Shown piece after piece: positions 1 to 64,000 of a DNA stretch of 64,000 nucleotides. The number at the start of each line of letters is the position of its first letter. The first letter of the stretch is position 1. The position numbers were made by a program, and so were the translations under genes. The stretch covers positions 3,605,826 to 3,669,825 of the forward strand of contig CP138355.1 of NCBI GenBank assembly GCA_033584155.1, given 5' to 3'. The notes beneath the pieces are model-generated. The model worked only from the letters and a program-made list of their open reading frames with translations, was not told the DNA's origin and did not search any database. Source of the DNA: Candidatus Electrothrix scaldis (GTDB taxonomy: Bacteria > Desulfobacterota > Desulfobulbia > Desulfobulbales > Desulfobulbaceae).

Positions 1-28
1 GTTAGGGGATATTGGTAATACTGCTAAC

Positions 29-517
29 ATGTTACAATCATTTAAACCTGTAGCAGGTCTATTGACCAATCCAAGAAAATTTATAGATTACCTGCTGACC
101 CCAAAGAATGTATTTGTTGACATTGAGTTGATGTTGGATGCACGCTCGTTGCTGGCATGGCTCAAATGTCATTATCCACTTGAGCAGGCTGAAGAGGATC
201 AGGGGAGGACAGGAACAACTTCAGATTTTTCTCTGGCTGAAATTTTGAATTTAATCACACCTGAAATGTACCCGGATGGATTGAAGGGGCAGGGCAAAAG
301 CGCAATAACGAAAAGTCTGGATACGATGAGGAACCAACTGCCTGGAGCGTTTGAGCTGTGCTGTTCTTTGGTCATGGAAGCCATGCCCTGTGAAGACAGA
401 GAAGAATACCTGAAGTACACCCGTGATGATATTATCAATGCGGCAAAAAAACGGGGAATAAAGAGGCCGATAGCTCTACAAATCCACAAGGGGCTTCCGG
501 CTGTGATGAAAAAATAG
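29..517 (+). CDS. hypothetical protein of the integrated element, possibly cut by the window edge
   Basis: I do not recognise this 162-aa protein. The reading frame is open from base 2 through the ATG at 29 with no upstream stop inside the window, so the true start may lie to the left. It is soluble, with no signal peptide or membrane segment, and ends in a basic stretch. It is followed by a hairpin repeat and a strong terminator, then by the alpA-primase genes, so it is probably the last gene of a preceding unit of the same element. A phage or plasmid accessory role is only inferred from position. Confidence 0.5.
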   Translation: MLQSFKPVAGLLTNPRKFIDYLLTPKNVFVDIELMLDARSLLAWLKCHYPLEQAEEDQGRTGTTSDFSLAEILNLITPEMYPDGLKGQGKSAITKSLDTMRNQLPGAFELCCSLVMEAMPCEDREEYLKYTRDDIINAAKKRGIKRPIALQIHKGLPAVMKK

Positions 518-540
518 TCTTTATCAGATATTGCCGCCTG

Positions 541-592
541 ACAGAACCAGTAACAAAGCTGGTTCTGTTGGTTCTTTCTTTGTTCGGGTAAC
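541..592. repeat. hairpin repeat, copy 1 (left of alpA-primase unit)
   Basis: Perfect 10-bp arms ACAGAACCAG (541-550) and CTGGTTCTGT (559-568) are followed by a GTTGGTTCTTT-type tail. The same arms and tail recur at 3715-3769, so the pair brackets the alpA-primase unit. It may act as a terminator or as a repeat belonging to the element. Confidence 0.6.
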
Positions 593-613
593 ATATTGAA
601 ATAAAAGAAATTC

Positions 614-665
614 AAGCCGCCAAACCAACAGCTCTTGCTTATGCTGGTTTGGCGGCTTTTTTTTT
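614..665 (+). terminator. rho-independent terminator
   Basis: A 14-bp stem (614-627 pairing with 645-658) leads into a T run ending at 665. It lies between the leftmost gene and alpA and would isolate the alpA unit transcriptionally. Confidence 0.85.
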
Positions 666-751
666 GAAAACATTGAGCTACACTGTCGGCAAATGAAACG
701 AAATCCATAACGGTGCGCGACGCACATACATAACAAGCAAGAGGGACAAGC

Positions 752-961
752 ATGGAAGCAGCAATGACAGCGGTACTGCTCAGATTGGGGCAGGTGGAAC
801 AGGCCACCGGATTAAAGAAGAGTGCGATTTATGCCAGGATCAAGACCGGAGATTTTCCGGTAGCGGTTCGGCTGGGCAGTCGGTCGGTTGCGTGGCGTTC
901 GGATGATATTCAGGAATGGATTGACGCTTTACCAAAGGTGAAACAGGAGGGCACAGCATGA
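752..961 (+). CDS. AlpA-family phage transcriptional regulator
   Basis: This 69-aa protein is a short winged/helix-turn-helix DNA-binding protein of the AlpA/excisionase type. It shows the family pattern of an N-terminal recognition region (GQVEQATGLKKSAIYARI), a wing segment (FPVAVRLGSRSVAW), and a C-terminal helix (DDIQEWI). Family members control integrase or excision genes of P4-like satellites and integrative elements. The ATG at 752 follows a GAGGG ribosome-binding site. The stop codon overlaps the next ATG (ATGA), so the two genes are translationally coupled. A downstream primase is the usual partner in satellite elements. Confidence 0.9.
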   Translation: MEAAMTAVLLRLGQVEQATGLKKSAIYARIKTGDFPVAVRLGSRSVAWRSDDIQEWIDALPKVKQEGTA

Positions 962-1236
962 AGGTAAAAGAAAAGCCGCATGATCCGGGATGGGATCAGC
1001 GGCTTAAAATGAGATATAACCGGGCAAGGTTAAACAAAAGAATTATACACAGATTCAAGCGAAGTATCAACAGAAAAGCGCGTTCCGAGGCTGACAGCCT
1101 GCCAGCAAGACAGCCCCGAAACGCTCACCCTTCCCTTTCAAGGACAGGCTGCTTTCTGTTTATCCCGCTTTGCCCTCAATGTCAAAGATTACAGGGAGGG
1201 TTGAATCATGACCTTAGCGAAAAATATAGCTCATGA
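958..1236 (+). CDS. small basic hypothetical protein coupled to alpA
   Basis: A 92-aa, strongly basic N-terminal half (many Arg/Lys) is seen, and no family is recognised. Support comes from the start: AGGAGGG sits six bases before the ATG and the ATG overlaps the alpA stop. The 3' end overlaps the primase start by 29 bases. The C-terminal half looks less protein-like (SLSRTGCFLFIPLCPQC), so a frameshifted or spurious ending is possible. It may be a nucleic-acid-binding accessory protein of the element, but that is only inferred from charge and position. Confidence 0.45.
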   Translation: MKVKEKPHDPGWDQRLKMRYNRARLNKRIIHRFKRSINRKARSEADSLPARQPRNAHPSLSRTGCFLFIPLCPQCQRLQGGLNHDLSEKYSS

Positions 1237-3700
1237 GTTGGGCAAAGGGAAAGAGAAGAAAAACGGAACCGGGTGGCTGACCTGTTGCCCGGTGCATGGC
1301 GATAACACCCCGTCTTTGTCGATTCGTGACAAGGGAGACAGCGGCGGCTCTCCTGATATAACCGTTCAATGCCATGCAGGATGTGATTTCAGAGCCGTGA
1401 AAGATGAAATCCGAGTTAGAGGATTGCTGGCGGAATGGGAGCCGGGAAACGGCCAGCGTAAACCACGCAACGGCAGCAAAACCAGCGCAGGCGGCGGAAA
1501 AAACAATCTGCCCGCTTTCATCTGGAAGCAGTCAAGGAAGGAGACAGAGGCCGAAGAGGTAATTAAAAAGGCGTTCGCTTTCCGGGGTATTGAGCTTGAA
1601 AAAATCCCTCCGAATATGCGACTGAATGAGCACAGGGGGGAACGCTCCATAGTTTGCGTTATGCAGCACCCTCTTGAAACAAAGACCGCAGAAGAACCGC
1701 AGGCTCTCCATATGACCCTGTTGAATACGAAAGGGGAAAAGACCGGTACTCGTTATCAGGGAGAAAAGAAGGGCCTTGCCGTTATGCTGCCGGGCAACGA
1801 CAGCAGCCGTCTTGTAATCGGTGAAGGTTTGGAAACCACTTTTTCCGCAAGGCAGGCGATGGGCTACAGCGGCATGGTCTGCGGAGATGCGGGCAACCTT
1901 GCCGCTGTGAATCGCATAAACGACAGGTTCAGGAAAGTCTATATTCTTGTTGATTCGGACACAAAGGAGAAAAACTGCACCGGACAGCGGGCGGCACTTG
2001 AAGCAGCGGAGAACATAGCACAGGCAAACAACAGGGCCTCTGTCTTTCTTGTTACCCCTGATGATTCTTGTTTCACGGATCAGCCCTTGAAAAAGGACTT
2101 CAACGACCTGTCCGCCGAAGCGATACAAGAGCGATTTGCACAAGCTGCCAAGGTATCAGGCGAACTGGTTGAAGAATTAAAGCTGAACATGGAATGGAAA
2201 GAACCGCTGCCGATTAAGGATGAATTGCCGCAGGTTGAGCCGATGCGTGAGGACATGATACCTGAATCATTCCGGGCATGGGTAATTGAAGCAGCGGACA
2301 GAATGCAGGTTCCTGTTGATTATCTGGTTGTGCCTCTGCTGGTTGTCTGCGGTTCGGTTATCGGGACTTCCTGCCGGATCAGCCCGAAGCAGTTGGATGA
2401 CTGGAGCGTGGTTCCCAACCTTTGGGGCGGCATTGTCGGGCCTCCTTCTATGATGAAATCACCCGCATTGAATGAGGCGGTCAATAAAACCCTTGGCAGA
2501 CTGGAAGCCAAGTCCGGGAAGGAGTACCAAGCGGCGCAGGATAAATACAAAGCCGATGAAATGGTAGCCAAGGCGAGACAGAAAAAGCTCAAAGGTGACA
2601 TTGACAAAGCGGTGCAGCATCCGAAGACGACAGATAAAAGCCCTGAAGAGCTGGCCGCAGAGCTGCAAAAAATCCGTACCGGGAAGCCTGTTGAACGTCG
2701 CTACAAGACCAACGACAGCAGCATTGAAAAAATTGTTGAGCTGTTGCGAGATAATCCACGGGGCTTGCTTTATTTCCGGGATGAGCTGATAGCCCTGTTC
2801 CGACGTATGGAACGGGCAGGCAACGAGCAGGACAGATCCTTTATGCTGGAAGCCTGGAGCGGTGACGGCTGTCATGTTGATGACCGAATAGGCCGGGGCA
2901 CGGTCAGAGCTGAGAATATCTGCATATCCCTTTTGGGCAGTATCCAACCGGACAAGATAGCGGAATATCTCAACAGAGCTGTTGCCAACGGTGAAAACGA
3001 CGGGTTTGTGCAACGGTTGCAGCTTATGGTTTATCCCGATCCTGTCAAAAACTGGCAGTATATCGACCGAAAGCCGGACACTGAAGCGAAGAACAGAGGC
3101 TACAACGTCATTGAGGCATTGGCAAAGCTTGAAGTCATGCCGCCCGAACCCACGGACGATAAACCCTTTTTGCGCTTTTCAGAGCAGGGGCAGGTGATTT
3201 TTCAGAAATGGCTGACCCGGTTGCAACTGGAAAAGCTGGAAGATGAAAACGACCACCCGATTATCCTTGAGCATCTGGCAAAATATCGTTCTCTTATGCC
3301 TTCATTGGCCCTTATCTTCCATTTAATCGAGTGCGTGGACATGGGCCGCAATCCTGACCCGATAAGTAAAGAGGCGGCAAGGACAGCGGCGGAGTGGTGC
3401 AACTACCTTGAAAGCCATGCACGGCGGATTTACTCCCTTGCGCTCAATCCCGGCAAAAGGGGCGGTGAGACATTGGCAAAGAAGATAAAGAGCAGAACCC
3501 TGAAAGACGGTTTCAAGCTGCGGGATATTCAAATGAAGAAGTGGAGCCTGCTTTCTTCACGGGAGAGTATCCAGGATGCGCTTGACTGGCTGATTGAAAA
3601 GCATTGGATTCAAGAGACGGAACCGGAAAGAAGCACAGCGCAGGGAGGCAGACCGCCCGCCTGTTCCTATAGGATCAACCCCAAAATATTTTCATTATGA
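1208..3700 (+). CDS. CHC2/Toprim primase with DUF3987 helicase-like domain
   Basis: This 830-aa replication protein belongs to an integrative element. The N-terminus has a zinc-ribbon-like CHC2 motif (Cys26/Cys27/His30 and Cys55/Cys59). A Toprim-type region follows (GEGLETT near residue 200 and the acidic LVDSDT near 245). The C-terminal half is a DUF3987 domain with a Walker-A-like GPPSMMKS near residue 410 and a coiled, Lys-rich stretch around 440-480. Proteins of this layout synthesise primers and probably unwind DNA for phage, plasmid or satellite replication. The ATG at 1208 has a GGGAGGG site seven bases upstream. It sits directly behind alpA, as in P4-like satellites. Confidence 0.9.
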   Translation: MTLAKNIAHELGKGKEKKNGTGWLTCCPVHGDNTPSLSIRDKGDSGGSPDITVQCHAGCDFRAVKDEIRVRGLLAEWEPGNGQRKPRNGSKTSAGGGKNNLPAFIWKQSRKETEAEEVIKKAFAFRGIELEKIPPNMRLNEHRGERSIVCVMQHPLETKTAEEPQALHMTLLNTKGEKTGTRYQGEKKGLAVMLPGNDSSRLVIGEGLETTFSARQAMGYSGMVCGDAGNLAAVNRINDRFRKVYILVDSDTKEKNCTGQRAALEAAENIAQANNRASVFLVTPDDSCFTDQPLKKDFNDLSAEAIQERFAQAAKVSGELVEELKLNMEWKEPLPIKDELPQVEPMREDMIPESFRAWVIEAADRMQVPVDYLVVPLLVVCGSVIGTSCRISPKQLDDWSVVPNLWGGIVGPPSMMKSPALNEAVNKTLGRLEAKSGKEYQAAQDKYKADEMVAKARQKKLKGDIDKAVQHPKTTDKSPEELAAELQKIRTGKPVERRYKTNDSSIEKIVELLRDNPRGLLYFRDELIALFRRMERAGNEQDRSFMLEAWSGDGCHVDDRIGRGTVRAENICISLLGSIQPDKIAEYLNRAVANGENDGFVQRLQLMVYPDPVKNWQYIDRKPDTEAKNRGYNVIEALAKLEVMPPEPTDDKPFLRFSEQGQVIFQKWLTRLQLEKLEDENDHPIILEHLAKYRSLMPSLALIFHLIECVDMGRNPDPISKEAARTAAEWCNYLESHARRIYSLALNPGKRGGETLAKKIKSRTLKDGFKLRDIQMKKWSLLSSRESIQDALDWLIEKHWIQETEPERSTAQGGRPPACSYRINPKIFSL

Positions 3701-3714
3701 GGTGATAATAGACG

Positions 3715-3769
3715 CAACAGAACCAACAAAACGCTGCTGAGCCGGTTCTGTTGGTTTTGTTGCGGGTGA
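3715..3769. repeat. hairpin repeat, copy 2 (right of primase)
   Basis: CAACAGAACC (3715-3724) pairs with GGTTCTGTTG (3744-3753) and is followed by a T/G-rich tail. The arms and tail match the repeat at 541-592. It begins 14 bases after the primase stop and may terminate that operon. Confidence 0.65.
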
Positions 3770-3859
3770 GTTGAGCGTATTTGAAAAAATATTTGGCAGT
3801 GGGGCAAAGATCAAAGTGGAGCGGCGGAAGGTGAGGCAGTACCTTCTTTACGGCGGTTA

Positions 3860-4516
3860 TTATGCAATGAAGGTTTCATATATTTCTTTTTCAAGAAAAA
3901 TCGGGATTGGCACTTCGTTGTCTGTTAATCTGCTTAATTCTCTTATCATTTTTTCAATACATAAAAAATATTTATCGCATAATTTTATATCATCTAAGAA
4001 AAATAACAAATATTTCTTTTTATGGCTTGGCTCCTTATGTAGATCCACGAACAATTCTGTCGTTTCTCTCACTAAACGTCCTAACTCTTCAGGTGAGCGA
4101 TCTCTTGCTGGATTAATTATCTTTGTTACTACCTTTTCGCATTTAGGTTTAGGATGTATCATCCTATTATTTCTTATATATATTAATTCATTAAAAGTCT
4201 GATAGGGTTGCTTGCCTATGTCGAATGTTTCGCTATAACCTAATAACTTTGGAAGTGATAACCATTTGTCTTCTATTTTCTTCTTCGGTTCTTTCTCTAA
4301 TTCTTCTCTTGTGCTGTTATAGTATGCTTGATTTATGAATGCCTCAAGACATAGAGCTGAAAAAACTAATGCTACTGCAACATTCTCCATCTTTTCTTTA
4401 TGCAGGCCACCAATTGTTTCAACTTTTTCTTTTGACAATTCCTTTGCCTTTTCTAACGATTTTTTAGCAATATGATAATAAATCGCATCAGAATGGGGAA
4501 TCATTACCGAACTCAT
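3860..4516 (-). CDS. hypothetical protein with HEPN-like features
   Basis: A 218-aa, mostly helical protein in an AT-rich stretch unlike its neighbours. The N-terminal third has a long charged helix, then a hydrophobic helix (VALVFSALCLEAFIN). Near residue 130 it carries IRNNRMIH, which fits the R-x(4-6)-H pattern of HEPN RNase domains. HEPN proteins are common in toxin-antitoxin and defence modules, but one motif is weak proof. The start is supported by AGGAG six bases before the ATG. It is transcribed against the primase operon and has no obvious antitoxin partner alongside. Confidence 0.55.
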   Translation of the reverse strand: MSSVMIPHSDAIYYHIAKKSLEKAKELSKEKVETIGGLHKEKMENVAVALVFSALCLEAFINQAYYNSTREELEKEPKKKIEDKWLSLPKLLGYSETFDIGKQPYQTFNELIYIRNNRMIHPKPKCEKVVTKIINPARDRSPEELGRLVRETTELFVDLHKEPSHKKKYLLFFLDDIKLCDKYFLCIEKMIRELSRLTDNEVPIPIFLEKEIYETFIA

Positions 4517-4867
4517 AGTACACTCCTTTTATTAGTGTATTTACTGTGACTCATAATAATTACAATAGCGGTAGCCCGCCACCACAGAGAACAACCAGCA
4601 GCAATACGGCCCACTGTACAATTTAGCCAAGACATGTGCAACCCCCTGCCGACTGGCTAACATACTAAGGCTGTAGAGGCTGCCCCGCCCCCTCTTGCGG
4701 TTCGATCACCAAAGGGCAATCTGTCCCCGCTCTGTTCAACCTGAATCAACACGGAAACAGTAAGGAACTATTTAAGGAGACACTTAAGGAGACACCCCAC
4801 AGGGGGGTACAGGTGTTTCCTTATCTCTATTTCCCTCTTCTCCAAAAGTCCCATACCTGAGACCCTG

Positions 4868-4916
4868 AGACGTATAAAAAACACACTCCGGCCTTGCCTT
4901 AAAGTTCAGAGGACAG
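4868..4916 (+). repeat. dispersed ~48-bp repeat, copy 1
   Basis: The core reads GTATAAAAA, then CACTCCGG, then AAAGTTCAGAGGA. Related copies lie at 7370-7416 and 8298-8347, all on the plus strand and all inside the integrated element. Each copy is preceded by C-rich sequence and a stem-loop. Confidence 0.7.
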
Positions 4917-5297
4917 CTCAAAATTGAGCGCAGAGAGTTTTACATAAAACGGAGTTGCTGGCGTCTTTTTGCCGTGGATTATTCAAAGTAAAGAACCGGT
5001 ACGTTCTTCATTAAACAAATCTGTTTAGCAGGATTGGCCCTTGTCGGATCAGAGAGCAGGGCACCCGCTGAGAGATGGCCTTTTATGGTGTTGAAAAATT
5101 AAGGGGAAAAGTATAGAAAGCTGAAATTGTCAGTGGTTTCATGATTGTTACGTACCTATCAATTTAGATAAAACTTTGAAAAAGGGGAAAAACTATCCTG
5201 GTTTTAGATAAAACTGTCGGCAAAAGGGGGGAAAGCTATTAATTCTTTCAATGATAATCGCGCGGTGGATTAATGGGAAAAAATATCTACCTTCTGA

Positions 5298-5432
5298 AAA
5301 GAAGTTGGCAAAATAAATGCATCTTTTCGAGAAAGCTTGTTTGATTATCTTGAGGCTGAACGGCTCTTGGAGCATGAAAAAGAGCTTATTTCAGGCTGGC
5401 AGCGGTCTAGGAAATCAAGGAATTTCTTCTTA
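5298..5432 (+). pseudogene. possible reading frame interrupted by the insertion sequence
   Basis: An open frame from 5298 encodes a helical, charged peptide (LFDYLEAERLLEHEKEL) and runs straight into the left end of the IS at 5433. No start codon is obvious and no continuation is recognised on the right flank after 7107. It may be the remnant of a small element gene that the IS disrupted, or chance coding. Confidence is low. Confidence 0.25.
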
Positions 5433-7106
5433 CCTAAATCCTGCAATTGATCTTTTTGGCTCAAATGACTAACCATTTGGTGTTGTAGAAAACCAAAAAT
5501 TCTGAAAATAGTTATCAGTTGATAGTAAAAAACACCGAAAAGTGCTGTTTCCAGATAAGCAGATGCCTCTTTAAGGCTGATCAAGTAGAATATTTTGCCC
5601 CACAAGACGCACTAATCCTGTTGATGGAAAAAAATATTTCAAAAAAAGAGGTAGTAGTGCTGGTCAGTACAGCCCCACCGCCACCCAGTCATCCCACTGA
5701 GTGGAATACAGCATTCGTTCGGGAACAAATAGCTTTTGCTGCCGTCCACCAGTAGTATACTTCCCAGCCACCCGAACGAGAAATGTACGAATTGTACCTG
5801 GCTCCCAGCGACGTAATACAGCATTACCGCTCAATAAAGCCATCCATCGTATCGTGTTGTATGCCAGAATAGCAGTTTGAAACAACACACTATTTGCCCA
5901 GAAATCTTCTGTCTTGATATGTACCAACGCAGTCTGGTTTTTTGCTTCCTCAATCCAGGTTTCACAAGTTGCTCGTTGGCCGTATCGTTTGTGGACCTGC
6001 CATGGATCAGCAATCTCACTGACCACATAACAGAAGTAATCGAACTCCTTCATCTCAAACAGGGTCGCTGGTTTTGCCGGGTCAGCCGGTTTCTCTCTGC
6101 GGACCGCAACAAAGAGTCGGGTCGAAGACCAGGTCGTACATTTATGAAAAAAGATACATTGTTCCCAACCGGCCTGCCCGGGGACCGGCTCCCAGGATTG
6201 TTTGGACAGAAGGGTGACCAGCCCCTTGAGCTTAACCTTGATCAGGTAACTATGACCATACTGATCCAAAAGATCAAGCAGGGCACCAACAAAAAAACCG
6301 CTGTCGCCCCTGAACAAAATCCGGGTTCCATTGGGAAGGTGTGCCAGAAGTTGCTTGGTAAACTCGACAATACCATTACTTGTATAGGCATTGCCGCATC
6401 GAAGCCACCCTTGCAATATCTCTTTGCTTTCAGCGCAAAATGCAAGCAGAGGATGATACGATTTTGCACCGCGTTTATGTGGATTAAACCCTTTGGCCGC
6501 TCCTTGCTGAGAACCGTATACCGTCTTTTCTGTGGAATCCACATCAACAACCAGACAGTGGGCTGCACCGACTTTACTTTTCCCGGATCGCAATCCCTTA
6601 CGCCACATGCGAGCACGCAACCGATGATTAAGAACTTCCAGGTTATTGATATGACGATAGCTGAATGTTCGAAAAAGGCGGCCAAAGGTTGTTTCGTCCG
6701 GGATTAACCGCCATCCTGCTATCCGGCAAAGTACGCTATCTGCCCAGACTGTTGCAATATTGCTGATAGAACGAGCTCCGCCGATAATAGCTATCAAAGG
6801 GAGAAATATTATATCAACTGCATCATAAGTGGCGGTGGCTCCGCGTTGATGTTCTAAAGTTTCCTGGATAAGCTGGCCAACATTATGTTTTTGCAGGAAC
6901 TTTACGGCAGGAATCAAGCCTGCCTGTGCTGTAACCCCTTTTGCTCCTTTATTAATTTGTATTTTTTTGGGCGAGACTCGGGCAGATCGTTTATTCTGTT
7001 TAGACTTCATAAAAATAGTGACCCTCTTCTGTAGTAATTTTACCTTTAACATATTGAGGATTATACTATTTTTACGATACCCTTTCAACTAATTGCAGGA
7101 TTTAGG
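5433..7106 (-). mobile_element. complete IS1380-family insertion sequence with 5-bp target duplication
   Basis: The element is 1674 bp. Perfect 16-bp terminal inverted repeats CCTAAATCCTGCAATT lie at 5433-5448 and, inverted, at 7091-7106. The direct repeat TCTTA flanks it at 5428-5432 and 7107-7111. Both the length and the CC-starting termini suit the IS1380 family. Intact ends, an intact target duplication and a full transposase indicate a fairly recent insertion. Confidence 0.92.
5664..7010 (-). CDS. IS1380-family DDE transposase
   Basis: The 448-aa transposase carries out cut-and-paste movement of the IS that contains it. The N-terminal part has the family DNA-binding region (LIPAVKFLQKHNVG). 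Catalytic acidic residues are visible as VVDVDST, then FRGDSGFF, and a C-terminal ETWIEEAKNQ in the expected D-D-E order. The frame is open upstream to 7088, but the ATG at 7010 (MKSKQNK) matches the usual family start. The 231-bp interval between the stop and the left inverted repeat is non-coding. No frameshift or premature stop is seen. Confidence 0.92.
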   Translation of the reverse strand: MKSKQNKRSARVSPKKIQINKGAKGVTAQAGLIPAVKFLQKHNVGQLIQETLEHQRGATATYDAVDIIFLPLIAIIGGARSISNIATVWADSVLCRIAGWRLIPDETTFGRLFRTFSYRHINNLEVLNHRLRARMWRKGLRSGKSKVGAAHCLVVDVDSTEKTVYGSQQGAAKGFNPHKRGAKSYHPLLAFCAESKEILQGWLRCGNAYTSNGIVEFTKQLLAHLPNGTRILFRGDSGFFVGALLDLLDQYGHSYLIKVKLKGLVTLLSKQSWEPVPGQAGWEQCIFFHKCTTWSSTRLFVAVRREKPADPAKPATLFEMKEFDYFCYVVSEIADPWQVHKRYGQRATCETWIEEAKNQTALVHIKTEDFWANSVLFQTAILAYNTIRWMALLSGNAVLRRWEPGTIRTFLVRVAGKYTTGGRQQKLFVPERMLYSTQWDDWVAVGLY

Positions 7107-7532
7107 TCTTAAATGGTTAGACTTCCCCTTACATATTCGCGCGGTAGGCAACATCAGAGAATAGTAGCTGTTGCGGAACTTGACCGCATAGCCCGGTCGA
7201 GATAGAAAAGAGGGCCTATTGTGGCCTTGCTGAGTTCGTCTGTAAGGGATTCTTTAGGCTTCGCTTATGAAAGGGTCAATCAGGGAAGGAATGGAATGCT
7301 GGAGAGTCTAAGCCCGTCCTGTCTACCGTCTCTTTTTCAAAGTCCCGCCGCAAGTCACACCCTCACACGGGGCTTATAAAAACTCATTCCGGGCTTGCTC
7401 AAAGTTCAGAGGAAAGTCATTTTTCTCATATTTACGACCCATAAAAAGAATAAAGCCCCATGTTACTGCCGAGAGAAATTTTTATAGGTTCTCCGGGGAT
7501 CACATAGGGCCTTTCTTTGCCTTACCGATACA
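7107..7532. other. gene-free stretch right of the IS
   Basis: No supported gene is visible between the IS right end and the small minus-strand operon. It contains one copy of the dispersed repeat at 7370-7416 preceded by CCGTCTCTTTTTCAAAGTCCC-like sequence resembling the DNA upstream of the other copies. Confidence 0.5.
7370..7416 (+). repeat. dispersed ~48-bp repeat, copy 2
   Basis: GGGCTTATAAAAAC, then ATTCCGGGCTTG, then CTCAAAGTTCAGAGGAAAG. It matches copies at 4868-4916 and 8298-8347 in order and spacing. Confidence 0.7.
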
Positions 7533-7757
7533 TTAATGTAATTCTCCCTGAAGCCGGGTGAGTCCCTCGGAAATAAGAGCTGTATAATGCTCGACAATTT
7601 TTCCGATCAGCACAGAATCATATACCCGTTCAGCATCAATCAGCAACCTGCCGATAAATCCCAAAGAAGCGGAAGAAACGAAAAGTTCAAGCAGGATATC
7701 TTCAGCATGCTCCTGCTTTTCTTTTTTGGGGGCCGGATTGTCCTTTTCTTTCTTCAT
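7533..7757 (-). CDS. small hypothetical protein, second gene of a two-gene operon
   Basis: This 74-aa protein has a Lys/Glu-rich N-terminus followed by a hydrophobic-amphipathic region (LFVSSASLGFIGRLLIDAERVYD), suggesting a helical bundle or weak membrane association. No family is recognised. Reality is supported by a strong AGGAGG site seven bases before the ATG and by ATGA overlap with the stop of the 38-aa gene upstream. With the sigma-70-like promoter at 7892-7919 this makes a compact minus-strand operon within the integrated element. Confidence 0.7.
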   Translation of the reverse strand: MKKEKDNPAPKKEKQEHAEDILLELFVSSASLGFIGRLLIDAERVYDSVLIGKIVEHYTALISEGLTRLQGELH

Positions 7758-7870
7758 GCGGTGGCCTCCTGCGTATCCAGTAAAAAAAAGGTATCCCGGT
7801 TCGTTTTTTGAGAAATAGTTGTAAAATCGATGAGATGAAGAAAGAATGGAAAGATAGAGGTGTCTTGCAT
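7754..7870 (-). CDS. 38-aa hypothetical small protein, first gene of a two-gene operon
   Basis: Translation gives a 38-residue peptide beginning MQDTSIFPFFLHLIDFTT and ending DTQEATA, with an aromatic/hydrophobic first half. AAGGAG lies seven bases before the ATG, and the TGA stop overlaps the ATG of the 74-aa gene. A promoter with near-consensus boxes lies just upstream. The precise spacing of promoter, Shine-Dalgarno site and coupled stop/start argues for real translation. The function is unknown; a leader peptide or a small toxin-like protein are both possible. Confidence 0.6.
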   Translation of the reverse strand: MQDTSIFPFFLHLIDFTTISQKTNRDTFFLLDTQEATA

Positions 7871-7891
7871 GGTTTCACTCCTTGGTTGGAT

Positions 7892-7919
7892 ATAATATTT
7901 TCCACCCATGCGCTGTCAA
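7892..7919 (-). promoter_or_regulatory. sigma-70-type promoter of the small two-gene operon
   Basis: On the minus strand the -35 box TTGACA (7914-7919) and the -10 box TATTAT (7892-7897) are separated by 16 bases. The first start codon is about 22 bases downstream of the -10 box. Confidence 0.75.
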
Positions 7920-8580
7920 ACACAAAAAAGGCGGAACGTACAGGTTGACAGACCGGAACCAAGGAACCGGCGAGCACAAAGCTCCCCATACGGCCCGCCT
8001 AGCAAAAGAGCAAAGCCGAACATTGGACACAAAAAGGTCGTCAAAAAAAGAAAAATGACGGTGCGTCCGCCTTGGTTGATCGGGCTGTCAATCCCGGCCT
8101 ACGGATTTTGCCGCAGGCAATGGATAAATTACAGAGGGAACGAGCTGTGGTCAATAAAAAATATGATATGTCTCTGCCCCCTGTTATCAAGAGCAGGGAG
8201 ACACCAAAGGCGACAGGGGGGGCGACACCGGAAACGGGGTGTCTTTTTATAGCAATTCCCCTCTTCTTCAAAACCCCCACCCAAAACCCCCATACCTGGG
8301 GCTTATAAAAATGCACTCCGGGCCTGTCTCAAAGTTCAGATGAAAGCCCAAGAATGCCCCCTTAAAGTTTCGTTTTCTTCCCACCCAAAACTTTACACCC
8401 GGTTGAGTATTCAGGAGCATATAAAAGCATCCTTGACCATTTTGGACTATTTGAGCAGATTTTTTTTTACAGGTTTCGGTTTAGGTTTCCCCCCTGAAAC
8501 CTCTCTGAGTACGCACTTCAGGCGGGCAGCTCAACGGCGTAATGCAACTTCTTAAAACTTCACGCATTATTTCAGGACAA
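7920..8580. other. intergenic stretch with hairpins
   Basis: No convincing gene is visible. It contains GC-rich stem-loops (for example around 8190-8250, GGGAGACACC and GGGGTGTC motifs) and the third dispersed repeat at 8298-8347. A 78-aa open frame at 8072-8308 has no good start signal. Confidence 0.5.
8298..8347 (+). repeat. dispersed ~48-bp repeat, copy 3
   Basis: GGGGCTTATAAAAATG, then CACTCCGGGCCTG, then CTCAAAGTTCAGATGAAAG. This is the closest match to copy 2, with the same C-rich lead-in as copy 1. Confidence 0.7.
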
Positions 8581-8609
8581 TTGACAACACATATACAACA
8601 GGATACAAT
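8581..8609 (+). promoter_or_regulatory. promoter of the Panacea-Fic operon
   Basis: TTGACA (8581-8586) and TACAAT (8604-8609) are separated by exactly 17 bases. The same boxes and spacing survive in front of the decayed copy at 12069-12097, which supports function. Confidence 0.8.
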
Positions 8610-8665
8610 AGTTATATTGAACTAACTGTTTCCCCACAATCCGCGCAACAAACTATTTCTCAATT

Positions 8666-9286
8666 ATGCAACAGGTCAACGCCGCCACACTCGCTGAATT
8701 CATCCTGATTTCTTACCCTGATAAGGGTATCACTCCGATGAAATTGCAGAAACTGGCCTATTATGCAAAGGTATGGTCACTTGTTGCAGGCAGGCCGTGT
8801 ACAGATGCTCTGTTTGAGCGGTGGGAATACGGCCCGGTGAACAGACCTATCTTTTTTTCCTATAAGGAGTTCAGCAAGCAGCCTATTCCAGCCCCTGCAA
8901 ATCCTTCACAGCAGCACATAGCGGATGAAGATGCAGAGCTGTTGAAATTCATCCTTGATCATTATGTGAACCATTCCGCCGTTGCTCTGAGTGCGATGAC
9001 GCATAAAGAAAAACCTTGGAAAGAGACACCACCCGATCAGGTCATTTCCGATCAGGTTATTCAGGATTACTATTCCGCATTCTCCTTTGCAAAAAACTTT
9101 CAGGGGAAATCCTGGAAGGAAGGAACATACTATGTGCTGAAAACCAATTCCTGGTATTCATTCACTATGGATATGAGCGAAGAAGAGGCGGAAACCTATG
9201 CTTCATATCCTTCTTATGAAAACTACTTGGAGCGGCGGAAAAAGTCTGATCTGTCGGTACAACGCTTCATGCAGAAGTTTTTCTGA
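8666..9286 (+). CDS. Panacea (DUF4065) domain antitoxin
   Basis: This 206-aa protein carries the Panacea/SocA-like domain through its first 130 residues. The hallmark stretches are MKLQKLAYYAKVWSLVAGRP, ERWEYGPVNRPIFFSYKEF, and a late LSAMTHKEKPWKE. Panacea proteins are antitoxins that neutralise many different toxin folds, so the toxin must be read from the neighbour, here a Fic protein. The C-terminal 50 residues probably form the toxin-specific part. No clear Shine-Dalgarno site precedes the ATG. It lies at the right end of the integrated element, a usual spot for maintenance modules. Confidence 0.9.
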   Translation: MQQVNAATLAEFILISYPDKGITPMKLQKLAYYAKVWSLVAGRPCTDALFERWEYGPVNRPIFFSYKEFSKQPIPAPANPSQQHIADEDAELLKFILDHYVNHSAVALSAMTHKEKPWKETPPDQVISDQVIQDYYSAFSFAKNFQGKSWKEGTYYVLKTNSWYSFTMDMSEEEAETYASYPSYENYLERRKKSDLSVQRFMQKFF

Positions 9287-9291
9287 TCGTT

Positions 9292-9966
9292 TTGCCCCGC
9301 TCCTTTGACAAGCACGACAGGGAATACCTTGCAGAGCTAATGCAATATTTCCCTGTTACGCTTCCTCTTGCTCTTGATGCGGCGGAAGAACAAATCAAGG
9401 ACTCCTGCAACAACCAGCCAAGCACGGAAGAGTTTGCCGAAGCACTGAAAGCACAGCCGGAAAAGGCTGCCTATTCTTTTTTTCAGAAAATCCCTTCAGA
9501 ACTCCATAAACAACTGTTTGCAGGCATTCTGAACAATGCCGGAGAGTATCGCAAAGCAACTGATCCAAACAACGGAGAAGTCTTTTTCGGCCCGTCAACA
9601 AATCAGTTTGCCGGAGCCGATCCGGCCATGATCGACAGCATGTTGCGGAACAATATTTCTTCACTCAAGCTGTCCCCTCCTGATCCGGTGGATGTTGCCG
9701 CCAAATTCTACCAGCGGTTCGTTTATATCCACCCGTTCAACGACGGAAACGGACGGATAGCCCGATTCATTGTTGAGGTCTACCTGATCTATCATCAGTA
9801 CCGGATTGACTTTGAGCAGCTGAGAAAAACAACACGGTGGCTGAAGCAGTTGAACTATTGCCACCGAAAAACCAATAAGCCGCTGGCCTACCCTCATAGC
9901 TTGAAATGGTGGGTACATCACTTCAGAAAGTTCGTTGTCCATGAAAGTGAACTGAATAATTTCTGA
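9292..9966 (+). CDS. Fic-domain toxin (AMP/NMP transferase type)
   Basis: The 224-aa protein has an intact catalytic Fic motif HPFNDGNGRIAR starting at residue 147, the signature of enzymes that transfer AMP or another nucleotide to a target protein side chain. The upstream beta-hairpin region (GPSTNQFAGADP) is also typical. The frame opens with TTG at 9292, five bases after the Panacea stop, with no obvious ribosome site, so coupled translation is likely and the exact start is uncertain. Pairing with a Panacea antitoxin implies it is toxic when free. A degraded copy lies at 12.55-12.78 kb. Confidence 0.9.
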   Translation: MPRSFDKHDREYLAELMQYFPVTLPLALDAAEEQIKDSCNNQPSTEEFAEALKAQPEKAAYSFFQKIPSELHKQLFAGILNNAGEYRKATDPNNGEVFFGPSTNQFAGADPAMIDSMLRNNISSLKLSPPDPVDVAAKFYQRFVYIHPFNDGNGRIARFIVEVYLIYHQYRIDFEQLRKTTRWLKQLNYCHRKTNKPLAYPHSLKWWVHHFRKFVVHESELNNF

Positions 9967-10014
9967 GTGAATGGATGAAGTCTTTTCATGATGAGGAGTT
10001 ACACATTCTGATCC

Positions 10015-10045
10015 TGTGTAATAGCGTGTGTAATTCCTGTGTAAT
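10015..10045 (+). repeat. three direct TGTGTAAT repeats beside the attachment site
   Basis: TGTGTAAT occurs at 10015-10022, 10027-10034 and 10038-10045. Short direct repeats 130-160 bp inside an att site are typical of arm-type integrase-binding sites. The function here is inferred from position. Confidence 0.5.
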
Positions 10046-10175
10046 CGTGCCAAGAAAAACAGGGAATTTTCCAGAAAACGCCAGCATTTGACAGTATGGC
10101 GAAACCTAAAAATTCCCTGCAATATCAAAGAATTCAGAACAAAAGAGAAGTTCACGGAAAACACGACTGATTTAC

Positions 10176-10230
10176 TTAAAATCCCTCGGTTCTTGTAACT
10201 GTGCGAGTTCGATTCTCGCTCCGGGCACCA
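10176..10230 (+). other. attR: 3' half of tRNA-Leu(UAA) at the element boundary
   Basis: The sequence resumes a tRNA-Leu from the anticodon loop (TTAAAATCCC), through a variable arm, the T arm (GAGTTCGATTCTC) and the acceptor strand, to an encoded CCA. It follows E. coli tRNA-Leu(UAA) closely from the same point. No matching 5' half (expected GCCCGG start and D arm) exists upstream, so this is a displaced end and not a functional tRNA. The crossover lies at or just before 10176, making bases 1-10175 the right part of an element that entered this tRNA gene. Confidence 0.85.
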
Positions 10231-10238
10231 GAAATTTC

Positions 10239-10271
10239 AAGGGGTTACGGCTTTTCAGCTGTAACCCCTTT
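10239..10271 (+). terminator. native terminator of the tRNA-Leu gene
   Basis: AAGGGGTTAC (10239-10248) pairs with GTAACCCCTT (10261-10270) and is followed by a T-rich tail. It sits eight bases after CCA, so the displaced tRNA end still carries its original terminator, showing that the chromosome resumes here. Confidence 0.85.
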
Positions 10272-10526
10272 TCTTTGCATACCCCTCTGTGCGTACTTTC
10301 AGTGTAACTCTGCCAGGAAAACTCCTTCTCTTTTCTCTTCTGTCAGACTGCTGTGCTGTATCTTTTTTCGAGTACGTCCATTGCAGATTGAATATGTTTT
10401 CCGTTTTGCTGGCTGTTTCGTACCACCATCTGGTTGATATTCTCTTGTACCTCCTATCATTATCCTATACAATCCTAGATAATAACAAGTATCGAAAAGG
10501 AGATAATATAACAATGGAGGAAAAAT

Positions 10527-11951
10527 ATGAGTGACTACGATAAATCAACAGCTTCATCTAAAAAAAAACACCTGTTCGAAATAATACCGCTTATTTTCTC
10601 AATGGTTGCACTCATAGGATGTGCTGCACAAACCGATCTCCAAGAGGAGGATATCCGCCCTCTTCCTTTCTCTATTCCTTGGGTTCTTGTCGGAGAGGGA
10701 GCCGGGGACCATCATCGTCATATTAACGGCATCCGACAAGCCTTAATCGACTCACCAGACCAACCGGTTCGAGTTCTCGTCCTACATGGAATGATTACTG
10801 ATGAGGCGGGATATAGCGTGAATATGCAGAAACGTATTGGCGAAAGGCTAGGGATTGAACTAGCAAACGAACCAGAAACTATTGACATTAAAAGAGGTTA
10901 TGATTTTACAACCTATCTTGGCCCTGCCCCGTTTGGAAAGGAACCTGAATATTCGGAGTTAAAAAAATACGTTTGGGTTGATGATCAAAAACCGGATACC
11001 CCCAGATTGATATATTACGAAGTGCTATGGGCTTCTTTTCGGAACCAAGTTAAAAATGAGTTCCTTGCCTGTTTTGAGTCACGTTCAGTTGATCAAAATG
11101 ATTGTACAGCAGTTAAAGGAAAACGAAATACTGATTCTCGCACTTTGGTTAACGGATTATTAAAAGATAATATCATGATTAATGGCTTTGCTGATCCGAT
11201 TATACTGCTCGGCCCTTTAGGTGATATCATAAAAGATGACATTATGCTGGCGAACTGCATAGTTGCTCGTGATATTCTTGATCAAAAGGAAGAAAGCTTT
11301 AAACGGTACGAAAAAGAACGATGCAATCTGTCATCGTACGTTACCGACGAGGAAACGTATCAAAACACGGCCAGTATTTTACTTGAAACGCCCTTTGTTG
11401 CTATAACCGAAAGCTTGGGCAGTTTTCTGTATTTGGATACAGAACAAAGATTTTCACAAGCAGCAGCAATGGAGGATAAATTGCGGAAAGAAAATGGAAG
11501 AAAACTGAGCAATGAAGAATTACAGGACTCTCAACTCTTTAACCTGTTAGACCAACGTACTGTGTACATGATGGCAAATCAAATTCCGCTCCTTCTGCTT
11601 GCTCGTTACACAGCTGAAGATTGCTACCCCGATAATAATGAAGGCAAAGGCGAGTGTCCGAACAGGTTGCTTCGAAACCGGGCAGAACCTCTCCATCCGA
11701 TCACGGCACGTTCAACGTATGTCGCCTTTAATGATGCTAACGATCTCTTGGGGTTTGATATAACACCTAACCTTCAGTACACAGGTAGCTTTGGGAAAGT
11801 AATCAATATTTCGGTACGAAATCCAGGCTTCTCAATACCATTTCTTTTCAAATCCCCTAGTGCTGCCCATAAAAATCATGCTGACAATCCAGCGGTTATC
11901 AAAGCAGTCGTAGAGGGTATTGAAATTCCGAAAAAACAGCTAACTGATTAA
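10527..11951 (+). CDS. putative lipoprotein with alpha/beta-hydrolase-like features
   Basis: A 474-aa protein whose N-terminal hydrophobic helix ends in a lipobox (LIGC, Cys near residue 32), so it is probably lipid-anchored in the envelope. After the signal, VRVLVLHGMITDEAGYS resembles the beta-strand/oxyanion start of an alpha/beta hydrolase. AITESLGSFL near residue 295 could be a degenerate nucleophile elbow (GxSxG with the first Gly replaced by Thr). I cannot name a family or substrate. GGAGG seven bases before the ATG supports the start. It stands alone between the attR site and a decayed toxin-antitoxin copy, so it may be accessory DNA. Confidence 0.65.
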   Translation: MSDYDKSTASSKKKHLFEIIPLIFSMVALIGCAAQTDLQEEDIRPLPFSIPWVLVGEGAGDHHRHINGIRQALIDSPDQPVRVLVLHGMITDEAGYSVNMQKRIGERLGIELANEPETIDIKRGYDFTTYLGPAPFGKEPEYSELKKYVWVDDQKPDTPRLIYYEVLWASFRNQVKNEFLACFESRSVDQNDCTAVKGKRNTDSRTLVNGLLKDNIMINGFADPIILLGPLGDIIKDDIMLANCIVARDILDQKEESFKRYEKERCNLSSYVTDEETYQNTASILLETPFVAITESLGSFLYLDTEQRFSQAAAMEDKLRKENGRKLSNEELQDSQLFNLLDQRTVYMMANQIPLLLLARYTAEDCYPDNNEGKGECPNRLLRNRAEPLHPITARSTYVAFNDANDLLGFDITPNLQYTGSFGKVINISVRNPGFSIPFLFKSPSAAHKNHADNPAVIKAVVEGIEIPKKQLTD

Positions 11952-12068
11952 ACAGAATCTCAAGCATATGATAAGTTGGCAGCCGTTCAACGTACTTCTG
12001 CCAACTCATCAGCAATCTTTTTCTCTTGTTTCGGTGGCAAGCTCCGACAAATGGAGAATGCTTAACAA

Positions 12069-12097
12069 TTGACAACCTATATCCAGCAGGATACAAT
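12069..12097 (+). promoter_or_regulatory. relict promoter of the decayed Panacea-Fic copy
   Basis: TTGACA (12069-12074), a 17-base spacer and TACAAT (12092-12097) match the promoter at 8581-8609 box for box. Confidence 0.7.
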
Positions 12098-12153
12098 AAT
12101 CGTGCTGAAACAACTGTATCCCTGCAATCCTGAGCAACGAGCTATTTCCCATT

Positions 12154-12548
12154 ATGCAACCGGTCAACGCCAACACACTTGCTGAATTCATCCTGACTTC
12201 TTATCCTGGCAAGAATATCATACCGATAAAATTACAGAAACTCGCCTATTTATTATGCAAAGACATGGTCACTTGTTGCAGGCAGGCCGTGTACAGATAC
12301 CCTGTTTGAACGGTGGGACTACGGCCCGGTGAACAGACCTATCTTTTTTTCCTATAGGGAGTTCAGCAAGCAGCCTATTCCGGCCCCAAACCCTTCACAG
12401 CAGCACATCGCGGAGAAGATGCAGAGCTGTTGCAATTCATCCTTGATCATTATGTGAACCATTCCTCCGTTGCTCTGAGTGCGATGACGCATAAAGAAAA
12501 ACCTTGGAAAGAGACACCACCCGATCAGGTCATTTCCGATCAGGTTGA
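12154..12548 (+). pseudogene. decayed Panacea (DUF4065) antitoxin gene
   Basis: The DNA is clearly homologous to 8666-9060, starting ATGCAACCGGTCAACGC. A small insertion at the CTCGCCTATTTATTATGC position shifts the frame where the intact gene encodes KLAYYAK, and further one- or two-base losses follow. At about 12548 the copy jumps directly into Fic sequence, so the antitoxin C-terminus has been deleted. It cannot make a functional protein. Confidence 0.88.
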
Positions 12549-12780
12549 CCCGTCCTGAACAATGCCGGAGAGTACCGCAAAGCAACTGATCCAAACAACG
12601 GAGAAGTCTTTTTCGGCCCGTCAACAAATCAATTTGCCGGAGCCGATCCGGCCATGATCGACAGCATGTTGCGGAAAAATATTTCCTCACTCAAGCTGTC
12701 CCCTCCTGATCCGGTGGATGTTGCCGCCAAATTCTACCAGCGGTTCGTTATATCCATCCCTTTAACAACGGAAATGGACG
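12549..12780 (+). pseudogene. decayed Fic toxin gene fragment
   Basis: The fragment matches 9528-9758 of the intact Fic gene. Its 5' part is lost in the same deletion that removed the antitoxin end. A single T is missing before the active-site region (CGGTTCGTTATATCC), shifting the frame, and the motif HPFNDGNG would read HPFNNGNG. Homology stops at about 12780, where unrelated AT-rich DNA begins. The toxin half is thus triply inactivated. Confidence 0.87.
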
Positions 12781-13154
12781 CAACTAAAAGGCAGAGCACT
12801 CAAGAACTGCTATAAAGCGATTACGGAGCTACTTACAATTACGTCATATTTTAAAAAAACATTTTCTTGTTTTGTTTGGTTCTTCCCAATTGCAGCACAA
12901 TATACAAATGATAATAACTATCCAACGCGGGCTTTGCCCGCAACCCAATTTGCGCATGAGATTGAGCCGTTCTTTATACAAAATGAAAGTAGCGAATAAC
13001 TTTCAAAATACAGGGGATAACTATGGACAATCTAAATATTATATTGCATATTCGACGTCTATAATATATATTTATACATTTTATAATATAATCACACAAC
13101 CAATACAAAACATATGGTTTATTAACCATATTTATTTCTTTACAGGAGTACATT
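12781..13154. other. AT-rich leader region of the MucR-type gene
   Basis: No gene is seen. A GCGGGC hairpin lies near 12926-12940. The last 130 bases are very AT-rich with TATAAT-like boxes (for example CTATAAT near 13060), suitable as promoter DNA for the downstream regulator. Confidence 0.45.
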
Positions 13155-13589
13155 ATGAGCAAGTCACTCGTAGAAATGACCGCCGACATTATCCAATCGC
13201 AGATAAGCGGCTCCAACATGAGCACTGATGAAATCAAGTCAGCCCTCACCGACACGTATCAGGCTTTAAAAGAATTACAGGAAGCCGAACAAGCTGGTGT
13301 GGATATTGAAGAAAAAGAAGAAAAACCAGCAATGGACCCAAAAAGATCCATTCAAAAAAACAAAATTGTCTGCCTGGAATGTGGCCAATCTTTTAAGATG
13401 CTCACCAAGCATTTGAAGTCACATGATATGACCTCAAAAGAATATCGACAAAAATACGGTTTCAGCAGCACACAGTCTCTTTGCGCCAAAGCCCTTTCAG
13501 AAGAGCGTTCTCAGGCAAGCAAAGAACGGGGGATCCATCCGAACCTGCGCAAAACCTTTGGAAACCGCGGCAAGAAAGCAAAGAAGTAA
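13155..13589 (+). CDS. MucR/Ros-family zinc-finger transcriptional regulator
   Basis: This 144-aa protein matches the MucR family along its length. The N-terminal helical part (AADIIQSQ-like ADIIQSQISGSNMS) mediates oligomerisation. A prokaryotic C2H2 zinc finger (CLECGQSFKMLTKHLKSH) is followed by the family motif HDMTSKEYRQKYGFS. MucR proteins are global, H-NS-like regulators that bind AT-rich DNA. The C-terminus is Lys/Arg-rich. AGGAG precedes the ATG at close range. The very AT-rich upstream region would suit autoregulation. murI follows after 11 bases. Confidence 0.9.
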   Translation: MSKSLVEMTADIIQSQISGSNMSTDEIKSALTDTYQALKELQEAEQAGVDIEEKEEKPAMDPKRSIQKNKIVCLECGQSFKMLTKHLKSHDMTSKEYRQKYGFSSTQSLCAKALSEERSQASKERGIHPNLRKTFGNRGKKAKK

Positions 13590-13600
13590 AATCGTTTTCC

Positions 13601-14413
13601 ATGATCGGTATTTTTGATTCTGGTGTTGGCGGGATGACCGTTGCCAGAACTATAGAGCAGGTATGTCCACAATATCCCCTCCTGTACTTCGGCGATGTTG
13701 CTCATACCCCCTACGGCTCCAAGAGTTCTGAAACAATAATAGGCTACTCCCGCCGCAACACTGATTTTCTCCTCAGCCGAGGAGCGCAAGTAATTGTCGT
13801 TGCCTGCAACTCAGCCGCTTCCACCTCGGTTGATATTCTCCGCCAGGAATACACTGTTCCTATTATAGATGTCATTACAGCAACGACCAGCAAGGCTGCT
13901 ACAGGGAGCGCTAATAAACGCATCGGCATTATCGGCACTCGGGCGACCGTCCAGTCAGGGATTTACGAGAAACAGGTCAAACGGATCAACCCAGATTGCA
14001 AAATATACGCCCAAGCCTGCCCACTGCTGGTTCCGCTTATTGAGGAGGGCTGGCTCAATAAGCGGGAAACCAAGATGATCATCAGGCGTTATCTTCAGCC
14101 TCTTCGGCAACGTCAGATTGACACCTTAATTTTGGGCTGCACCCACTACCCCCTCCTTTCCCATCTTATTCAGCCAAAAATAGGGAAAAAGGTCCAGCTT
14201 ATTAATTCATCAATTGAAACAGCCTGGCACTTAAAATCTTTTCTTGACAATTCGCCTGAAATAACCTCAAATATCAAGAAAAATTTTACGGACAAGCAAG
14301 CTCATTGTCCTGAGAAAAATCGTTTTTTTGTATCTGACTCCACCCCGCCCTTACAGAAACTGGCCGACGGAATCTTTGGTCGAAAAATAAACTTGATCAC
14401 AACTCATGCTTAA
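13601..14413 (+). CDS. murI: glutamate racemase
   Basis: The 270-aa enzyme converts L-glutamate to D-glutamate for peptidoglycan in the cytoplasm. It shows FDSGVGGMTV at the N-terminus, the first catalytic cysteine in VVACNSAAST, and the second in LGCTHYPLL. The length is normal for the family. The reading frame extends upstream inside mucR, but the conserved N-terminus fixes the start at ATG 13601. The 3' end overlaps the next gene by eight bases, so murI and the LolA-like gene are probably co-transcribed. Confidence 0.95.
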   Translation: MIGIFDSGVGGMTVARTIEQVCPQYPLLYFGDVAHTPYGSKSSETIIGYSRRNTDFLLSRGAQVIVVACNSAASTSVDILRQEYTVPIIDVITATTSKAATGSANKRIGIIGTRATVQSGIYEKQVKRINPDCKIYAQACPLLVPLIEEGWLNKRETKMIIRRYLQPLRQRQIDTLILGCTHYPLLSHLIQPKIGKKVQLINSSIETAWHLKSFLDNSPEITSNIKKNFTDKQAHCPEKNRFFVSDSTPPLQKLADGIFGRKINLITTHA

Positions 14414-15110
14414 GCAAATTACCTCCCGAATTATTCTTGTATTCAGTAGCCTTCTTCTCCTTTGTGTTTTTTCAGTACAATCCCAAGGGGCAAGTGTTCC
14501 GCTTCATGAACTGGAGAAAATCCAGCAGTTTTATCGTGAACTCAACAGTCTCAGCTTTGATTTTAAGCAGATTACAAACAGTAATGGGCGGACCAGAGAA
14601 GGAGCAGGCAAAAGTGTATTCTACCGTCCTTCCCCGACAACTGCCGGAATTATGCGTTGGGACTATACACAGCCTGGTCAACAAATTATCGTAAATGACG
14701 GCAAAGAGCTTTCTATCTACACAGCAAAAGATAAGCAGCTCCTTATTATGTCTGCGAAAAAACTCCAATCAGACATAACCTATTCTTTTTTTATTGGAAA
14801 ACGTAACTTTAAAGAGGATTTCACCCTCTTACCGGCAGACAGCCGCTACGCTGCCTACAACAACGTACAAACCGATATTGCCGTACAGCTGGTTCCCAAA
14901 CAGCCCCACGGGCAAATTAAATCTCTCCACTTTTGGTTTGACAAGGATTCAAAAATCAAGCGGATTATTATGGAAGATCACTTTGATACAACAACTGAAT
15001 TACTCTTCAGCAATATTCAGTTCAACACCTTACCGGCAGATTCACCTCAGACGGTCGCTCAACTCATTCGGCTGAACATTCCTTCTGACACGGAAATTAT
15101 CAGGCAATAA
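14406..15110 (+). CDS. lolA: LolA-like outer-membrane lipoprotein carrier
   Basis: A 234-aa periplasmic protein. It has a cleavable signal peptide (about 28 residues, ending VQSQGA). The following LolA-type fold shows the family pattern LNSLSFDFKQITNSNGRTREGAGKS-type N-terminal strand, an MRWDYTQP segment, and a KIKRIIMEDHFDTTTELLFSNIQFN-like C-terminal region. LolA shuttles lipoproteins from the inner to the outer membrane. Deltaproteobacterial LolA homologues are divergent, so a related COG2834 carrier is possible. It overlaps murI. Confidence 0.8.
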   Translation: MLKQITSRIILVFSSLLLLCVFSVQSQGASVPLHELEKIQQFYRELNSLSFDFKQITNSNGRTREGAGKSVFYRPSPTTAGIMRWDYTQPGQQIIVNDGKELSIYTAKDKQLLIMSAKKLQSDITYSFFIGKRNFKEDFTLLPADSRYAAYNNVQTDIAVQLVPKQPHGQIKSLHFWFDKDSKIKRIIMEDHFDTTTELLFSNIQFNTLPADSPQTVAQLIRLNIPSDTEIIRQ

Positions 15111-15204
15111 AAGATACAAACCAGAATGTTGCACCCGACCTTCTTTTTTTATTTAAGAAGATCTCGGACCTACCCTCTACCCAATAAACGAATCATCAAA
15201 AGAC

Positions 15205-16374
15205 ATGAGTGAAGAACAATTTGCAGACCTCTTTCAGGATAAAACCGGTACCACAAGAATTCAGCCGGGAGACAAGATAGATGCCACCATTGCTGACATC
15301 AACGGCGAAAATATCTTTTTGGATCTGGGCGGAAAAAGCGAAGGGATTCTCGGCGCAGCGGAACTGCGCGACGAACAGAATGAATTAACCGTCACAATTG
15401 GTGATACGATTTCAGTCTTCTTGCTCAGCAACCGGGGGGGAGAACAGGTCTTCACAACAAAAATTGGCACCGGGCAGGTGGGACTGGAAGAGCTGGAGCA
15501 GGCTTTCCATAATAATATTCCTGTGCAGGGAAAAGTGACAGCGGAAATCAAAGGCGGTTTTCAAATCACGATTGCAGGTCAGCGGGGCTTCTGTCCTTAC
15601 TCACAGATAGGCTTACGCCGGGTTGAAAACGCAGAGGAATATTTAGAGCAGAACCTGACCTTCAAGGTCATTGAATTCGGCAATAGAGGCCGCAATATCA
15701 TTCTTTCCGCCCGAGCCGTGCAGGAAGAGGAGCGTGAGCACCTTCGTGAGCAACTTCAAGCAAGCCTCAGTGAAGGTGATAAAGTGGAAGGCACGGTCAG
15801 TTCTCTACAAAAATTCGGGGCCTTTGTTGACCTTGGCGGAGTGGACGGCCTGATCCCCATCTCTGAACTAGCCTGGGGACAAACAGATAAGGTCGAGGAC
15901 GTACTGAGCTTAGGACAGCGAGTAGAGGTCATTATCAAAAAACTTGACTGGGCCAAAGATCGTATTTCTCTCAGCCTGAAAGACACCTTGGGGAATCCCT
16001 GGGACAAGGTGGAAGAAAAATATACACCAGCGAGCATCCACAGCGGCATGGTTTCCCGGCTGGCACAGTTTGGGGCCTTTGTGACCCTGGAACCAGGAAT
16101 CGATGGTCTGCTCCATATCTCCAAGCTTGGTTCTGGTCGCCGGATCAATCATCCCCGTGAAGTCCTGGAAGCAGGACAGGAAGTCACGGTTAAGATCGAC
16201 AGCGTTGACTTAGAAAAAAAACGCATATCTCTCGTCCCTGAAGATTACACAGCCAAAGCGGAAGAAGAAAAGGCAGCAAAAAAAGCTTACGCCCCGACCA
16301 AAGAAAGTACACCGCAATCTATGGGCACATTGGGTGACCTGCTTCAGGCGCAGATGAAGCAGAAAAAAAAATAA
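15205..16374 (+). CDS. S1 RNA-binding-domain protein (ribosomal protein S1-like)
   Basis: The 389-aa protein contains four consecutive S1 (OB-fold) domains, the last two clearest: GDKVEGTVSSLQKFGAFVDL with GLIPISEL, and HSGMVSRLAQFGAFVTL with GLLHISKL. The first two, around residues 18-90 and 105-170, are more divergent. It is shorter than the six-domain ribosomal S1 and ends in a Lys/Glu-rich tail. Such proteins bind mRNA or act as translation accessory factors. It is followed by a stem-loop at 16396-16429. Whether it is the organism's main S1 cannot be told from this window. Confidence 0.85.
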   Translation: MSEEQFADLFQDKTGTTRIQPGDKIDATIADINGENIFLDLGGKSEGILGAAELRDEQNELTVTIGDTISVFLLSNRGGEQVFTTKIGTGQVGLEELEQAFHNNIPVQGKVTAEIKGGFQITIAGQRGFCPYSQIGLRRVENAEEYLEQNLTFKVIEFGNRGRNIILSARAVQEEEREHLREQLQASLSEGDKVEGTVSSLQKFGAFVDLGGVDGLIPISELAWGQTDKVEDVLSLGQRVEVIIKKLDWAKDRISLSLKDTLGNPWDKVEEKYTPASIHSGMVSRLAQFGAFVTLEPGIDGLLHISKLGSGRRINHPREVLEAGQEVTVKIDSVDLEKKRISLVPEDYTAKAEEEKAAKKAYAPTKESTPQSMGTLGDLLQAQMKQKKK

Positions 16375-16395
16375 ATTCGATTTGCTTGGTAGCTC

Positions 16396-16429
16396 AAGGG
16401 TGATTGTCTCAATCTACTCAATCACCCTT
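16396..16429. terminator. stem-loop after the S1-domain gene
   Basis: AAGGGTGATTG (16396-16406) pairs perfectly with CAATCACCCTT (16419-16429). There is no T run, so termination may be weak. Confidence 0.6.
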
Positions 16430-16482
16430 ACCTACCTATCAAAGGCGTACAACGCGCGCCCATCATTTTACATCATCCCGTC

Positions 16483-17037
16483 ATGAAGGCTCAAAACATA
16501 CCGCTTTCAGTACGTATTTCCCTAACCACCGCCTACCTCCTCTGCATTTACTGCACCCTTGGTATTGCCCGCCCGATTGCCGAATATCTCCGCTCCACAG
16601 GGATACTTTTTCCAACGGTTATTGCCCTCTTCACTCTTTGTCTGCCGTTCGCCCTGTTCTGGCGTTACAAAACAATCACCAGGACTCGTTTTCTCATGCG
16701 TATCCTACTGATTCTCTGCCTCCTCTGCGCAGCCTTTCTTACCGCAGCCTTACCAGAAGAACGCCTTCATTTTCTCACCTACGGGTTCGCAGGCTGGCTG
16801 ATTTGCTGGAGCCTGGAGGCGACGTCTTTTTTCTCAACCCCATCACAAAAGAACAAAATCCTCATCTGGCTTGTCCCTTGTTTGCTGGTTTGGCTGGCAG
16901 GAGGAACCGACGAACTCATCCAATGGTGGCTCCCCAATCGAGTCTTTGATGTCCGGGACATTATTTTCAACGCAACAGCCGGGATAACGGGGATTGCTCT
17001 TTTTGCCACAGGGGGAAGAACAGTGCTCACCCGCTGA
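16483..17037 (+). CDS. VanZ-family membrane protein
   Basis: A 184-aa membrane protein with about five hydrophobic helices. The conserved C-terminal VanZ signature is present: GGTDELIQWWLPNRVFDVRD followed by NATAG. VanZ-like proteins are inner-membrane proteins linked in some species to glycopeptide resistance or envelope stress, and their biochemical role is not settled. It stands alone between an S1 gene and a broken CZB gene and has no van cluster around it, so a resistance role should not be assumed. Confidence 0.85.
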   Translation: MKAQNIPLSVRISLTTAYLLCIYCTLGIARPIAEYLRSTGILFPTVIALFTLCLPFALFWRYKTITRTRFLMRILLILCLLCAAFLTAALPEERLHFLTYGFAGWLICWSLEATSFFSTPSQKNKILIWLVPCLLVWLAGGTDELIQWWLPNRVFDVRDIIFNATAGITGIALFATGGRTVLTR

Positions 17038-17475
17038 ATGTGGTTCCACAACCGGATTTTTCGGGCGACCTTTCTTACCTGTATGCGGAAAAGTAATAAT
17101 CAGGCTCAAGGCGCTTTCCGAGGTTCGATGCCCGACAAAAGGCGGTCAGCCCAACACCTCATTTCTGCATTAACCTTTTAAGATCAAAACATAAGCTTAT
17201 TACATTGAATGCGCTAGATGTAATTTTTTTATTTTCATAAAGTTACGCCATTTATGTGGAGACATTAAGCCCATGTTCCCATATTGCCTTCAATCTCAAC
17301 ATTGAATCACCTTGAACAAAAGGAAAATAAATCTGTCCCCTTTTTCGCTTTTTCGAGCACTAGAAAAAATGTGGGAGGGGGTGTGAATGGTTACGATTGA
17401 TTAGAAACAACCGAAATAAAAACCGGGTTACACGCTGAGCGCGTACCCGGCGAAAACGATTAAAATTATTACCTT
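17038..17475. other. intergenic stretch with a convergent-gene hairpin
   Basis: No gene is seen. It contains the hairpin at 17423-17450 and otherwise unremarkable AT-rich sequence. Confidence 0.5.
17423..17450. terminator. bidirectional hairpin between convergent genes
   Basis: CCGGGT (17423-17428) pairs with ACCCGG (17445-17450), with further ACGC/GCGT pairing inside. It lies just downstream of the minus-strand CZB gene end and downstream of vanZ on the plus strand. Confidence 0.6.
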
Positions 17476-18031
17476 TTAGATGCTTTCTTTCTTAGCCTTT
17501 TCCTCAACAGACTCCAGCAAGTTGACAAAAACGTCACATTCTGATTTGAAGGTGGCTAACGCTTCACGCCCTTCCTGACCTTTTCTCTTCTCTTCAGGCA
17601 TTTGGATGAGCTGCTTAATCTTCTTATGAAATTCTTTATGAAGAACCTCAATACGTTTCATCTCAGAATAAGCGGAAAATTCCTGCAAGCCAGCCCCATA
17701 CAACCACCTGCCAAACTCACAACCGGAATGATCAGGAACCTGAGCAACGCTCAACTGTTCAACTCCATAAAAAAAATCCGAGAGCTTAGATTTCCACTGC
17801 AAATGTGGGCATGCTTCATATACCCCGAAAAGTAGTTGACACTTTCCGCAAGAACTGTGCCAAGCTATCGAGACAGGACAAGCCTAATAGTATCGCAACA
17901 GTTTAACTTTACAGGTGTTGTAATAGATTTCTTGTCTTGAATGAGCCACGACTCATCCAGAAAGTGTCAACCGGCATATGAAGCATGCCCAAATGTGCAA
18001 TAATTGCCGTCTGAATATGCGTGACATCCAT
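17476..18031 (-). pseudogene. CZB (chemoreceptor zinc-binding) domain protein gene split by a MITE
   Basis: The 5' part starts at ATG 18031 (AAGGGG seven bases upstream) and encodes MDVTHIQTAIIAHL. The rest resumes at 17799 with QWKSKLSDFF and runs to 17476. Removing the 182-bp insert and one 8-bp duplication joins them in frame as IIAHL-QWKSKL. That restores a 121-aa stand-alone CZB domain with its zinc ligands His (AHL), Cys (SGCEFGRW) and the LHKEFH histidines. CZB domains sense zinc or oxidants such as HOCl in chemotaxis and cyclic-di-GMP proteins. As it stands, the upstream frame runs into the insert and stops, so the protein is broken unless it restarts internally. Confidence 0.85.
17808..17989. 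mobile_element. 182-bp MITE with 8-bp target duplication
   Basis: Perfect 14-bp terminal inverted repeats GGCATGCTTCATAT (17808-17821) and ATATGAAGCATGCC (17976-17989). A second inner pair, GTTGACACTTTC and GAAAGTGTCAAC, follows a few bases inside. The target duplication CAAATGTG lies at 17800-17807 and 17990-17997. There is no room for a transposase, so movement depended on an enzyme in trans. The 8-bp duplication narrows the possible parent families, but I cannot assign one. Confidence 0.9.
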
Positions 18032-18541
18032 AAACAACCCCTTACGTCTTAATTAATCATATTCTACTAACAAACTGTAAATATAATGTCGGTCAGAAAA
18101 AAAAGCTATTGCTTTTCAGTTGTTAATAGGATGGATTGAAACAATAAAAGCACAATGTGGTATATACAATCAAGGTTTAATTAACATAAAAAGGGAGTTA
18201 AAGGAAGATACATTGCAGGTTGAAAATACATACAGAGTTATCTCAACCGAAGAAGGAAGCAGGAATGTACCCACTTCGGTCTCACAGAGCAAAATCAAAC
18301 CCCGCAGCCATACGGTTTCAGGCCGTGACCCAGAGGCTCAAATCCCAATCCCTAAGCTCAATGCATAGAAAAAAGGAAACAACCGCATTTTTCCCTTGCA
18401 ATTTCCAGCAACAAGAGCTAATCCTTTAATCCTGTTCAAGGAACGGCATTCATCGCCTTTTTTGCAGAAGCTCATCCCCCAAAGGCGATCAACAACGCAT
18501 ATTTTGTTGTTTGCAATACCCTGTTTGCCGGTTCAATCAAA
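18032..18541. other. intergenic stretch before the repeat array
   Basis: No supported gene is visible. Weak open frames of 69 to 82 codons lack ribosome sites. It leads into the 21-bp array. Confidence 0.4.
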
Positions 18542-18786
18542 GCGATTCACACTTGAATCAGGACAATTTCAATTTGAATTAACACGATTCACACTTCAAT
18601 CAGGACGATTTCAATTTAAATCGGGTCAATTTAAACTTCAATCAAGGCGATTTACACTTCAATCAGGGCAATTTAAATTTAAATCGGATCAATTTACACT
18701 TCAATCGAGTCGATTTAAGTGTGAATCAGAGTAATTTAAATGTAAATCAGGACGATTTAAGTTGCAATCGGGACGATTTAAACGTG
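18542..18786. repeat. 21-bp tandem repeat array, about 11.7 units
   Basis: Units run head to tail with no spacers, for example 18605-18625 and 18752-18772. Each unit contains a diverged dyad GATT-n7-AATC separated by AGGA/GGGT-like linkers. The 21-bp period equals two helical turns. In the plus frame the array reads as a seven-residue repeat of the type RFTLQSG, and the opposite strand is also partly open, so coding is not excluded. It lies about 110 bp upstream of the FN3-protein start. Confidence 0.85.
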
Positions 18787-18893
18787 TTTTTTCATAATGA
18801 AAAAGAAATATATTAGTACGTTGCGCAACACGGTGCATACAGACTGACAAATCGAACAGAAAAAAACAGACATCAGAACAGGGAGGTTTGAAC

Positions 18894-19499
18894 ATGCGTT
18901 TTCCAAACACCGAAGCAAAGATCATAGCCCTGGCCCAGAAGATCATCGCCGGACTGCGAGACAATCCCAACTTCCCCGACCCTCCGGTCTCGCCGGATCA
19001 ACTCCAGGCCCGGCTGGACAAGCTGCTTAATTCCAGTGATGCCCAGGTGAAGGCCCTGGCAGCGTCCAAACAGGCCACGGATATCAAGCAGGCTGATTTA
19101 GACGACACGATGACGGATATGAAAAGCATAATCCATTATGCTGAAGATACCGTGCATGGCGATGATGCCAAATTATCGGAATTGGGTTGGGGTGGCAGGG
19201 CCGAGCCGCGTGCCTTGCAGGTACCCGGACAACCGAGACTCCTTGAAATCCCGGAACAGGGCGCGGGCTGGCTGACCCTGGACTGGAAAAAACCTGTTGC
19301 TGGCGGCGCACCGGCCTCCTACAAGATCGAACGGCGGGAATTGACCGAAGGCGGCACCTGGGACCTGGCCGGGATTGCCATTGAAACCGAGGCCACGATC
19401 AATAATCAGGAACACGGCAAGGAATGGGAGTACCGGGTCCTTGCCATCAACAAGGCAGGTGAAGGAGAGCCCAGCAACACGGTGACGGCGGTGCTGTAA
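18894..19499 (+). CDS. hypothetical protein with C-terminal fibronectin type III domain
   Basis: A 201-aa protein without signal peptide or membrane segment. Residues 1-100 look helical and are Ala/Lys/Asp-rich (KLLNSSDAQVKALAASKQA). Residues 110-201 form an FN3-like domain (PGQPRLLEIPEQGAGWLTLDW, then YKIERRE, then YRVLAINKAGEGEPSN). FN3 domains usually mediate protein or carbohydrate contacts. GGGAGG seven bases before ATG 18894 sets the start. Its function is unknown, and the phased repeat array upstream may belong to its control region. Confidence 0.75.
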   Translation: MRFPNTEAKIIALAQKIIAGLRDNPNFPDPPVSPDQLQARLDKLLNSSDAQVKALAASKQATDIKQADLDDTMTDMKSIIHYAEDTVHGDDAKLSELGWGGRAEPRALQVPGQPRLLEIPEQGAGWLTLDWKKPVAGGAPASYKIERRELTEGGTWDLAGIAIETEATINNQEHGKEWEYRVLAINKAGEGEPSNTVTAVL

Positions 19500-19860
19500 C
19501 AGCGAGGATTAAAGACTTATGCCAGGAAAAGTCCGATAGGCTGACCTGCTGACTCTACCCCAAATGAAGGCCTTGATTCAAACGCCCTTCACCCCACAAC
19601 GCAAGCACAATCAGGCAACGACATCCGTTTTCACGTCCCTTTCCCCGTTAGTACCGGACACCAAGACGCCACTCGCTGCACCATCCAAAACCGTCCCACC
19701 TAACTTCTCAGGATTGGAGAAGATTCATATCTCCTTGCAGGCCAAGAAAAAGGACTGTATCTTATTTATGCAGGCTCAAGCCAGACAAACGGCTACCGTT
19801 CCTGTACTGACACTTCAAAATCACGCAACAACAACTCCAGAAAAAAAGCAGCAAGCTGTT
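19500..19860. other. region between the FN3 gene and the antiporter
   Basis: The antiporter frame is open back to an ATG at 19564, but those 99 extra residues do not resemble the CaCA family. I treat the stretch as non-coding, with an N-terminal extension as a minor alternative. Confidence 0.45.
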
Positions 19861-20949
19861 ATGTTAATCTTCCTTTTTATTGCCGGACTGGTACTGCTGG
19901 TCGTCGGCGCTGAAATCCTGGTCAAGGGAGCATCACGCCTGGCCAGCGCGCTCGGTGTCTCTCCACTGGTTATCGGCCTGACCGTGGTGGCCTTTGCTAC
20001 CAGTTCCCCCGAACTTGCGGTGAGCGTCAAGTCCTCATTCTCCGGTCAGGCAGATATTGCCCTGGGCAATGTAATCGGCAGCAACATCATGAATATCCTT
20101 TTTATCCTCGGCCTATCCGCAATTATCATTCCCCTGTCTGTCTCCCGACAACTGATACGGCTTGACGTTCCTCTACTCATCGTGCTTTCATCCCTGATCC
20201 TTTTGCTTTCACTGGATGGACACTTGGGCCGAATAGACGGAATCATACTGGTTACAGGACTTGCCTCCTACCTTTGGTTCCTGATTCACCAAAGCCGCAA
20301 GAAAAAAGGAGAGATGGAACTGGACGGCGTTGAAACGGCAGAGGCCGGTAATCCGCAATGGGCCAAGAACATGGCCTTGGTTATAGGTGGACTGGTGCTG
20401 CTGGTCATAGGCTCACGTTGGTTGGTCAACAGTGCGGTTTCCTTTGCCGAGTACCTCAAAATCAGTGAATTGATTATCGGCCTGACCGTTGTCTCCATCG
20501 GCACATCGTTGCCTGAAGCAGTTACGTCGGTCATTGCCGCCCTTCACGGAGAACGTGACATGGCTGTGGGCAATGTGGTTGGCAGCAATATCTTCAATAT
20601 TATGGGAGTACTCGGCGTTGCAGCCGCTACCTCGCCAACAGGCATTGCAGTTTCCCCTTCGGTGATCAGATTTGACCTGCCTATTATGATTACTGTTGCC
20701 CTGGCATGTCTGCCCATATTTTTTACCGGAGGCGTCATCAGCAGAAAGGAAGGGTTCCTGTTCTTCGGGTATTACCTGGCTTATACCCTTTACCTCGTTC
20801 TGGCAGCATCCGGACACGATGCCCTGCCCCGATTCAGTGCGATCATGCTCTATTTTGTGCTGCCGCTTACAGCAATCACCCTGATTATTGTCTCTCTGCA
20901 GGAGTTTCGCGCGCAAAAAAAAGGAGTACAATTTTGGGATAGGACATGA
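19861..20949 (+). CDS. CaCA-family sodium/calcium antiporter (YrbG type)
   Basis: The 362-aa inner-membrane protein has about ten helices in two inverted halves. The duplicated alpha-repeat motifs are plain: GLTVVAFATSSPELAVS with GNVIGSNIMNILFILG, and GLTVVSIGTSLPEAVTS with GNVVGSNIFNIMGVLG. These carry the cation-binding acidic residues. It exchanges calcium (or another divalent cation) for sodium or protons. I chose ATG 19861 because the first transmembrane helix begins there; the ribosome site is weak. Confidence 0.9.
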   Translation: MLIFLFIAGLVLLVVGAEILVKGASRLASALGVSPLVIGLTVVAFATSSPELAVSVKSSFSGQADIALGNVIGSNIMNILFILGLSAIIIPLSVSRQLIRLDVPLLIVLSSLILLLSLDGHLGRIDGIILVTGLASYLWFLIHQSRKKKGEMELDGVETAEAGNPQWAKNMALVIGGLVLLVIGSRWLVNSAVSFAEYLKISELIIGLTVVSIGTSLPEAVTSVIAALHGERDMAVGNVVGSNIFNIMGVLGVAAATSPTGIAVSPSVIRFDLPIMITVALACLPIFFTGGVISRKEGFLFFGYYLAYTLYLVLAASGHDALPRFSAIMLYFVLPLTAITLIIVSLQEFRAQKKGVQFWDRT

Positions 20950-21047
20950 AAGCAGCAGGCAGCTTTCCCTCCTTCCTCCGTTCAGGCAGCCCCCTCCTTC
21001 TCGGTAGGGTTAAGCTTTCCTCGTGATGACGAGGTCCAACGCCTGCC

Positions 21048-21425
21048 ATGCTGAGAGAGATCCCAGACATCTACCAAATTCCGGGTGAACCATTTCGACG
21101 CTGGTTCACCGGAGAGGATATGGATCTGATTATATGGTATTATGATGACCAATATAGCTTCCAAGGTTTTCAGTTCTGCTACAAGATGGGGAGGTTGGAA
21201 AAAGCCCTGACTTGGCTTGAGGGAAAAGGCTATACTCACGAAACCGTCTACGACGGAGAGGAACGCCCTGGACGACATAAGATGTCACCAGTCTTGCTCC
21301 GGGAAGCCTCCTTTCAGAAAAAGGAGGTCCTCATTCTCTTTCAAAGTCGAATTGAATATCTTGAACGCAGCATCATCGAATTTGTGAGTAAAAAAATACA
21401 AGAAACCCCATCAACGATGCGATAG
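21048..21425 (+). CDS. hypothetical protein
   Basis: A 125-aa soluble protein, rich in aromatic and charged residues (FRRWFTGEDMDLIIWYYDDQ at the N-terminus and a helical, charged C-terminus). I recognise no family. The start ATG lacks a strong ribosome site. It ends 20 bases before the DUF3124 lipoprotein gene, so the two may be co-transcribed. The composition looks like genuine protein. Confidence 0.55.
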   Translation: MLREIPDIYQIPGEPFRRWFTGEDMDLIIWYYDDQYSFQGFQFCYKMGRLEKALTWLEGKGYTHETVYDGEERPGRHKMSPVLLREASFQKKEVLILFQSRIEYLERSIIEFVSKKIQETPSTMR

Positions 21426-21445
21426 CAGAGGGTTGGAGAGAAAAG

Positions 21446-21982
21446 ATGCGTTTATTTTCAGCAAACATGATGGGAGCACTCCTGCTCATTCTTCTTTTCT
21501 TCGGATGCAGTCCTCCGGAAGAAAAGCCCGCACCTTCTTCCCCTCCTCCAGAGGAAGAACCGGTTTTCATTCATGATCTTGATATCACAACTGGCCAGAC
21601 TATCTTTGTACCAGCCTATTCAGAGGTGCATTATACCGTGAATAACACCATGAAGCTGGCCGTCACCCTGACCATCCATAATACAGACTTCACCTATCCT
21701 ATCATCCTGACATCTGTTCGTTATTATAACTCAAAAGGAGAAATGGTGCGGGAGTATCTGGAGAAACCGCAACGCTTAGGCCCAATGGCCACAGCGGATT
21801 TCTTTGTAAAGAGCGGGGAGCAGACAGGCGGGGTGGGGAGCAACTTTATTGTTGAGTGGGTTGCAGAGCATCCTGCGTACGAGCCTGTTGTCGAGACCCT
21901 CATGCTGAGTAATTCTGGCACCCAGGGCCTTTCTTTCACCAGCACCGGGCGGGTTATCAGGCATATAGAAAACAAGAAATAA
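21446..21982 (+). CDS. DUF3124 lipoprotein
   Basis: This 178-aa protein has a signal peptide ending in a lipobox (FFGC, Cys near residue 22), then a Pro/Glu-rich linker, then a DUF3124 domain. Family stretches include VPAYSEVHY, TLTIHNTDFTYPI, VRYYNSKGEMVREYL, and a late FIVEW. It is expected to be lipid-anchored in the envelope; its molecular role is unknown for the family. GGAGAG before the ATG supports the start. A short inverted repeat (22003-22029) separates it from the convergent glucan lyase gene. Confidence 0.85.
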   Translation: MRLFSANMMGALLLILLFFGCSPPEEKPAPSSPPPEEEPVFIHDLDITTGQTIFVPAYSEVHYTVNNTMKLAVTLTIHNTDFTYPIILTSVRYYNSKGEMVREYLEKPQRLGPMATADFFVKSGEQTGGVGSNFIVEWVAEHPAYEPVVETLMLSNSGTQGLSFTSTGRVIRHIENKK

Positions 21983-22002
21983 CCCGCCGATTGCAGACAT
22001 AG

Positions 22003-22029
22003 AAGGGCGAACACAAGGTTCGCCCCCTA
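22003..22029. repeat. REP-like palindrome (GGGCGAAC/GTTCGCCC), copy 1
   Basis: AGGGCGAAC, a short loop and GTTCGCCCCCTAC form a hairpin between convergent genes. Relatives lie at 34388-34450, 52172-52200 and 59617-59640. It may also terminate transcription. Confidence 0.7.
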
Positions 22030-22046
22030 CTGAACTGTTAACCTAA

Positions 22047-25000
22047 CTACACATACTCAGCATTGATACTGATTTCCGAGCTATTATCAAATACCTTCAC
22101 AAAGCTGATATTGATATTCTCGTTATAATACCAGGCATTGACAGGTGAGGCCCATAGGCTACCACTTCTCTGCTCTGCTGTTCCGCCAGAAATCAGCTCA
22201 ATCTGCTGCTCGTCAATCCTGATTTTCTTCAGGCAACCTGAATCCTCTTTCTTCTCAGCAGGATCATGCAAGATCGCGACAAAGAAGTACTTCTCAAACT
22301 CAGGGGTGTAGCCATCATGAATACGCTTCACCGTAATCTTTCGCTCCTTGCTCCCCTCATCACGAATATGCGAAATCTTAGTTGCACGGTATGTATTCCA
22401 ATCCCGCTCAGGATATGCCTCCTCAAGATGAGGGTGAGCCATTACCGTATCAGTTGAGGAAAGGCTCTCTCCGTCATCAAGATACATGGTGTATTCTCCC
22501 TCGTCACCTGGATAGATATTCAGAGTTATCGGATTAATCTGTTGTTCCTTATTGCGCTGGCCGACATACTGCTCCAGCTCAATGGTCGGGATAATAGCCC
22601 CGGCCCGGACATAGACCGGCACGATAAAATGGATATGACTTCCCTCGGTGTTCAAGTTTGCATCAAACTCCCTGATGGTGGTTCCCCCCTCAGTTGCAGG
22701 CCCCAGCGGCATGCTATTATCCATAAAGCAGTACCAGTCACTCCCAGAGGGCAGATAGACATCCCTTTTCCCCTGATTATTATTCAGCTCCTGCGGGTCA
22801 AGTACCGGGGCAACCAAAAGATCCTTGCCAACAAAAAACTCGTTATCGAGAAAGTCCTTCTTATCATTATAGAGCGATTCATCCTGAGAATCGTTGAGAA
22901 AGAGAGGACGGCAGATCGGTTGACCGTCCAGGGTATTCTCAAACATAGCATCGTAAAAGAGCTGAAGCAGGCGATAGCGCAGCTCGATATAATGCTTACA
23001 CACTGGAAGCACCATACGGTACAAATCCTGCGGCGCCGGAAGATGACCGCCACGATATTGCTGAAACCACTCCTCATACATAAAGGGTTCCTGGAACTCC
23101 TTCCGCCCCTTGCGCACATAATGATTCCTGAACCAGGGCAAAAAGGCCCCGGCAGCGGTCCAACGCATCAGAAGTTCGGGACTGGCCCACCGCCCTCCGT
23201 CATTGATTGAAGCCTCAAAGCCGCCAATATCCTGGCCGTTGATGACCACCCCGCACATACCCAGAGACAAAGCCTGCGACACATTCATCTTCAGAAAGTC
23301 CCAGTCCGAAGAATTATCACCGGTCCATAGGCCCGCAAAGCGATGCGAGCCGGTGAAGCTACCTCGACCGATAATAAAATTGCGTTTATTCTCCCTGCCC
23401 TTCAAAAAGGCTAAGCCATGATAGGTGGCTTTATGGAGATTATAGGAATACAGATTCCAGATTTTAATGGCAGGGGTCTTCTTATCCGGTTTTCCGTAAA
23501 AATCATCACTGATCAACAGGCGAAAAGGAAAGCCCTTCATGTCGCCCCGACTTTCACGGATAGCAGGAGTAGTCATATCCTGCCAAACCATCTCCAGCCC
23601 CATATCAAAGAGATACTGATACTGGGTTCCCCACCATTTCCGCACCTCGAACCTGCCCAGATCAGCATAATGGCCTGGGGTCCCTAATTGGTGTCCTGCC
23701 CCGTCCTTACCATAATAGACCTCCCCAATATAGGGCTCGCCACTGTTAAAGCCTTGGACCCAGCCATCAGGGTAATGATCCCACTTTCCCGGAGAATTCT
23801 CATCTTCTATCCATTCATTCGAGCAATACTCATTGCCGCCACCATACAATTGGTATTTCTTCCCGGCAGGATTATCCGGGTCATGGCGATGATCACGAAC
23901 AAAATAATCGCTTGCAGATGCCTCATTATAGGTTGCATATTTGGCCGTGTCCCGACAACTGATCACCGGGGTGATATTGGTGCTGCACTTGATCCCCTGT
24001 GCTTTCAGCTTATGAAACATCTCATGGGGATTAGGGAATTTTCCTTCATCAATAGTAAAGGTTTTATAATTATTCTGGACATCCACATCCACATGCAGAC
24101 CATCAAGAGGAATCTGATATTCCCGATATTTACTCACGGCCCATTCCAGAATTTCTCTCCTTTCATAGCCGTAACAGCCCTGATGATATCCCAGGCAATA
24201 ACGCGGTTTCAAGTAGGATCTGCCGACAATGGAAGTGAAACTACTCACCACATCAGCTGGCTTTTGGCCAAAAAAGAGGTAGTAATTCAGCTCTCCGAAC
24301 CGGGTGCCGAACATATAGCGTTTAGAATTCATGTAACCGATATCCATAAACATCTGCCCGGCATTACCGACAAAGGTCCCGCAAACGCTCTGCTGCGTTG
24401 GCACCCCGTTAAACTCCATAAAAAATGGATCTGAATGATATAAAGGTTCACGAACATCCAAAGGACCCTGATTATAGACCTGGCGATAGCGCATATTATC
24501 AAAATTAAAATAATTCATCTGCGCGGTATTCTTGCTCAGCGATTGGCCGCCCTGTTCGCCAAAGCCTATGTACTTGGCACTGGCAGGCTTGTTCACCGCC
24601 TGAATAATGGCATAATCTTCCTCACCGTTGGGGGTGTAGTAGATCGGTGTTTCTGCTGTTTCCCAAACCGGAAAGGGGGTACCAGCAGAAAAGCTGGAGA
24701 CCTGTATAACAAAAGGATTTAAGATAATTGTCATCTGCTGGACAGGTTGTTTATCCTTATCCTTTGTGGTCAGATCAAGTTTTTTACAGCCTTCATATTT
24801 ACCTTCTGTGACAGTACCTTCACTAAGAGCAAGTTGAAACTCACCCTTCCTCGCTTGCAAGACCTTTTGCAAATCACTCACTGTGTCGCAAATAATGGAA
24901 CGAGAGTTGCTGTTCTTATCATTCTCTTCGAAGGCTCCGCCAGGGTTAAAACGTATCCGAAAAATATCCTGATGCAGACAATAAATACGCATGCTGCATG

Positions 25001-25202
25001 CCTGACCATCCCCTCTCTTGAACTTCAGAGTTAGAGCCTTTAATTTTTTATCGTATGTGTAGGAATCAACTGTAGTTAACGTTTCCCATTCCTTATATCG
25101 AGAAAAATACTCCTCAACTTTGAGAAACTTATATGCTTCCTGCTCAGAAAAAATCTGCTGTGCTTCCCCTGCTGCTACTGATGATGAAACGATGTTCGAC
25201 AT
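22047..25202 (-). CDS. GH31 alpha-1,4-glucan lyase-like enzyme
   Basis: The 1051-aa protein has the size of algal and fungal alpha-1,4-glucan lyases and not of ordinary GH31 glucosidases. It carries the lyase-type nucleophile motif VWQDMTTPAIRES, then YNLHKATYHGLAFL, the acid/base region GLWTGDNSSDW, LRNHYVRKGRKEFQEP and VPVYVRAGAIIPTIE, in family order. Glucan lyases eliminate 1,5-anhydro-D-fructose from the non-reducing ends of starch or glycogen. No signal peptide is seen, so intracellular glycogen is the likely substrate. The frame is open to ATG 25241, but GGAGG eight bases before ATG 25202 favours that start. An alpha-glucosidase activity cannot be excluded from sequence alone. Confidence 0.85.
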   Translation of the reverse strand: MSNIVSSSVAAGEAQQIFSEQEAYKFLKVEEYFSRYKEWETLTTVDSYTYDKKLKALTLKFKRGDGQACSMRIYCLHQDIFRIRFNPGGAFEENDKNSNSRSIICDTVSDLQKVLQARKGEFQLALSEGTVTEGKYEGCKKLDLTTKDKDKQPVQQMTIILNPFVIQVSSFSAGTPFPVWETAETPIYYTPNGEEDYAIIQAVNKPASAKYIGFGEQGGQSLSKNTAQMNYFNFDNMRYRQVYNQGPLDVREPLYHSDPFFMEFNGVPTQQSVCGTFVGNAGQMFMDIGYMNSKRYMFGTRFGELNYYLFFGQKPADVVSSFTSIVGRSYLKPRYCLGYHQGCYGYERREILEWAVSKYREYQIPLDGLHVDVDVQNNYKTFTIDEGKFPNPHEMFHKLKAQGIKCSTNITPVISCRDTAKYATYNEASASDYFVRDHRHDPDNPAGKKYQLYGGGNEYCSNEWIEDENSPGKWDHYPDGWVQGFNSGEPYIGEVYYGKDGAGHQLGTPGHYADLGRFEVRKWWGTQYQYLFDMGLEMVWQDMTTPAIRESRGDMKGFPFRLLISDDFYGKPDKKTPAIKIWNLYSYNLHKATYHGLAFLKGRENKRNFIIGRGSFTGSHRFAGLWTGDNSSDWDFLKMNVSQALSLGMCGVVINGQDIGGFEASINDGGRWASPELLMRWTAAGAFLPWFRNHYVRKGRKEFQEPFMYEEWFQQYRGGHLPAPQDLYRMVLPVCKHYIELRYRLLQLFYDAMFENTLDGQPICRPLFLNDSQDESLYNDKKDFLDNEFFVGKDLLVAPVLDPQELNNNQGKRDVYLPSGSDWYCFMDNSMPLGPATEGGTTIREFDANLNTEGSHIHFIVPVYVRAGAIIPTIELEQYVGQRNKEQQINPITLNIYPGDEGEYTMYLDDGESLSSTDTVMAHPHLEEAYPERDWNTYRATKISHIRDEGSKERKITVKRIHDGYTPEFEKYFFVAILHDPAEKKEDSGCLKKIRIDEQQIELISGGTAEQRSGSLWASPVNAWYYNENINISFVKVFDNSSEISINAEYV

Positions 25203-25271
25203 GCCTTTCTCCTCCATAAGTGAGATTATTGTCTTGTGCAACCTGTTACCATCAACTGCCTGCGCTTTATT

Positions 25272-26015
25272 TTAGGGTACCGGATGTAACTCAGTAGCCA
25301 TCCAGATGCAGTCTGTATCGGAATAATACTGATGCCAGGGATACTCGAACTTCCGCCCGTCCTCCAAGGCATTACAAAATATTTCGTGGGTCTGTCCCTC
25401 GCCCAGGATCACATCTTCATACAGGGTTTCTATCGTTTCATCTGCGAACTTCTGCATCCTGCCGGTTCCAGTGATCTGCGTATGAAACTCAATAAAATTA
25501 TGCTGATTATGAATAACACAATTGGCACATTCCGTAGCAAACCAGATATTCACCTTTATCTGGTAGGTGACCTTGGTTCCATGCCTGCCCGTATTCTGGG
25601 CTTTCTGTTGGTCCTGTCCATTCTGCCCCAGGGCAGCAAAGGGATTAAAGGTGAGTTCTCCTATCTTCACTTGGGGTGATTTCCACAAAGGCACACCGTG
25701 CAATGCCGCACCAAAAAGCTTTTCAGCGCTTGCCCATTCTTCACTCAGGATCACATTGCCGAGATTAATACGACTTTTCACCTCAATCACCATTATCAGG
25801 GAGGCTGAGACAATACTTCTATTCTGGATAATGGTTGATTTCCGGGGAGCAAGTCCTCTCTGTGGCTGCTCATTAAAAAACAGAGGTTCCAGCCCCATAT
25901 TGACGATAATGGAACGTTGGGTAATGAGAAAATCCTGCACATTGCTCACAGCATATGCGACGATATTCTCACTGGCAAAATCTACAGGGATTACCTTGTT
26001 CAATGCGTCTGTCAT
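25272..26015 (-). CDS. hypothetical protein, probable operon partner of the glucan lyase
   Basis: A 247-aa soluble protein of unrecognised family. Features include a long beta-rich middle (SIVSASLIMVIEVKSRINLG), a short Gln/Asn-rich stretch (FAALGQNGQDQQKAQNTG), a Cys-x-x-Cys (ECANC), and a tryptophan/tyrosine-rich C-terminus. It lies 69 bases upstream of the lyase on the same strand, with no terminator between. I chose ATG 26015 because GGAG lies nine bases upstream; an ATG at 26030 is an alternative. Confidence 0.65.
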   Translation of the reverse strand: MTDALNKVIPVDFASENIVAYAVSNVQDFLITQRSIIVNMGLEPLFFNEQPQRGLAPRKSTIIQNRSIVSASLIMVIEVKSRINLGNVILSEEWASAEKLFGAALHGVPLWKSPQVKIGELTFNPFAALGQNGQDQQKAQNTGRHGTKVTYQIKVNIWFATECANCVIHNQHNFIEFHTQITGTGRMQKFADETIETLYEDVILGEGQTHEIFCNALEDGRKFEYPWHQYYSDTDCIWMATELHPVP

Positions 26016-26377
26016 TTTTATGCACTCCATATACCAATCTTTTTTTAGAATATGTTAAAAAATGAAAAAAATTTATCTGCAAACATCAAGCTACTTGATT
26101 ACTCCTTTTTCTGGAAACAGGAAAGATCTACCAGCTAACTCTCACCCAGTCAACAACTATACGTTTTTACAAAAATTTGTACAAAATCTTTCACAAATAG
26201 TACCTGTTTTTCAATTTTACTTTTTTTCATTCTGCGAGAAGAAAATTTCTCTCCAATACACAAAACACGCTGAGATTTGAAGTTGAATTTCAGCGCATAA
26301 TTTGTTCTGATCAGACATTCAAAAAAACTTTTCAATGTCTTACCCCACTGACTCTCAACCTTTCCCTTAGATCTATC
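26016..26377. other. divergent intergenic region
   Basis: AT-rich DNA separates the minus-strand glucan-lyase unit from mtnA. A palindrome TACAAAAATTTGTA (26168-26181) could be an operator. No gene is seen. Confidence 0.45.
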
Positions 26378-27466
26378 ATGCAAGTAAACGGAACACTTTA
26401 TCGCTGCATCTGGCCTGAAGCTGACGGACGTTCCGTCGGTATTATTGACCAAACCAAACTCCCTCATTGTTTCGAGACGGTGACGTTGCGCACCCTGGAT
26501 GATGCAGTTCTTGCCATCAGAGATATGCTGGTGCGCGGAGCACCGCTGATCGGGGCAACAGCAGCCTATGGAGTCTGCCTGGGCCTGAATGAAGACTGCT
26601 CAGACAACAACCTGGAGATCGCCTGTGCGGCCCTGATTGCCGCCAGACCTACAGCGGTGAATCTTCGTTGGGCGGTGGAACGGATGCGCTCCTTACTAAG
26701 CAGCCTGCCGCAGGAAGAACGACTGGAGGCAGCCTATGCCGAGGCAGCGATTATCTGCGATGAAGATGCCCAGGTAAACGAGAGCCTTGGTCAGTATGGG
26801 CTGGAACTCATCCAGAAAAAATACGAGGAAAAAGGCGGGACCGTCAATATCCTCACCCATTGTAATGCGGGTTGGTTAGCAACCGTGGATTGGGGCACCG
26901 CCCTTGCGCCTATCTTCAAGGCCCATCAGGCAGGAATTCCCGTGCATGTTTGGGTGGATGAAACCCGACCACGCAACCAGGGTGCCCACCTCACATCCTG
27001 GGAATTGGCTTCCGCAGGTATAGACCACCATCTGATTGTGGATAATAGCGGCGGCCACCTCATGCAGCAGGGCCAGGTGGATCTCTGCATAGTCGGTACA
27101 GATCGAACAACCTGCACCGGTGATGTCTGTAACAAAATCGGCACCTACCTCAAGGCCTTGGCAGCAGCGGATAATGATGTACCCTTTTACGTTGCCCTTC
27201 CCTCCTCCACCATAGACTGGACTCTGGAAGAGGGCTCTGCAATTCCCATTGAAGAACGCGGCCAGGAAGAGGTGCTCCTGATTTCCGGCCTCTGTACAGA
27301 CGGAGAGGTGCGACAGGTGCGCATTGCCCCGAAACAGACCGAAGCGGCCAATCCGGCCTTTGATGTCACCCCGGCCCGCCTGGTCACCGGCCTGATCACC
27401 GAGCGGGGCATCTGTAAGGCGAGTAAGGAGGGGCTCCTTACCTTATTTCCAGAACATAGGGACTAA
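26378..27466 (+). CDS. mtnA: S-methyl-5-thioribose-1-phosphate isomerase
   Basis: The 362-aa cytoplasmic enzyme isomerises methylthioribose-1-phosphate to methylthioribulose-1-phosphate in methionine salvage. It shows an N-terminal [14 protein letters not shown], the catalytic-cysteine region ([10 protein letters not shown]), [19 protein letters not shown], and [19 protein letters not shown], where most homologues have GADRIAANGD. The TCTGDVCN variant is slightly unusual but keeps the active-site Asp. The ribosome site is weak. No other methionine-salvage gene is nearby. Confidence 0.92.
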
Positions 27467-27518
27467 GTTCCATCCCGGCCACCCCTTCAGAACAAAACAA
27501 AAAATACGTAAGGAGCTT

Positions 27519-29678
27519 ATGATCTTTAAATTTTTCCCGTTTCTTCTCTGGTTCAAAGGATATAAGCCGGAAATGTTCAAGATGGATCTGGTTGCAGGTA
27601 TCACCGTTGCACTGGTGCTCATTCCTCAATCTATGGCCTATGCTCAGCTGGCCGGGCTTCCTGCTTACTATGGTCTCTACGCTGCCTTTCTCCCCCCTAT
27701 GGTGGCTGCCCTGTTCGGCTCCAGCCGTCAATTGGGCACAGGCCCGGTGGCTGTTGTCTCTCTGATGTCAGCAGCCTCCCTTGAATCTTTAGCCACAGCA
27801 GGTTCACAGGAATTCATTACTTACTCCATTATGCTGGCCCTGGTCGTTGGCCTTTTTCAGTTTGCCCTGGGTGTCTTGCGCCTTGGTATGGTAGTAAATT
27901 TTCTCTCCCACCCAGTCATCAATGGCTTCACCAATGCCGCAGCTATCATTATTGCCTCTTCCCAATTCTCCAAGTTCTTTGGCGTCTACGTGGATAAGGC
28001 ACCACATCATTATCAAACTATGGTCCGGGTTGTACAGGCTGCTTGCGATTACACCCATTGGCCCACCCTGCTGTATGGTATTGCGGCAATACTTATCATG
28101 GTCGCTTCCAAAAGGAAGAACCCGAGAATTCCGGCTGTTCTGCTCGCCGTTGCCATTACAACTCTCCTCTCCTGGGCAACTGGCTTTAACCAAGACGCCT
28201 TGGTTCCCCTCTCAAACATTCATTCTCCAGGAATACAGAAAAAAATAGAACGGTTTAACGAGGTAGTAAGTGAAGTATCCCATCATGGCCGAGAACGGAC
28301 CGACCTTGGTAAGGCAGCTGAAGAGCTACACAAAGCAGAGCTGGAGGCCCACGGTGCCCCTCCCCCTATTGAGCTGCTTCAAATCGAAAACGAAGTGGCC
28401 ATACTGAGCAGAAAAATGGATCATGCCAAACATGATGCCCATTTAATCCGCACCGAACTTCGACGCATGAAGTTTGAAGGAATAGCGCATGAAAATCAGT
28501 ATACCTTTTATGCCAGGGAGGCTATTCCGCCTGGTGTCAAGACAGATGGTCGCACCTGGCGCATCAAGCTTGGGAACTCACCCCTGGATACTGAAAAAAT
28601 TATACTCACCAGTGGCGGTGCAGTTGTGGGCGATGTACCGGAAGGGATTCCCTCTTTGAGTATGCCGGAGATCAACCTGAAAGCTGTAACAAAACTACTC
28701 CCCACAGCAATCATCATTTCCCTTCTTGGTTTCATGGAGGCCATAGCTATTGCCAAAGCAATGGCAGCAAAAACCGGTCAACAAATTGATGCCAACCAGG
28801 AGCTCATCGGCCAAGGTTTGGCAAACATCCTTGGTTCTGCGGGCCAGAGTTATGCCGTGTCCGGTTCCTTTTCCCGCTCAGCAGTAAATCTCCAGGCTGG
28901 CGCTGTCACCGGTATTTCCTCGGTGGTCACCTCCATGATGGTCCTGCTGACGCTGATGTTTTTCACCCCCCTGCTCTATCACTTGCCTCAGGCGACCTTG
29001 GCAGCGGTTATCATGATGGCGGTTATCGGACTGATCAATACCAGCGGTTTTATTCACGCCTGGAAGGCTCAGCGCTATGATGGGATCATATCGGTGATCA
29101 CCTTTCTCGTAACCCTCTATGCCGCGCCCCATTTGGACCAAGGCATTCTGGTCGGTTTCGCCCTGTCTATGGGAGTGTTTCTCTACAAATCCATGCGTCC
29201 CGTTGTTGCTGAGCTTTCCATGAACGAGGAGAAAATCCTCAAGAGCTCAGAACATTACCGACTCAAGGGCTGTCGTCATATCTCCGTGGTCCGTTTTGAT
29301 GGCGCCCTGTTCTTTGCCAATGCCAGTTACCTTGATGAACAAGTTGGAAGGTTCCGCAACGAGCACCCAAATCTCCGAGCTATTCTACTTGATGCCCGTG
29401 GCATTAACGACATGGACGCCTCTGGCGAAGAAGTTCTCGCCATGATCGTACAGCGTCTGCGAGCAGCTGGCCTAAGCTTTGCCATGAGTAGTGTGAAAGG
29501 CCAGGTAATGGCAGTCATGGAACGAACCCATCTACTCGACAAGATTGGCAGAGAGCATATCTATCCAGACACAAAAACAGCTGTTGCCTCTCTCACAGAG
29601 GAAATACATAGGGATTCAAATCTCCCTAAAGATTGCTGTCCAGATTGCCCCTTGACCCATTACATACCAGCGCCCTGA
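27519..29678 (+). CDS. SulP-family anion permease with STAS domain and long central insertion
   Basis: This 719-aa inner-membrane transporter moves sulfate or another anion. The N-terminal half has the SulP signature (QSMAYAQLAGLPAYYGLYAA, then GPVAVVSLMSAA) and multiple helices. A cytoplasmic STAS domain occupies about residues 565-690 (FDGALFFANASYLDE, then LDARGINDMDASGEE). Residues about 232-385 form a soluble insert rich in charged coiled-coil sequence (RFNEVVSEVSHHGRERTD) that most SulP proteins lack. AGGAG lies just before the ATG. Two USP-type genes follow on the same strand. Confidence 0.92.
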   Translation: MIFKFFPFLLWFKGYKPEMFKMDLVAGITVALVLIPQSMAYAQLAGLPAYYGLYAAFLPPMVAALFGSSRQLGTGPVAVVSLMSAASLESLATAGSQEFITYSIMLALVVGLFQFALGVLRLGMVVNFLSHPVINGFTNAAAIIIASSQFSKFFGVYVDKAPHHYQTMVRVVQAACDYTHWPTLLYGIAAILIMVASKRKNPRIPAVLLAVAITTLLSWATGFNQDALVPLSNIHSPGIQKKIERFNEVVSEVSHHGRERTDLGKAAEELHKAELEAHGAPPPIELLQIENEVAILSRKMDHAKHDAHLIRTELRRMKFEGIAHENQYTFYAREAIPPGVKTDGRTWRIKLGNSPLDTEKIILTSGGAVVGDVPEGIPSLSMPEINLKAVTKLLPTAIIISLLGFMEAIAIAKAMAAKTGQQIDANQELIGQGLANILGSAGQSYAVSGSFSRSAVNLQAGAVTGISSVVTSMMVLLTLMFFTPLLYHLPQATLAAVIMMAVIGLINTSGFIHAWKAQRYDGIISVITFLVTLYAAPHLDQGILVGFALSMGVFLYKSMRPVVAELSMNEEKILKSSEHYRLKGCRHISVVRFDGALFFANASYLDEQVGRFRNEHPNLRAILLDARGINDMDASGEEVLAMIVQRLRAAGLSFAMSSVKGQVMAVMERTHLLDKIGREHIYPDTKTAVASLTEEIHRDSNLPKDCCPDCPLTHYIPAP

Positions 29679-29722
29679 CGTATCTATTCACTCCATTTTG
29701 CTTTCTTAAGAGAGGCGACCCT

Positions 29723-30604
29723 ATGAACCCCACAAAAGTTATGAATACATCCAAGGTCATTGCCCTGGCGACAGACGGTTCTTCCTCTACAGACGGAGCC
29801 GTACAGGAGGCTATTTTCCTGGCCCAGTCATGCAGAGCAAGAATTGTGGTCCTGCACGTCATTCCAATTGATTCTGGATCAGCAACTGCAATTCACGCCT
29901 CAACGTCGTCCAGCCTCCTGGAAAGCAAAAAATACCTAAAGAGGCTCAAAACACTTACTGATGATAACGAAATCCCCTGTGAGATTATCATTGAAGAGTC
30001 CTACCAGCCTGACAAAGCTATCGTTGAATTGAGCTATAAACACCAGGCTGATCTCCTGATCATGGGACGAAATAGCAGGCAAGGCTTGCGGAAATTGCTG
30101 GCAGGAAGTATGACCTCCAAGGTGATTGGTCGAGGCTTTCCCAAAGTCCTGGTTGTGCCCAAAGACTTTACCATTGGTGGAGATAAGGTTCTTCTTGCCA
30201 TTGACGGCTCAGAAGCCAGCGAGGCTGCTGCGGATGAAATTATTGATATGGGCATTCATTGTACCAATCTGAAAGAAGTCTATGCCCTGTCAGTCACTCG
30301 TTCGGAAGACGGGCTTGCAGAAGCCAGAGCACTGGCGGAGGCGGCCTGCAACAGGGGAAAAGAAAAAGCGCCACGGGTCATCTTTCATCCAATGTCCTTA
30401 GCAGGAAGACCAGCTGCCGACCTCATTAGCCAGACAGCTGCGGAAAAGCAAGTAGATATGATCTTGATCGGTGGTCACGGCAAGGGGCTCACGAAGCTTC
30501 TTATGGGGCACGTGACAGAAAAGGTTATTGGAAAAGCGCACTGTGCAGTACTAGTTATTGAAAAGAAAAAAGAAGATGGATATATTCCAGAGGACAATGA
30601 GTAG
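29723..30604 (+). CDS. tandem universal stress protein
   Basis: The 293-aa protein holds two UspA domains. The first (about 10-145) has VIALATDGSS and the nucleotide-binding pattern LIMGRNSRQGLRKLLAGSMT. The second (about 155-285) has VLLAIDGSE and LIGGHGKGLTKLLMGHVT. Such proteins bind ATP or AMP and adjust stress or energy physiology. The frame extends upstream into sulP, but ATG 29723 follows AGAGG and matches the domain start. It lies 44 bases after the SulP gene and 85 before a close paralogue, suggesting an operon linking anion transport and stress control. Confidence 0.93.
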   Translation: MNPTKVMNTSKVIALATDGSSSTDGAVQEAIFLAQSCRARIVVLHVIPIDSGSATAIHASTSSSLLESKKYLKRLKTLTDDNEIPCEIIIEESYQPDKAIVELSYKHQADLLIMGRNSRQGLRKLLAGSMTSKVIGRGFPKVLVVPKDFTIGGDKVLLAIDGSEASEAAADEIIDMGIHCTNLKEVYALSVTRSEDGLAEARALAEAACNRGKEKAPRVIFHPMSLAGRPAADLISQTAAEKQVDMILIGGHGKGLTKLLMGHVTEKVIGKAHCAVLVIEKKKEDGYIPEDNE

Positions 30605-30688
30605 GTTCTGATCATTATTGGACAAGGATCCAGCCGATGAGTATGGCAGGATTATTCCCTTAATACGTAGTTAGGGAGGAAATACACC

Positions 30689-31591
30689 ATGACAAAGCAT
30701 AATGCACGACTGCTGGGCGAAGCTGAAGTTATCGCTCTTGCTACAGACGGTTCTTCGTACACAGAAGGAGCAGTACAGGAAACTATTTTCTTAGCTCAGG
30801 GATGTGGGGCAAAAATTGTTATTCTGCATGTGATCTCGGTTGGTTCAGGATCAACAACAGGACCGCGAGCCTCTGCCGTCAAGGTACCGCAGGAGATCTC
30901 TGATTATCTGGACAACATCAAAAAGATGGCTGATGATCACGGGATTACCTGCGATATTGTCATTGAGCAGTCCTACTACAGCCCGGAAAAAACCATTGTC
31001 GATTTGGCGTATAAACATAATGCCGATGTCCTTATTATGGGGCGTCACGGCAAAAGGGGCCTGATCAAGCTCCTGGTAGGCGGTATGACCTCCAAAGTTA
31101 TTGGCCAGGGTTTCCCTCAGACGCTCGTTGTGCCCTCCCATGCGACTGTTCAAGGAGAAAAAATTCTGGTCGCAACCGATGGATCTGAATCAGGTCAGGC
31201 AGCGACAGAAACAGCTATCAGCATGGGGCAAAACTGCACCACGCTCAAAGAGATCTATATACTTTCTGTAGCTGATTCTGAAGATGAACTCGAAGCATCT
31301 CAGGAAAGGGTGGAAACGGTTTGCGCAAAAGGACAGGAGATGGCTCCACGTCCCACCTTTCATCCCATCGCCTTAGTTGGTAAACCGTCTGCCGATGTTA
31401 TTGCTCAGACAGCAGAAGAAAAGCAGGTGGATATGATCTTGGTCGGTGGGCACGGCAAAGGACTCAGCAAAATGCTGATGGGGCATGTCACGGAAAAAGT
31501 CATTGGCAAGGCCCATTGTGCGGTGCTGGTGATTGAGAAGAAAGAGGTTGAGGAAGAGACTCAGGAGGATGCCTCTGAGAACAGCGAATAA
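30689..31591 (+). CDS. tandem universal stress protein, paralogue
   Basis: A 300-aa protein with the same two-domain layout as its upstream neighbour and high similarity to it, pointing to a local gene duplication. The ATP-type motifs GRHGKRGLIKLLVGGMTSKV and GGHGKGLSKMLMGHVT are intact in both domains. The acidic tail (KEVEEETQEDASENSE) is longer than in the first copy. AGGGAGG lies before the ATG. Confidence 0.93.
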   Translation: MTKHNARLLGEAEVIALATDGSSYTEGAVQETIFLAQGCGAKIVILHVISVGSGSTTGPRASAVKVPQEISDYLDNIKKMADDHGITCDIVIEQSYYSPEKTIVDLAYKHNADVLIMGRHGKRGLIKLLVGGMTSKVIGQGFPQTLVVPSHATVQGEKILVATDGSESGQAATETAISMGQNCTTLKEIYILSVADSEDELEASQERVETVCAKGQEMAPRPTFHPIALVGKPSADVIAQTAEEKQVDMILVGGHGKGLSKMLMGHVTEKVIGKAHCAVLVIEKKEVEEETQEDASENSE

Positions 31592-31697
31592 TTCTTTCCT
31601 TGTATGATTTTTTGCTGACTATTACGGAATTAGGGAAGGCTGAACCAAGCACTGAAATATCAACAGGTTGAATTGTTCACCAAAGAGCCTCTGCAAG

Positions 31698-32142
31698 TCA
31701 TCTGAAAAGGGGGCATGAAAAGAGGGAGCGATTCAGCCCGGCCTCCCGCAGGGTGGCCTGAAAAAGCAGCTCATGGGTACGCGGGGTGCAGGCCGCCACC
31801 ACCAGCCGGTTCAGCTTGTGCTCCTGAATGGTCTCGGTCAGCACCCGTTGCGTATCCTGGGAACAGGAATACATGTTGGCTGGCCAGGGTAAAAATTTCA
31901 ATATTCGGATCGCGGCCCGCTTCAACCAGCTTGGGCGCAAGGATACAGAGAGAACAGTCGTTGGTGGGAAAGGTCTTGTCCAGGCGGGCCATGACCCCAC
32001 CAATGGCCCCGGACTTCTCCACCAGATACACCTTATAGCCCAGTTCAGTGAGATCAAGGGCGGTCTGGACACCGGCCACGCCACCGCCGATAACCATGAC
32101 GGCTCCGCTGATCTTGGCGGCTGTTTTTGCAATTACGGTCAT
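31698..32142 (-). pseudogene. truncated heterodisulfide-reductase subunit A (hdrA) remnant
   Basis: From ATG 32142 (AAGGAG eight bases upstream) the frame encodes an intact HdrA N-terminus: the FAD-binding [15 protein letters not shown] and the conserved [17 protein letters not shown]. Near residue 80 the match breaks. The other frame then carries a later HdrA segment ([20 protein letters not shown]) that ends shortly after REAGLN. An internal deletion with a frame change and loss of the large C-terminal part leave about a seventh of the normal gene. HdrA bifurcates or relays electrons in sulfate reducers and methanogens. This copy is non-functional. Confidence 0.85.
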
Positions 32143-32267
32143 GAAGAGCTCCTTCGTACGTATCGGCACGGCCGCATTCCCATGCTCTACGAAGATGTAA
32201 TGCGAAGACGCAATACGAACACGCAGAGACATGGTTCCGCCGTTTGCCGGAGAAATGAATCAATTGC

Positions 32268-32399
32268 TCAGACGGCCCTTGTCCGTCTGATTTATCGTAG
32301 AAGGATACGTCGACCAAAGAGGTCGAAAGAAATCAGGAGAGGAGGCAAGCCGCTGATCTTACTCGCCGACCCAGACCGGGTCGGGTGCCGTTACGGCAG
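32268..32399 (-). ncRNA. candidate structured leader RNA, copy A (upstream of hdrA remnant)
   Basis: Read on the minus strand it begins with the hairpin GCCGTAACGGC. Next comes a seven-pair stem CCGACCC/GGGTCGG (32366-32372 with 32378-32384), a conserved CAGCGG/CTGATTT core, and finally the stem TCAGACGG/CCGTCTGA (32268-32275 with 32283-32290). The same elements in the same order occur at 36317-36444. It lies 126 bases before hdrA'. I cannot match it to a named riboswitch family. Confidence 0.6.
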
Positions 32400-32610
32400 C
32401 TTCATGTGTAGTGATGGGGTGTGCTCATGGAATATTTCTGTTGTGTAATAATTCAAGATCAACATAACAATAATGTAATACGACGGGAATTGCAAGAAAG
32501 AAAGGGTGGCTCAAGATATTGACTTTATCACTGGTGCCAGTAAAATGCGGAAGACTACCCAAAAAAACGTTTAAAATAATCAATCAACAACGCAAAAACA
32601 TAGTATTTCA
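32400..32610. other. AT-rich intergenic region between the PLD gene and leader A
   Basis: No gene is seen. The stretch presumably holds the promoter for leader A and the 3' end of the PLD-gene transcript. Confidence 0.4.
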
Positions 32611-33567
32611 TTAACATTTACCCAAAAGCCCTATGAGTTCATTACGGTTAATCTCAGTAATGCCTTTCTCGTAATGCTCTTGAATTATTTCTTTTAACTG
32701 TACCTTTATCTCATCAATTTTAAATGGATATTTATACCTTTTTTTCTTAAATGAGTAGATATAGTGAATTCCTTTATCATATAGGATTAGATCAAACGAT
32801 TGGAATTGTATGTATGCTCCTGTATCTTTTGCAGTTAAAACAACCTCTCCCCCTTCATAAGGCAACTTATTTTTTCCACATTCCAATGTAAAAAATTCTT
32901 TGATATCTTCTCGCGTAACCTCAAGATCTGATTGCTCTACGAGACTATATGCTTTCTTCTTTTCTTCCTCGGGGTGATCTCTCTCCCAAACAAATAATGA
33001 TACGATTTGATTTGCTTCATCCTTGAGCCAAGTCGCGAGGGTTTTGTGTTGACTAGCCCTAGTCAATGATTTCTGCATATTTTTATGTTTTTTTCTATAT
33101 TCATTAAAATATTTTACGAATATCTTTGAATCAGAAACATTAACAATGTGTTGTTTATTCTTCAACCCTTCGATCTTTGCTTTGTATTCATGATATAATG
33201 ACTCATTTTTTACAACAGTCATTATATCTCGCTCTAGACGAACTCCAGTTACTGTAAAATTTGCACTTCCTATAATGACAATATTTGGATCAACTAAATA
33301 CAATTTCCAATGCACACTCGACTCATATCTAAAGTCAACATAAGTCATCAATTGTTCGTCAGCATTATTTTGGCAATACTCAATGAGTTTCGGTGAACTA
33401 AAAGAATTTATTGTCCCTATTATTATTTCGACACGATTTCCGTTTGCCACCAGTGTTCCGAGCAGATCCTCAGTTCCGCTCGCAAATGCCGTAACAATTT
33501 GTATTTTTCGATTTGAAAAGGTTTTTAGAGTTGATTCTAAATCGTTGTTTGAATCTAGTATTTTCAT
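32611..33567 (-). CDS. single-HKD phospholipase-D-like protein, possibly a nuclease
   Basis: The 318-aa protein has one complete PLD catalytic motif: His86, Lys88, Asp93, Gly100, Ser101, Asn103 (HWKLYLVD then GSANF). Single-HKD proteins such as Nuc and BfiI dimerise to form the active site and often cut DNA; others act on lipids. The N-terminal 80 residues supply the paired beta-sheet. Residues 130-318 are helical then beta-rich and unassigned. It is much more AT-rich than its neighbours, which suggests transfer. It sits between the hdrA remnant and the DCCP operon like an inserted accessory gene. Confidence 0.75.
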   Translation of the reverse strand: MKILDSNNDLESTLKTFSNRKIQIVTAFASGTEDLLGTLVANGNRVEIIIGTINSFSSPKLIEYCQNNADEQLMTYVDFRYESSVHWKLYLVDPNIVIIGSANFTVTGVRLERDIMTVVKNESLYHEYKAKIEGLKNKQHIVNVSDSKIFVKYFNEYRKKHKNMQKSLTRASQHKTLATWLKDEANQIVSLFVWERDHPEEEKKKAYSLVEQSDLEVTREDIKEFFTLECGKNKLPYEGGEVVLTAKDTGAYIQFQSFDLILYDKGIHYIYSFKKKRYKYPFKIDEIKVQLKEIIQEHYEKGITEINRNELIGLLGKC

Positions 33568-33623
33568 GTTTCACACTCTCGTCAGCAACCGCTGATTGAC
33601 AAGGATTATGGATATTACTGAAA

Positions 33624-34367
33624 TCACCCTGTAGCCGCCAACGCCGCGCCAAAGGCCCCAATGATATCCGGGAACTCCGGCACCAGCACCTGGGTGTCAC
33701 CGAGCCGCTCCTGGAGCATTTGCACCATACAGGGATTATTAGCCACCCCACCGGAAAAGGCCACAGTCTCACCGTAACCAGTGCGTGAAAGCATGGCGAT
33801 CAGACGAGTAACCACAGAACTATGCACGGCCCGCGCAATCTGCTCACGAGGAACACCTCGGTTTTTCATGGAGATCACCTCAGACTCGGCAAAGACCGTA
33901 CACATGGAGTTGATCTGCACCTCCTGCTCCGCAGCAAGGGCCGCTTGGCCGAACTCCGCTAACGGATAAGCAAGAGAAGCAGCCATAATCTCTAAAAAAC
34001 GCCCAGTACCAGCAGCGCATTTATCGTTCATCTGAAAATGAGCCACCTTGCCCTGAGCATTCAGGGTGATGACCTTGGAATCCTGCCCGCCCACATCAAC
34101 GATGGTGGTGCAGTCGGGCAGGTGATGACGAATACCCAAGGCATGGGCCTTGATTTCGGTGATGACCTGGTCGGCAAAATGCTCAGCAGCAAGATGGCGC
34201 CCATAACCAGTGGCAACTACCTTATCTGCCCGAAAATCGGCAATCATCTTTTCTGCTTGTCGATGGGGCTCAAAGCCGGATTCAACAATCCGATGATCCA
34301 CCAAGCATTCCCCATCCCAAACCGCCATTTTCACGGTCCGGGAACCGAGATCAACACCGATGTACAT
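33624..34367 (-). CDS. acyl-CoA dehydratase activase-type ATPase (DCCP reductase)
   Basis: The 247-aa member of the HgdC/BcrA ASKHA ATPase family is an ATP-driven reductase with a [4Fe-4S] cluster bridging its dimer. Visible motifs: VDLGSRTVKMAVWDG (phosphate loop), DVGGQDSKV, NDKCAAGTGRFLE with a cluster cysteine, and NSMCTVFAESEVISM with the second. GGVANN is the adenosine motif. It injects a low-potential electron into its partner, here the YjiM-type protein encoded just upstream. A REP-like block lies between the two genes. Confidence 0.92.
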   Translation of the reverse strand: MYIGVDLGSRTVKMAVWDGECLVDHRIVESGFEPHRQAEKMIADFRADKVVATGYGRHLAAEHFADQVITEIKAHALGIRHHLPDCTTIVDVGGQDSKVITLNAQGKVAHFQMNDKCAAGTGRFLEIMAASLAYPLAEFGQAALAAEQEVQINSMCTVFAESEVISMKNRGVPREQIARAVHSSVVTRLIAMLSRTGYGETVAFSGGVANNPCMVQMLQERLGDTQVLVPEFPDIIGAFGAALAATG

Positions 34368-34387
34368 ACTCCATATTCTCCTTACAG

Positions 34388-34450
34388 GTTGTAGGGGCAG
34401 GCCCCTGTGCCTGCCCGAAAATAAGGGCGAACACAGGGGTTCGCCCCTAC
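34388..34450. repeat. REP-like palindromes, copy 2 (two hairpins)
   Basis: TAGGGGCAGGC with GCCTGCCC, and GGGCGAAC with GTTCGCCCCTAC, occur back to back inside the DCCP operon. They resemble the copies at 22003 and 59617. Confidence 0.75.
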
Positions 34451-35740
34451 TTAGTCACTCAGCTGTTCCAAAAAGGCCTCAATCCGAGTCTGCATCTGCC
34501 CCATATCCTCGGGGGAATAATCAGATTCCAGCGAGAGATAGGGAATTCCTTCCTTATCACAGGCCTCGCGGATCCGTACTTCCTCGATATTATAGGTATG
34601 GCAGAACTGGAGAGAGTAGTTGATAATTCCCTGGGCCCCGGACTCACGGAACTCCTTGACCACCTGGTCAATCCGCTCGTTATTGGGGGTAAAGCAGGAG
34701 CAATCAATTTCCTTGTAACGATCAGTGAGCGCGGCCAGCATATTATCCATACCAGTGACAGACTCATCGATCAGGTCCTTGAAATAACGGGTACCTATGC
34801 AGGATTCCTCGTTAACGATTACCGCCCCTGCCCCTTCCACCAGGTTATGCACCTTCCAGTTGGGCAGGGCCATTGGCGAACCAGCGACCATCACCCGGGC
34901 GCTCTTCTGTCCCTGGACCGTCACCTGCTGCGCGACCCGCTCGTCCAGCTCATCGCAGAGGGCGTTGAGCCTCTCGGTAAAGCGAACCGGATCATCATAA
35001 AAGGCGATCTGCTCAATGAGCAGGCCGTCTTTACCGGAAATCGGGGAAGGATTATGATGACGCAGGTTGTTCAACCGTTGCAATGCCTTGCGCTTATTAT
35101 TCATCAATTTAATCGCCGCCGCCAGATCAGCCTCGGTTATTTCCTTGCCCGTGGTCTCTTCCATCTTAACCTTAAAGGCCTTGACCTCTTCATGCCAGAG
35201 CGCAATGCTCTGCGGCTTCTTGGTCTGGGGAATCTCCATCACATGGGTGGGGATCAGACGATCCAGCAATTCCCAGGTCTTTTTCTTGGCATCACAGGTG
35301 GTCTCGCCATAGAGAAAATCTGCTACCTGAAAATAGGGACAGATTCGGCCAGCCTTAAAACCATAGGCTGACTTGACCATCGGGCAGATGTTACGAGGCA
35401 GGGTCTTTTCTGCATCCGGCACCGAGCCCTGCGAACCACCGCAGAGCCCAATGCATATACCACCCGCAGCAAGAACAATCTCTTCCGGGATGTAGACACA
35501 GAAGGTACCGACTACCGGTTTTCCCTCGGCTTTAGCCTCCACCAATTCCTTGATCCGCCCGCCGTGTAACTCAGCGATCATCTCATCAAAATAGGCCATA
35601 GCCTTGGGACGATTCTCCTGGCTGAGGAAGGCTTGCGCATAGACATCACCCAGCATCTTGCGGGCCTTGTCAAAACGCTCCACATCCACGTCCAGAGATT
35701 GCCACAGCTCCGGGTAGGCCTTGACTTCAAAATCACTCAT
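34451..35740 (-). CDS. double-cubane-cluster protein (YjiM/HgdB family)
   Basis: The 429-aa protein follows E. coli YjiM through its length. It shows VGTFCVYIPEEIVLAAGG (Cys81), LPRNICPMVKSAYGFK (Cys119), GRICPYFQ (Cys134), GETTCDAKKK (Cys149), DCSCFTPNNER, and the C-terminal SDYSPEDMGQM. Double-cubane-cluster proteins related to 2-hydroxyacyl-CoA dehydratases hold an [8Fe-9S] cluster and catalyse ATP-dependent reduction of small molecules; the physiological substrate is unknown. GGGAGG before ATG 35740 sets the start, although the frame is open further upstream. It follows the A-type carrier gene by 14 bases. Confidence 0.9.
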   Translation of the reverse strand: MSDFEVKAYPELWQSLDVDVERFDKARKMLGDVYAQAFLSQENRPKAMAYFDEMIAELHGGRIKELVEAKAEGKPVVGTFCVYIPEEIVLAAGGICIGLCGGSQGSVPDAEKTLPRNICPMVKSAYGFKAGRICPYFQVADFLYGETTCDAKKKTWELLDRLIPTHVMEIPQTKKPQSIALWHEEVKAFKVKMEETTGKEITEADLAAAIKLMNNKRKALQRLNNLRHHNPSPISGKDGLLIEQIAFYDDPVRFTERLNALCDELDERVAQQVTVQGQKSARVMVAGSPMALPNWKVHNLVEGAGAVIVNEESCIGTRYFKDLIDESVTGMDNMLAALTDRYKEIDCSCFTPNNERIDQVVKEFRESGAQGIINYSLQFCHTYNIEEVRIREACDKEGIPYLSLESDYSPEDMGQMQTRIEAFLEQLSD

Positions 35741-35754
35741 TTTCGCCTCCCGGA

Positions 35755-36108
35755 TCAACCGCAGGAACCGTTGCAGGAACAACCGCAGGAACCGCCATCG
35801 CCTCCTCCTGCCAACGGTTTTTCGCTGGTGATACTGAAACCACCACCGGAACAACCACAGCCGCTGCTGGACTCAAGATAATCTACCTTGATAGCTCCAC
35901 AGGTTTCTGTAAGGGCCTTTTCTACCAGAAAGCTCACGCCTTCCTGCTCAAAGCTCAGGTCATTTTCCTTGGCCTCATCAAGGGCCAATCCCAGGCTGGG
36001 TCCTGAACATCCACCGGACATCAGAAAGATGCGTACAGAGGACTCAATATTCTGCTGCCCCAAGTATTCCTTGATGTTTGCAATTGCTGATTCTGTTACT
36101 TCAATCAT
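35755..36108 (-). CDS. A-type iron-sulfur carrier (IscA/HesB family) with Cys/Gly-rich tail
   Basis: The 117-aa protein starts with the A-type carrier fold (MIEVTESAIANIKEYLG) and has the three cluster cysteines: one in SGGCSGPSLG and two in SSGCGCSGG. A C-terminal tail of about 20 residues, GGGDGGSCGCSCNGSCG, adds four extra cysteines not found in normal IscA. Such carriers deliver Fe-S clusters to client proteins. Being first in an operon with a double-cubane protein and its ATPase suggests a dedicated cluster supplier. The long leader upstream contains conserved structured element B. Confidence 0.85.
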   Translation of the reverse strand: MIEVTESAIANIKEYLGQQNIESSVRIFLMSGGCSGPSLGLALDEAKENDLSFEQEGVSFLVEKALTETCGAIKVDYLESSSGCGCSGGGFSITSEKPLAGGGDGGSCGCSCNGSCG

Positions 36109-36316
36109 GATTTTCTCCTGAAATTATTAATAAAGTTATAAACCGGGAAATACAAAGAACGAGATGACTCGTTCCGTCCCGAACAAATCCAAGCCGTCAG
36201 CCCGACAATGAGTTCAAAAGCAGAATACATTTTGAGAAAACATACTATTACAGAGAACACTCTCCAAAGATTAAGACAAGAGAGATTCCTGCTCGCGAAA
36301 TGCGCGATGAGATGGC
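36109..36316. other. leader between structured element B and the Fe-S carrier gene
   Basis: It holds the ribosome site of the carrier gene and about 200 bases of 5' leader. No gene is seen. Confidence 0.45.
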
Positions 36317-36444
36317 ATCAGACGGTCTTCTGCTCGTCTGATCTTCAGAGCGGGGGAATAAATTTCCGAAAAAATCAGAGGGGAGAGGTCACCGCTGTTA
36401 TATCCTGCCAGCCCCAACTGGGCCGGGTACCGTTTTACGGCCTC
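36317..36444 (-). ncRNA. candidate structured leader RNA, copy B (upstream of the Fe-S/DCCP operon)
   Basis: On the minus strand: GCCGT/ACGGT hairpin, CCGGCCC/GGGCTGG stem (plus-strand 36420-36426 with 36408-36414), a conserved CAGCGG and CTGATTT core, and the stem ATCAGACG/CGTCTGAT (36317-36324 with 36335-36342). Relative to copy A one A-U pair becomes G-C. Two pairs become G-U on the minus strand but A-C mismatches on the plus strand, so the minus strand is the likely RNA. Confidence 0.6.
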
Positions 36445-36612
36445 AGGTATATGGAGGAATAGGAGGGAAAGACATCATACAGTGATTAGGTGAGAGAAAA
36501 ATTGAGAGCTTTATATTAAAAATAAAGGTGCCACAGATTCAAGGCGATTGCAATGGAAAAGCGTAGGGATCCAAGGAGCACCTACGCCTCTCCAATACGA
36601 TAACACCCTGTT

Positions 36613-37005
36613 CTAACTTTTATTCACAAGAGTAATCTGATCATTGAGTGTCCAGAGATCATAGAGAATACCTAAACCGAACAGCCCTACAGTGAAAAGG
36701 TAGATAATCCCGCTCACCCATTTTCCCATGTACATACGGTGGATCCCAAAGGCACCCAAAAAAACCAGGAAAATCCAGCAGAGGTTGTAATCTATAGGAC
36801 CAGGAGCAAAGCGCAGATCAGCCTCACTATCCATGCCGGGAATCAGAAAAAGATCAACAATCCAACCAATACCGAGCAGCCCCAGGGTGAAAAAATAAAT
36901 GGTACCGGAAATCGGTTTGCCGTAATAAAAGCGATGCATTCCCATGAAACCAAAAATCCAGAGAATGTATCCTATTGTTACACTATGCGTGTCACGCTTA
37001 CTCAT
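36613..37005 (-). CDS. TM2-domain membrane protein
   Basis: A 130-aa protein with two TM2 units. Each is a pair of hydrophobic helices with the family pattern: GFMGMHRFYYGKPISGTIYF then GLLGIGWIVDLFLIPG, and GAFGIHRMYMGKWVSGIIYL then GLFGLGILYDLW. TM2 proteins are small inner-membrane proteins of unknown role. AGGAGAG lies before ATG 37005 (a TTG two codons earlier is not favoured). Its 3' end is free of a clear terminator. Confidence 0.85.
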   Translation of the reverse strand: MSKRDTHSVTIGYILWIFGFMGMHRFYYGKPISGTIYFFTLGLLGIGWIVDLFLIPGMDSEADLRFAPGPIDYNLCWIFLVFLGAFGIHRMYMGKWVSGIIYLFTVGLFGLGILYDLWTLNDQITLVNKS

Positions 37006-37041
37006 TATCAACTCTCCTTTCTCTTGTCATGAAGTTTCCTG

Positions 37042-38778
37042 CTACATGGCAACCAGAGGCAAATACGCTGGTTGCCAGCGAAAATTACGGATTAATTTCT
37101 GCAAACGCACTGGATCGTTATTATGCTGGAACGTAGAGAAGGCACAGGGACGACTTACCCCCGCAGCAATGGCCGCCTCACCTACGGCCTGAGCAACTTT
37201 GATGCTTATCTTGGAAAGATCTGTCACAGGAGGAAGAAGTGCGCCATCCCGCATGGCATCAAGGCTCACACAGGAGGAGACAGCGCTGGCAGCAGCGGTA
37301 AAAAACTCCGGCAGTACAGCCCGTGAGCCAGCCATCAAGGTGCCGAGTCCTACTCCAGGAAAAATAAAAACATTATTGGCCTGGGCCACAAAGAAGGCCC
37401 GCCCCTCATAGAGTACATCCGGGAAGGGGGAACCTGTTCCTACCAAAGCGAGCCCTCTGGTCCAGTTATAAATATCTGCCGGAACAGCCTCAGCATGGTC
37501 GGTAGGATTGGAAAGCGGCATAACCACCGGACGCTCTGTATGCTCCAGCAGTGCCGTAACAACCTCCTTGCTAAAACATCCAGGCTGCCCTGAAGTACCA
37601 ATGAGGACTGTAATCCCTGCCTGTTTCACCACATTCTCCAGCGCGCCATCTTTTTCTTCCCGGAGCCACTCCAGTGCTGCCGGATCTTGGGCAAACTTCT
37701 GCTTATAGGGCAACAGCTCGCGATCCGTGGTGATCAGCCCCTTGGAATCCAAAGTAAAGATCTGTCGACGTGCCTCCTCTTCTGACAGGCCCTCCGCGCA
37801 CAGAGCAATCATGATCTGCTCTGCAATACCAATCCCCCCTGCCCCGGCTCCATGAATAAGGAACTTCTGCTGTGACAGCTTTTCCTGCTTGATCCGCATA
37901 GCCGTGTAAATAGCTGCCAAAGCCACAGATCCAGTCCCTTGGATATCATCGTTAAAGGAGATCATATCATGGAGAAAGGTATCGCGGATGGCAAAGGCAT
38001 TCTGCTTGGAAAAATCTTCCCACTGGCACAGAGCACTGGGAAAAACATTGCGGAAGGCCCGGGCAAAACGCTGGATAAAATCGATATACTGATCCCCGGC
38101 AATGCGCTTATGCCGCCAGCCCAGATATTCATGATCATTGAGCAACGCCTCATTATTAGTCCCCACATCCAACGAGATGGGCAGGCAATGCCAAGGCGCA
38201 ATGCCTGCCCCCTGGGTATAGAGCATCAGCTTACCCAGGCAGATGGCGATCCCGCCAGCGCCCTGATCACCGAGTCCAAGAATACCATGGTTATCCGTCA
38301 CCACAGCAACCCGGATATCCCGCTGCTGGAATCGACGCAACACATTCTCGGCCTGATCAATATTCCCGGGATGAAAATGGAGCCCATTGGCTGAGCGAAA
38401 CATGGAGGAGTACTGCTGACAGGCATATCCCACGGTCGGGGTATAGATAATCGACATGTAACGGCTGATATCGCTCTTGATCAGGGCATGGGCCAGGGTC
38501 ACATTGCGATCAAAAAGCGAACGGATATAGACAAAGCGCTCAATATCCGAGTCCTTGGCTTCCACTTTGATCCGGCTGTTTTCCACCTGTTCTTCCAGGC
38601 TGCGCACAGCAGGGGGCAGCATGGCAATCAGTCCGAGACGCTGCCGCTCATCATTAGTAAAAGCAGTTCCCCGGTTAATAAAAGGGTCTGAATGAAGGCT
38701 GAGCCCGCTGGCGTAGACATAGATCTCGCGGGTGTTGCCGTATTCATCGTATTTGAACAGGGAGGAAGTCTCCGACAT
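37042..38778 (-). CDS. NAD-dependent malic enzyme
   Basis: The 578-aa enzyme decarboxylates malate to pyruvate with NAD reduction in the cytoplasm. Visible family regions: SIIYTPTVGYACQQYS, VAVVTDNHGILGLGDQGAGGI, FNDDIQGTGSVALA (metal-binding acidic residues), the Rossmann motif HGAGAGGIGIAEQ, and PLSNPTDHAEA. The length and layout are those of the long SfcA/MaeA-type enzymes. GGAG is seen upstream of ATG 38778. It lies 36 bases from the TM2 gene on the same strand. Confidence 0.93.
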   Translation of the reverse strand: MSETSSLFKYDEYGNTREIYVYASGLSLHSDPFINRGTAFTNDERQRLGLIAMLPPAVRSLEEQVENSRIKVEAKDSDIERFVYIRSLFDRNVTLAHALIKSDISRYMSIIYTPTVGYACQQYSSMFRSANGLHFHPGNIDQAENVLRRFQQRDIRVAVVTDNHGILGLGDQGAGGIAICLGKLMLYTQGAGIAPWHCLPISLDVGTNNEALLNDHEYLGWRHKRIAGDQYIDFIQRFARAFRNVFPSALCQWEDFSKQNAFAIRDTFLHDMISFNDDIQGTGSVALAAIYTAMRIKQEKLSQQKFLIHGAGAGGIGIAEQIMIALCAEGLSEEEARRQIFTLDSKGLITTDRELLPYKQKFAQDPAALEWLREEKDGALENVVKQAGITVLIGTSGQPGCFSKEVVTALLEHTERPVVMPLSNPTDHAEAVPADIYNWTRGLALVGTGSPFPDVLYEGRAFFVAQANNVFIFPGVGLGTLMAGSRAVLPEFFTAAASAVSSCVSLDAMRDGALLPPVTDLSKISIKVAQAVGEAAIAAGVSRPCAFSTFQHNNDPVRLQKLIRNFRWQPAYLPLVAM

Positions 38779-39127
38779 AGGTGCAGTCTCCTAAAAAAGT
38801 ACTCTTTCCGGCGTGCCCTGAGATATCCGTAAAAAGGAATGTACAGGAAGGTGCCAGTCTTCTTTACCAATGGAGTTTACCTGTACCCTGAGGAAACTTC
38901 AAGGGGAAGCCATTTTTCATCTATAGACCCAAAATCATCTGCGAAGTTTTTCGTCTCCTATCATATCACTATCAACCTCCCTTCAGCTCTCACAAAAAAT
39001 ACTATTTATTCAATTTGACGAGATTGTTCCGCTTTCAGACGGCTCCGTACCTGGATACAAAGCAATTAAGATGATATAAATTATCAGTACCAATTAACAC
39101 TCAAAACAAAACAAAAAGGTGGAACAT
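38779..39127. other. divergent promoter region
   Basis: About 350 bases separate the malic enzyme from the plus-strand haloperoxidase-like gene. No gene is seen. AAAGGTGG just before 39128 is the ribosome site of the latter. Confidence 0.45.
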
Positions 39128-41122
39128 ATGAGTACAAACAGAAGACAAAAGGCTATGAAGGTCAGAGTTTCCGCAGCAGAACTGGCAGCGAATAGGGTCC
39201 ACCCACGACATGTGGCAAACGGCGATGAGCAAAAATTTCGCCGAAAGGATGGATCTCCCAGTTATCTCGCCAGCTTTACCAAGGGCCTGCCTCATAACCA
39301 TGAGACAGGCCTTATTTGTGATCCCGAGGATTTTCAACAATTCGTCCGGGGAATCGACAGCGGAGATCCCCGAGACTTCGTCGACACCCCGCTGGGCCCA
39401 AAGGGATACCCCTGTACGTGTACAGGATGTGCCTGCGAAAAGACGGAACAAGTAAGTACGGCCAAGACCGATCCTGAGCAAAATTCCTCCCAGGAAGATC
39501 CTTCCCAGTGCGGGTGTACGGGCGAGAGGAATAAGGAGGAAGAGAATTGCTGCCCTTGCGTGTGGAAATCTGAAAAAGGGAGGTACAAAAATAAAGTCCG
39601 AGCCTGGGAGAGTCAGGGAGGAGGGAACACCTTTGATCTGGAAGGACCTGATGCACAGGCAGTTACCATGCCTCCAGCTCCGGCCTTGGGCAGTGATGAA
39701 CTGATCGCAGAAATGGCTGAGGTTTATGCGCAGGCCTTATTGCGGGATGTGCCGTTTACTGAAATCACCGATTGTTCTGGTGACAAGGTTAATGAGATCA
39801 TTGAGACCCTCAATAAGCTCGATTGGATTAACACAAAATGCGGCCTGACTCCAGCTGAAGATTCCCGTAGAAGAAAAGTGAATCCCAAGACAGGGCTTCT
39901 TGACGGACAGACTGTCTTCCGAGGAATCACACCTGGCGATGAAATTGGGCCGTATATTTCCCAATTTCTCCTGGTAGGCAATAAAGGGCTGATGGATGCG
40001 CACAATCCTTGTGAGGGACGAATTGCCTATGGATCCATTACCATTGACCAACGGGTACGAAAGGTTCACGAGTGTGATTTCATGACAACCTGGAACGAGT
40101 GGTTTGATGTCCAGAATGGAGCTGATTTACGGGGGGATGAGCAATATGAAAAAAAGGGCAAGGTTCCTACATATCGATTCATTACAACCCCGCGCGATCT
40201 GGCGACCTATGTCCATTATGATGCCCTGTACGAAGCCTATCTCAACGCCTGCCTGATCATGCTTGGCGACAAGGTTCCCTTTGATCCGGGCATCCCCTTT
40301 CAAAGAGAAGATATCGATGATCACCAGCAGGGATTTGCCCATTTCGGCGGACCACATATCCTTTCGCTCGTGACCGAAGTTGCTACCCGTGCCCTCAAGG
40401 CTGTGCGCTTCCAGAAATTCAATGTACATCGCCGAATGCGGCCTGAGGTACTAGCCGCAAGGTTGACCCGTTACAACCACCTAAAACCGGAAAAATTTAT
40501 TTCGGAACTAAGTGAGGAGGAATTGGGAAAACTGAACAGTGAAGACGTCAAGATCATGGAGGAAAATGAAGAAAAGTTTAGAACATCAGGCCTAGATGTT
40601 CTTGAGCTAGGAAGAATGGTAGGAGCTGATGGGTTAAAAGATATCCTCACGATGGTAGGAGAAAAAAACAGTGAAACAAACTGTGATGATAACGAGCTTA
40701 ACTATCTTCTCCCTATGGCCTTTCCCGAAGGCTCTCCCATGCACCCTGCCTACGGTGCAGGACATGCAACTGTTGCCGGGGCCTGCGTAACGATCCTCAA
40801 GGCTTTTTTTGATCATAGCCATCCCCTACGCTTAGCCGGAGATGATAAGCATGCCTTTGTCCCCTGCGGTGACGGATCATACTTGGAGTGCGTAAAGATT
40901 GAAAATGGCAGTTTAACCGTCGAAGGAGAACTCAACAAACTTGCCTCCAATATCTCTATTGGCCGCGACTGGGCAGGAGTGCATTACTTCTCTGACTACA
41001 TCGAGTCTCTCCGCATGGGCGAGCAGATTGCCATTGGTATCCTGGAAGAGCAGAAGCTCACCTACGGCGAAAATTTTTCCATGACCATCCCCCTGTTTGA
41101 CGGCGGCACCATCCGCATCTAA
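39128..41122 (+). CDS. vanadium-dependent haloperoxidase-like protein with Cys-rich insert
   Basis: The 664-aa protein has the algal-type vanadium haloperoxidase/PAP2 active-site blocks in order. They are KFNVHRRMRPE (near residue 428), HPAYGAGHATVAGA (near 538), and ISIGRDWAGVHYFSD (near 612), which supply the vanadate/phosphate-binding Lys, Arg, His and the axial His. The family oxidises halides with peroxide; acid-phosphatase relatives share the fold. Residues 96-144 contain nine cysteines (96, 98, 101, 103, 128, 130, 141, 142, 144), unusual in this family. No signal peptide is visible. AGGTGG precedes ATG 39128. A ferritin-like gene and a PhoD-type gene follow. Confidence 0.85.
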   Translation: MSTNRRQKAMKVRVSAAELAANRVHPRHVANGDEQKFRRKDGSPSYLASFTKGLPHNHETGLICDPEDFQQFVRGIDSGDPRDFVDTPLGPKGYPCTCTGCACEKTEQVSTAKTDPEQNSSQEDPSQCGCTGERNKEEENCCPCVWKSEKGRYKNKVRAWESQGGGNTFDLEGPDAQAVTMPPAPALGSDELIAEMAEVYAQALLRDVPFTEITDCSGDKVNEIIETLNKLDWINTKCGLTPAEDSRRRKVNPKTGLLDGQTVFRGITPGDEIGPYISQFLLVGNKGLMDAHNPCEGRIAYGSITIDQRVRKVHECDFMTTWNEWFDVQNGADLRGDEQYEKKGKVPTYRFITTPRDLATYVHYDALYEAYLNACLIMLGDKVPFDPGIPFQREDIDDHQQGFAHFGGPHILSLVTEVATRALKAVRFQKFNVHRRMRPEVLAARLTRYNHLKPEKFISELSEEELGKLNSEDVKIMEENEEKFRTSGLDVLELGRMVGADGLKDILTMVGEKNSETNCDDNELNYLLPMAFPEGSPMHPAYGAGHATVAGACVTILKAFFDHSHPLRLAGDDKHAFVPCGDGSYLECVKIENGSLTVEGELNKLASNISIGRDWAGVHYFSDYIESLRMGEQIAIGILEEQKLTYGENFSMTIPLFDGGTIRI

Positions 41123-41138
41123 TCCATCAAACGCAAAC

Positions 41139-41165
41139 AGGCCCCTTATATATTGTGAGGGGCCT
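41139..41165 (+). terminator. stem-loop after the haloperoxidase-like gene
   Basis: AGGCCCC (41139-41145) pairs with GGGGCCT (41159-41165), followed by a short T-containing tail. It could attenuate transcription into the ferritin-like gene. Confidence 0.65.
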
Positions 41166-41208
41166 CTATTTCAGCACGAGTTGATTCAATACAAAGGAGG
41201 AACTTCTC

Positions 41209-42198
41209 ATGTCCGATTCAAAAGTATGGACCAAGAAAATTGTTCAGCAACACGCAAAGGTAGCAGCTGATGTTGAGTTGTACACCATCCCTTTCTACAC
41301 CACAGTGATGACCTCAATCAAGGATGTGAACAGCGAGGCCTACAAGATTATTCAGGGCATCCTAATTGAAGAAATGATGCATTTGCAGTTGGCTTCCAAT
41401 CTTTGCGTTGCTCTGGATACAACACCTCAATTTAACTCTCCCAACTTTCACTGTGACATTCCATATCTGAAGCCGGGCGTTGTTCTTAATGCGGATATGG
41501 AACCTCTCAATGAAAACAGCCTTCGGGTCATGCTGGCCATTGAAACCCCGGAAAGCGTCTTGGCCGGAAACGGAGACTCAACCCCGAACGGCAATGATAC
41601 GCCTCAATATCCCTATAGTTCCATCGGAGAAATGTATAATGCCCTGTTTACGGGCATTGAGAAGGTAGGCCCGGAGCAGTTCAGTTGGAACACTGACGAT
41701 CAACATCAATTCTGGGTAGACCAGGGATACCCCCAGATTATAAGCACACCTGAGGAGGCAAGACAGGCTGTTGATGCCATTGAGGCCCAAGGTGAGGGAG
41801 GGCATACAGAACAGAATATCAACGATCCAAACCAGGCCTCCAATTCTGACAATTTCCTCATTACTCCAGAAGAATATCAAATGAACAATACCGCTCCTGA
41901 TGGCTCCTTCCACATTCCTATAGAACTGAAGAAATACTGCCATTACGGTCGCCTTCTCCATATCAAGAACACCGGTATCCCAGAAACCTACACAGGGACA
42001 GACAACCCTACCTACAAGGCCAATAAAGAATTACGGGTCAAACTGGCAATGATGCTCGGCACGCTCAATATGCTCTGGCTGGGAGACACCTTTATGCCAC
42101 CAGGTGCCCGCTGGGGCATGGCCCTGCAATTAATGCGAGATGTGGGGTCATTAGCAAGGGAATGCTGGGAGAACGGCGTGGTTCCAGATTGGTCATAA
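41209..42198 (+). CDS. ferritin-like domain protein (VioB/PF12902 type)
   Basis: The 329-aa protein matches the ferritin-like domain also present in VioB/RebD iminophenylpyruvate-dimer synthases. It has a Glu (DVELYTIPFYTTVM) followed by EEMMHLQLASNLCVALD, carrying the E-x-x-x-H type metal ligands. The second helical pair is near residue 270 (LAMMLGTLNMLWLGDTF). Stand-alone members are probably di-iron or haem oxidases of unknown substrate. AAGGAGG lies before the ATG. Position between a haloperoxidase-like and a phosphatase-like gene suggests a shared oxidative pathway. Confidence 0.85.
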   Translation: MSDSKVWTKKIVQQHAKVAADVELYTIPFYTTVMTSIKDVNSEAYKIIQGILIEEMMHLQLASNLCVALDTTPQFNSPNFHCDIPYLKPGVVLNADMEPLNENSLRVMLAIETPESVLAGNGDSTPNGNDTPQYPYSSIGEMYNALFTGIEKVGPEQFSWNTDDQHQFWVDQGYPQIISTPEEARQAVDAIEAQGEGGHTEQNINDPNQASNSDNFLITPEEYQMNNTAPDGSFHIPIELKKYCHYGRLLHIKNTGIPETYTGTDNPTYKANKELRVKLAMMLGTLNMLWLGDTFMPPGARWGMALQLMRDVGSLARECWENGVVPDWS

Positions 42199-42264
42199 TA
42201 AGAAGTGAATCTCCCTCTCCCTGAAGGAGAGGGAGAACAACCAACAAAAAAGGAGGAAAAAGCA

Positions 42265-43992
42265 ATGTGGAAAAAATTCACCAAAGATAATCTTGAGCAT
42301 AAAAACGAGCGTCCCTGGCCCAATCCCCGCCTGAAAACCGCATCCATCGTGGGACATACCACAACCAACACCTGCCGTCTTTGGGTCCGAACTGGCCGCG
42401 AGGGAACTTTTACCCTGTTTTACTTTCCTCTAAAGCATCCAGATGCAGGCGAGTGTTTCGATGCTCTTGCCGAAGTACCCTTTGATCCGCAACAGCTTCC
42501 AGCCAACACAATCAGTGAGGAAGTGACAGTTAGGTGGGCAACCGACACTACCGTCGTGTTTGATCTGGATAACCTCTCCGCCAAGACAAGCTATCAGTAT
42601 GTTGTCGCTGACCTGAGTACTGACGCTCCCCGGATAATTTTAGGACAGGATATCCCTCTTTCATTCCAGACCCTTCCAGAAAAGGAAAAAACATTTTCCT
42701 TTGCCTTGTATTCCTGCCATATGCCCTACAAAAAAACGCCTTTCGATGTGATCAGCAGGATCTTTACCACCCCTCAGGTAAAGGGGATTGAGATGTGGGA
42801 TTATCTCAACGCCATGCTCATACGACATCGCAGCCAGGACCTCCGCTTTGTGCTTGCCGGTGGCGATCAGGTCTATACTGATGGTGTGGATGACCTGAAT
42901 ATCTGGCGCCTTCTCAATAGTCGTATGCGTAAGAAAGACGGTCAGCTGTACCCTGATGAGCAAACCATGCAGGGCTGGTATCGGGATATCTACCGTGGAT
43001 ATTGGGGTTTCCCGCAGGTTAGGCGCGTCTTTTCCAACTTCCCTATGTACATGATGTGGGATGACCATGAGCTCATGGATGGTTGGGGTTCCCGTTATCT
43101 CACCGGAGAAAATGCGGAGAAGGACGAAATGCCTCTCATCTTTCCCAGCTACGAGGAAAAAGGCCTCACCTACCAGGATTGCCGTACCATGCTCTCCAGG
43201 ATGGAATCAGCAGCCAAGGCTATTTATGAGGAGTACCAGCATGCTCATAACCCTGTTACTGAGCCTGGAGTATATGATTACGGTTTTCTCCATGATCGTG
43301 CAGCTTTTTACATGCTTGATGGGCGCGGAAACAGAGACATTAACCGAGCCAGCCATCGCATTCTCGGTAAAGAGCAACTGAATCGCTTCCGTAGTTGGGT
43401 TGAAGAGCTGGACAGTGAGGTCAAATTCCTTTTTGTCAATGCCGCCGTACCGGTGCTGCACGTCAATCCTCTATTCTTTAAACCTCTTTCCGAGCATGGA
43501 GAACCCATAGTGCAGGAGCATCTGCGGTTGGATGACCATATTGATGATATCCGCGATGCCTGGGAGCATCCTTTGCACGCCGAAGAACGGAAGGCTCTGC
43601 TAGAGATCCTCTTTGCCGCTGCCAAACGCGGGCTCCGGGTATGCATCTTAAGCGGAGATGTCCATGCCGCAGCCGCCTTTCGTATGATCGATCCTGACAG
43701 CAAGGCCATGATTTATCAGCTGACCTCCAGTGCCATAACCTATAACACCCCAAGATTTTTGAGCTGGACAGCAGGCTTGGTTATTCCTGACAAGGGAAAA
43801 ACCAGCGACGGGTATAAGTACAAACGATTAGCCCGATATATCAAAAGTAATTTCTCTCTGATCAAGGTTGATCAGGAAAAGGGAGAAGTAACTTTTCAGA
43901 TCTACGGGGAGCAGGAAACAGAGCATCCTTCCAGAGGTGTAGCAATCCCTATGACCCATTCCCTTGCCAAGCTGGAACTGCGTTTTGATTGA
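42265..43992 (+). CDS. PhoD-family metallophosphatase
   Basis: The 575-aa protein has an N-terminal beta-sandwich (TASIVGHTTTNTCRLWVRT) and a metallophosphoesterase core. Metal-ligand motifs seen: SCHMPYKK, LAGGDQVYTDG, MMWDDHELMDGWGS, and ILSGDVHAAAAFRM, in PhoD order. PhoD enzymes hydrolyse phosphomono- or diesters with Fe/Ca. No twin-arginine signal is visible, unlike most secreted PhoD proteins, so it may work in the cytoplasm. AGGAGG eight bases before ATG 42265 sets the start. Third gene of a three-gene plus-strand cluster, ended by a terminator. Confidence 0.88.
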   Translation: MWKKFTKDNLEHKNERPWPNPRLKTASIVGHTTTNTCRLWVRTGREGTFTLFYFPLKHPDAGECFDALAEVPFDPQQLPANTISEEVTVRWATDTTVVFDLDNLSAKTSYQYVVADLSTDAPRIILGQDIPLSFQTLPEKEKTFSFALYSCHMPYKKTPFDVISRIFTTPQVKGIEMWDYLNAMLIRHRSQDLRFVLAGGDQVYTDGVDDLNIWRLLNSRMRKKDGQLYPDEQTMQGWYRDIYRGYWGFPQVRRVFSNFPMYMMWDDHELMDGWGSRYLTGENAEKDEMPLIFPSYEEKGLTYQDCRTMLSRMESAAKAIYEEYQHAHNPVTEPGVYDYGFLHDRAAFYMLDGRGNRDINRASHRILGKEQLNRFRSWVEELDSEVKFLFVNAAVPVLHVNPLFFKPLSEHGEPIVQEHLRLDDHIDDIRDAWEHPLHAEERKALLEILFAAAKRGLRVCILSGDVHAAAAFRMIDPDSKAMIYQLTSSAITYNTPRFLSWTAGLVIPDKGKTSDGYKYKRLARYIKSNFSLIKVDQEKGEVTFQIYGEQETEHPSRGVAIPMTHSLAKLELRFD

Positions 43993-44017
43993 TGTACATT
44001 GAGATCCAGGGAATTTC

Positions 44018-44046
44018 AAAGGCTGCCTTTCCCAAGGGCGGCCTTT
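44018..44046 (+). terminator. terminator of the haloperoxidase-ferritin-PhoD cluster
   Basis: AAAGGCTGCC (44018-44027) pairs with GGCGGCCTTT (44037-44046), followed after five bases by a T run. Confidence 0.8.
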
Positions 44047-44245
44047 AGCATTTTTGCCCCCTCTCTCCTTTCTCAATCCACCCCGCAATGATTTCCTCTG
44101 TCTACAGCAAGATCTCTTGCTGTTCGAAAATATAGATGAAACATCATTTGAACTCTTCCCTTTTTTGCATATAATTGAGAAAATAAAAAATATTTTTTCG
44201 ACTAAGCTGCCAAACCATAACTCGATACTTTCATAGGTATCCACT

Positions 44246-47200
44246 ATGCCCTCATCATCTCTCGAATCCTCCCTTGTCCGCATCCTGACTGACAGCGGTC
44301 CTTCACGTCGGGCTTTTGGTGTGGGATTTCTGGTCACACCAAAACATATCATGACCTGTGCCCACGTGGTTAACGATGCCTTGGGAGAGTCTCAGAACAA
44401 CCCGAATCGACCGGATGCTGAAATTATCCTGGACTTTCCCTTGGTCAAAAATCAGCCCTTGCTGCGGGCGAAAATCCTGCACTGGCTTCCAGGACAGGAG
44501 GATAATTCCGGTGGTGATATTCAGGATATTACTGTACTGGAACTGCTCGCAGATACACCGCTCCCTTCCAGCTTGCACCCAGCCGCTCTTGTCCTGACAG
44601 AACAACAGGAAGGTTCCCAGGCCGAGGCAAAGGTCAGGATGTGCGGTTTTCCTGAAGGGACTGACCAGGGCACGTATACCAATGGCCTCCTCCAGGGAGT
44701 AACCGCCGGTGGGCTGATTGAAATCCACTGTCGGGATTATCCCCTTGCTCCTGATGGTGAACAACAGCAGCAAACCTATAGCATTAAGGAACTTCAGGAG
44801 CAATGGAAGCTGCTTGCGGAAAAACTTCAGGCCCTGGAAAAAGACCATATCCTGGAGACCCGTTCGGAAGAACGATTACGCCTGGAGCATCGGATTAAGG
44901 AAACCCGTACCGACCGGGATGCTGTCGAGCAACAGCTTACAGCCCTCCAAGATGCTGGCATTGTTGAGTCAGACAAGAAAGCCTCTTGCAAATCCGGCTT
45001 TGACGGCACTCCGGTCTGGGCAGTGCAGGAAAACGCGGTCTGTGGCATGGTCCTTAGCATGCAGAACCGGCACAACAAGGTGGTCACCTCTATGATCCCT
45101 GCGGCGCAGCTGATTGTCGCCTTCCCGGAGATGGAAGAGCTCAGCCGCCCGGCCAATCCCTATCTCGGCCTGGAGGCCTTTGGGGAAAAGGATGCCCAAC
45201 TCTATTTCGGTAGGCAGGAGACCGTGGCCCGAATTCAACGGATTGTGGGGGAGCAGGACTTTGTCGCAGTCATCGGGGCCAGCGGCAGCGGGAAATCCTC
45301 TGCGGTCTTTGCCGGGCTGGTGCCGGTCCTGCGCAGGAGTGGCGACTGGCTCATTGCCCGCTGTCTTCCCAGGAAGCAGCCCTTTTATGAGCTATCCTCT
45401 GCCCTGGTACCTTTTCTCTATGAGGACCCACTCCAGCGTTTGGAAAAGTGCAATGAACTGCGGAAAAAACTGCATGCCGGTTCACTGGGCCTGGGCAGTA
45501 TTATCCAGCAAATCAGCAGCCAGAACGATCAACGCCGTTTCCTACTCATTGTCGATCAGTTCGAGGAGCTGTTCACCCTGAATACGGATCGCAAGCTGGT
45601 TACGCGCTACATCGAGAGCCTGCTGGAAGTCCGGCAGACAGAGGGTTTCACAGTGCTGGTCACCATGCGGGCGGATTTCCTTGAATCCGCTGCGGGTTAT
45701 CCTGCTCTGGCTGAGGCCCTGAGTCATTGCCCGCCTTTTATTATCCCACCCATGAACGAAACAGACCTGCGCGAGGCGGTTGAACAGCCCGCAGCCATGT
45801 TCGGGGTGGAGTTTGAGCCGGGACTGGCCCAGCTTATTGTCCAGGATGTGGGCAGGGAGCCGGGCAGCCTGCCCCTGCTGGAATTCTGTCTGACCCAGCT
45901 CTGGGAACGGCAGGAGTTCCGGCGAATCACCCATGCAGCCTATACCGCCATCGGCGGGGTGCAGCAGGCCCTGGCCAATCATGCGGATGCAGTCTATGCC
46001 GAGTTTGATGAGCAGGATCGGGTCCGGCTCCGCCATATTTTCTTAAAATTGGTCCGACCGGGACAGGGCACCGAGGATACCCGGCAGGTGGCCACCCTGG
46101 AGCAAATCAGGCCGGAGAACCGGGAGGTGATCACCCGGCTGGCTGACCGACGCCTGGTGGTGACTGGGCGGGTGGAAGAGGAAGATACTGTGGAGGTGGT
46201 CCATGAGGCATTGATCCGCCGTTGGCAGACCTTGCGGCAATGGGTGGATGGAGATCGGGAGTTTTTGGTCTGGCAGGAGAAGTTGCGGGTGTTACTCCGG
46301 CAGTGGGAGGAGAGCGGGGAGGATGAAGGGGCCTTATTGCGGGGGTTGCCTCTGGATGAGGCCTTGAAATGGCGAGGGAGCCATGAGGGGCTGCTGGGGG
46401 AGGAGGAAAATGAGTTTATCAGAGCCTCGGACGAGCTACGGAAACGGGAGCTGCGGGAGAAAGAGGAGCAGGAGGCTGAGCGGGAGGCGGCCCGGCAGGC
46501 CAGAGAAAGGCAGCGTAAGACAAGTATTGCTATTCTTTCTGCGGGGTTGGTGGTTGCACTTGTGTTGTCAGGATTTTCGCTTATACAATGGCTTGATGCA
46601 AAACAACATCTTGCCAAAGCCTGTGAGCAGAAGGCCCTGGCAGCTCTGAAGACAGGTAAAAAACAGGACTCCAACGCGATGTATCAAGAGGCTCTGTTGC
46701 TTACCTCAGCTGCCTTAGAGCAGAGCACCCCTTTGCAGAACATACCTTTGAATCCCGCCTTTCAACGCGAACTCTTTGTACCTGATACATTTTATGCTGC
46801 TCTGAGAGAACGAGTAATCCTGTCAAACCATGAAGGCCCTGTCATCGACGTGACCTTCTCACCGGACGGCACTCGCCTCGCTTCTGCTTCAGGAGATAAG
46901 ACGGTGCGGATATGGGATATTAAAACCGGAAAAGAACTGAGCCGATTTAAGGGCCATGAAAACTTTGTCACCAGCGTGGCCTTCTCACCGGACGGTACAC
47001 GCCTCGCTTCTGCTTCAGGAGATAGCACGGTGCGACTCTGGGATATTAAAACCAGCAGAGAACTGAGCCGCTTCAAGGGCCATGAAGAAACCGTCCGCAG
47101 CGTGGCCTTCTCACCGGACGGCACACGCCTCGCTTCTGCTTCGCAAGATAAAACGGTGCGGATATGGGATATTCAGACCAACAGAGAGATAAGCCAACTC

Positions 47201-48808
47201 AAAGGCCATGAAAACTTTGTCACCAGCGTGGCCTTCTCACCAGACGGTACCCGCCTCGCTTCTGCTTCAGGAGATAGCACGGTGCGACTCTGGGATATTA
47301 AAACCGGAAAAGAACTGAGCCGATTTAAGGGCCATGAAAACTTTGTCTTCAGCGTGGACTTCTCGCCAAACGGCACCCGCCTCGCTTCTGCTTCCGGCGA
47401 TAAGACGGTGCGGATATGGAATATCCAAACCGGAAAAGAACTAACACAGCTCAAAGGCCATGAAAGACGTGTCTACAGCGTGGCCTTCTCACCGGACGGC
47501 ACACGTCTCGCTTCCGCTTCGGAAGATATGACGGTGCGACTCTGGGATATTAAAACCGGCAGAGAACTGAGCCGCTTCAAGGGCCATGAAAACTTTGTCT
47601 TCAGCGTGGACTTCTCGTCGGACAGTACCTGCCTTGCTTCCGCTTCGCAAGATAAAACGGTGCGGATATGGGATATTCAGACCGGCAAAGAGATGAGCCG
47701 ACTCAAAGGCCATGAAAGACGTATCTACAGCGTGGCCTTCTCACCGGACGGTACACGCCTCGCTTCTGCTTCAAGGGATAAAACGGTGCGACTCTGGGAT
47801 ATTAAAACCGGCAGAGAACTGAGCCGCTTCAAGGGTCATGAAGAGCGTGTCTACAGCGTGGCCTTCTCACCGGACGGCACACGTCTCGCTTCCGCTTCCA
47901 AAGATAAGACGGTGCGACTCTGGGATGTTCAGACCGGCAAAGAGCTGAGCAATTTCAAAGGCCACGAAGAGCGTGTCTTAAGCGTGACCTTCTCACCGGA
48001 CGGCACACGCCTCGCTTCCGCTTCGGAAGATAAGACGGTGCGACTCTGGGATGTTCAGACCGGCAAAGAGCTGAGCAATTTCAAAGGCCATGAAGAGACT
48101 GTCCGTAGCGTGGCCTTCTCACCGAATGGTACACGTCTCGCTTCCGGTTCAGTGGATAAGACGGTGCGGATATGGGATGTTCAGACCGGCAAAGAACTGA
48201 GCAATTTCAAAGGCCATGAAGAGCGTGTCTACAGCGTGGCCTTCTCACCGGACGGCACACGTCTCGCTTCCGCTTCCAAAGATAAGACGGTGCGACTCTG
48301 GGATGTTCAGACCGGCAAAGAGCTGAGCCGATTCAAGGGTCATGAAGAGCGTGTCTTAAGCGTGACCTTCTCACCGGACGGCACACGCCTCGCTTCCGCT
48401 TCAGAGGATAAAACAATGCGACTCTGGGATATTCAGACCGGCAAAGAACTGAGCCGATTCAAGGGTCATGAAGAGACTGTCCGCAGCGTGGCCTTCTCGC
48501 CGGACGGTACCCGCCTCGCTTCCGGTTCAGTGGATAAGACGGTGCGGATATGGAATATTAAATTCAATATCCTTCTCATTCCAAACGACCCCACTCCCTC
48601 CTTCAAGAGCTTCATCAATGCTGTAAAATTCCTCTGGCAACTAAACGTACAAGGCCTTGAGCTTGTCAAAACAGACCGCCGCACCCCAGAGGACCTAGAA
48701 AAATACGGAGCCCTGCTCAATCCCCCTCCCTCAGGCCAAAGCAAATTCGACCAGGTACTGGAATGGGCAGAGCAACAGCAGAACACAAGCCAAGACAACA
48801 ACGACTAA
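44246..48808 (+). CDS. trypsin-like/nSTAND NTPase/WD40 conflict-type protein
   Basis: A 1520-aa multidomain protein. Residues 1-290 form a trypsin-like fold with His40 (TCAHVV) and Asp94 (DITVLEL), but the serine position in GFDGTPVW is Asp253, so proteolysis is doubtful. A charged coiled coil interrupts it near 170-225. An nSTAND NTPase follows: YLGLEAFGEKDAQLYFGR, Walker A GASGSGKSS near 344, Walker B FLLIVDQFEELF near 431. A transmembrane helix lies near 759-782. Fourteen 42-residue WD40 repeats fill about 860-1440, then a short C-terminal tail. Such STAND proteins are thought to sense an invader or stress through the propellers and to activate the effector. It is monocistronic. Confidence 0.88.
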   Translation: MPSSSLESSLVRILTDSGPSRRAFGVGFLVTPKHIMTCAHVVNDALGESQNNPNRPDAEIILDFPLVKNQPLLRAKILHWLPGQEDNSGGDIQDITVLELLADTPLPSSLHPAALVLTEQQEGSQAEAKVRMCGFPEGTDQGTYTNGLLQGVTAGGLIEIHCRDYPLAPDGEQQQQTYSIKELQEQWKLLAEKLQALEKDHILETRSEERLRLEHRIKETRTDRDAVEQQLTALQDAGIVESDKKASCKSGFDGTPVWAVQENAVCGMVLSMQNRHNKVVTSMIPAAQLIVAFPEMEELSRPANPYLGLEAFGEKDAQLYFGRQETVARIQRIVGEQDFVAVIGASGSGKSSAVFAGLVPVLRRSGDWLIARCLPRKQPFYELSSALVPFLYEDPLQRLEKCNELRKKLHAGSLGLGSIIQQISSQNDQRRFLLIVDQFEELFTLNTDRKLVTRYIESLLEVRQTEGFTVLVTMRADFLESAAGYPALAEALSHCPPFIIPPMNETDLREAVEQPAAMFGVEFEPGLAQLIVQDVGREPGSLPLLEFCLTQLWERQEFRRITHAAYTAIGGVQQALANHADAVYAEFDEQDRVRLRHIFLKLVRPGQGTEDTRQVATLEQIRPENREVITRLADRRLVVTGRVEEEDTVEVVHEALIRRWQTLRQWVDGDREFLVWQEKLRVLLRQWEESGEDEGALLRGLPLDEALKWRGSHEGLLGEEENEFIRASDELRKRELREKEEQEAEREAARQARERQRKTSIAILSAGLVVALVLSGFSLIQWLDAKQHLAKACEQKALAALKTGKKQDSNAMYQEALLLTSAALEQSTPLQNIPLNPAFQRELFVPDTFYAALRERVILSNHEGPVIDVTFSPDGTRLASASGDKTVRIWDIKTGKELSRFKGHENFVTSVAFSPDGTRLASASGDSTVRLWDIKTSRELSRFKGHEETVRSVAFSPDGTRLASASQDKTVRIWDIQTNREISQLKGHENFVTSVAFSPDGTRLASASGDSTVRLWDIKTGKELSRFKGHENFVFSVDFSPNGTRLASASGDKTVRIWNIQTGKELTQLKGHERRVYSVAFSPDGTRLASASEDMTVRLWDIKTGRELSRFKGHENFVFSVDFSSDSTCLASASQDKTVRIWDIQTGKEMSRLKGHERRIYSVAFSPDGTRLASASRDKTVRLWDIKTGRELSRFKGHEERVYSVAFSPDGTRLASASKDKTVRLWDVQTGKELSNFKGHEERVLSVTFSPDGTRLASASEDKTVRLWDVQTGKELSNFKGHEETVRSVAFSPNGTRLASGSVDKTVRIWDVQTGKELSNFKGHEERVYSVAFSPDGTRLASASKDKTVRLWDVQTGKELSRFKGHEERVLSVTFSPDGTRLASASEDKTMRLWDIQTGKELSRFKGHEETVRSVAFSPDGTRLASGSVDKTVRIWNIKFNILLIPNDPTPSFKSFINAVKFLWQLNVQGLELVKTDRRTPEDLEKYGALLNPPPSGQSKFDQVLEWAEQQQNTSQDNND
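46824..48566 (+). repeat. 14 near-identical WD40 repeats, 126-bp period
   Basis: Each unit reads like SVAFSPDGTRLASAS-DKTVRLWD with variable blade-edge residues (ENF, EET, ERR, EER). Units 9-11 and 12-14 (from about 47837 and 48215) are an almost exact 378-bp duplication. Confidence 0.92.
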
Positions 48809-48829
48809 TCCCCCCCAAAAAAAAACACA

Positions 48830-48863
48830 AAAGGCCGCCCCCGTTTCCACGAGAGCGGCCTTT
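48830..48863. terminator. bidirectional terminator between the STAND gene and carB
   Basis: AAAGGCCGC (48830-48838) pairs with GCGGCCTTT (48855-48863) between two convergent genes; a poly-A/T flank exists on the left side. Confidence 0.8.
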
Positions 48864-48914
48864 CCAGCGTCAACGCTCAGCAAGAATTCAGCAAACGCTG
48901 AATTCAACACTTCA

Positions 48915-51900
48915 TTAATCTGCCGAAGAAAACTCCTGCACAGTCTTCACACCCACTTCCTGCTCCGCAGTGGCAATAATGGCCTGGGCCATAGAAACCG
49001 CACCATTCACGGTGGTGGTGTAGGGGATATGATAATCCAGGGCGGCCCGACGGATTCGATAGGAATCCTCGGTGGTCCTGCTGCCGGAAGAGGTGTTGAT
49101 AATCCACTGCACCTGCCCATCCTTGATCTTATCCAGAATATGCGGCCGTCCCTGAGAGATCTTATTGATCTGCTCACAGGCTACCCCATACTCGGTAAAG
49201 CGCTCAGCAGTACCATCAGTGGCCAGCAGAGTGAACCCTCTTGCAATCAGTGACTTAACCACTGGCACCAAAGGCGCTTTATCACCACGCCGCACAGAGA
49301 TGAACACACAGCCGGAGGTAGGAACCTTCTGGTTGGCTGCCTGCTGTGACTTGGCCAGGGCCAGACCAAGGTCATCGTCAATACCCATGACCTCACCAGT
49401 GGATTTCATCTCCGGTCCGAGCAGGGTATCCACATTCTCAAAACGATCAAAGGGGAACACCGCCTCTTTCACCGCCCAGTGATCAATAGACACCTCCTCA
49501 GTAAAGCCCAGTTCCTCCAGGCTGATACCCATCATCACCTTGGTAGCCATCTTGGCCAGGGGCACGCCGGTGGCCTTGGAAACAAAAGGCACGGTACGGG
49601 ACGCCCGAGGATTCACCTCCAGGATGTAGAGCTGCTCGTCTTTGACAGCATACTGCACGTTCATCAGACCGATAACCCCCAGTTCGCCAGCCATTGCCTT
49701 GGTGGCCCGCATGATCTCGTTGATCATGTTTTCCGACAGGGTATGGGGCGGCAACACACAGGCTGAGTCACCGGAATGAATACCGGCCTCCTCAATATGC
49801 TCCATAATTCCACCAATCACGGTCATCTTGCCGTCGGAGATAGCATCCACGTCCACCTCAATAGCATCTTTCAGAAATCTGTCCAGCAGGACCGGATGCT
49901 CGCTGCCCATAATGGTAGGCCGGGCCATGAACTCCCGCAGCCCCTGATCATTATAGACAATCTGCATATCCCGACCACCCAGAACATAGGAAGGACGCAT
50001 CACCACCGGATAGCCTATCCGCTCTACCTCTTTTAAGGCATCTTCCAGATTATTCACTGTGCCGTTCTCTGGCTGCTTGAGCCCCAGCTTCTGGAGGAGC
50101 TGCTGGAAGCGCTTCCGGTCCTCAGCCCGGTCAATGGCGTCCGGTGAAGTACCGATGACCGGCACGCCTGTCTTATCCAAGGCCACAGCCAGGTTCAGCG
50201 GAGTCTGACCACCGAACTGGACAATAACCCCGTCCGGTTTTTCCAGCTCAATAATATTAAGCACATCCTCACGGGTCAGCGGTTCAAAATAGAGACGATC
50301 CGAGGTGTCGTAGTCTGTGGACACGGTCTCTGGGTTGGAGTTGACCATGATGGATTCCACCCCGATCTCCTCCAGGGCAAAGGAGGCATGCACGCAGCAA
50401 TAATCAAACTCAATCCCCTGACCGATCCGGTTGGGTCCACCACCCAGGATTACGATCTTTTTCCGATCCGAAGGCAGGGACTCATTCTCCTGATCATAGC
50501 AGGAGTAATAATACGGAGTATAGGACTCAAACTCGGCTGCACAGGTGTCCACGAGCTTATACACCGGAAGAACGTTATTTTCCTTGCGCAGCTTGCGGAT
50601 ATCATCCTCTGAGGTGCCAGTCAGATACCCCAACTGGGCATCGGAAAAACCATGTTGCTTGGCTACCCGGAGAAAATCGGCATCAAGGCCGGAGAAACCG
50701 CGCTGCTGAATCTCCTTCCCCATGTCAACAATCTGCTGCATACTGCGCAGGTACCAGGGATCAATCTTGCTCAATTCCTGCATCCGCTCAATGGACATGC
50801 CGCGACGCATAGCTTCAAAGAGATGGAAGAAACGCTTGGAGTTGGGCTCGGTCAGGCCTTGCTCCAGATCATCCTGGTGCAGATCTTCCATCCCAGCCTT
50901 ACCATCAAAACCAAAGCCCATCCGCCCGATTTCCAGCGAACGCATACCTTTCTGAAAGGCCTCCTTAAAAGTCCGGCCAATAGCCATAGTCTCGCCCACA
51001 GATTTCATCGCTGTGGTGAGATAGTCATCTGCTTCCGGGAATTTCTCAAAGGTCCAGCGGGGAATTTTGACTACGCAGTAATCAATGGTAGGCTCAAAGG
51101 CAGCATAGGTTTCCTTGGTGATGTCGTTCTGTAACTCATCCAGGGTATAGCCCACAGCCAGCTTGGCCGCGATCTTGGCAATAGGGAAGCCGGTGGCCTT
51201 GGAAGCCAGAGCGGAAGAACGGGAAACACGGGGGTTCATCTCAATGACCATGATTTCGCCGTCTTCCGGGTTAACCGCAAACTGCACATTGGAACCACCG
51301 GTCTCAACACCGATTTCCCGAATAATGGCGATGGAGGCATCACGCAGCTCCTGATACTCGCGATCAGACAGGGTCTGTTGCGGGGCCACAGTGATGGAAT
51401 CACCGGTATGCACACCCATTGCATCAATGTTCTCGATGGAGCAGATAATGACCACGTTATCCTTACGGTCGCGCACCACCTCCAGCTCGTATTCCTTCCA
51501 ACCCAGCAGACTGCGTTCCAGCATGATCTCATTGGTCATGGAAAGATCCAGACCAGCGGTGCAGAGCTCACGTAATTCCTGGCGGTTATAGGCCACACCG
51601 CCGCCGGTTCCGCCCAAGGTAAAGCTGGGACGAACAATAACAGGAAAGCCTATCTCGTCCCCGGCTGCCATTGCTTCCTCAATCTCATGGACGATAAAGG
51701 ATTTCGGCACATTAAGACCGATCTTCTCCATGGCATCGCGGAACTCTTCCCGGCCTTCGGCCTTGCGGATTACGTCGATATTAGCGGCCAGCATCTCGAC
51801 ATTATACTTTTCCAGAATGCCGGTTTCTGCTACCTTGATGGCGGTGTTCAGCGCGGTCTGACCACCCAGAGTCGGCAGGATGGCATCAGGACGCTCCCGC

Positions 51901-52136
51901 TCAATAACCTTGATCAGGTATTCTGGAGTAATAGGTTCTATATAGGTGCGATCAGCCAGCCCCGGATCGGTCATAATAGTGGCCGGATTGGAGTTGATCA
52001 GCACTACCTCATAGCCCTCTTCCTTGAGGGCCTTGACGGCCTGCGCACCGGAATAATCGAATTCACAGGCCTGACTGATAATGATCGGCCCGGAGCCGAT
52101 AATCAAAATCTTATGTATATCTGTGCGTTTTGGCAT
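48915..52136 (-). CDS. carB: carbamoyl-phosphate synthase large chain
   Basis: The 1073-aa cytoplasmic subunit makes carbamoyl phosphate from bicarbonate, ATP and ammonia for arginine and pyrimidines. Both ATP-grasp halves are complete: [21 protein letters not shown] and [19 protein letters not shown] at their starts, [21 protein letters not shown] and [21 protein letters not shown] in the active sites. A C-terminal MGS-type allosteric domain follows (residues about 930-1073). Length and order are normal. carA lies just upstream on the same strand, separated by 91 bases that contain a REP-like palindrome. Confidence 0.97.
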
Positions 52137-52171
52137 GACAGAGGATATGTGGAATATTTAATGTAGATTTC

Positions 52172-52200
52172 ATGTAGGGGCACGGCATGCCGTGCCCCTC
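52172..52200. repeat. REP-like palindrome, copy 3
   Basis: GTAGGGGCACGG and CCGTGCCCCT flank a central GCATGC, forming a long perfect hairpin between carA and carB. Confidence 0.75.
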
Positions 52201-52227
52201 CGTATAAATTTTATTCCCGGTGATAAA

Positions 52228-53337
52228 TCACCGGGCCATCAGCTCAAGAAAACGATCAAAGAGGTATAGAGCATCATGGGGGCCAGGTGCGTGCTCAGGA
52301 TGGTATTGCACAGAAAAGGCCGGAAACTCGGTATGGCGCATACCCTCCAGACTGCCATCATTGAGATTGATATGGGTCATCTCCACCTTATCTGGCAGGC
52401 TCTCCGGGTCAACGCAGAAGCCGTGGTTCTGGGAGGTGATTTCCACCTTGCCGGTTTGCAGATCTTTGACCGGCTGGTTACCGCCCCGATGACCGAATTT
52501 CAGCTTATAGGTGGAGGCCCCGTAGGCCAGGCCGAGGATCTGATGCCCCAAGCAAATACCAAAGATCGGTTTCTTGCCCAGGAGCTTGCGTACGTTTTCC
52601 ACAACCCCCTCTACGCCCGCAGGATCACCAGGACCGTTGGAAAGAAAAATACCATCCGGGTTCAGGGCCAGGACCTCTTCAGCAGAGGTGGTGGCAGGAA
52701 CTACGTGGACAGCACAACCCTTTTCCTTGAGGATACGGAGCTGGTTATATTTCACCCCGAAATCATAGGCAACAACCTTGAACTTATCAGCTGTCTCTGG
52801 GGCAAAGCCTGTTCCTTCTGCCGGAGCATTATTCAGCCAATTATAGGCAGCTCCCGTGGTCACCCGGGCCACCATGTCCCGCCCGACCAGACCGGGCCAA
52901 TCCTTTGCCCGCTGCACCAGAGAGGCCTCATCCAGGTCCTCGGTGGAGATAATAGCCTTCATTGCCCCGTGCTTGCGGATAATACGGGTCAGCATCCGGG
53001 TGTCAAAGCCATCAACACCTAAGACACCAAATTTCTGCAAGAACTCCGCCAAAGTGCCGGTGGCTCTGAAATTACTGGGCACGTCCTGATATTCACGCAC
53101 CAAAAAGGCGCGGGGATGGACAGACGAGGACTCCATATCCTCCTCATTGATCCCGTAATTACCGATCAGAGGATAGGTCATGGTGACCAGCTGGCCTGTA
53201 TAGGAGGGATCGGTCAGAACCTCCTGATAACCGCTCATGCTGGTATTAAAGACTATTTCACCGACTGCCTCTCCAGCTCCGGTAAAAGAGCGTCCGGTGA
53301 GCACGGTGCCATCTTCAAGCGCGATTAATGCTTTCAT
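52228..53337 (-). CDS. carA: carbamoyl-phosphate synthase small chain
   Basis: The 369-aa subunit hydrolyses glutamine and passes ammonia to CarB. It has the N-terminal CarA domain ([35 protein letters not shown]) and a class-I glutamine amidotransferase domain with the nucleophile in [16 protein letters not shown] and the His/Glu pair in [11 protein letters not shown]. The frame runs upstream to 53400, but ATG 53337 follows GGGAG and matches the conserved start. It forms a unit with carB downstream. Confidence 0.97.
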
Positions 53338-53411
53338 ATAAACTCCCATCTCGGCCCGCAGGCCGAGAAAACAAACATAAAAATGAGCCGAGCACCCCAA
53401 AAGAGTCAGCC

Positions 53412-53517
53412 TGTACTTTCATATACAATCTCACCCCGCCCCTCTGGGGCGGGACAACAAACAATGGAAATCGGATGGGTTACTCAAGTGGGTCATCCAG
53501 CTCTTTCATATAAAAAA
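53412..53517 (-). repeat. dispersed ~105-bp repeat with GC hairpin, copy 1
   Basis: It is related to 54345-54448 in the same orientation. The shared parts are TGTACTTTC at one end, the hairpin CCCGCCCC/GGGGCGGG (53435-53442 with 53446-53453), GACAACAAA, and TTTCATATAAAAA at the other end. On the minus strand a nine-codon frame (MKELDDPLE) starts inside it. Confidence 0.7.
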
Positions 53518-53615
53518 TATTCTGTAGAGATAGACTATGGATTTTGCCTGCGACTTTTGCGTTCCGACGCTTTTTAACATTCTCTGTATCGCTTTGCAAT
53601 GAAGATAAGAGAAAG

Positions 53616-54215
53616 CTATCCCCGCAACGTTGCGGCGACCTCTCCCATGCGTATCCCCAAATTCCTGGCCGTGGCAATGCCCGTTGTATCAGCTTCATAG
53701 CCATCCGGGTGATTGGCCCAGGCTGCTCCGCCAAAATGGTCGCCGTCACCGATGATGATCATATCATGAATCATCATGGCTGCATGCGCCGCCTGCACGG
53801 TCAGCTCCTGCCCTCCGTTCCTGGAACCGCCCACAGCGATAACCCCACCAAGCTTATTCTTCAACATAAATCCGTTCCGTCGGAAGATAACAGTTCGATC
53901 GATAAAGGCCTTGGCCCGGCTGGTCATACAGCCCATGTACACAGGAGTTGCGAGGATGATGCCGACCAGTTCCGGGTCAGCAAGTTTAGGAATGATAGAC
54001 TGAAAGTCATCTTTTTGACTGCACAGGACACCCTTTTTACAGGCATCGCAGGCAATACAGCCTCGAATTTCAAGTGGGGCAAGATCGATTAATTCAACCT
54101 CAATGCCATTCGCAGAGGTCTCAGCTGCATTCTTGATGGCATCAAGACATTGCTCCAAAAGGAATCGGGTGGATTTATTCTGTCTCGGACTTGCTGCTAC
54201 ACCTAGGATTTTCAT
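53616..54215 (-). CDS. NADPH-dependent FMN reductase / iron-sulfur flavoprotein-like
   Basis: The 199-aa flavodoxin-fold protein has the FMN-phosphate loop near its start (GVAASPRQNKSTRFLLEQ). A cysteine cluster GCIACDACKKGVLC resembles the Fe-S ligands of archaeal-type iron-sulfur flavoproteins. It also has TPVYMGCMTSRAKAFIDRT and GGVIAVGGSRNGGQE. It probably reduces FMN or transfers electrons between carriers in the cytoplasm. ATG 54215 fits the conserved start; an upstream ATG at 54251 has no homology. It is bracketed by two copies of a dispersed repeat. Confidence 0.85.
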   Translation of the reverse strand: MKILGVAASPRQNKSTRFLLEQCLDAIKNAAETSANGIEVELIDLAPLEIRGCIACDACKKGVLCSQKDDFQSIIPKLADPELVGIILATPVYMGCMTSRAKAFIDRTVIFRRNGFMLKNKLGGVIAVGGSRNGGQELTVQAAHAAMMIHDMIIIGDGDHFGGAAWANHPDGYEADTTGIATARNLGIRMGEVAATLRG

Positions 54216-54344
54216 TACTGATTTTTTCTCTCGTGTTCGTGATTCGTGCATCGTAAAAAAGATACATCAATAACCGGCATTGGCCAGCATTACCTATAAA
54301 GGCCTACCCTCCTCTCTGGAGAGAAGGCAACATATAAAAAGGTT

Positions 54345-54448
54345 TGTACTTTCAATAAACGTCATCCTCCCCCTCTGGGGAGGACAACAAAACATAGATA
54401 TTGGTTAGGCGCTCCTAAAACGCCACCCACAATTTTCATATAAAAAAA
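54345..54448 (-). repeat. dispersed ~105-bp repeat with GC hairpin, copy 2
   Basis: TGTACTTTC, the stem CCTCCCC/GGGGAGG (54366-54372 with 54377-54383), GACAACAAAA, and TTTTCATATAAAAAAA appear in the same order as in copy 1. On the minus strand a short frame (MKIVGGVL) starts at the equivalent ATG. Confidence 0.7.
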
Positions 54449-54480
54449 GCCCAGCATCATAACAGATACTGAGCAACTTT

Positions 54481-55365
54481 CTACCTACACCATTGATCTT
54501 CACAAGGAATACCATCATGGTCACCGTCCATCTTTGTGCCGGGACAATGCTTTAGGTAAAACTTCGCTTCTTCGCAAGATCTCATTTCATTACACCGGGT
54601 CTTCCCTTTGCAAGTGTACTTGCTCTTTTCCTGTTTTTTCACCGTCGTTTTCGCAGGAACCACTGCCTGTGTTCTTGTTCTTACAGGATGCACCCTTTTT
54701 TCCTCAAAGAAATACACTCCAGAAACAGCCAGGATTCCCCCGAACACGGTAAGTGCAAAAGGCTTGGCCGCTGCCCGCCAATGAAAAACAAGAAAGAATA
54801 AGGAGACAAAGGGGAGCAAAAGGCAACCAAGTCCCCAGAGTATATGCACGCGAAAGGCCGCGATAAGAAACCAGAAAAAACCGGCTACAACGAAGAGCGC
54901 GCCGAGAAGAGGAAGAAAGAGGTGCAATGCGCCATTGAGGCCATATTGCTGGTACTGTTTGTTCCCGAGCTGTTGAAGATCCGCAAATGAGGTGACATAC
55001 CTTAATTTATGGACAAGATACCCGATCTTGCTCTTTTCCAGTTCCTCAATTCTCTCTTCATACTTCTGGGCGCGCTGGTTTGAGGAATTAATCCGCGCAA
55101 TCGAGTTTGGCGTGAGCTTGCCTATATGCTGGATTTTCCCATCCTCGATAATCTCTACGTCCTGTATCAAGCCAAGGTCATAGCCAATAACCATTTTTCC
55201 CTGGGCACATATAGCCTTCCCCTCACGTATCTCCAGGGACTCGCAATGCTCTTTCCCATTACCGCCAGCAACGGATAGGTAAAATTCTGTGGCCTGGGGC
55301 GCTGAAGCGTGCAGCAATAAGCCAATGACGAATAGGGGGGAAAAATAACCTATTTTTTTATTCAT
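54481..55365 (-). CDS. membrane protein with C-terminal Excalibur domain
   Basis: A 294-aa protein with a signal peptide, a periplasmic part with a short coiled coil (RAQKYEERIEELEKSK), three to four transmembrane helices in the middle (residues about 145-230), and a C-terminal Excalibur calcium-binding domain (CEEAKFYLKHCPGTKMDGDHDGIPCE with the DxDxDG loop). Excalibur domains occur on extracellular nucleases and surface proteins; no catalytic domain is seen here. ATG 55365 is chosen because the signal peptide starts there. The next gene on the strand is another membrane protein. Confidence 0.75.
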   Translation of the reverse strand: MNKKIGYFSPLFVIGLLLHASAPQATEFYLSVAGGNGKEHCESLEIREGKAICAQGKMVIGYDLGLIQDVEIIEDGKIQHIGKLTPNSIARINSSNQRAQKYEERIEELEKSKIGYLVHKLRYVTSFADLQQLGNKQYQQYGLNGALHLFLPLLGALFVVAGFFWFLIAAFRVHILWGLGCLLLPFVSLFFLVFHWRAAAKPFALTVFGGILAVSGVYFFEEKRVHPVRTRTQAVVPAKTTVKKQEKSKYTCKGKTRCNEMRSCEEAKFYLKHCPGTKMDGDHDGIPCEDQWCR

Positions 55366-55442
55366 AATTTGAAGACGCATATGATGCATTCTCGACTCAT
55401 TAACCACTTTTAAAAATTTCAGTCTGGCGTCCCCTACACGCG

Positions 55443-56150
55443 CTACAGAGCTTCCCCTGTTGGCTTACATTTTTCTAACTTATCGCCAAGTATATAGATA
55501 CCGGGTTTTTCGGGATCATCATTATGTATAATCTCCCATTTTCCACTCTTGGAATGGAAATACACCGTACTACCGTCTATATCAACTGATCCCCCAGGGT
55601 AAAGAAGAAGAAATTCATGCTCATTATAATAGAGGGCAGACATATTAAAAAAGGTATCTGGTCGGTTACTCAGTAGATAAGTATATACAGGCTCACACGG
55701 TGCGGGCATACTTTTATTGATATATTGCACCAAAGGCTCTGTTGCCGCGCTAAACCTTTGCATGGCTATATCCTGCGATTTTACCATGATCAATGCAGCC
55801 AGCATCATCCCCAAAATGGTCAACATTACCCTTCTGAGAAAAAAACGAGATGGTAATTTTTTTCGACTAACACTATAAATCAATGAGGACAATTGAACCA
55901 ATAATCCAGGGCATGTAAAAAACAATATCAATATATTCCAACTGCCTTTAGCCGGGTACCTCCGCATATCCAAAAACATCAACAAGGTCACAACAAAATA
56001 AAAAATCAGCAAAATAAAGGCAACCACATTAATACCGAACAAAAGACCATCTTTTTTGCCGGACGGAGCGAGAACATATTTTCGTTTCTGGAGAAAATGA
56101 ATAATAATAACAAACAGCAAGAAGCCGATAACGAGCAATAATTCTTTCAT
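55443..56150 (-). CDS. hypothetical membrane protein
   Basis: A 235-aa protein with four hydrophobic helices in its first 140 residues and a soluble C-terminal region (GGSVDIDGSTVYFHSKSGKWE). No family is recognised. The frame is open far upstream, but AGAGG before ATG 56150 and the immediate transmembrane helix (LLLVIGFLLFVIIIHFL) mark the start. It lies between waaA and the Excalibur gene on the same strand. Confidence 0.65.
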   Translation of the reverse strand: MKELLLVIGFLLFVIIIHFLQKRKYVLAPSGKKDGLLFGINVVAFILLIFYFVVTLLMFLDMRRYPAKGSWNILILFFTCPGLLVQLSSLIYSVSRKKLPSRFFLRRVMLTILGMMLAALIMVKSQDIAMQRFSAATEPLVQYINKSMPAPCEPVYTYLLSNRPDTFFNMSALYYNEHEFLLLYPGGSVDIDGSTVYFHSKSGKWEIIHNDDPEKPGIYILGDKLEKCKPTGEAL

Positions 56151-56233
56151 AAACGACCTCTTGCATTTGCAGTTACGGAATAACTTTGTACTTTCTTTGT
56201 ACCTCCGCCCAAAGCATCGTGCTGGATAAAAAA

Positions 56234-57565
56234 TTAAGCAGGGGAAATTTGCAATTGCTGCAACACCATCTCCGCCTGCCGAGTCACTGCATCCTGCTGA
56301 GTCTGCGCCAGCTGCTCCGCCGCGAGACAAGCCTGCTCATAAACATGTCCGTCCACAGGACAATCCAGCAAATATTCTGACAACTCATCAGGCGAGGCAA
56401 CTTGGACACCAGCTTTCGCTGCAAGAACCAAATCCACCGCATCCTGAAAATCCTGCATATAGGGGCCGAAAAAGACCGGCTTTCCTTGGGCAATAGGCTC
56501 CATAATATTATGCCCACCCTTATTGACCAGGCTGCCTCCGCAAAAAACATAATCCCCCACCGCATAAAGGCGGGTAAGCTCTCCCATGCTATCCAACAGA
56601 ATAATATTTTCCTGCCGTTTTTTTTCCTTTTCTTGAGCAAAGTGCGAAAAAAGCTCATAGCCGAACCCGGCCTGTTCCAGCAAGGCCTTTACCTCTCCCA
56701 GGCGCCCTAAATGGCGGGGTGCGATAATCCACAGCAGCTTCCCGGAAAACTTTTCCCGCAATCGTGCATACACGGGTAAGAGGAGTTCCTCTTCACCTGA
56801 CCGGGTTGATCCGCAGAGAAACACAACCTCATCAGGCTGAATGCCAAGGACTTGGCAATACGCTTTCCTCACTTGCTCTGCCGAATCCGGCTGCACAAGC
56901 CCGTACTTCAGGTTGCCACAGACCTGAACCTTATCCGCAGAAACGCCAAGCCATTGAAAGCGTTCTTTATCCTGTTTTTTAATCGCAGCAAGTGCGGTGA
57001 ACCCATTCAGGAGAGGAGCTAATGTTCCCTTGATCCGTTGATACCGATAAAAGGAGCGCTCGGAAATCCGACCGTTAAGAAGCAACATAGGTACGCCTGC
57101 CTTACGCAGACGTGTCAGCATGACCGGCCAGAGTTCTGTTTCCAAACAAATATAGAGATCAGGTTGCACACGTTGAAGGGCTTTACCCACTGTCTGGGGT
57201 AAATCCAAGGGGGCCAATTCGCAATGAATCCAGGAAGGCAACAGAGATCGAGCAACCGCCCTTCCCTGCCTTGTCATGGTGGTGAGAAAGATTTCAACTT
57301 CAGGTAAGGCACCAAGCAAAACCGCGATAAGAGCCCGTGCAGCCTGAACCTCTCCAACAGAGGCTGCATGTATCCAGATTCGCTGTCCCCGCCTTGATTT
57401 TTCTCCAAATCCCTCAAGATCAGGATAACGCCCCAGTCGTTGACTCAACTGCCAATTCGGCACAATACGCACAAGCAACGGTGATACCATAACGAGCAGT
57501 GGATAAACAACCGCTCCAGTTATCCGATATATCTTGTACAGCACGCTGTGTCCTTGTCTTTTCAT
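56234..57565 (-). CDS. waaA: 3-deoxy-D-manno-octulosonic acid transferase
   Basis: The 443-aa glycosyltransferase adds Kdo to lipid A precursor at the inner membrane during LPS synthesis. Family regions: an N-terminal membrane anchor (GAVVYPLLVMVSPLLV), WIHAASVGEVQAARALI, LTTMTRQGRAVARSL, LCGSTRSGEEELLLPVY, IAPRHLGRLGEV, and FCGGSLVNKGGHNIMEP. These are WaaA/KdtA hallmarks. The frame is open to 57709; I chose ATG 57565 because it precedes the anchor, but ATG 57610 is possible. It confirms a Gram-negative envelope. Confidence 0.93.
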   Translation of the reverse strand: MKRQGHSVLYKIYRITGAVVYPLLVMVSPLLVRIVPNWQLSQRLGRYPDLEGFGEKSRRGQRIWIHAASVGEVQAARALIAVLLGALPEVEIFLTTMTRQGRAVARSLLPSWIHCELAPLDLPQTVGKALQRVQPDLYICLETELWPVMLTRLRKAGVPMLLLNGRISERSFYRYQRIKGTLAPLLNGFTALAAIKKQDKERFQWLGVSADKVQVCGNLKYGLVQPDSAEQVRKAYCQVLGIQPDEVVFLCGSTRSGEEELLLPVYARLREKFSGKLLWIIAPRHLGRLGEVKALLEQAGFGYELFSHFAQEKEKKRQENIILLDSMGELTRLYAVGDYVFCGGSLVNKGGHNIMEPIAQGKPVFFGPYMQDFQDAVDLVLAAKAGVQVASPDELSEYLLDCPVDGHVYEQACLAAEQLAQTQQDAVTRQAEMVLQQLQISPA

Positions 57566-57867
57566 CCTGAAAAAACTTCGTTTTTTCGAAGAGGCGCGAC
57601 TTTTTGCCATCTTTCCGCAAAACTGCCTATATAAACAAGATTCCTCCGCTTCGTCAATAGGGAAGAAAATGCAAGCATAAAAAAGAAATACTTCGGTTTT
57701 TCTTGACAACAGGTATCATGTTTTGTTAGCAACCCTATACAGTTTTTCTGTTCCGGTAGAATACGTTGCACCTGTCTCGTCTTTCCATTGCGGTAACTGG
57801 GGCAATTGGAGCCGTAGCACCTGAGCACGTCAAAAAAAAATACATTTATCTGCTGTTGGAGGCCTTC

Positions 57868-58950
57868 ATGCGCAAATTGCTTGCAAAACGTTATATTATT
57901 CCTATCATCTTGTCGGCATTGTTTGTTTTGATACAACAGCCTGTTCCAGCAACAACCAAACAAGAGGTAACACCTCAAGAACATAAGGAAGAAAAAATGC
58001 AAGACGGATTATACGCAAAGATAAGCACTCCCAAGGGAGATATCCTGCTCTCTCTGTATTACGACAAGGCCCCGCTGACTGTTATCAATTTTGTCGGCCT
58101 GGCAGAAGGCACCTTAACCTACGGTGGAGCAGACAAACCTACTGGTATTCGCTTTTATGATGGGTTAAAATTCCATAGGGTCATTAAAGATTTTATGATC
58201 CAGGGCGGTTGTCCGTTGGGCACTGGAACAGGTGGTCCTGGCTATACCTTTGCCGATGAGTTTGACCCGGAACTACGCTTTACCGGTCCTGGTGTGCTGG
58301 CTATGGCTAATGCCGGTCCTGGCACCAATGGCTCACAGTTCTTTATTACCCACGTTCCCACCCCGCACTTGAACGGCAAACACACCATTTTCGGTCACGT
58401 TGTGGAAGGCCAGGATGTGGTGGACAGCATAGCCCAGAATGATGTGATTAAAAGCGTGGAGATTATCCGGGTTGGTAAAGCAGCAGAAAACTTCAAAACC
58501 GACCAGGAAGCCTTTGATCAAATACAGGCAAAACTGAATAAGGTCCAGGAAAATGCTGCTGCCAAAGAGCAGGAAGATACCATCAAAATGATCAAAAAAA
58601 GATGGCCGGATGCTCATTTCAGCAATTCTGGTCTCTACTGGGTAGTTGTTAAAGAGGGCACAGGAGAAAAGCCAGCACCGGGCACCAAAATCAGCGCCCA
58701 TTACACAGGCCGTCTTCTGTCCAACGACAAAAAATTCGATAGTTCCTATGATCGTCGTGAACCTATCCAGTTTGAAGTGGGTGTAGGTCGGGTCATCAAA
58801 GGCTGGGATCAGGCACTCTCCAATATGCGGAAAGGAGAAAAACGTGTCCTGATCATACCGCCAGAATTGGCGTACGGATCCAGGGGAGCAGGTGGCGTCA
58901 TTCCCCCTGATGCTTGGTTGGTCTTTGACGTAGAACTTGTTGATTTCTAA
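57868..58950 (+). CDS. cyclophilin-FKBP fusion peptidyl-prolyl isomerase
   Basis: The 360-aa exported protein joins two unrelated proline isomerases. After a signal peptide (about 28 residues ending VPATT), residues 48-205 form a cyclophilin ([46 protein letters not shown]). A charged helical linker follows. Residues 255-360 form an FKBP domain ([54 protein letters not shown]). It probably helps fold periplasmic proteins. GGAGG five bases before ATG 57868 defines the start. Both active sites look intact. Confidence 0.93.
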
Positions 58951-59110
58951 GCTGACGTTGAACTCTTCCTCCCCGAAAGAGAGGAATGAGCGTATAATAT
59001 AATAAGTGCAGCTTCGGGTACCCCGCTGCTTACAGCGTATTTAAAAAATTACTTTCATTTTGAATACCCTGCCACCTTTGGCGGGGTTACTCATTACTGA
59101 GGAGGACACC

Positions 59111-59599
59111 ATGCAGGAAGTTCAAACCATTATTACCCCTGTTGATTTTTCCGACAACGCTGATATGATCGCTCAGTCAGCCGCATACACAGCAGGAAAA
59201 TTCGGTGCAGAGTTGCACCTGGTCTTTGTTGTCCAAAACTTTGAGGACTATTCAGGCTTCTTTGTTCCTCCGGTCAATTTGCCCAACCTGGAAGAAGAAC
59301 TCCTGAAATCAGCCCAGCAACGGATGGATGAGTTTATCTCTGAGAAAGAAAAAGACTTTCAGGAAGCCGGAGTAAGCGCGGTTCACAGGAAAGTGCTGAC
59401 CGGTGATGTGAGCGAAGAAATCCTCGACTATGCCAAAGAGATTGATTGTAACCTGATTGTGATGGGCACTCACGGCTACAAGGGCCTTGAACGCATCATG
59501 TTCGGAAGTGTTGCTGATAAGGTGGTGAAAAATGCCTGCTGCCCAGTTATGACCATTAATCCTTATCGTCAGATCTGCGAAGAGGCAAAGAAGGCGTAA
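59111..59599 (+). CDS. single-domain universal stress protein
   Basis: A 162-aa UspA-type protein with TIITPVDFSDNADMIAQSA at the start and the ATP-binding pattern VMGTHGYKGLERIMFGSVADKVVK near the end. It is one domain, unlike the tandem proteins at 29.7-31.6 kb. GAGGAGG five bases before ATG 59111 fixes the start. Stand-alone gene; a REP-like block follows. Confidence 0.93.
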   Translation: MQEVQTIITPVDFSDNADMIAQSAAYTAGKFGAELHLVFVVQNFEDYSGFFVPPVNLPNLEEELLKSAQQRMDEFISEKEKDFQEAGVSAVHRKVLTGDVSEEILDYAKEIDCNLIVMGTHGYKGLERIMFGSVADKVVKNACCPVMTINPYRQICEEAKKA

Positions 59600-59616
59600 G
59601 AAGTTCACAGGTTCTG

Positions 59617-59698
59617 TAGGGGCGAAGCTTGTCTTCGCCCTCATTGATTTACCAACAAGGCGATTTACCAACAAGGGCAGTTCGTGCCCTCCTACCTT
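59617..59698. repeat. REP-like palindromes, copy 4
   Basis: TGTAGGGGCGAAG with CTTCGCCC (59617-59640), then a short direct repeat TTTACCAACAAGG and a second hairpin GGGCA/TGCCC with a CCTAC end. It lies between convergent USP and trmFO. Confidence 0.7.
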
Positions 59699-59699
59699 T

Positions 59700-61019
59700 T
59701 TAACCGACCGGCTCCAACTCCTGCTTCCACTCCTCCAGAAGCTGCAAGGCCTGTTTTGCCCTGAACTGCCCCCTATCCCGTTTCCGCATTTTTTTCTCCA
59801 AAGCAGGAAAAAGCCCAAAGTTCACATTGGAGGGCTGAAAATGCTTGGGTTCTGTCTCCGTGAGGTGATGGATTAAGGCGCCAAGCGCAGTGGCCGGAGG
59901 CGGCGTCATCATTGTTTTTCCCTGAACAAGACGCACTGCATTAATACCGGCCAACAATCCCATTGCTGTGGATTCCACATAGCCCTCAACCCCGGAAAGC
60001 TGACCAGCCAGGAAAAGACCAGGCCGTTTTTTCATCTGCAAGGAAGTATCCAGCAACTCTGGCGCACAGATAAAGGTGTTGCGATGGATGGAGCCCAAGC
60101 GGACAAACTCGGCGTTTTCCAGGCCGGGAATAGTCCGAAAAACCCGCTTCTGCTCAGGATAGGTGAGTTTGGTCTGAAAGCCGACCAGATTATACATTGT
60201 CTTGTCCCGGTTTTCCGCCCGCAGCTGAACAACAGCATAGGCCTTGGCCCCAGTGACAGGATGAGCCAGTCCCACCGGCTTCATGGGGCCAAAACGCAAG
60301 GTTTCCTCTCCCCGTTCGCACATAACCTCAATGGGTAAGCAGCCCTCAAAATACTTAGCCTGCTCAAAGGACTTCAAGGGTACAGTCTGGGCTGATCCCA
60401 GCACAGCAATAAAGTTTTTATACTGCTCCTCGCTCATAGGGCAATTCAGATAATCCCCAGGTCCTTCATCATCCCATCGAGATTTCTGGTAAATAATATT
60501 CATATCCAGCGAATCAGCTGCCACGATAGGGGCTATAGCATCATAAAAAGCCAGGTGCTGCTCACCGGTGAGTTCAACAAGAGCAACGGTCATGGCCTCC
60601 GAGGTTAAAGGTCCTGTTGCCAGGATCACAGGGAATTTTTCATCAGGAAGTCTGGTCACTTCCTCCCGAATGATGGTGATTGCAGGATGCTCTGCCACTG
60701 CCTGGGAAATAAAAGCGGCAAATTCCTGCCGATCCACAGCCAAGGCAGCCCCGGCAGGTACAGCTGTTGCCTCTGCGGCTCGCATAATCAATGAATCCAG
60801 CTGCCGCATCTCTTCCTTCAGCAGCCCCACAGCCGAATCCAGGGCATTCGAGCGTAAGGAATTTGAGCAAACCAATTCAGCCAGCAATTCTGACTCATGT
60901 GCCGGACTGAAACGGGTCGGTTTCATCTCGTAGAGTTCTACGCTACAGCCGCGTTGTGCAGCCTGCCAAGCTGCTTCACAGCCAGCCAGACCACCGCCGA
61001 TTATTTGTATTTTGGACAT
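59700..61019 (-). CDS. trmFO: methylenetetrahydrofolate-tRNA (uracil-5-)-methyltransferase
   Basis: The 439-aa flavoprotein methylates U54 of tRNA to ribothymidine using methylenetetrahydrofolate. It opens with the FAD-binding motif IIGGGLAGCEAAWQAAQRG and shows family blocks ELVCSNSLRSNALDSAVGLLKEEMR, DEGPGDYLNCPM, EGCLPIEVMCERGEETLRFGPMKPVGL, and GQLSGVEGYVESTAMGLLAG. Length is normal. AGAGAG before the ATG supports the start. Confidence 0.96.
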   Translation of the reverse strand: MSKIQIIGGGLAGCEAAWQAAQRGCSVELYEMKPTRFSPAHESELLAELVCSNSLRSNALDSAVGLLKEEMRQLDSLIMRAAEATAVPAGAALAVDRQEFAAFISQAVAEHPAITIIREEVTRLPDEKFPVILATGPLTSEAMTVALVELTGEQHLAFYDAIAPIVAADSLDMNIIYQKSRWDDEGPGDYLNCPMSEEQYKNFIAVLGSAQTVPLKSFEQAKYFEGCLPIEVMCERGEETLRFGPMKPVGLAHPVTGAKAYAVVQLRAENRDKTMYNLVGFQTKLTYPEQKRVFRTIPGLENAEFVRLGSIHRNTFICAPELLDTSLQMKKRPGLFLAGQLSGVEGYVESTAMGLLAGINAVRLVQGKTMMTPPPATALGALIHHLTETEPKHFQPSNVNFGLFPALEKKMRKRDRGQFRAKQALQLLEEWKQELEPVG

Positions 61020-61247
61020 TTTCTCTCTAACCTATACATTTTGGAGGAGCTCAGATTCACAAACACGCATTGTATCCTTTATTATCCGTTCTTTTATGGG
61101 GATCGAAAGGATAAACCATGCTGATACGGTGACCTTATATAAAGATCATCCATGATGTTTTATAATTGCATACCTTGGGGTACAAGCCTTTGGTACCGGA
61201 ATGAGACGCTCTGGGATTTCCTGGACCTGCAAGCCAGCTAAAACTTG

Positions 61248-61275
61248 TTGACATTACGATGTTAAACGTTATATA
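61248..61275 (+). promoter_or_regulatory. promoter of the AMIN-domain gene
   Basis: TTGACA (61248-61253) and TATATA (61270-61275) are 16 bases apart, in the intergenic region divergent from trmFO. The coding start is about 70 bases downstream. Confidence 0.6.
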
Positions 61276-61347
61276 TCTACAAATATTTACTGTGTTATAT
61301 CTTATTTATCCATGCTCCCCATCATCAGCAGCAATAATCGAGGAACA

Positions 61348-62370
61348 ATGCTTAAAAATATTTCAGCGGTAACCGTCGCACTCGTCTTTCTCCTTTTTCT
61401 GGGGTGGCAGGCACTCGCCGCCCAAAAGATGATCGAAGACATCAGCTTCGAATCCTCAGGTAACGGAGAAGAACGAATCATTTTTAAACTGAACGGCACC
61501 TATATCCCGAAAATATTTACTCTGCAAGGGAAACAACCCCGAGTGGTCTTTGATTTTGAAGACACAAACGCAGCCAAAATGATCAACAACATCATCAATA
61601 CCAATGGTGAGCTGATCAAACGCATCCGAGTAGGTATCCATAAGGATAATAACCCAAAAACCCGAGTGGTACTCGACCTGCGTCCCAATAAAGACATCAA
61701 TATCCGCCAGGACTTTGACAAGAAGGAAAAGGCCTTAGTTGTCTCTGTCCATTACGCAGGATCAAAGCAGCCAACAGCTGAGCAGGAACCCGTGGATAAA
61801 CAGGAGCTGTCTGAGTCAAGTACCGCTGCTGCCCCACCAGAACAACTGGATGAAAAACAGGAACCAGAGGTAATTGAGGAAAAACCGGAACCAGTTGCTC
61901 AGCCTGTTACTCCTATTGCGCAGGCAGAAGAAAAATCCCCAGAGCAAGCGGGGAAACCACCCAAGGTAGCCGAGGTAGAGAAAATTCCACAAGGGACACC
62001 AATGCTCACCTCTATCTCTTTTGATAACGACTCTAACCGGGGCGAAATGGTGCTGTTCAAGCTCAATGAATTTCATCCCCCAATCGTCTTTGGTATTGAG
62101 GAAGGAACGCCGAGAGTGGTCTGTGATTTCAAGGACACTGCAGCAGCAAAAGATCTCCCAGAGAGCCTCAAAACCTCAGGCAAATATATACAGAAGATTA
62201 GGGTTGGAAAAAACAAGGGAGAAAAAAAGGTACGGGTTGTCCTGGACCTGGTCCCAAATTACAGCTATGACCTGCAACAGGTCTTCTTTAAGGAAGAAAA
62301 TCTCTTTGTCATTATCATCAACACGCTGGGTAATGCGCCTACTGGCGACCCTTCTGAACTCCTAAAGTAA
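61348..62370 (+). CDS. periplasmic protein with two AMIN domains
   Basis: The 340-aa exported protein has a signal peptide (ending QALAAQ). AMIN-like domain 1 follows (about 30-140: RIIFKLNGTYIPKIF, QPRVVFDFEDT, RVVLDLRP). A Pro/Glu/Gln-rich linker occupies about 145-215. AMIN-like domain 2 is at 220-335 (MVLFKLNEFHPPIVF, TPRVVCDFKDT, RVVLDLVP). AMIN domains target proteins to septal peptidoglycan or secretin assemblies; no amidase or secretin domain is attached here. AGGA four bases before ATG 61348 is chosen over the ATG at 61312. Confidence 0.87.
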   Translation: MLKNISAVTVALVFLLFLGWQALAAQKMIEDISFESSGNGEERIIFKLNGTYIPKIFTLQGKQPRVVFDFEDTNAAKMINNIINTNGELIKRIRVGIHKDNNPKTRVVLDLRPNKDINIRQDFDKKEKALVVSVHYAGSKQPTAEQEPVDKQELSESSTAAAPPEQLDEKQEPEVIEEKPEPVAQPVTPIAQAEEKSPEQAGKPPKVAEVEKIPQGTPMLTSISFDNDSNRGEMVLFKLNEFHPPIVFGIEEGTPRVVCDFKDTAAAKDLPESLKTSGKYIQKIRVGKNKGEKKVRVVLDLVPNYSYDLQQVFFKEENLFVIIINTLGNAPTGDPSELLK

Positions 62371-62420
62371 TGGTTCGTGACAAATTTCCTTATTGTTTCT
62401 TCAAGTCTAAAAATTGAAAA

Positions 62421-62458
62421 AAATAGGGAAGGCGGAGTCACCCGCCTCCCCTATTTTT
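62421..62458. terminator. bidirectional terminator between convergent genes
   Basis: AATAGGG-AAGGCGG pairs with CCGCCT-CCCTATT around a short loop, with A and T runs on either side. It overlaps the stop codon of the 72-aa gene. Confidence 0.85.
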
Positions 62459-62669
62459 TCTTATTACTTTCCCTCCATTCCTTGAAGTTAGGAAAATGTC
62501 TTTCAATATGAACCTCAAAGTAATCTTTAAGCTTCTTATCTCCATTCAACCAATTCTCTAAATCAAGCAGGAAAGGATCTCTTTTAGGTTTAGACTTTAA
62601 CAATGGAGCGACAGCAAGTACCACAACAACAAAGGCTGTCATTACGAGTAACCCGCTTCCATCATCCAT
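62451..62669 (-). CDS. small single-pass membrane protein, hypothetical
   Basis: A 72-aa protein with one N-terminal transmembrane helix (LLVMTAFVVVVLAVAPLL) and a charged cytoplasmic tail ending in KKK. No family is recognised. AGGAGG six bases before the ATG supports it. It follows the LolB-like gene after 37 bases on the same strand and may belong to that unit. Confidence 0.7.
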   Translation of the reverse strand: MDDGSGLLVMTAFVVVVLAVAPLLKSKPKRDPFLLDLENWLNGDKKLKDYFEVHIERHFPNFKEWRESNKKK

Positions 62670-62706
62670 TTTTTCCTCCTAAAATGATGAGCTTTTTTCT
62701 CCCACC

Positions 62707-63528
62707 TCAAGGCTCATTGATAAGCTTCCGCTTCTCGAAATGGGGTGGTATCTTGATCTGAAAACGTTTGGCTTCCATCGACTTAAAGCCAAAAAGCTCC
62801 GTAAAGACCAACGTAAAATCGGCCTCTAAGGCATCGCCGGAAATTTCTATCCGACCGGGCCAGCTACACATCTTCGGGGTTACAGAGTAGCCACTGTACT
62901 TAGCCTCAAACTGAATATCACCATCAGCATCAAGGACCATATGGCGAACCAACTGATTCTCCTCATTAAGCGCCAGCTTATGATGCATATCCTTACTCAC
63001 GCCATAGGTATAGGCGACCTCGTACCAGTATAGCTTATCCTCCGCATCCATTCTGGTCGACACGGTCTGTAATCCGCTTCGATTAACACGGCCACTCAAC
63101 CAATAAAAGAGATCTGTCGTCGGGATAAACTCCGGCAAAAATTTACGAACCACATCCAGATCCATAGTTCCTGTGTACCCTATTGAGGCATTATTATCTG
63201 CCAGGGTGAATTTGTTTCCATAGGCTCCCAACAGGATTAAGGGCCTACCGAGCGGATCAATCATGGCAAGGCGGAGTGAGGAGGGATGCATGGCCTGCAT
63301 GGTGGCTGAGAAGGTCTTTCCCTGACCATAGGCCTGCCAAGAAAGCTGCACATCGCAATCCACAGCATTGACGCAGGACTGACTCAAAAAGCGAGAGAGT
63401 TTACTCTCGACCTGACGCAGCTCTTTTGAATCCTGTATCTCCACGGTTTTCGGAGGTGTTGTCGCGCAAGCGCTCAATATCAATAAAGCTGCGCAGCAGC
63501 ATAATATCCCCCGTGTACTCAATCTCAT
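62707..63528 (-). CDS. LolB-like outer-membrane lipoprotein
   Basis: The 273-aa protein begins with a lipoprotein signal (LLILSAC, Cys near residue 21) and continues into a LolA/LolB-type fold: LSWQAYGQGKTFSATMQAMH, SLRLAMIDPLGRPLILLG, and a late ELFGFKSMEAKRFQIKIPPHFE. LolB receives lipoproteins from LolA at the outer membrane; homologues in this phylum are divergent, so the exact role is tentative. Its ATG overlaps the stop of the upstream TPR gene (ATGA), implying coupled translation. A LolA-like protein is encoded at 14.4 kb. Confidence 0.75.
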   Translation of the reverse strand: MRLSTRGILCCCAALLILSACATTPPKTVEIQDSKELRQVESKLSRFLSQSCVNAVDCDVQLSWQAYGQGKTFSATMQAMHPSSLRLAMIDPLGRPLILLGAYGNKFTLADNNASIGYTGTMDLDVVRKFLPEFIPTTDLFYWLSGRVNRSGLQTVSTRMDAEDKLYWYEVAYTYGVSKDMHHKLALNEENQLVRHMVLDADGDIQFEAKYSGYSVTPKMCSWPGRIEISGDALEADFTLVFTELFGFKSMEAKRFQIKIPPHFEKRKLINEP

Positions 63529-64000
63529 CTGCTCTCTCCCTTTTTAAGACGATTAATTTTTTCCTGTATTCGCTTACTTTCCCGCTCTTCGCGGCCCTTT
63601 CTGCCCTGTTTTTGTTCTTCTTTATATTCCTTATACATATCCAGGGCTTTACGCCAAACTTTTCTGGCTTTCTCTGGCTGCCCTAAGGCAAGATATGTCT
63701 CAGCCAGATGATCAAGGATTGCCGGATCATCGGATGCCAATTCCACGGCCATTTCCAGGGATTCTTTGGCCTTTTCATATTCTCCCTGCTGATAATACAC
63801 CCAGCCGAGACTATCGCGAATATACCCGTTGTCAGGCTTAAGTTTCACCGCCCGGGTAATATAATGAAGAGCCTCTGCGAGCTTTATTTTCTTATCAGCC
63901 CAGGTATACCCAACATAATTCAAGGCTCCAGCATGATCCTGATTCCCTGCAATGAGCTTCTCCATGACCTCTAATGCTGCACTCTGCTCCCCTATATAAT
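63525..64000 (-). CDS. TPR-repeat protein, 5' end beyond the window
   Basis: The frame is open to the right edge, so only the C-terminal part is visible. At least three tetratricopeptide repeats are seen: AGALNYVGYTWADKKIKLAEA, NGYIRDSLGWVYYQQGEYEKA, and PAILDHLAETYLALGQPEKA. A Lys/Arg/Glu-rich tail follows. TPR proteins act as scaffolds; pairing with a LolB-like lipoprotein suggests an envelope role. The ATG at 63965 is internal to the repeat array and is unlikely to be the start. Confidence 0.8.
   Translation of the reverse strand, partial: YIGEQSAALEVMEKLIAGNQDHAGALNYVGYTWADKKIKLAEALHYITRAVKLKPDNGYIRDSLGWVYYQQGEYEKAKESLEMAVELASDDPAILDHLAETYLALGQPEKARKVWRKALDMYKEYKEEQKQGRKGREERESKRIQEKINRLKKGESR

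Follow-up and report, generated by a model that had tools for sequence, protein, structure and literature searches.

The structured RNA leader that occurs twice in the window, the whole 64,000-nucleotide stretch of Candidatus Electrothrix scaldis DNA analysed here, is probably a selenium-status leader, or selenocysteine attenuator. In its fuller form, which we hold with moderate confidence, the proposal is that the leader acts in cis as a sensor of the 21st amino acid: SECIS-directed decoding of a UGA codon would flip a covarying four-strand switch and thereby shut off a regulon of cysteine-containing (Cys) backup enzymes, namely HdrA, MvhD, an Fdh-like protein and HesB-DCCP, in the cable bacteria and other Desulfobulbales. 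Both statements are drawn from the comparison of sequences.

The two copies of the leader lie on the minus strand, copy A at 36317..36451 (a cmsearch match) and copy B at 32267..32410 (a covariance-model match). The original prediction, made from these two copies, held that they share a conserved core and the same order of hairpins, and that the substitutions between them favor an RNA of the minus strand kept by structure. The core, CAGCGG..CTGATTT, occurs exactly twice in the window, whereas 100 shuffles average 0.09 occurrences, the order of hairpins is common to both copies, and the compensating changes were borne out. In helix P4 (CAGCGGU:ACCGUCUG) a U-A pair of copy A is replaced by C-G in copy B, and two pairs that are G-U in copy A (P3 columns 29/43 and P5 columns 80/119) become G-C or U-A in copy B on the minus strand, the same two pairs being A-C if read on the plus strand. 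Helix P3 contains a further double change between the copies, from G-C to A-U. Folding of the single sequences was weakly better than that of shuffles (z -1.61 for copy A and -2.21 for copy B), and since this margin is modest, the two copies taken alone amount to weak structural evidence. Therefore, both copies were combined with a third one from the genome in a covariance model. The conserved-core pattern has 17 matches in the genome, of which 3 are real copies.

This first model recovered 4 copies at E<1e-7 in the organism's own genome (5.09 Mb, one contig), and matches at E<=0.1 in 15 of 73 genomes of the family, among them each of the 8 in the window genus. A second model, run across the order, gave matches at E<=0.05 in 37 of 257 genomes and reached other families. 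As real we accepted those at E<1e-8, which leaves 17 genomes: the 8 of the genus along with G044, G057, G097, G098, G100, G102, G109, G222 and G233. Weaker rows were dropped, with the exception of G233:C22 (E 1.6e-4), which was retained as L076 because it precedes hesB. Ten further rows were left out (L033-L037, L045, L046, L049, the minus-strand row of L039 and the plus-strand row of L030), and L038 was excluded since its motif is identical to that of L024. The resulting alignment contains 31 distinct copies, all from one bacterial order, Desulfobulbales, and its family-wide pairing and covariation, described below, bear out the view that a minus-strand RNA is conserved by its structure. A scan of the phylum with a further model, R3, gave matches at E<=0.001 in 2 of 395 genomes, both of the same order; absence elsewhere in the phylum is weak evidence because 8 candidates per genome were scored, and the family and order scans likewise used stricter filters. 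That the RNA belongs to no named class, as had been suspected, agrees with Rfam searches of the window and of seven other loci, in which no relevant family reached its gathering score; at E<=10, unrelated sub-threshold matches were all that was returned. As a separate observation, the window contains a match to the C4 antisense RNA (RF01695) at 7924-8005 on the minus strand (45.7 bits, cut-off 45); C4 antisense RNAs occur in immunity regions of phages of the P1/P7 type.

The genes behind the leaders form a restricted set. In the window, copy A is followed on the minus strand by a hesB/IscA-like gene of the Cys form (motif SGGCSGP; 35755..36108; NF038090 IscA_HesB_Se, 132.9 bits, cut-off 85), a double-cubane-cluster reductase gene, dccp (34451..35740; NF040772, 493.3 bits, cut-off 350), and a gene for an acyl-CoA dehydratase activase-type partner (33624..34367; TIGR00241, 219.5 bits, cut-off 125.4). 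Neither DCCP nor the activase is known as a selenocysteine (Sec) family. Copy B leads into a truncated hdrA of the Cys form (31771..32142, minus strand), which partially duplicates an hdrA locus that is intact elsewhere in the genome and has a leader of its own (G000:C1:3568259-3571330); a truncated hdrA behind a leader was also observed in a sister genome, G059 (L024). Leader B is separated from the DCCP operon by a gene for a PLD-like protein (PF13091; 32611-33567, minus strand), with weak likeness, below the cut-offs, to the DpdK/DrmC defence proteins.

Across the family, the genes directly behind the 31 copies are hdrA (13, of which 5 are truncated or remnants, two so judged by eye), hesB (11), mvhD (2), dccp (1) and a YafQ-like gene (4), so the copies do not lie in random contexts, and the cis-regulatory position before redox and Fe-S genes that had been proposed is supported by this gene context. 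In other genera a single leader precedes the whole run, as in L075 (hdrA-mvhD-hesB-dccp-activase, the last two named by their likeness to the genes of the window), while the window genus has it partly split, with leaders of their own before several of the pieces; the Fdh-like gene follows mvhD. A mobile or duplicated repeat without function might be suspected from the several copies per genome and from the position of copy B before a partly duplicated, truncated hdrA. Yet hdrA, hesB, mvhD or dccp stands directly behind 27 of the 31 copies and the helices covary, so that the gene context already largely refutes this explanation, and we regard its probability as negligible.

The YafQ-like gene (PF15738, 25.5 bits, below the cut-off of 30) found behind the remaining four leaders has no TGA form in the window genus. 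This small protein travels with the operons or has its own leader (L040, L032, L043, L044; L082:6486-6971), and in L040 its ORF starts with MSDYQ as MvhD does, so that it is perhaps a remnant of mvhD. Another observation concerns G044, where an ORF behind hdrA-mvhD-hesB (L087:1846-3385, minus strand) is SelB-like, as named from its sequence alone; if it is a true SelB, it would tie the operon to Sec decoding.

Most of the target genes are Cys counterparts of selenoproteins that the same genomes encode elsewhere. HdrA, MvhD/FrhD, FdhA and HesB all figure as selenoprotein families in two published accounts (PMC1794560, PMC13188914). In a search of the window genus (eight genomes) with stops read through, TGA forms were recovered in 8 genomes for HdrA, 8 for MvhD, 7 for HesB and 7 for the Fdh-like protein (molybdopterin half), and close TGA-free forms in 4, 4, 7 and 2 genomes, respectively; the genome with neither form of HesB is 69% complete. 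In the alignments of HdrA, MvhD and HesB, the TGA and Cys codons share one position, Cys standing where the TGA forms have U, and the Cys motif of the Fdh-like protein (RVCH) presumably corresponds to the FdhA position. The organism of the window has both kinds of HesB, its TGA form being located at G000:C1:1569128-1569460.

The leader follows this division. Among the Cys loci of the genus it is found at 4 of 4 close HdrA forms, 7 of 7 HesB and 3 of 4 MvhD; the fourth MvhD-Cys locus follows hdrA, so that its leader falls outside the DNA scanned. Neither of the two Fdh-Cys loci has a leader, both being situated behind mvhD with the upstream leader position outside the DNA scanned. At the TGA-form loci of HdrA, MvhD, HesB and the Fdh-like protein in the genus the leader was found in 0 of 30 cases, a count that, like those for the Cys loci, covers 69 of 72 loci (L146, L151 and L208 were left out). 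The same holds for the 42 HesB loci of the named genomes, 26 of them TGA forms and 16 TGA-free: a leader is found within 11 of the 16 TGA-free loci (E<1e-9) versus none of the 26 TGA-form loci (E<0.01), where absence is weaker at some loci because the upstream DNA is short (238 nt at L116, 461 nt at L131). No clear leader was found at five of the TGA-free HesB loci, L095, L097, L098, L130 and L132. Three TGA-form loci, L120, L126 and L103, have weak matches on the opposite strand (E 0.017, 0.65 and 0.76), and at L125 the strong leader stands before another copy of hesB, 1.9 kb beyond the degenerate one that was matched, in front of which there is a match of E 0.011 only.

Outside the genus, the nine leader-bearing genomes contain TGA-free close HdrA homologs (74-94% identical) in six cases and TGA forms in seven, the motif showing Cys in 5 of the close homologs and U in 7 of the TGA forms. 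Seven more distant HdrA TGA forms that were without the searched motif were excluded from the comparison of positions. The HdrA TGA form was not found in two leader-bearing genomes, G222 and G057 (84% and 93% complete). TAG codons that appeared within two HdrA-Cys genes are the terminal stops of these genes.

The leader itself begins with a short upstream ORF (uORF), present before the motif in all 31 copies and always ending in UGA, at motif position 6-7. An in-frame ATG or GTG lies 7-12 codons before this UGA with no intervening stop in 31 of 31 copies, compared to 969 of 9300 dinucleotide shuffles; the chosen starts comprise 29 ATG and 2 GTG, and the uORFs are 8-11 codons long. On translation, the uORF of copy A (36443..36478, minus strand) reads MMSFPPIPPYT followed by UGA, the candidate selenocysteine codon at 36443-36445, and that of copy B (32402..32428, minus strand) reads MSTPHHYT followed by UGA. 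The start signals differ between lineages. Shine-Dalgarno matches of at least 4 nt accompany 15 of the 31 uORFs, 11 of the 12 outside the window genus (one of these being GGTG only) and 4 of the 19 inside it; none was found at the 13 hesB- and hdrA-type uORFs of the window genus, copy A included. Moreover, the ATG of the hesB-type uORFs, copy A again included, overlaps a -10-like TATGAT (by eye), and hence the hesB-type uORF of this genus might lie off the transcript. A promoter scan of 36100-36700 gave no promoter-like site on the minus strand.

Behind the UGA stand the hairpin P2, assigned in copy A to 36429..36441 on the minus strand from family-wide pairing, and then the hairpin P3, which resembles a bacterial SECIS element (bSECIS). 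The published bSECIS model prescribes a loop of 3-9 nt with a G among its first two nucleotides, a stem of 4-16 bp, a distance of 16-37 nt from the UGA and a minimum free energy <= -7.5 kcal/mol (PMC13188914). With bulges allowed, P3 agrees with all of these in 30 of 31 copies, the exception, L031, passing through another hairpin only; with uninterrupted stems it agrees in 21 of 31. Of shuffled sequences, 183 of 920 passed with bulges, in a slightly different scan of shuffles derived from 23 representative copies that themselves passed in 23 of 23 cases, and 356 of 6200 passed with uninterrupted stems. In copy A the hairpin (CCGGCCC-AGUUG-GGGCUGG; 36408..36426, minus strand), which agrees with these rules, has its loop 23 nt past the UGA, and its counterpart in copy B, identified by sequence (CCGACCC-GGUCU-GGGUCGG; 32366..32384, minus strand), has it at 24 nt. 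Over the family, the loops (GGUCU, GGUUC, AGGUU, AGUUG) are located 18-25 nt past the UGA, and GGUCU and AGGUU resemble those of the SECIS elements in the TGA genes of the window genus: GGUC at 27 nt in HdrA-U (by eye), AGGUA at 22 in MvhD-U and UGGAU at 25 in HesB-U. The likeness to bSECIS thus extends to a G at the start of the loop (first or second nucleotide), the spacing and an energy <= -7.5 kcal/mol. In contrast to bSECIS, which sits at an internal codon of a selenoprotein gene, P3 follows the UGA of a leader ORF upstream of a Cys gene, and a second hairpin, P2, intervenes between the two. P3 is a candidate SECIS, with a putative role in binding SelB and in directing the insertion of Sec.

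These features bear on the original interpretation, which had combined a structured minus-strand cis-regulator of redox and Fe-S genes with, as a plausible reading, a riboswitch for a redox-related ligand. The former part is supported; the latter gives way to selenium as the common factor, given that in every one of the 31 copies the uORF stops at UGA, that the hairpin behind it fits the bSECIS rules in 30 of them and that the genes behind the leader are mostly Cys isoforms. In favor of a metabolite riboswitch is the position of a structured leader, with its mutually exclusive folds, in front of redox genes; against it, the best conserved unpaired parts are accounted for by the UGA and the SECIS loop, and the targets are distinguished as Cys copies of Sec proteins, so that we give a metabolite riboswitch a very slim chance.

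Beginning about 45 nt past the UGA, four strands can pair in two ways, either a with a' and b with b' (helices P4 and P5) or a with b and b' with a' (helices P7 and P6). In copy A these strands, each assigned on the minus strand from covariation, are a (CAGCGGU; 36391..36397), which pairs with a' in fold 1 (P4); b (CUGAUUU; 36372..36378), the partner of b' (P5, fold 1) or of a (P7, fold 2); b' (AGAUCAGACGA; 36334..36344), the partner of b (P5) or a' (P6); and a' (ACCGUCUGA; 36318..36326), the partner of a (P4) or b' (P6). The two folds are mutually exclusive because a' is common to P4 and P6 and b' to P5 and P6, while P7 takes both a and b. In the 31-copy alignment, which was fitted to fold 1, that fold (P2, P3, P4 and P5) has 90.0% of its cells paired, double-sided changes in 12 of 26 pairs, and a covariation score of 0.247 against a shuffle mean of 0.184; when its partners are slid by 1-3 columns, pairing falls to at most 41.1% of cells and the score to at most 0.086. 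Fold 2 (P2, P3, P7 and P6) has 89.4% of cells paired, double changes in 12 of 25 pairs and a score of 0.227. Among the individual helices, P3 is paired in 96.3% of cells and P4 in 94.6% and 96.7% in its two parts. P2 is paired in 77.4%, with double changes in 4 of 5 pairs, counts that understate the pairing in hesB-type copies, copy A among them, because MAFFT offsets P2 there by about 3 nt (by eye). As the copies are related, all such cell counts are inflated and do not represent independent events. At alignment column 230, situated in a' and thus used by both P4 and P6, A-U replaces G-C with either partner in three copies, the pattern expected if strand a' has two partners.

A ribosome that read past the UGA would run for 14-28 codons to the next in-frame stop (63 in L031), which is a UGA in strand b in 19 of the 28 leaders where it can be placed; in copy A and its sister copy readthrough would end at a UAA after 14 codons. 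It might accordingly be asked if the uORF, the U and its readthrough extension simply encode a small selenoprotein, of about 23-40 residues in most copies, with the downstream RNA serving as its mRNA only. The UGA and SECIS are in frame, and many of the readthrough peptides contain a UxC motif (USC, UVC, UEC, UKC, UIC), as this explanation would have it. Against it, the peptides vary widely, the hesB-type copies are without UxC, the distances from the UGA to the strand-b UGA (63, 68, 69, 70, 72 and 73 nt) are not all multiples of three, and conservation falls on base pairs. The chances of this explanation appear to us slim.

Masking the RNA to 12 nt past the second stop raised the mean predicted probability of P6 from 0.35 to 0.83 in 28 leaders and abolished P4, which suggests that UGA decoding could select the fold; in three further leaders the masked footprint extends into P6 itself. 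The modeled effect is uneven. In 10 of 31 leaders P6 is already predicted at >=0.7 when the ribosome has gone no farther than the first UGA, and masking hardly shifts it in copy A (0.25 to 0.35) and L074 (0.04 to 0.06).

On the selenocysteine-attenuator reading, a ribosome would translate the leader ORF of 8-11 codons as far as the UGA. With selenium plentiful, SelB and Sec-tRNA on P3 would decode the UGA and the ribosome would run on to the next in-frame stop, crossing P2 and P3 and covering strands a and b, so that the RNA takes P6. With selenium short, the ribosome would be released at the first UGA, and P4 and P5 could then form. Expression of the downstream Cys enzymes would be lowered by one of these folds, on biological grounds presumably the P6 fold of readthrough, so that the cell would turn to the backups only if unable to make the Sec enzymes. 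That the Cys genes would be on at low selenium follows from this logic and from the precedent in Methanococcus discussed below. The output may be transcription termination (for example, by Rho) or translation. By eye, no U-tract follows P6, and a model of accessibility of the ribosome-binding site in 21 leaders gave no consistent change. In the 36100-36700 scan, 2 terminator-like sites were found against a shuffle mean of 0.6; both are minus-strand hairpins with U-rich tails, located in the interval that separates leader A from hesB (36205-36189 and 36175-36156), and in copy A the switch could act through them. Some further pairings were noted by eye. The hdrA-type leaders L018, L030, L041, L071, L074, L075 and L079 have an extra hairpin whose loop, UCCUUCU or a close variant of it, is complementary to the Shine-Dalgarno sequence that follows (AGAAGGA), and in hesB-type leaders UCUCC..CUGAU is complementary to AUCAGGAGA at the ribosome-binding site.

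The alternative that has to be weighed most closely dispenses with decoding: SelB and Sec-tRNA bound to the SECIS-like hairpin would act as a repressor, as at an operator, and the uORF would be incidental. Consistent with this are the standing of P3 among the best kept helices, the weak start signals of the uORFs in the window genus and the near-indifference of P6 to masking in copy A. There is, moreover, a precedent in Escherichia coli, where Thanbichler and Bock reportedly found in 2002 a SECIS-like element in the 5' leader of selAB and proposed repression by SelB/Sec-tRNA. However, a SelB operator has no need of a UGA with an in-frame start 7-12 codons upstream in every copy, nor of the Shine-Dalgarno matches that prevail outside the genus, nor of a covarying four-strand region in the path of a translating ribosome. 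We therefore consider it unlikely, while the small selenoprotein, the metabolite riboswitch and the functionless repeat each fit less well than it does. Selenium stays the signal both under repression by SelB and if the uORF encodes a small selenoprotein.

A tRNA-Sec is present in the organism's own genome (75.3 bits), but tRNA-Sec does not tell the genomes of the order apart, since matches above the cut-off occur in 215 of 257. A comparison of genera gives finer detail. In the window genus, tRNA-Sec scores better than 1e-13 in 7 of 8 genomes, the eighth, G062 (69% complete), having 5.0e-7, and in the genus g12, which contains Candidatus Electronema sp. KV (G057), all 5 genomes have weak matches, with best E values from 1.9e-8 to 6.2e-7. 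In g12 a clear leader is found in G057 only (L031, before hdrA), with a match at E 0.011 in G056, and in L031 the P3 loop is without a G in its first two positions and there are mismatches in P4 and P6. Before mvhD in G057 there is a fragment only, starting past the UGA and SECIS (L089/L097, E 0.0037), and at L098, the other of the two Electronema HesB loci, the match (E 0.045) is likewise partial and begins past them. This is the pattern that loss of Sec decoding would produce, stated without firmness as the genomes are incomplete.

The preferred reading, the selenocysteine attenuator, draws on several known systems. The selAB leader of E. coli similarly couples expression to Sec-tRNA and SelB through a SECIS-type hairpin in the 5' leader; it controls the Sec machinery and is not known to have a UGA leader ORF or exclusive downstream folds, whereas the targets of the cable-bacterial leader are Cys isoforms, and selA or selB is never the downstream gene in the 31 copies. 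As in the trp and his leader-peptide attenuators, the position of a ribosome in a short ORF would choose between exclusive folds; unlike in these, Sec-tRNA at a UGA would be sensed, and neither a series of control codons nor a clear intrinsic terminator is present. SECIS elements, leader-peptide attenuation and Sec/Cys isozyme switching are known parts; a literature search, largely outside subscription journals, returned neither their combination nor any Sec-decoding leader. A further parallel is found in Methanococcus maripaludis, in which Cys isoforms of HdrA and VhuD (of the MvhD family) are made when selenium is short (PMC11097638). The switch there is HrsM, a LysR-type protein repressor whose mode of sensing is stated to be unknown (PMC11097638), as opposed to the RNA in cis of the cable bacteria.

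The leader bears on the question of how cells sense selenium and choose between Sec and Cys isozymes. If the proposal is true, it would be a direct selenium sensor in which the ribosome reads charged Sec-tRNA, selenocysteine would join the amino acids monitored by attenuation, and SECIS would gain a further role. It would also mark which Cys genes are selenium backups, provide a selenium reporter and predict a selenium regulon in the uncultured cable bacteria.
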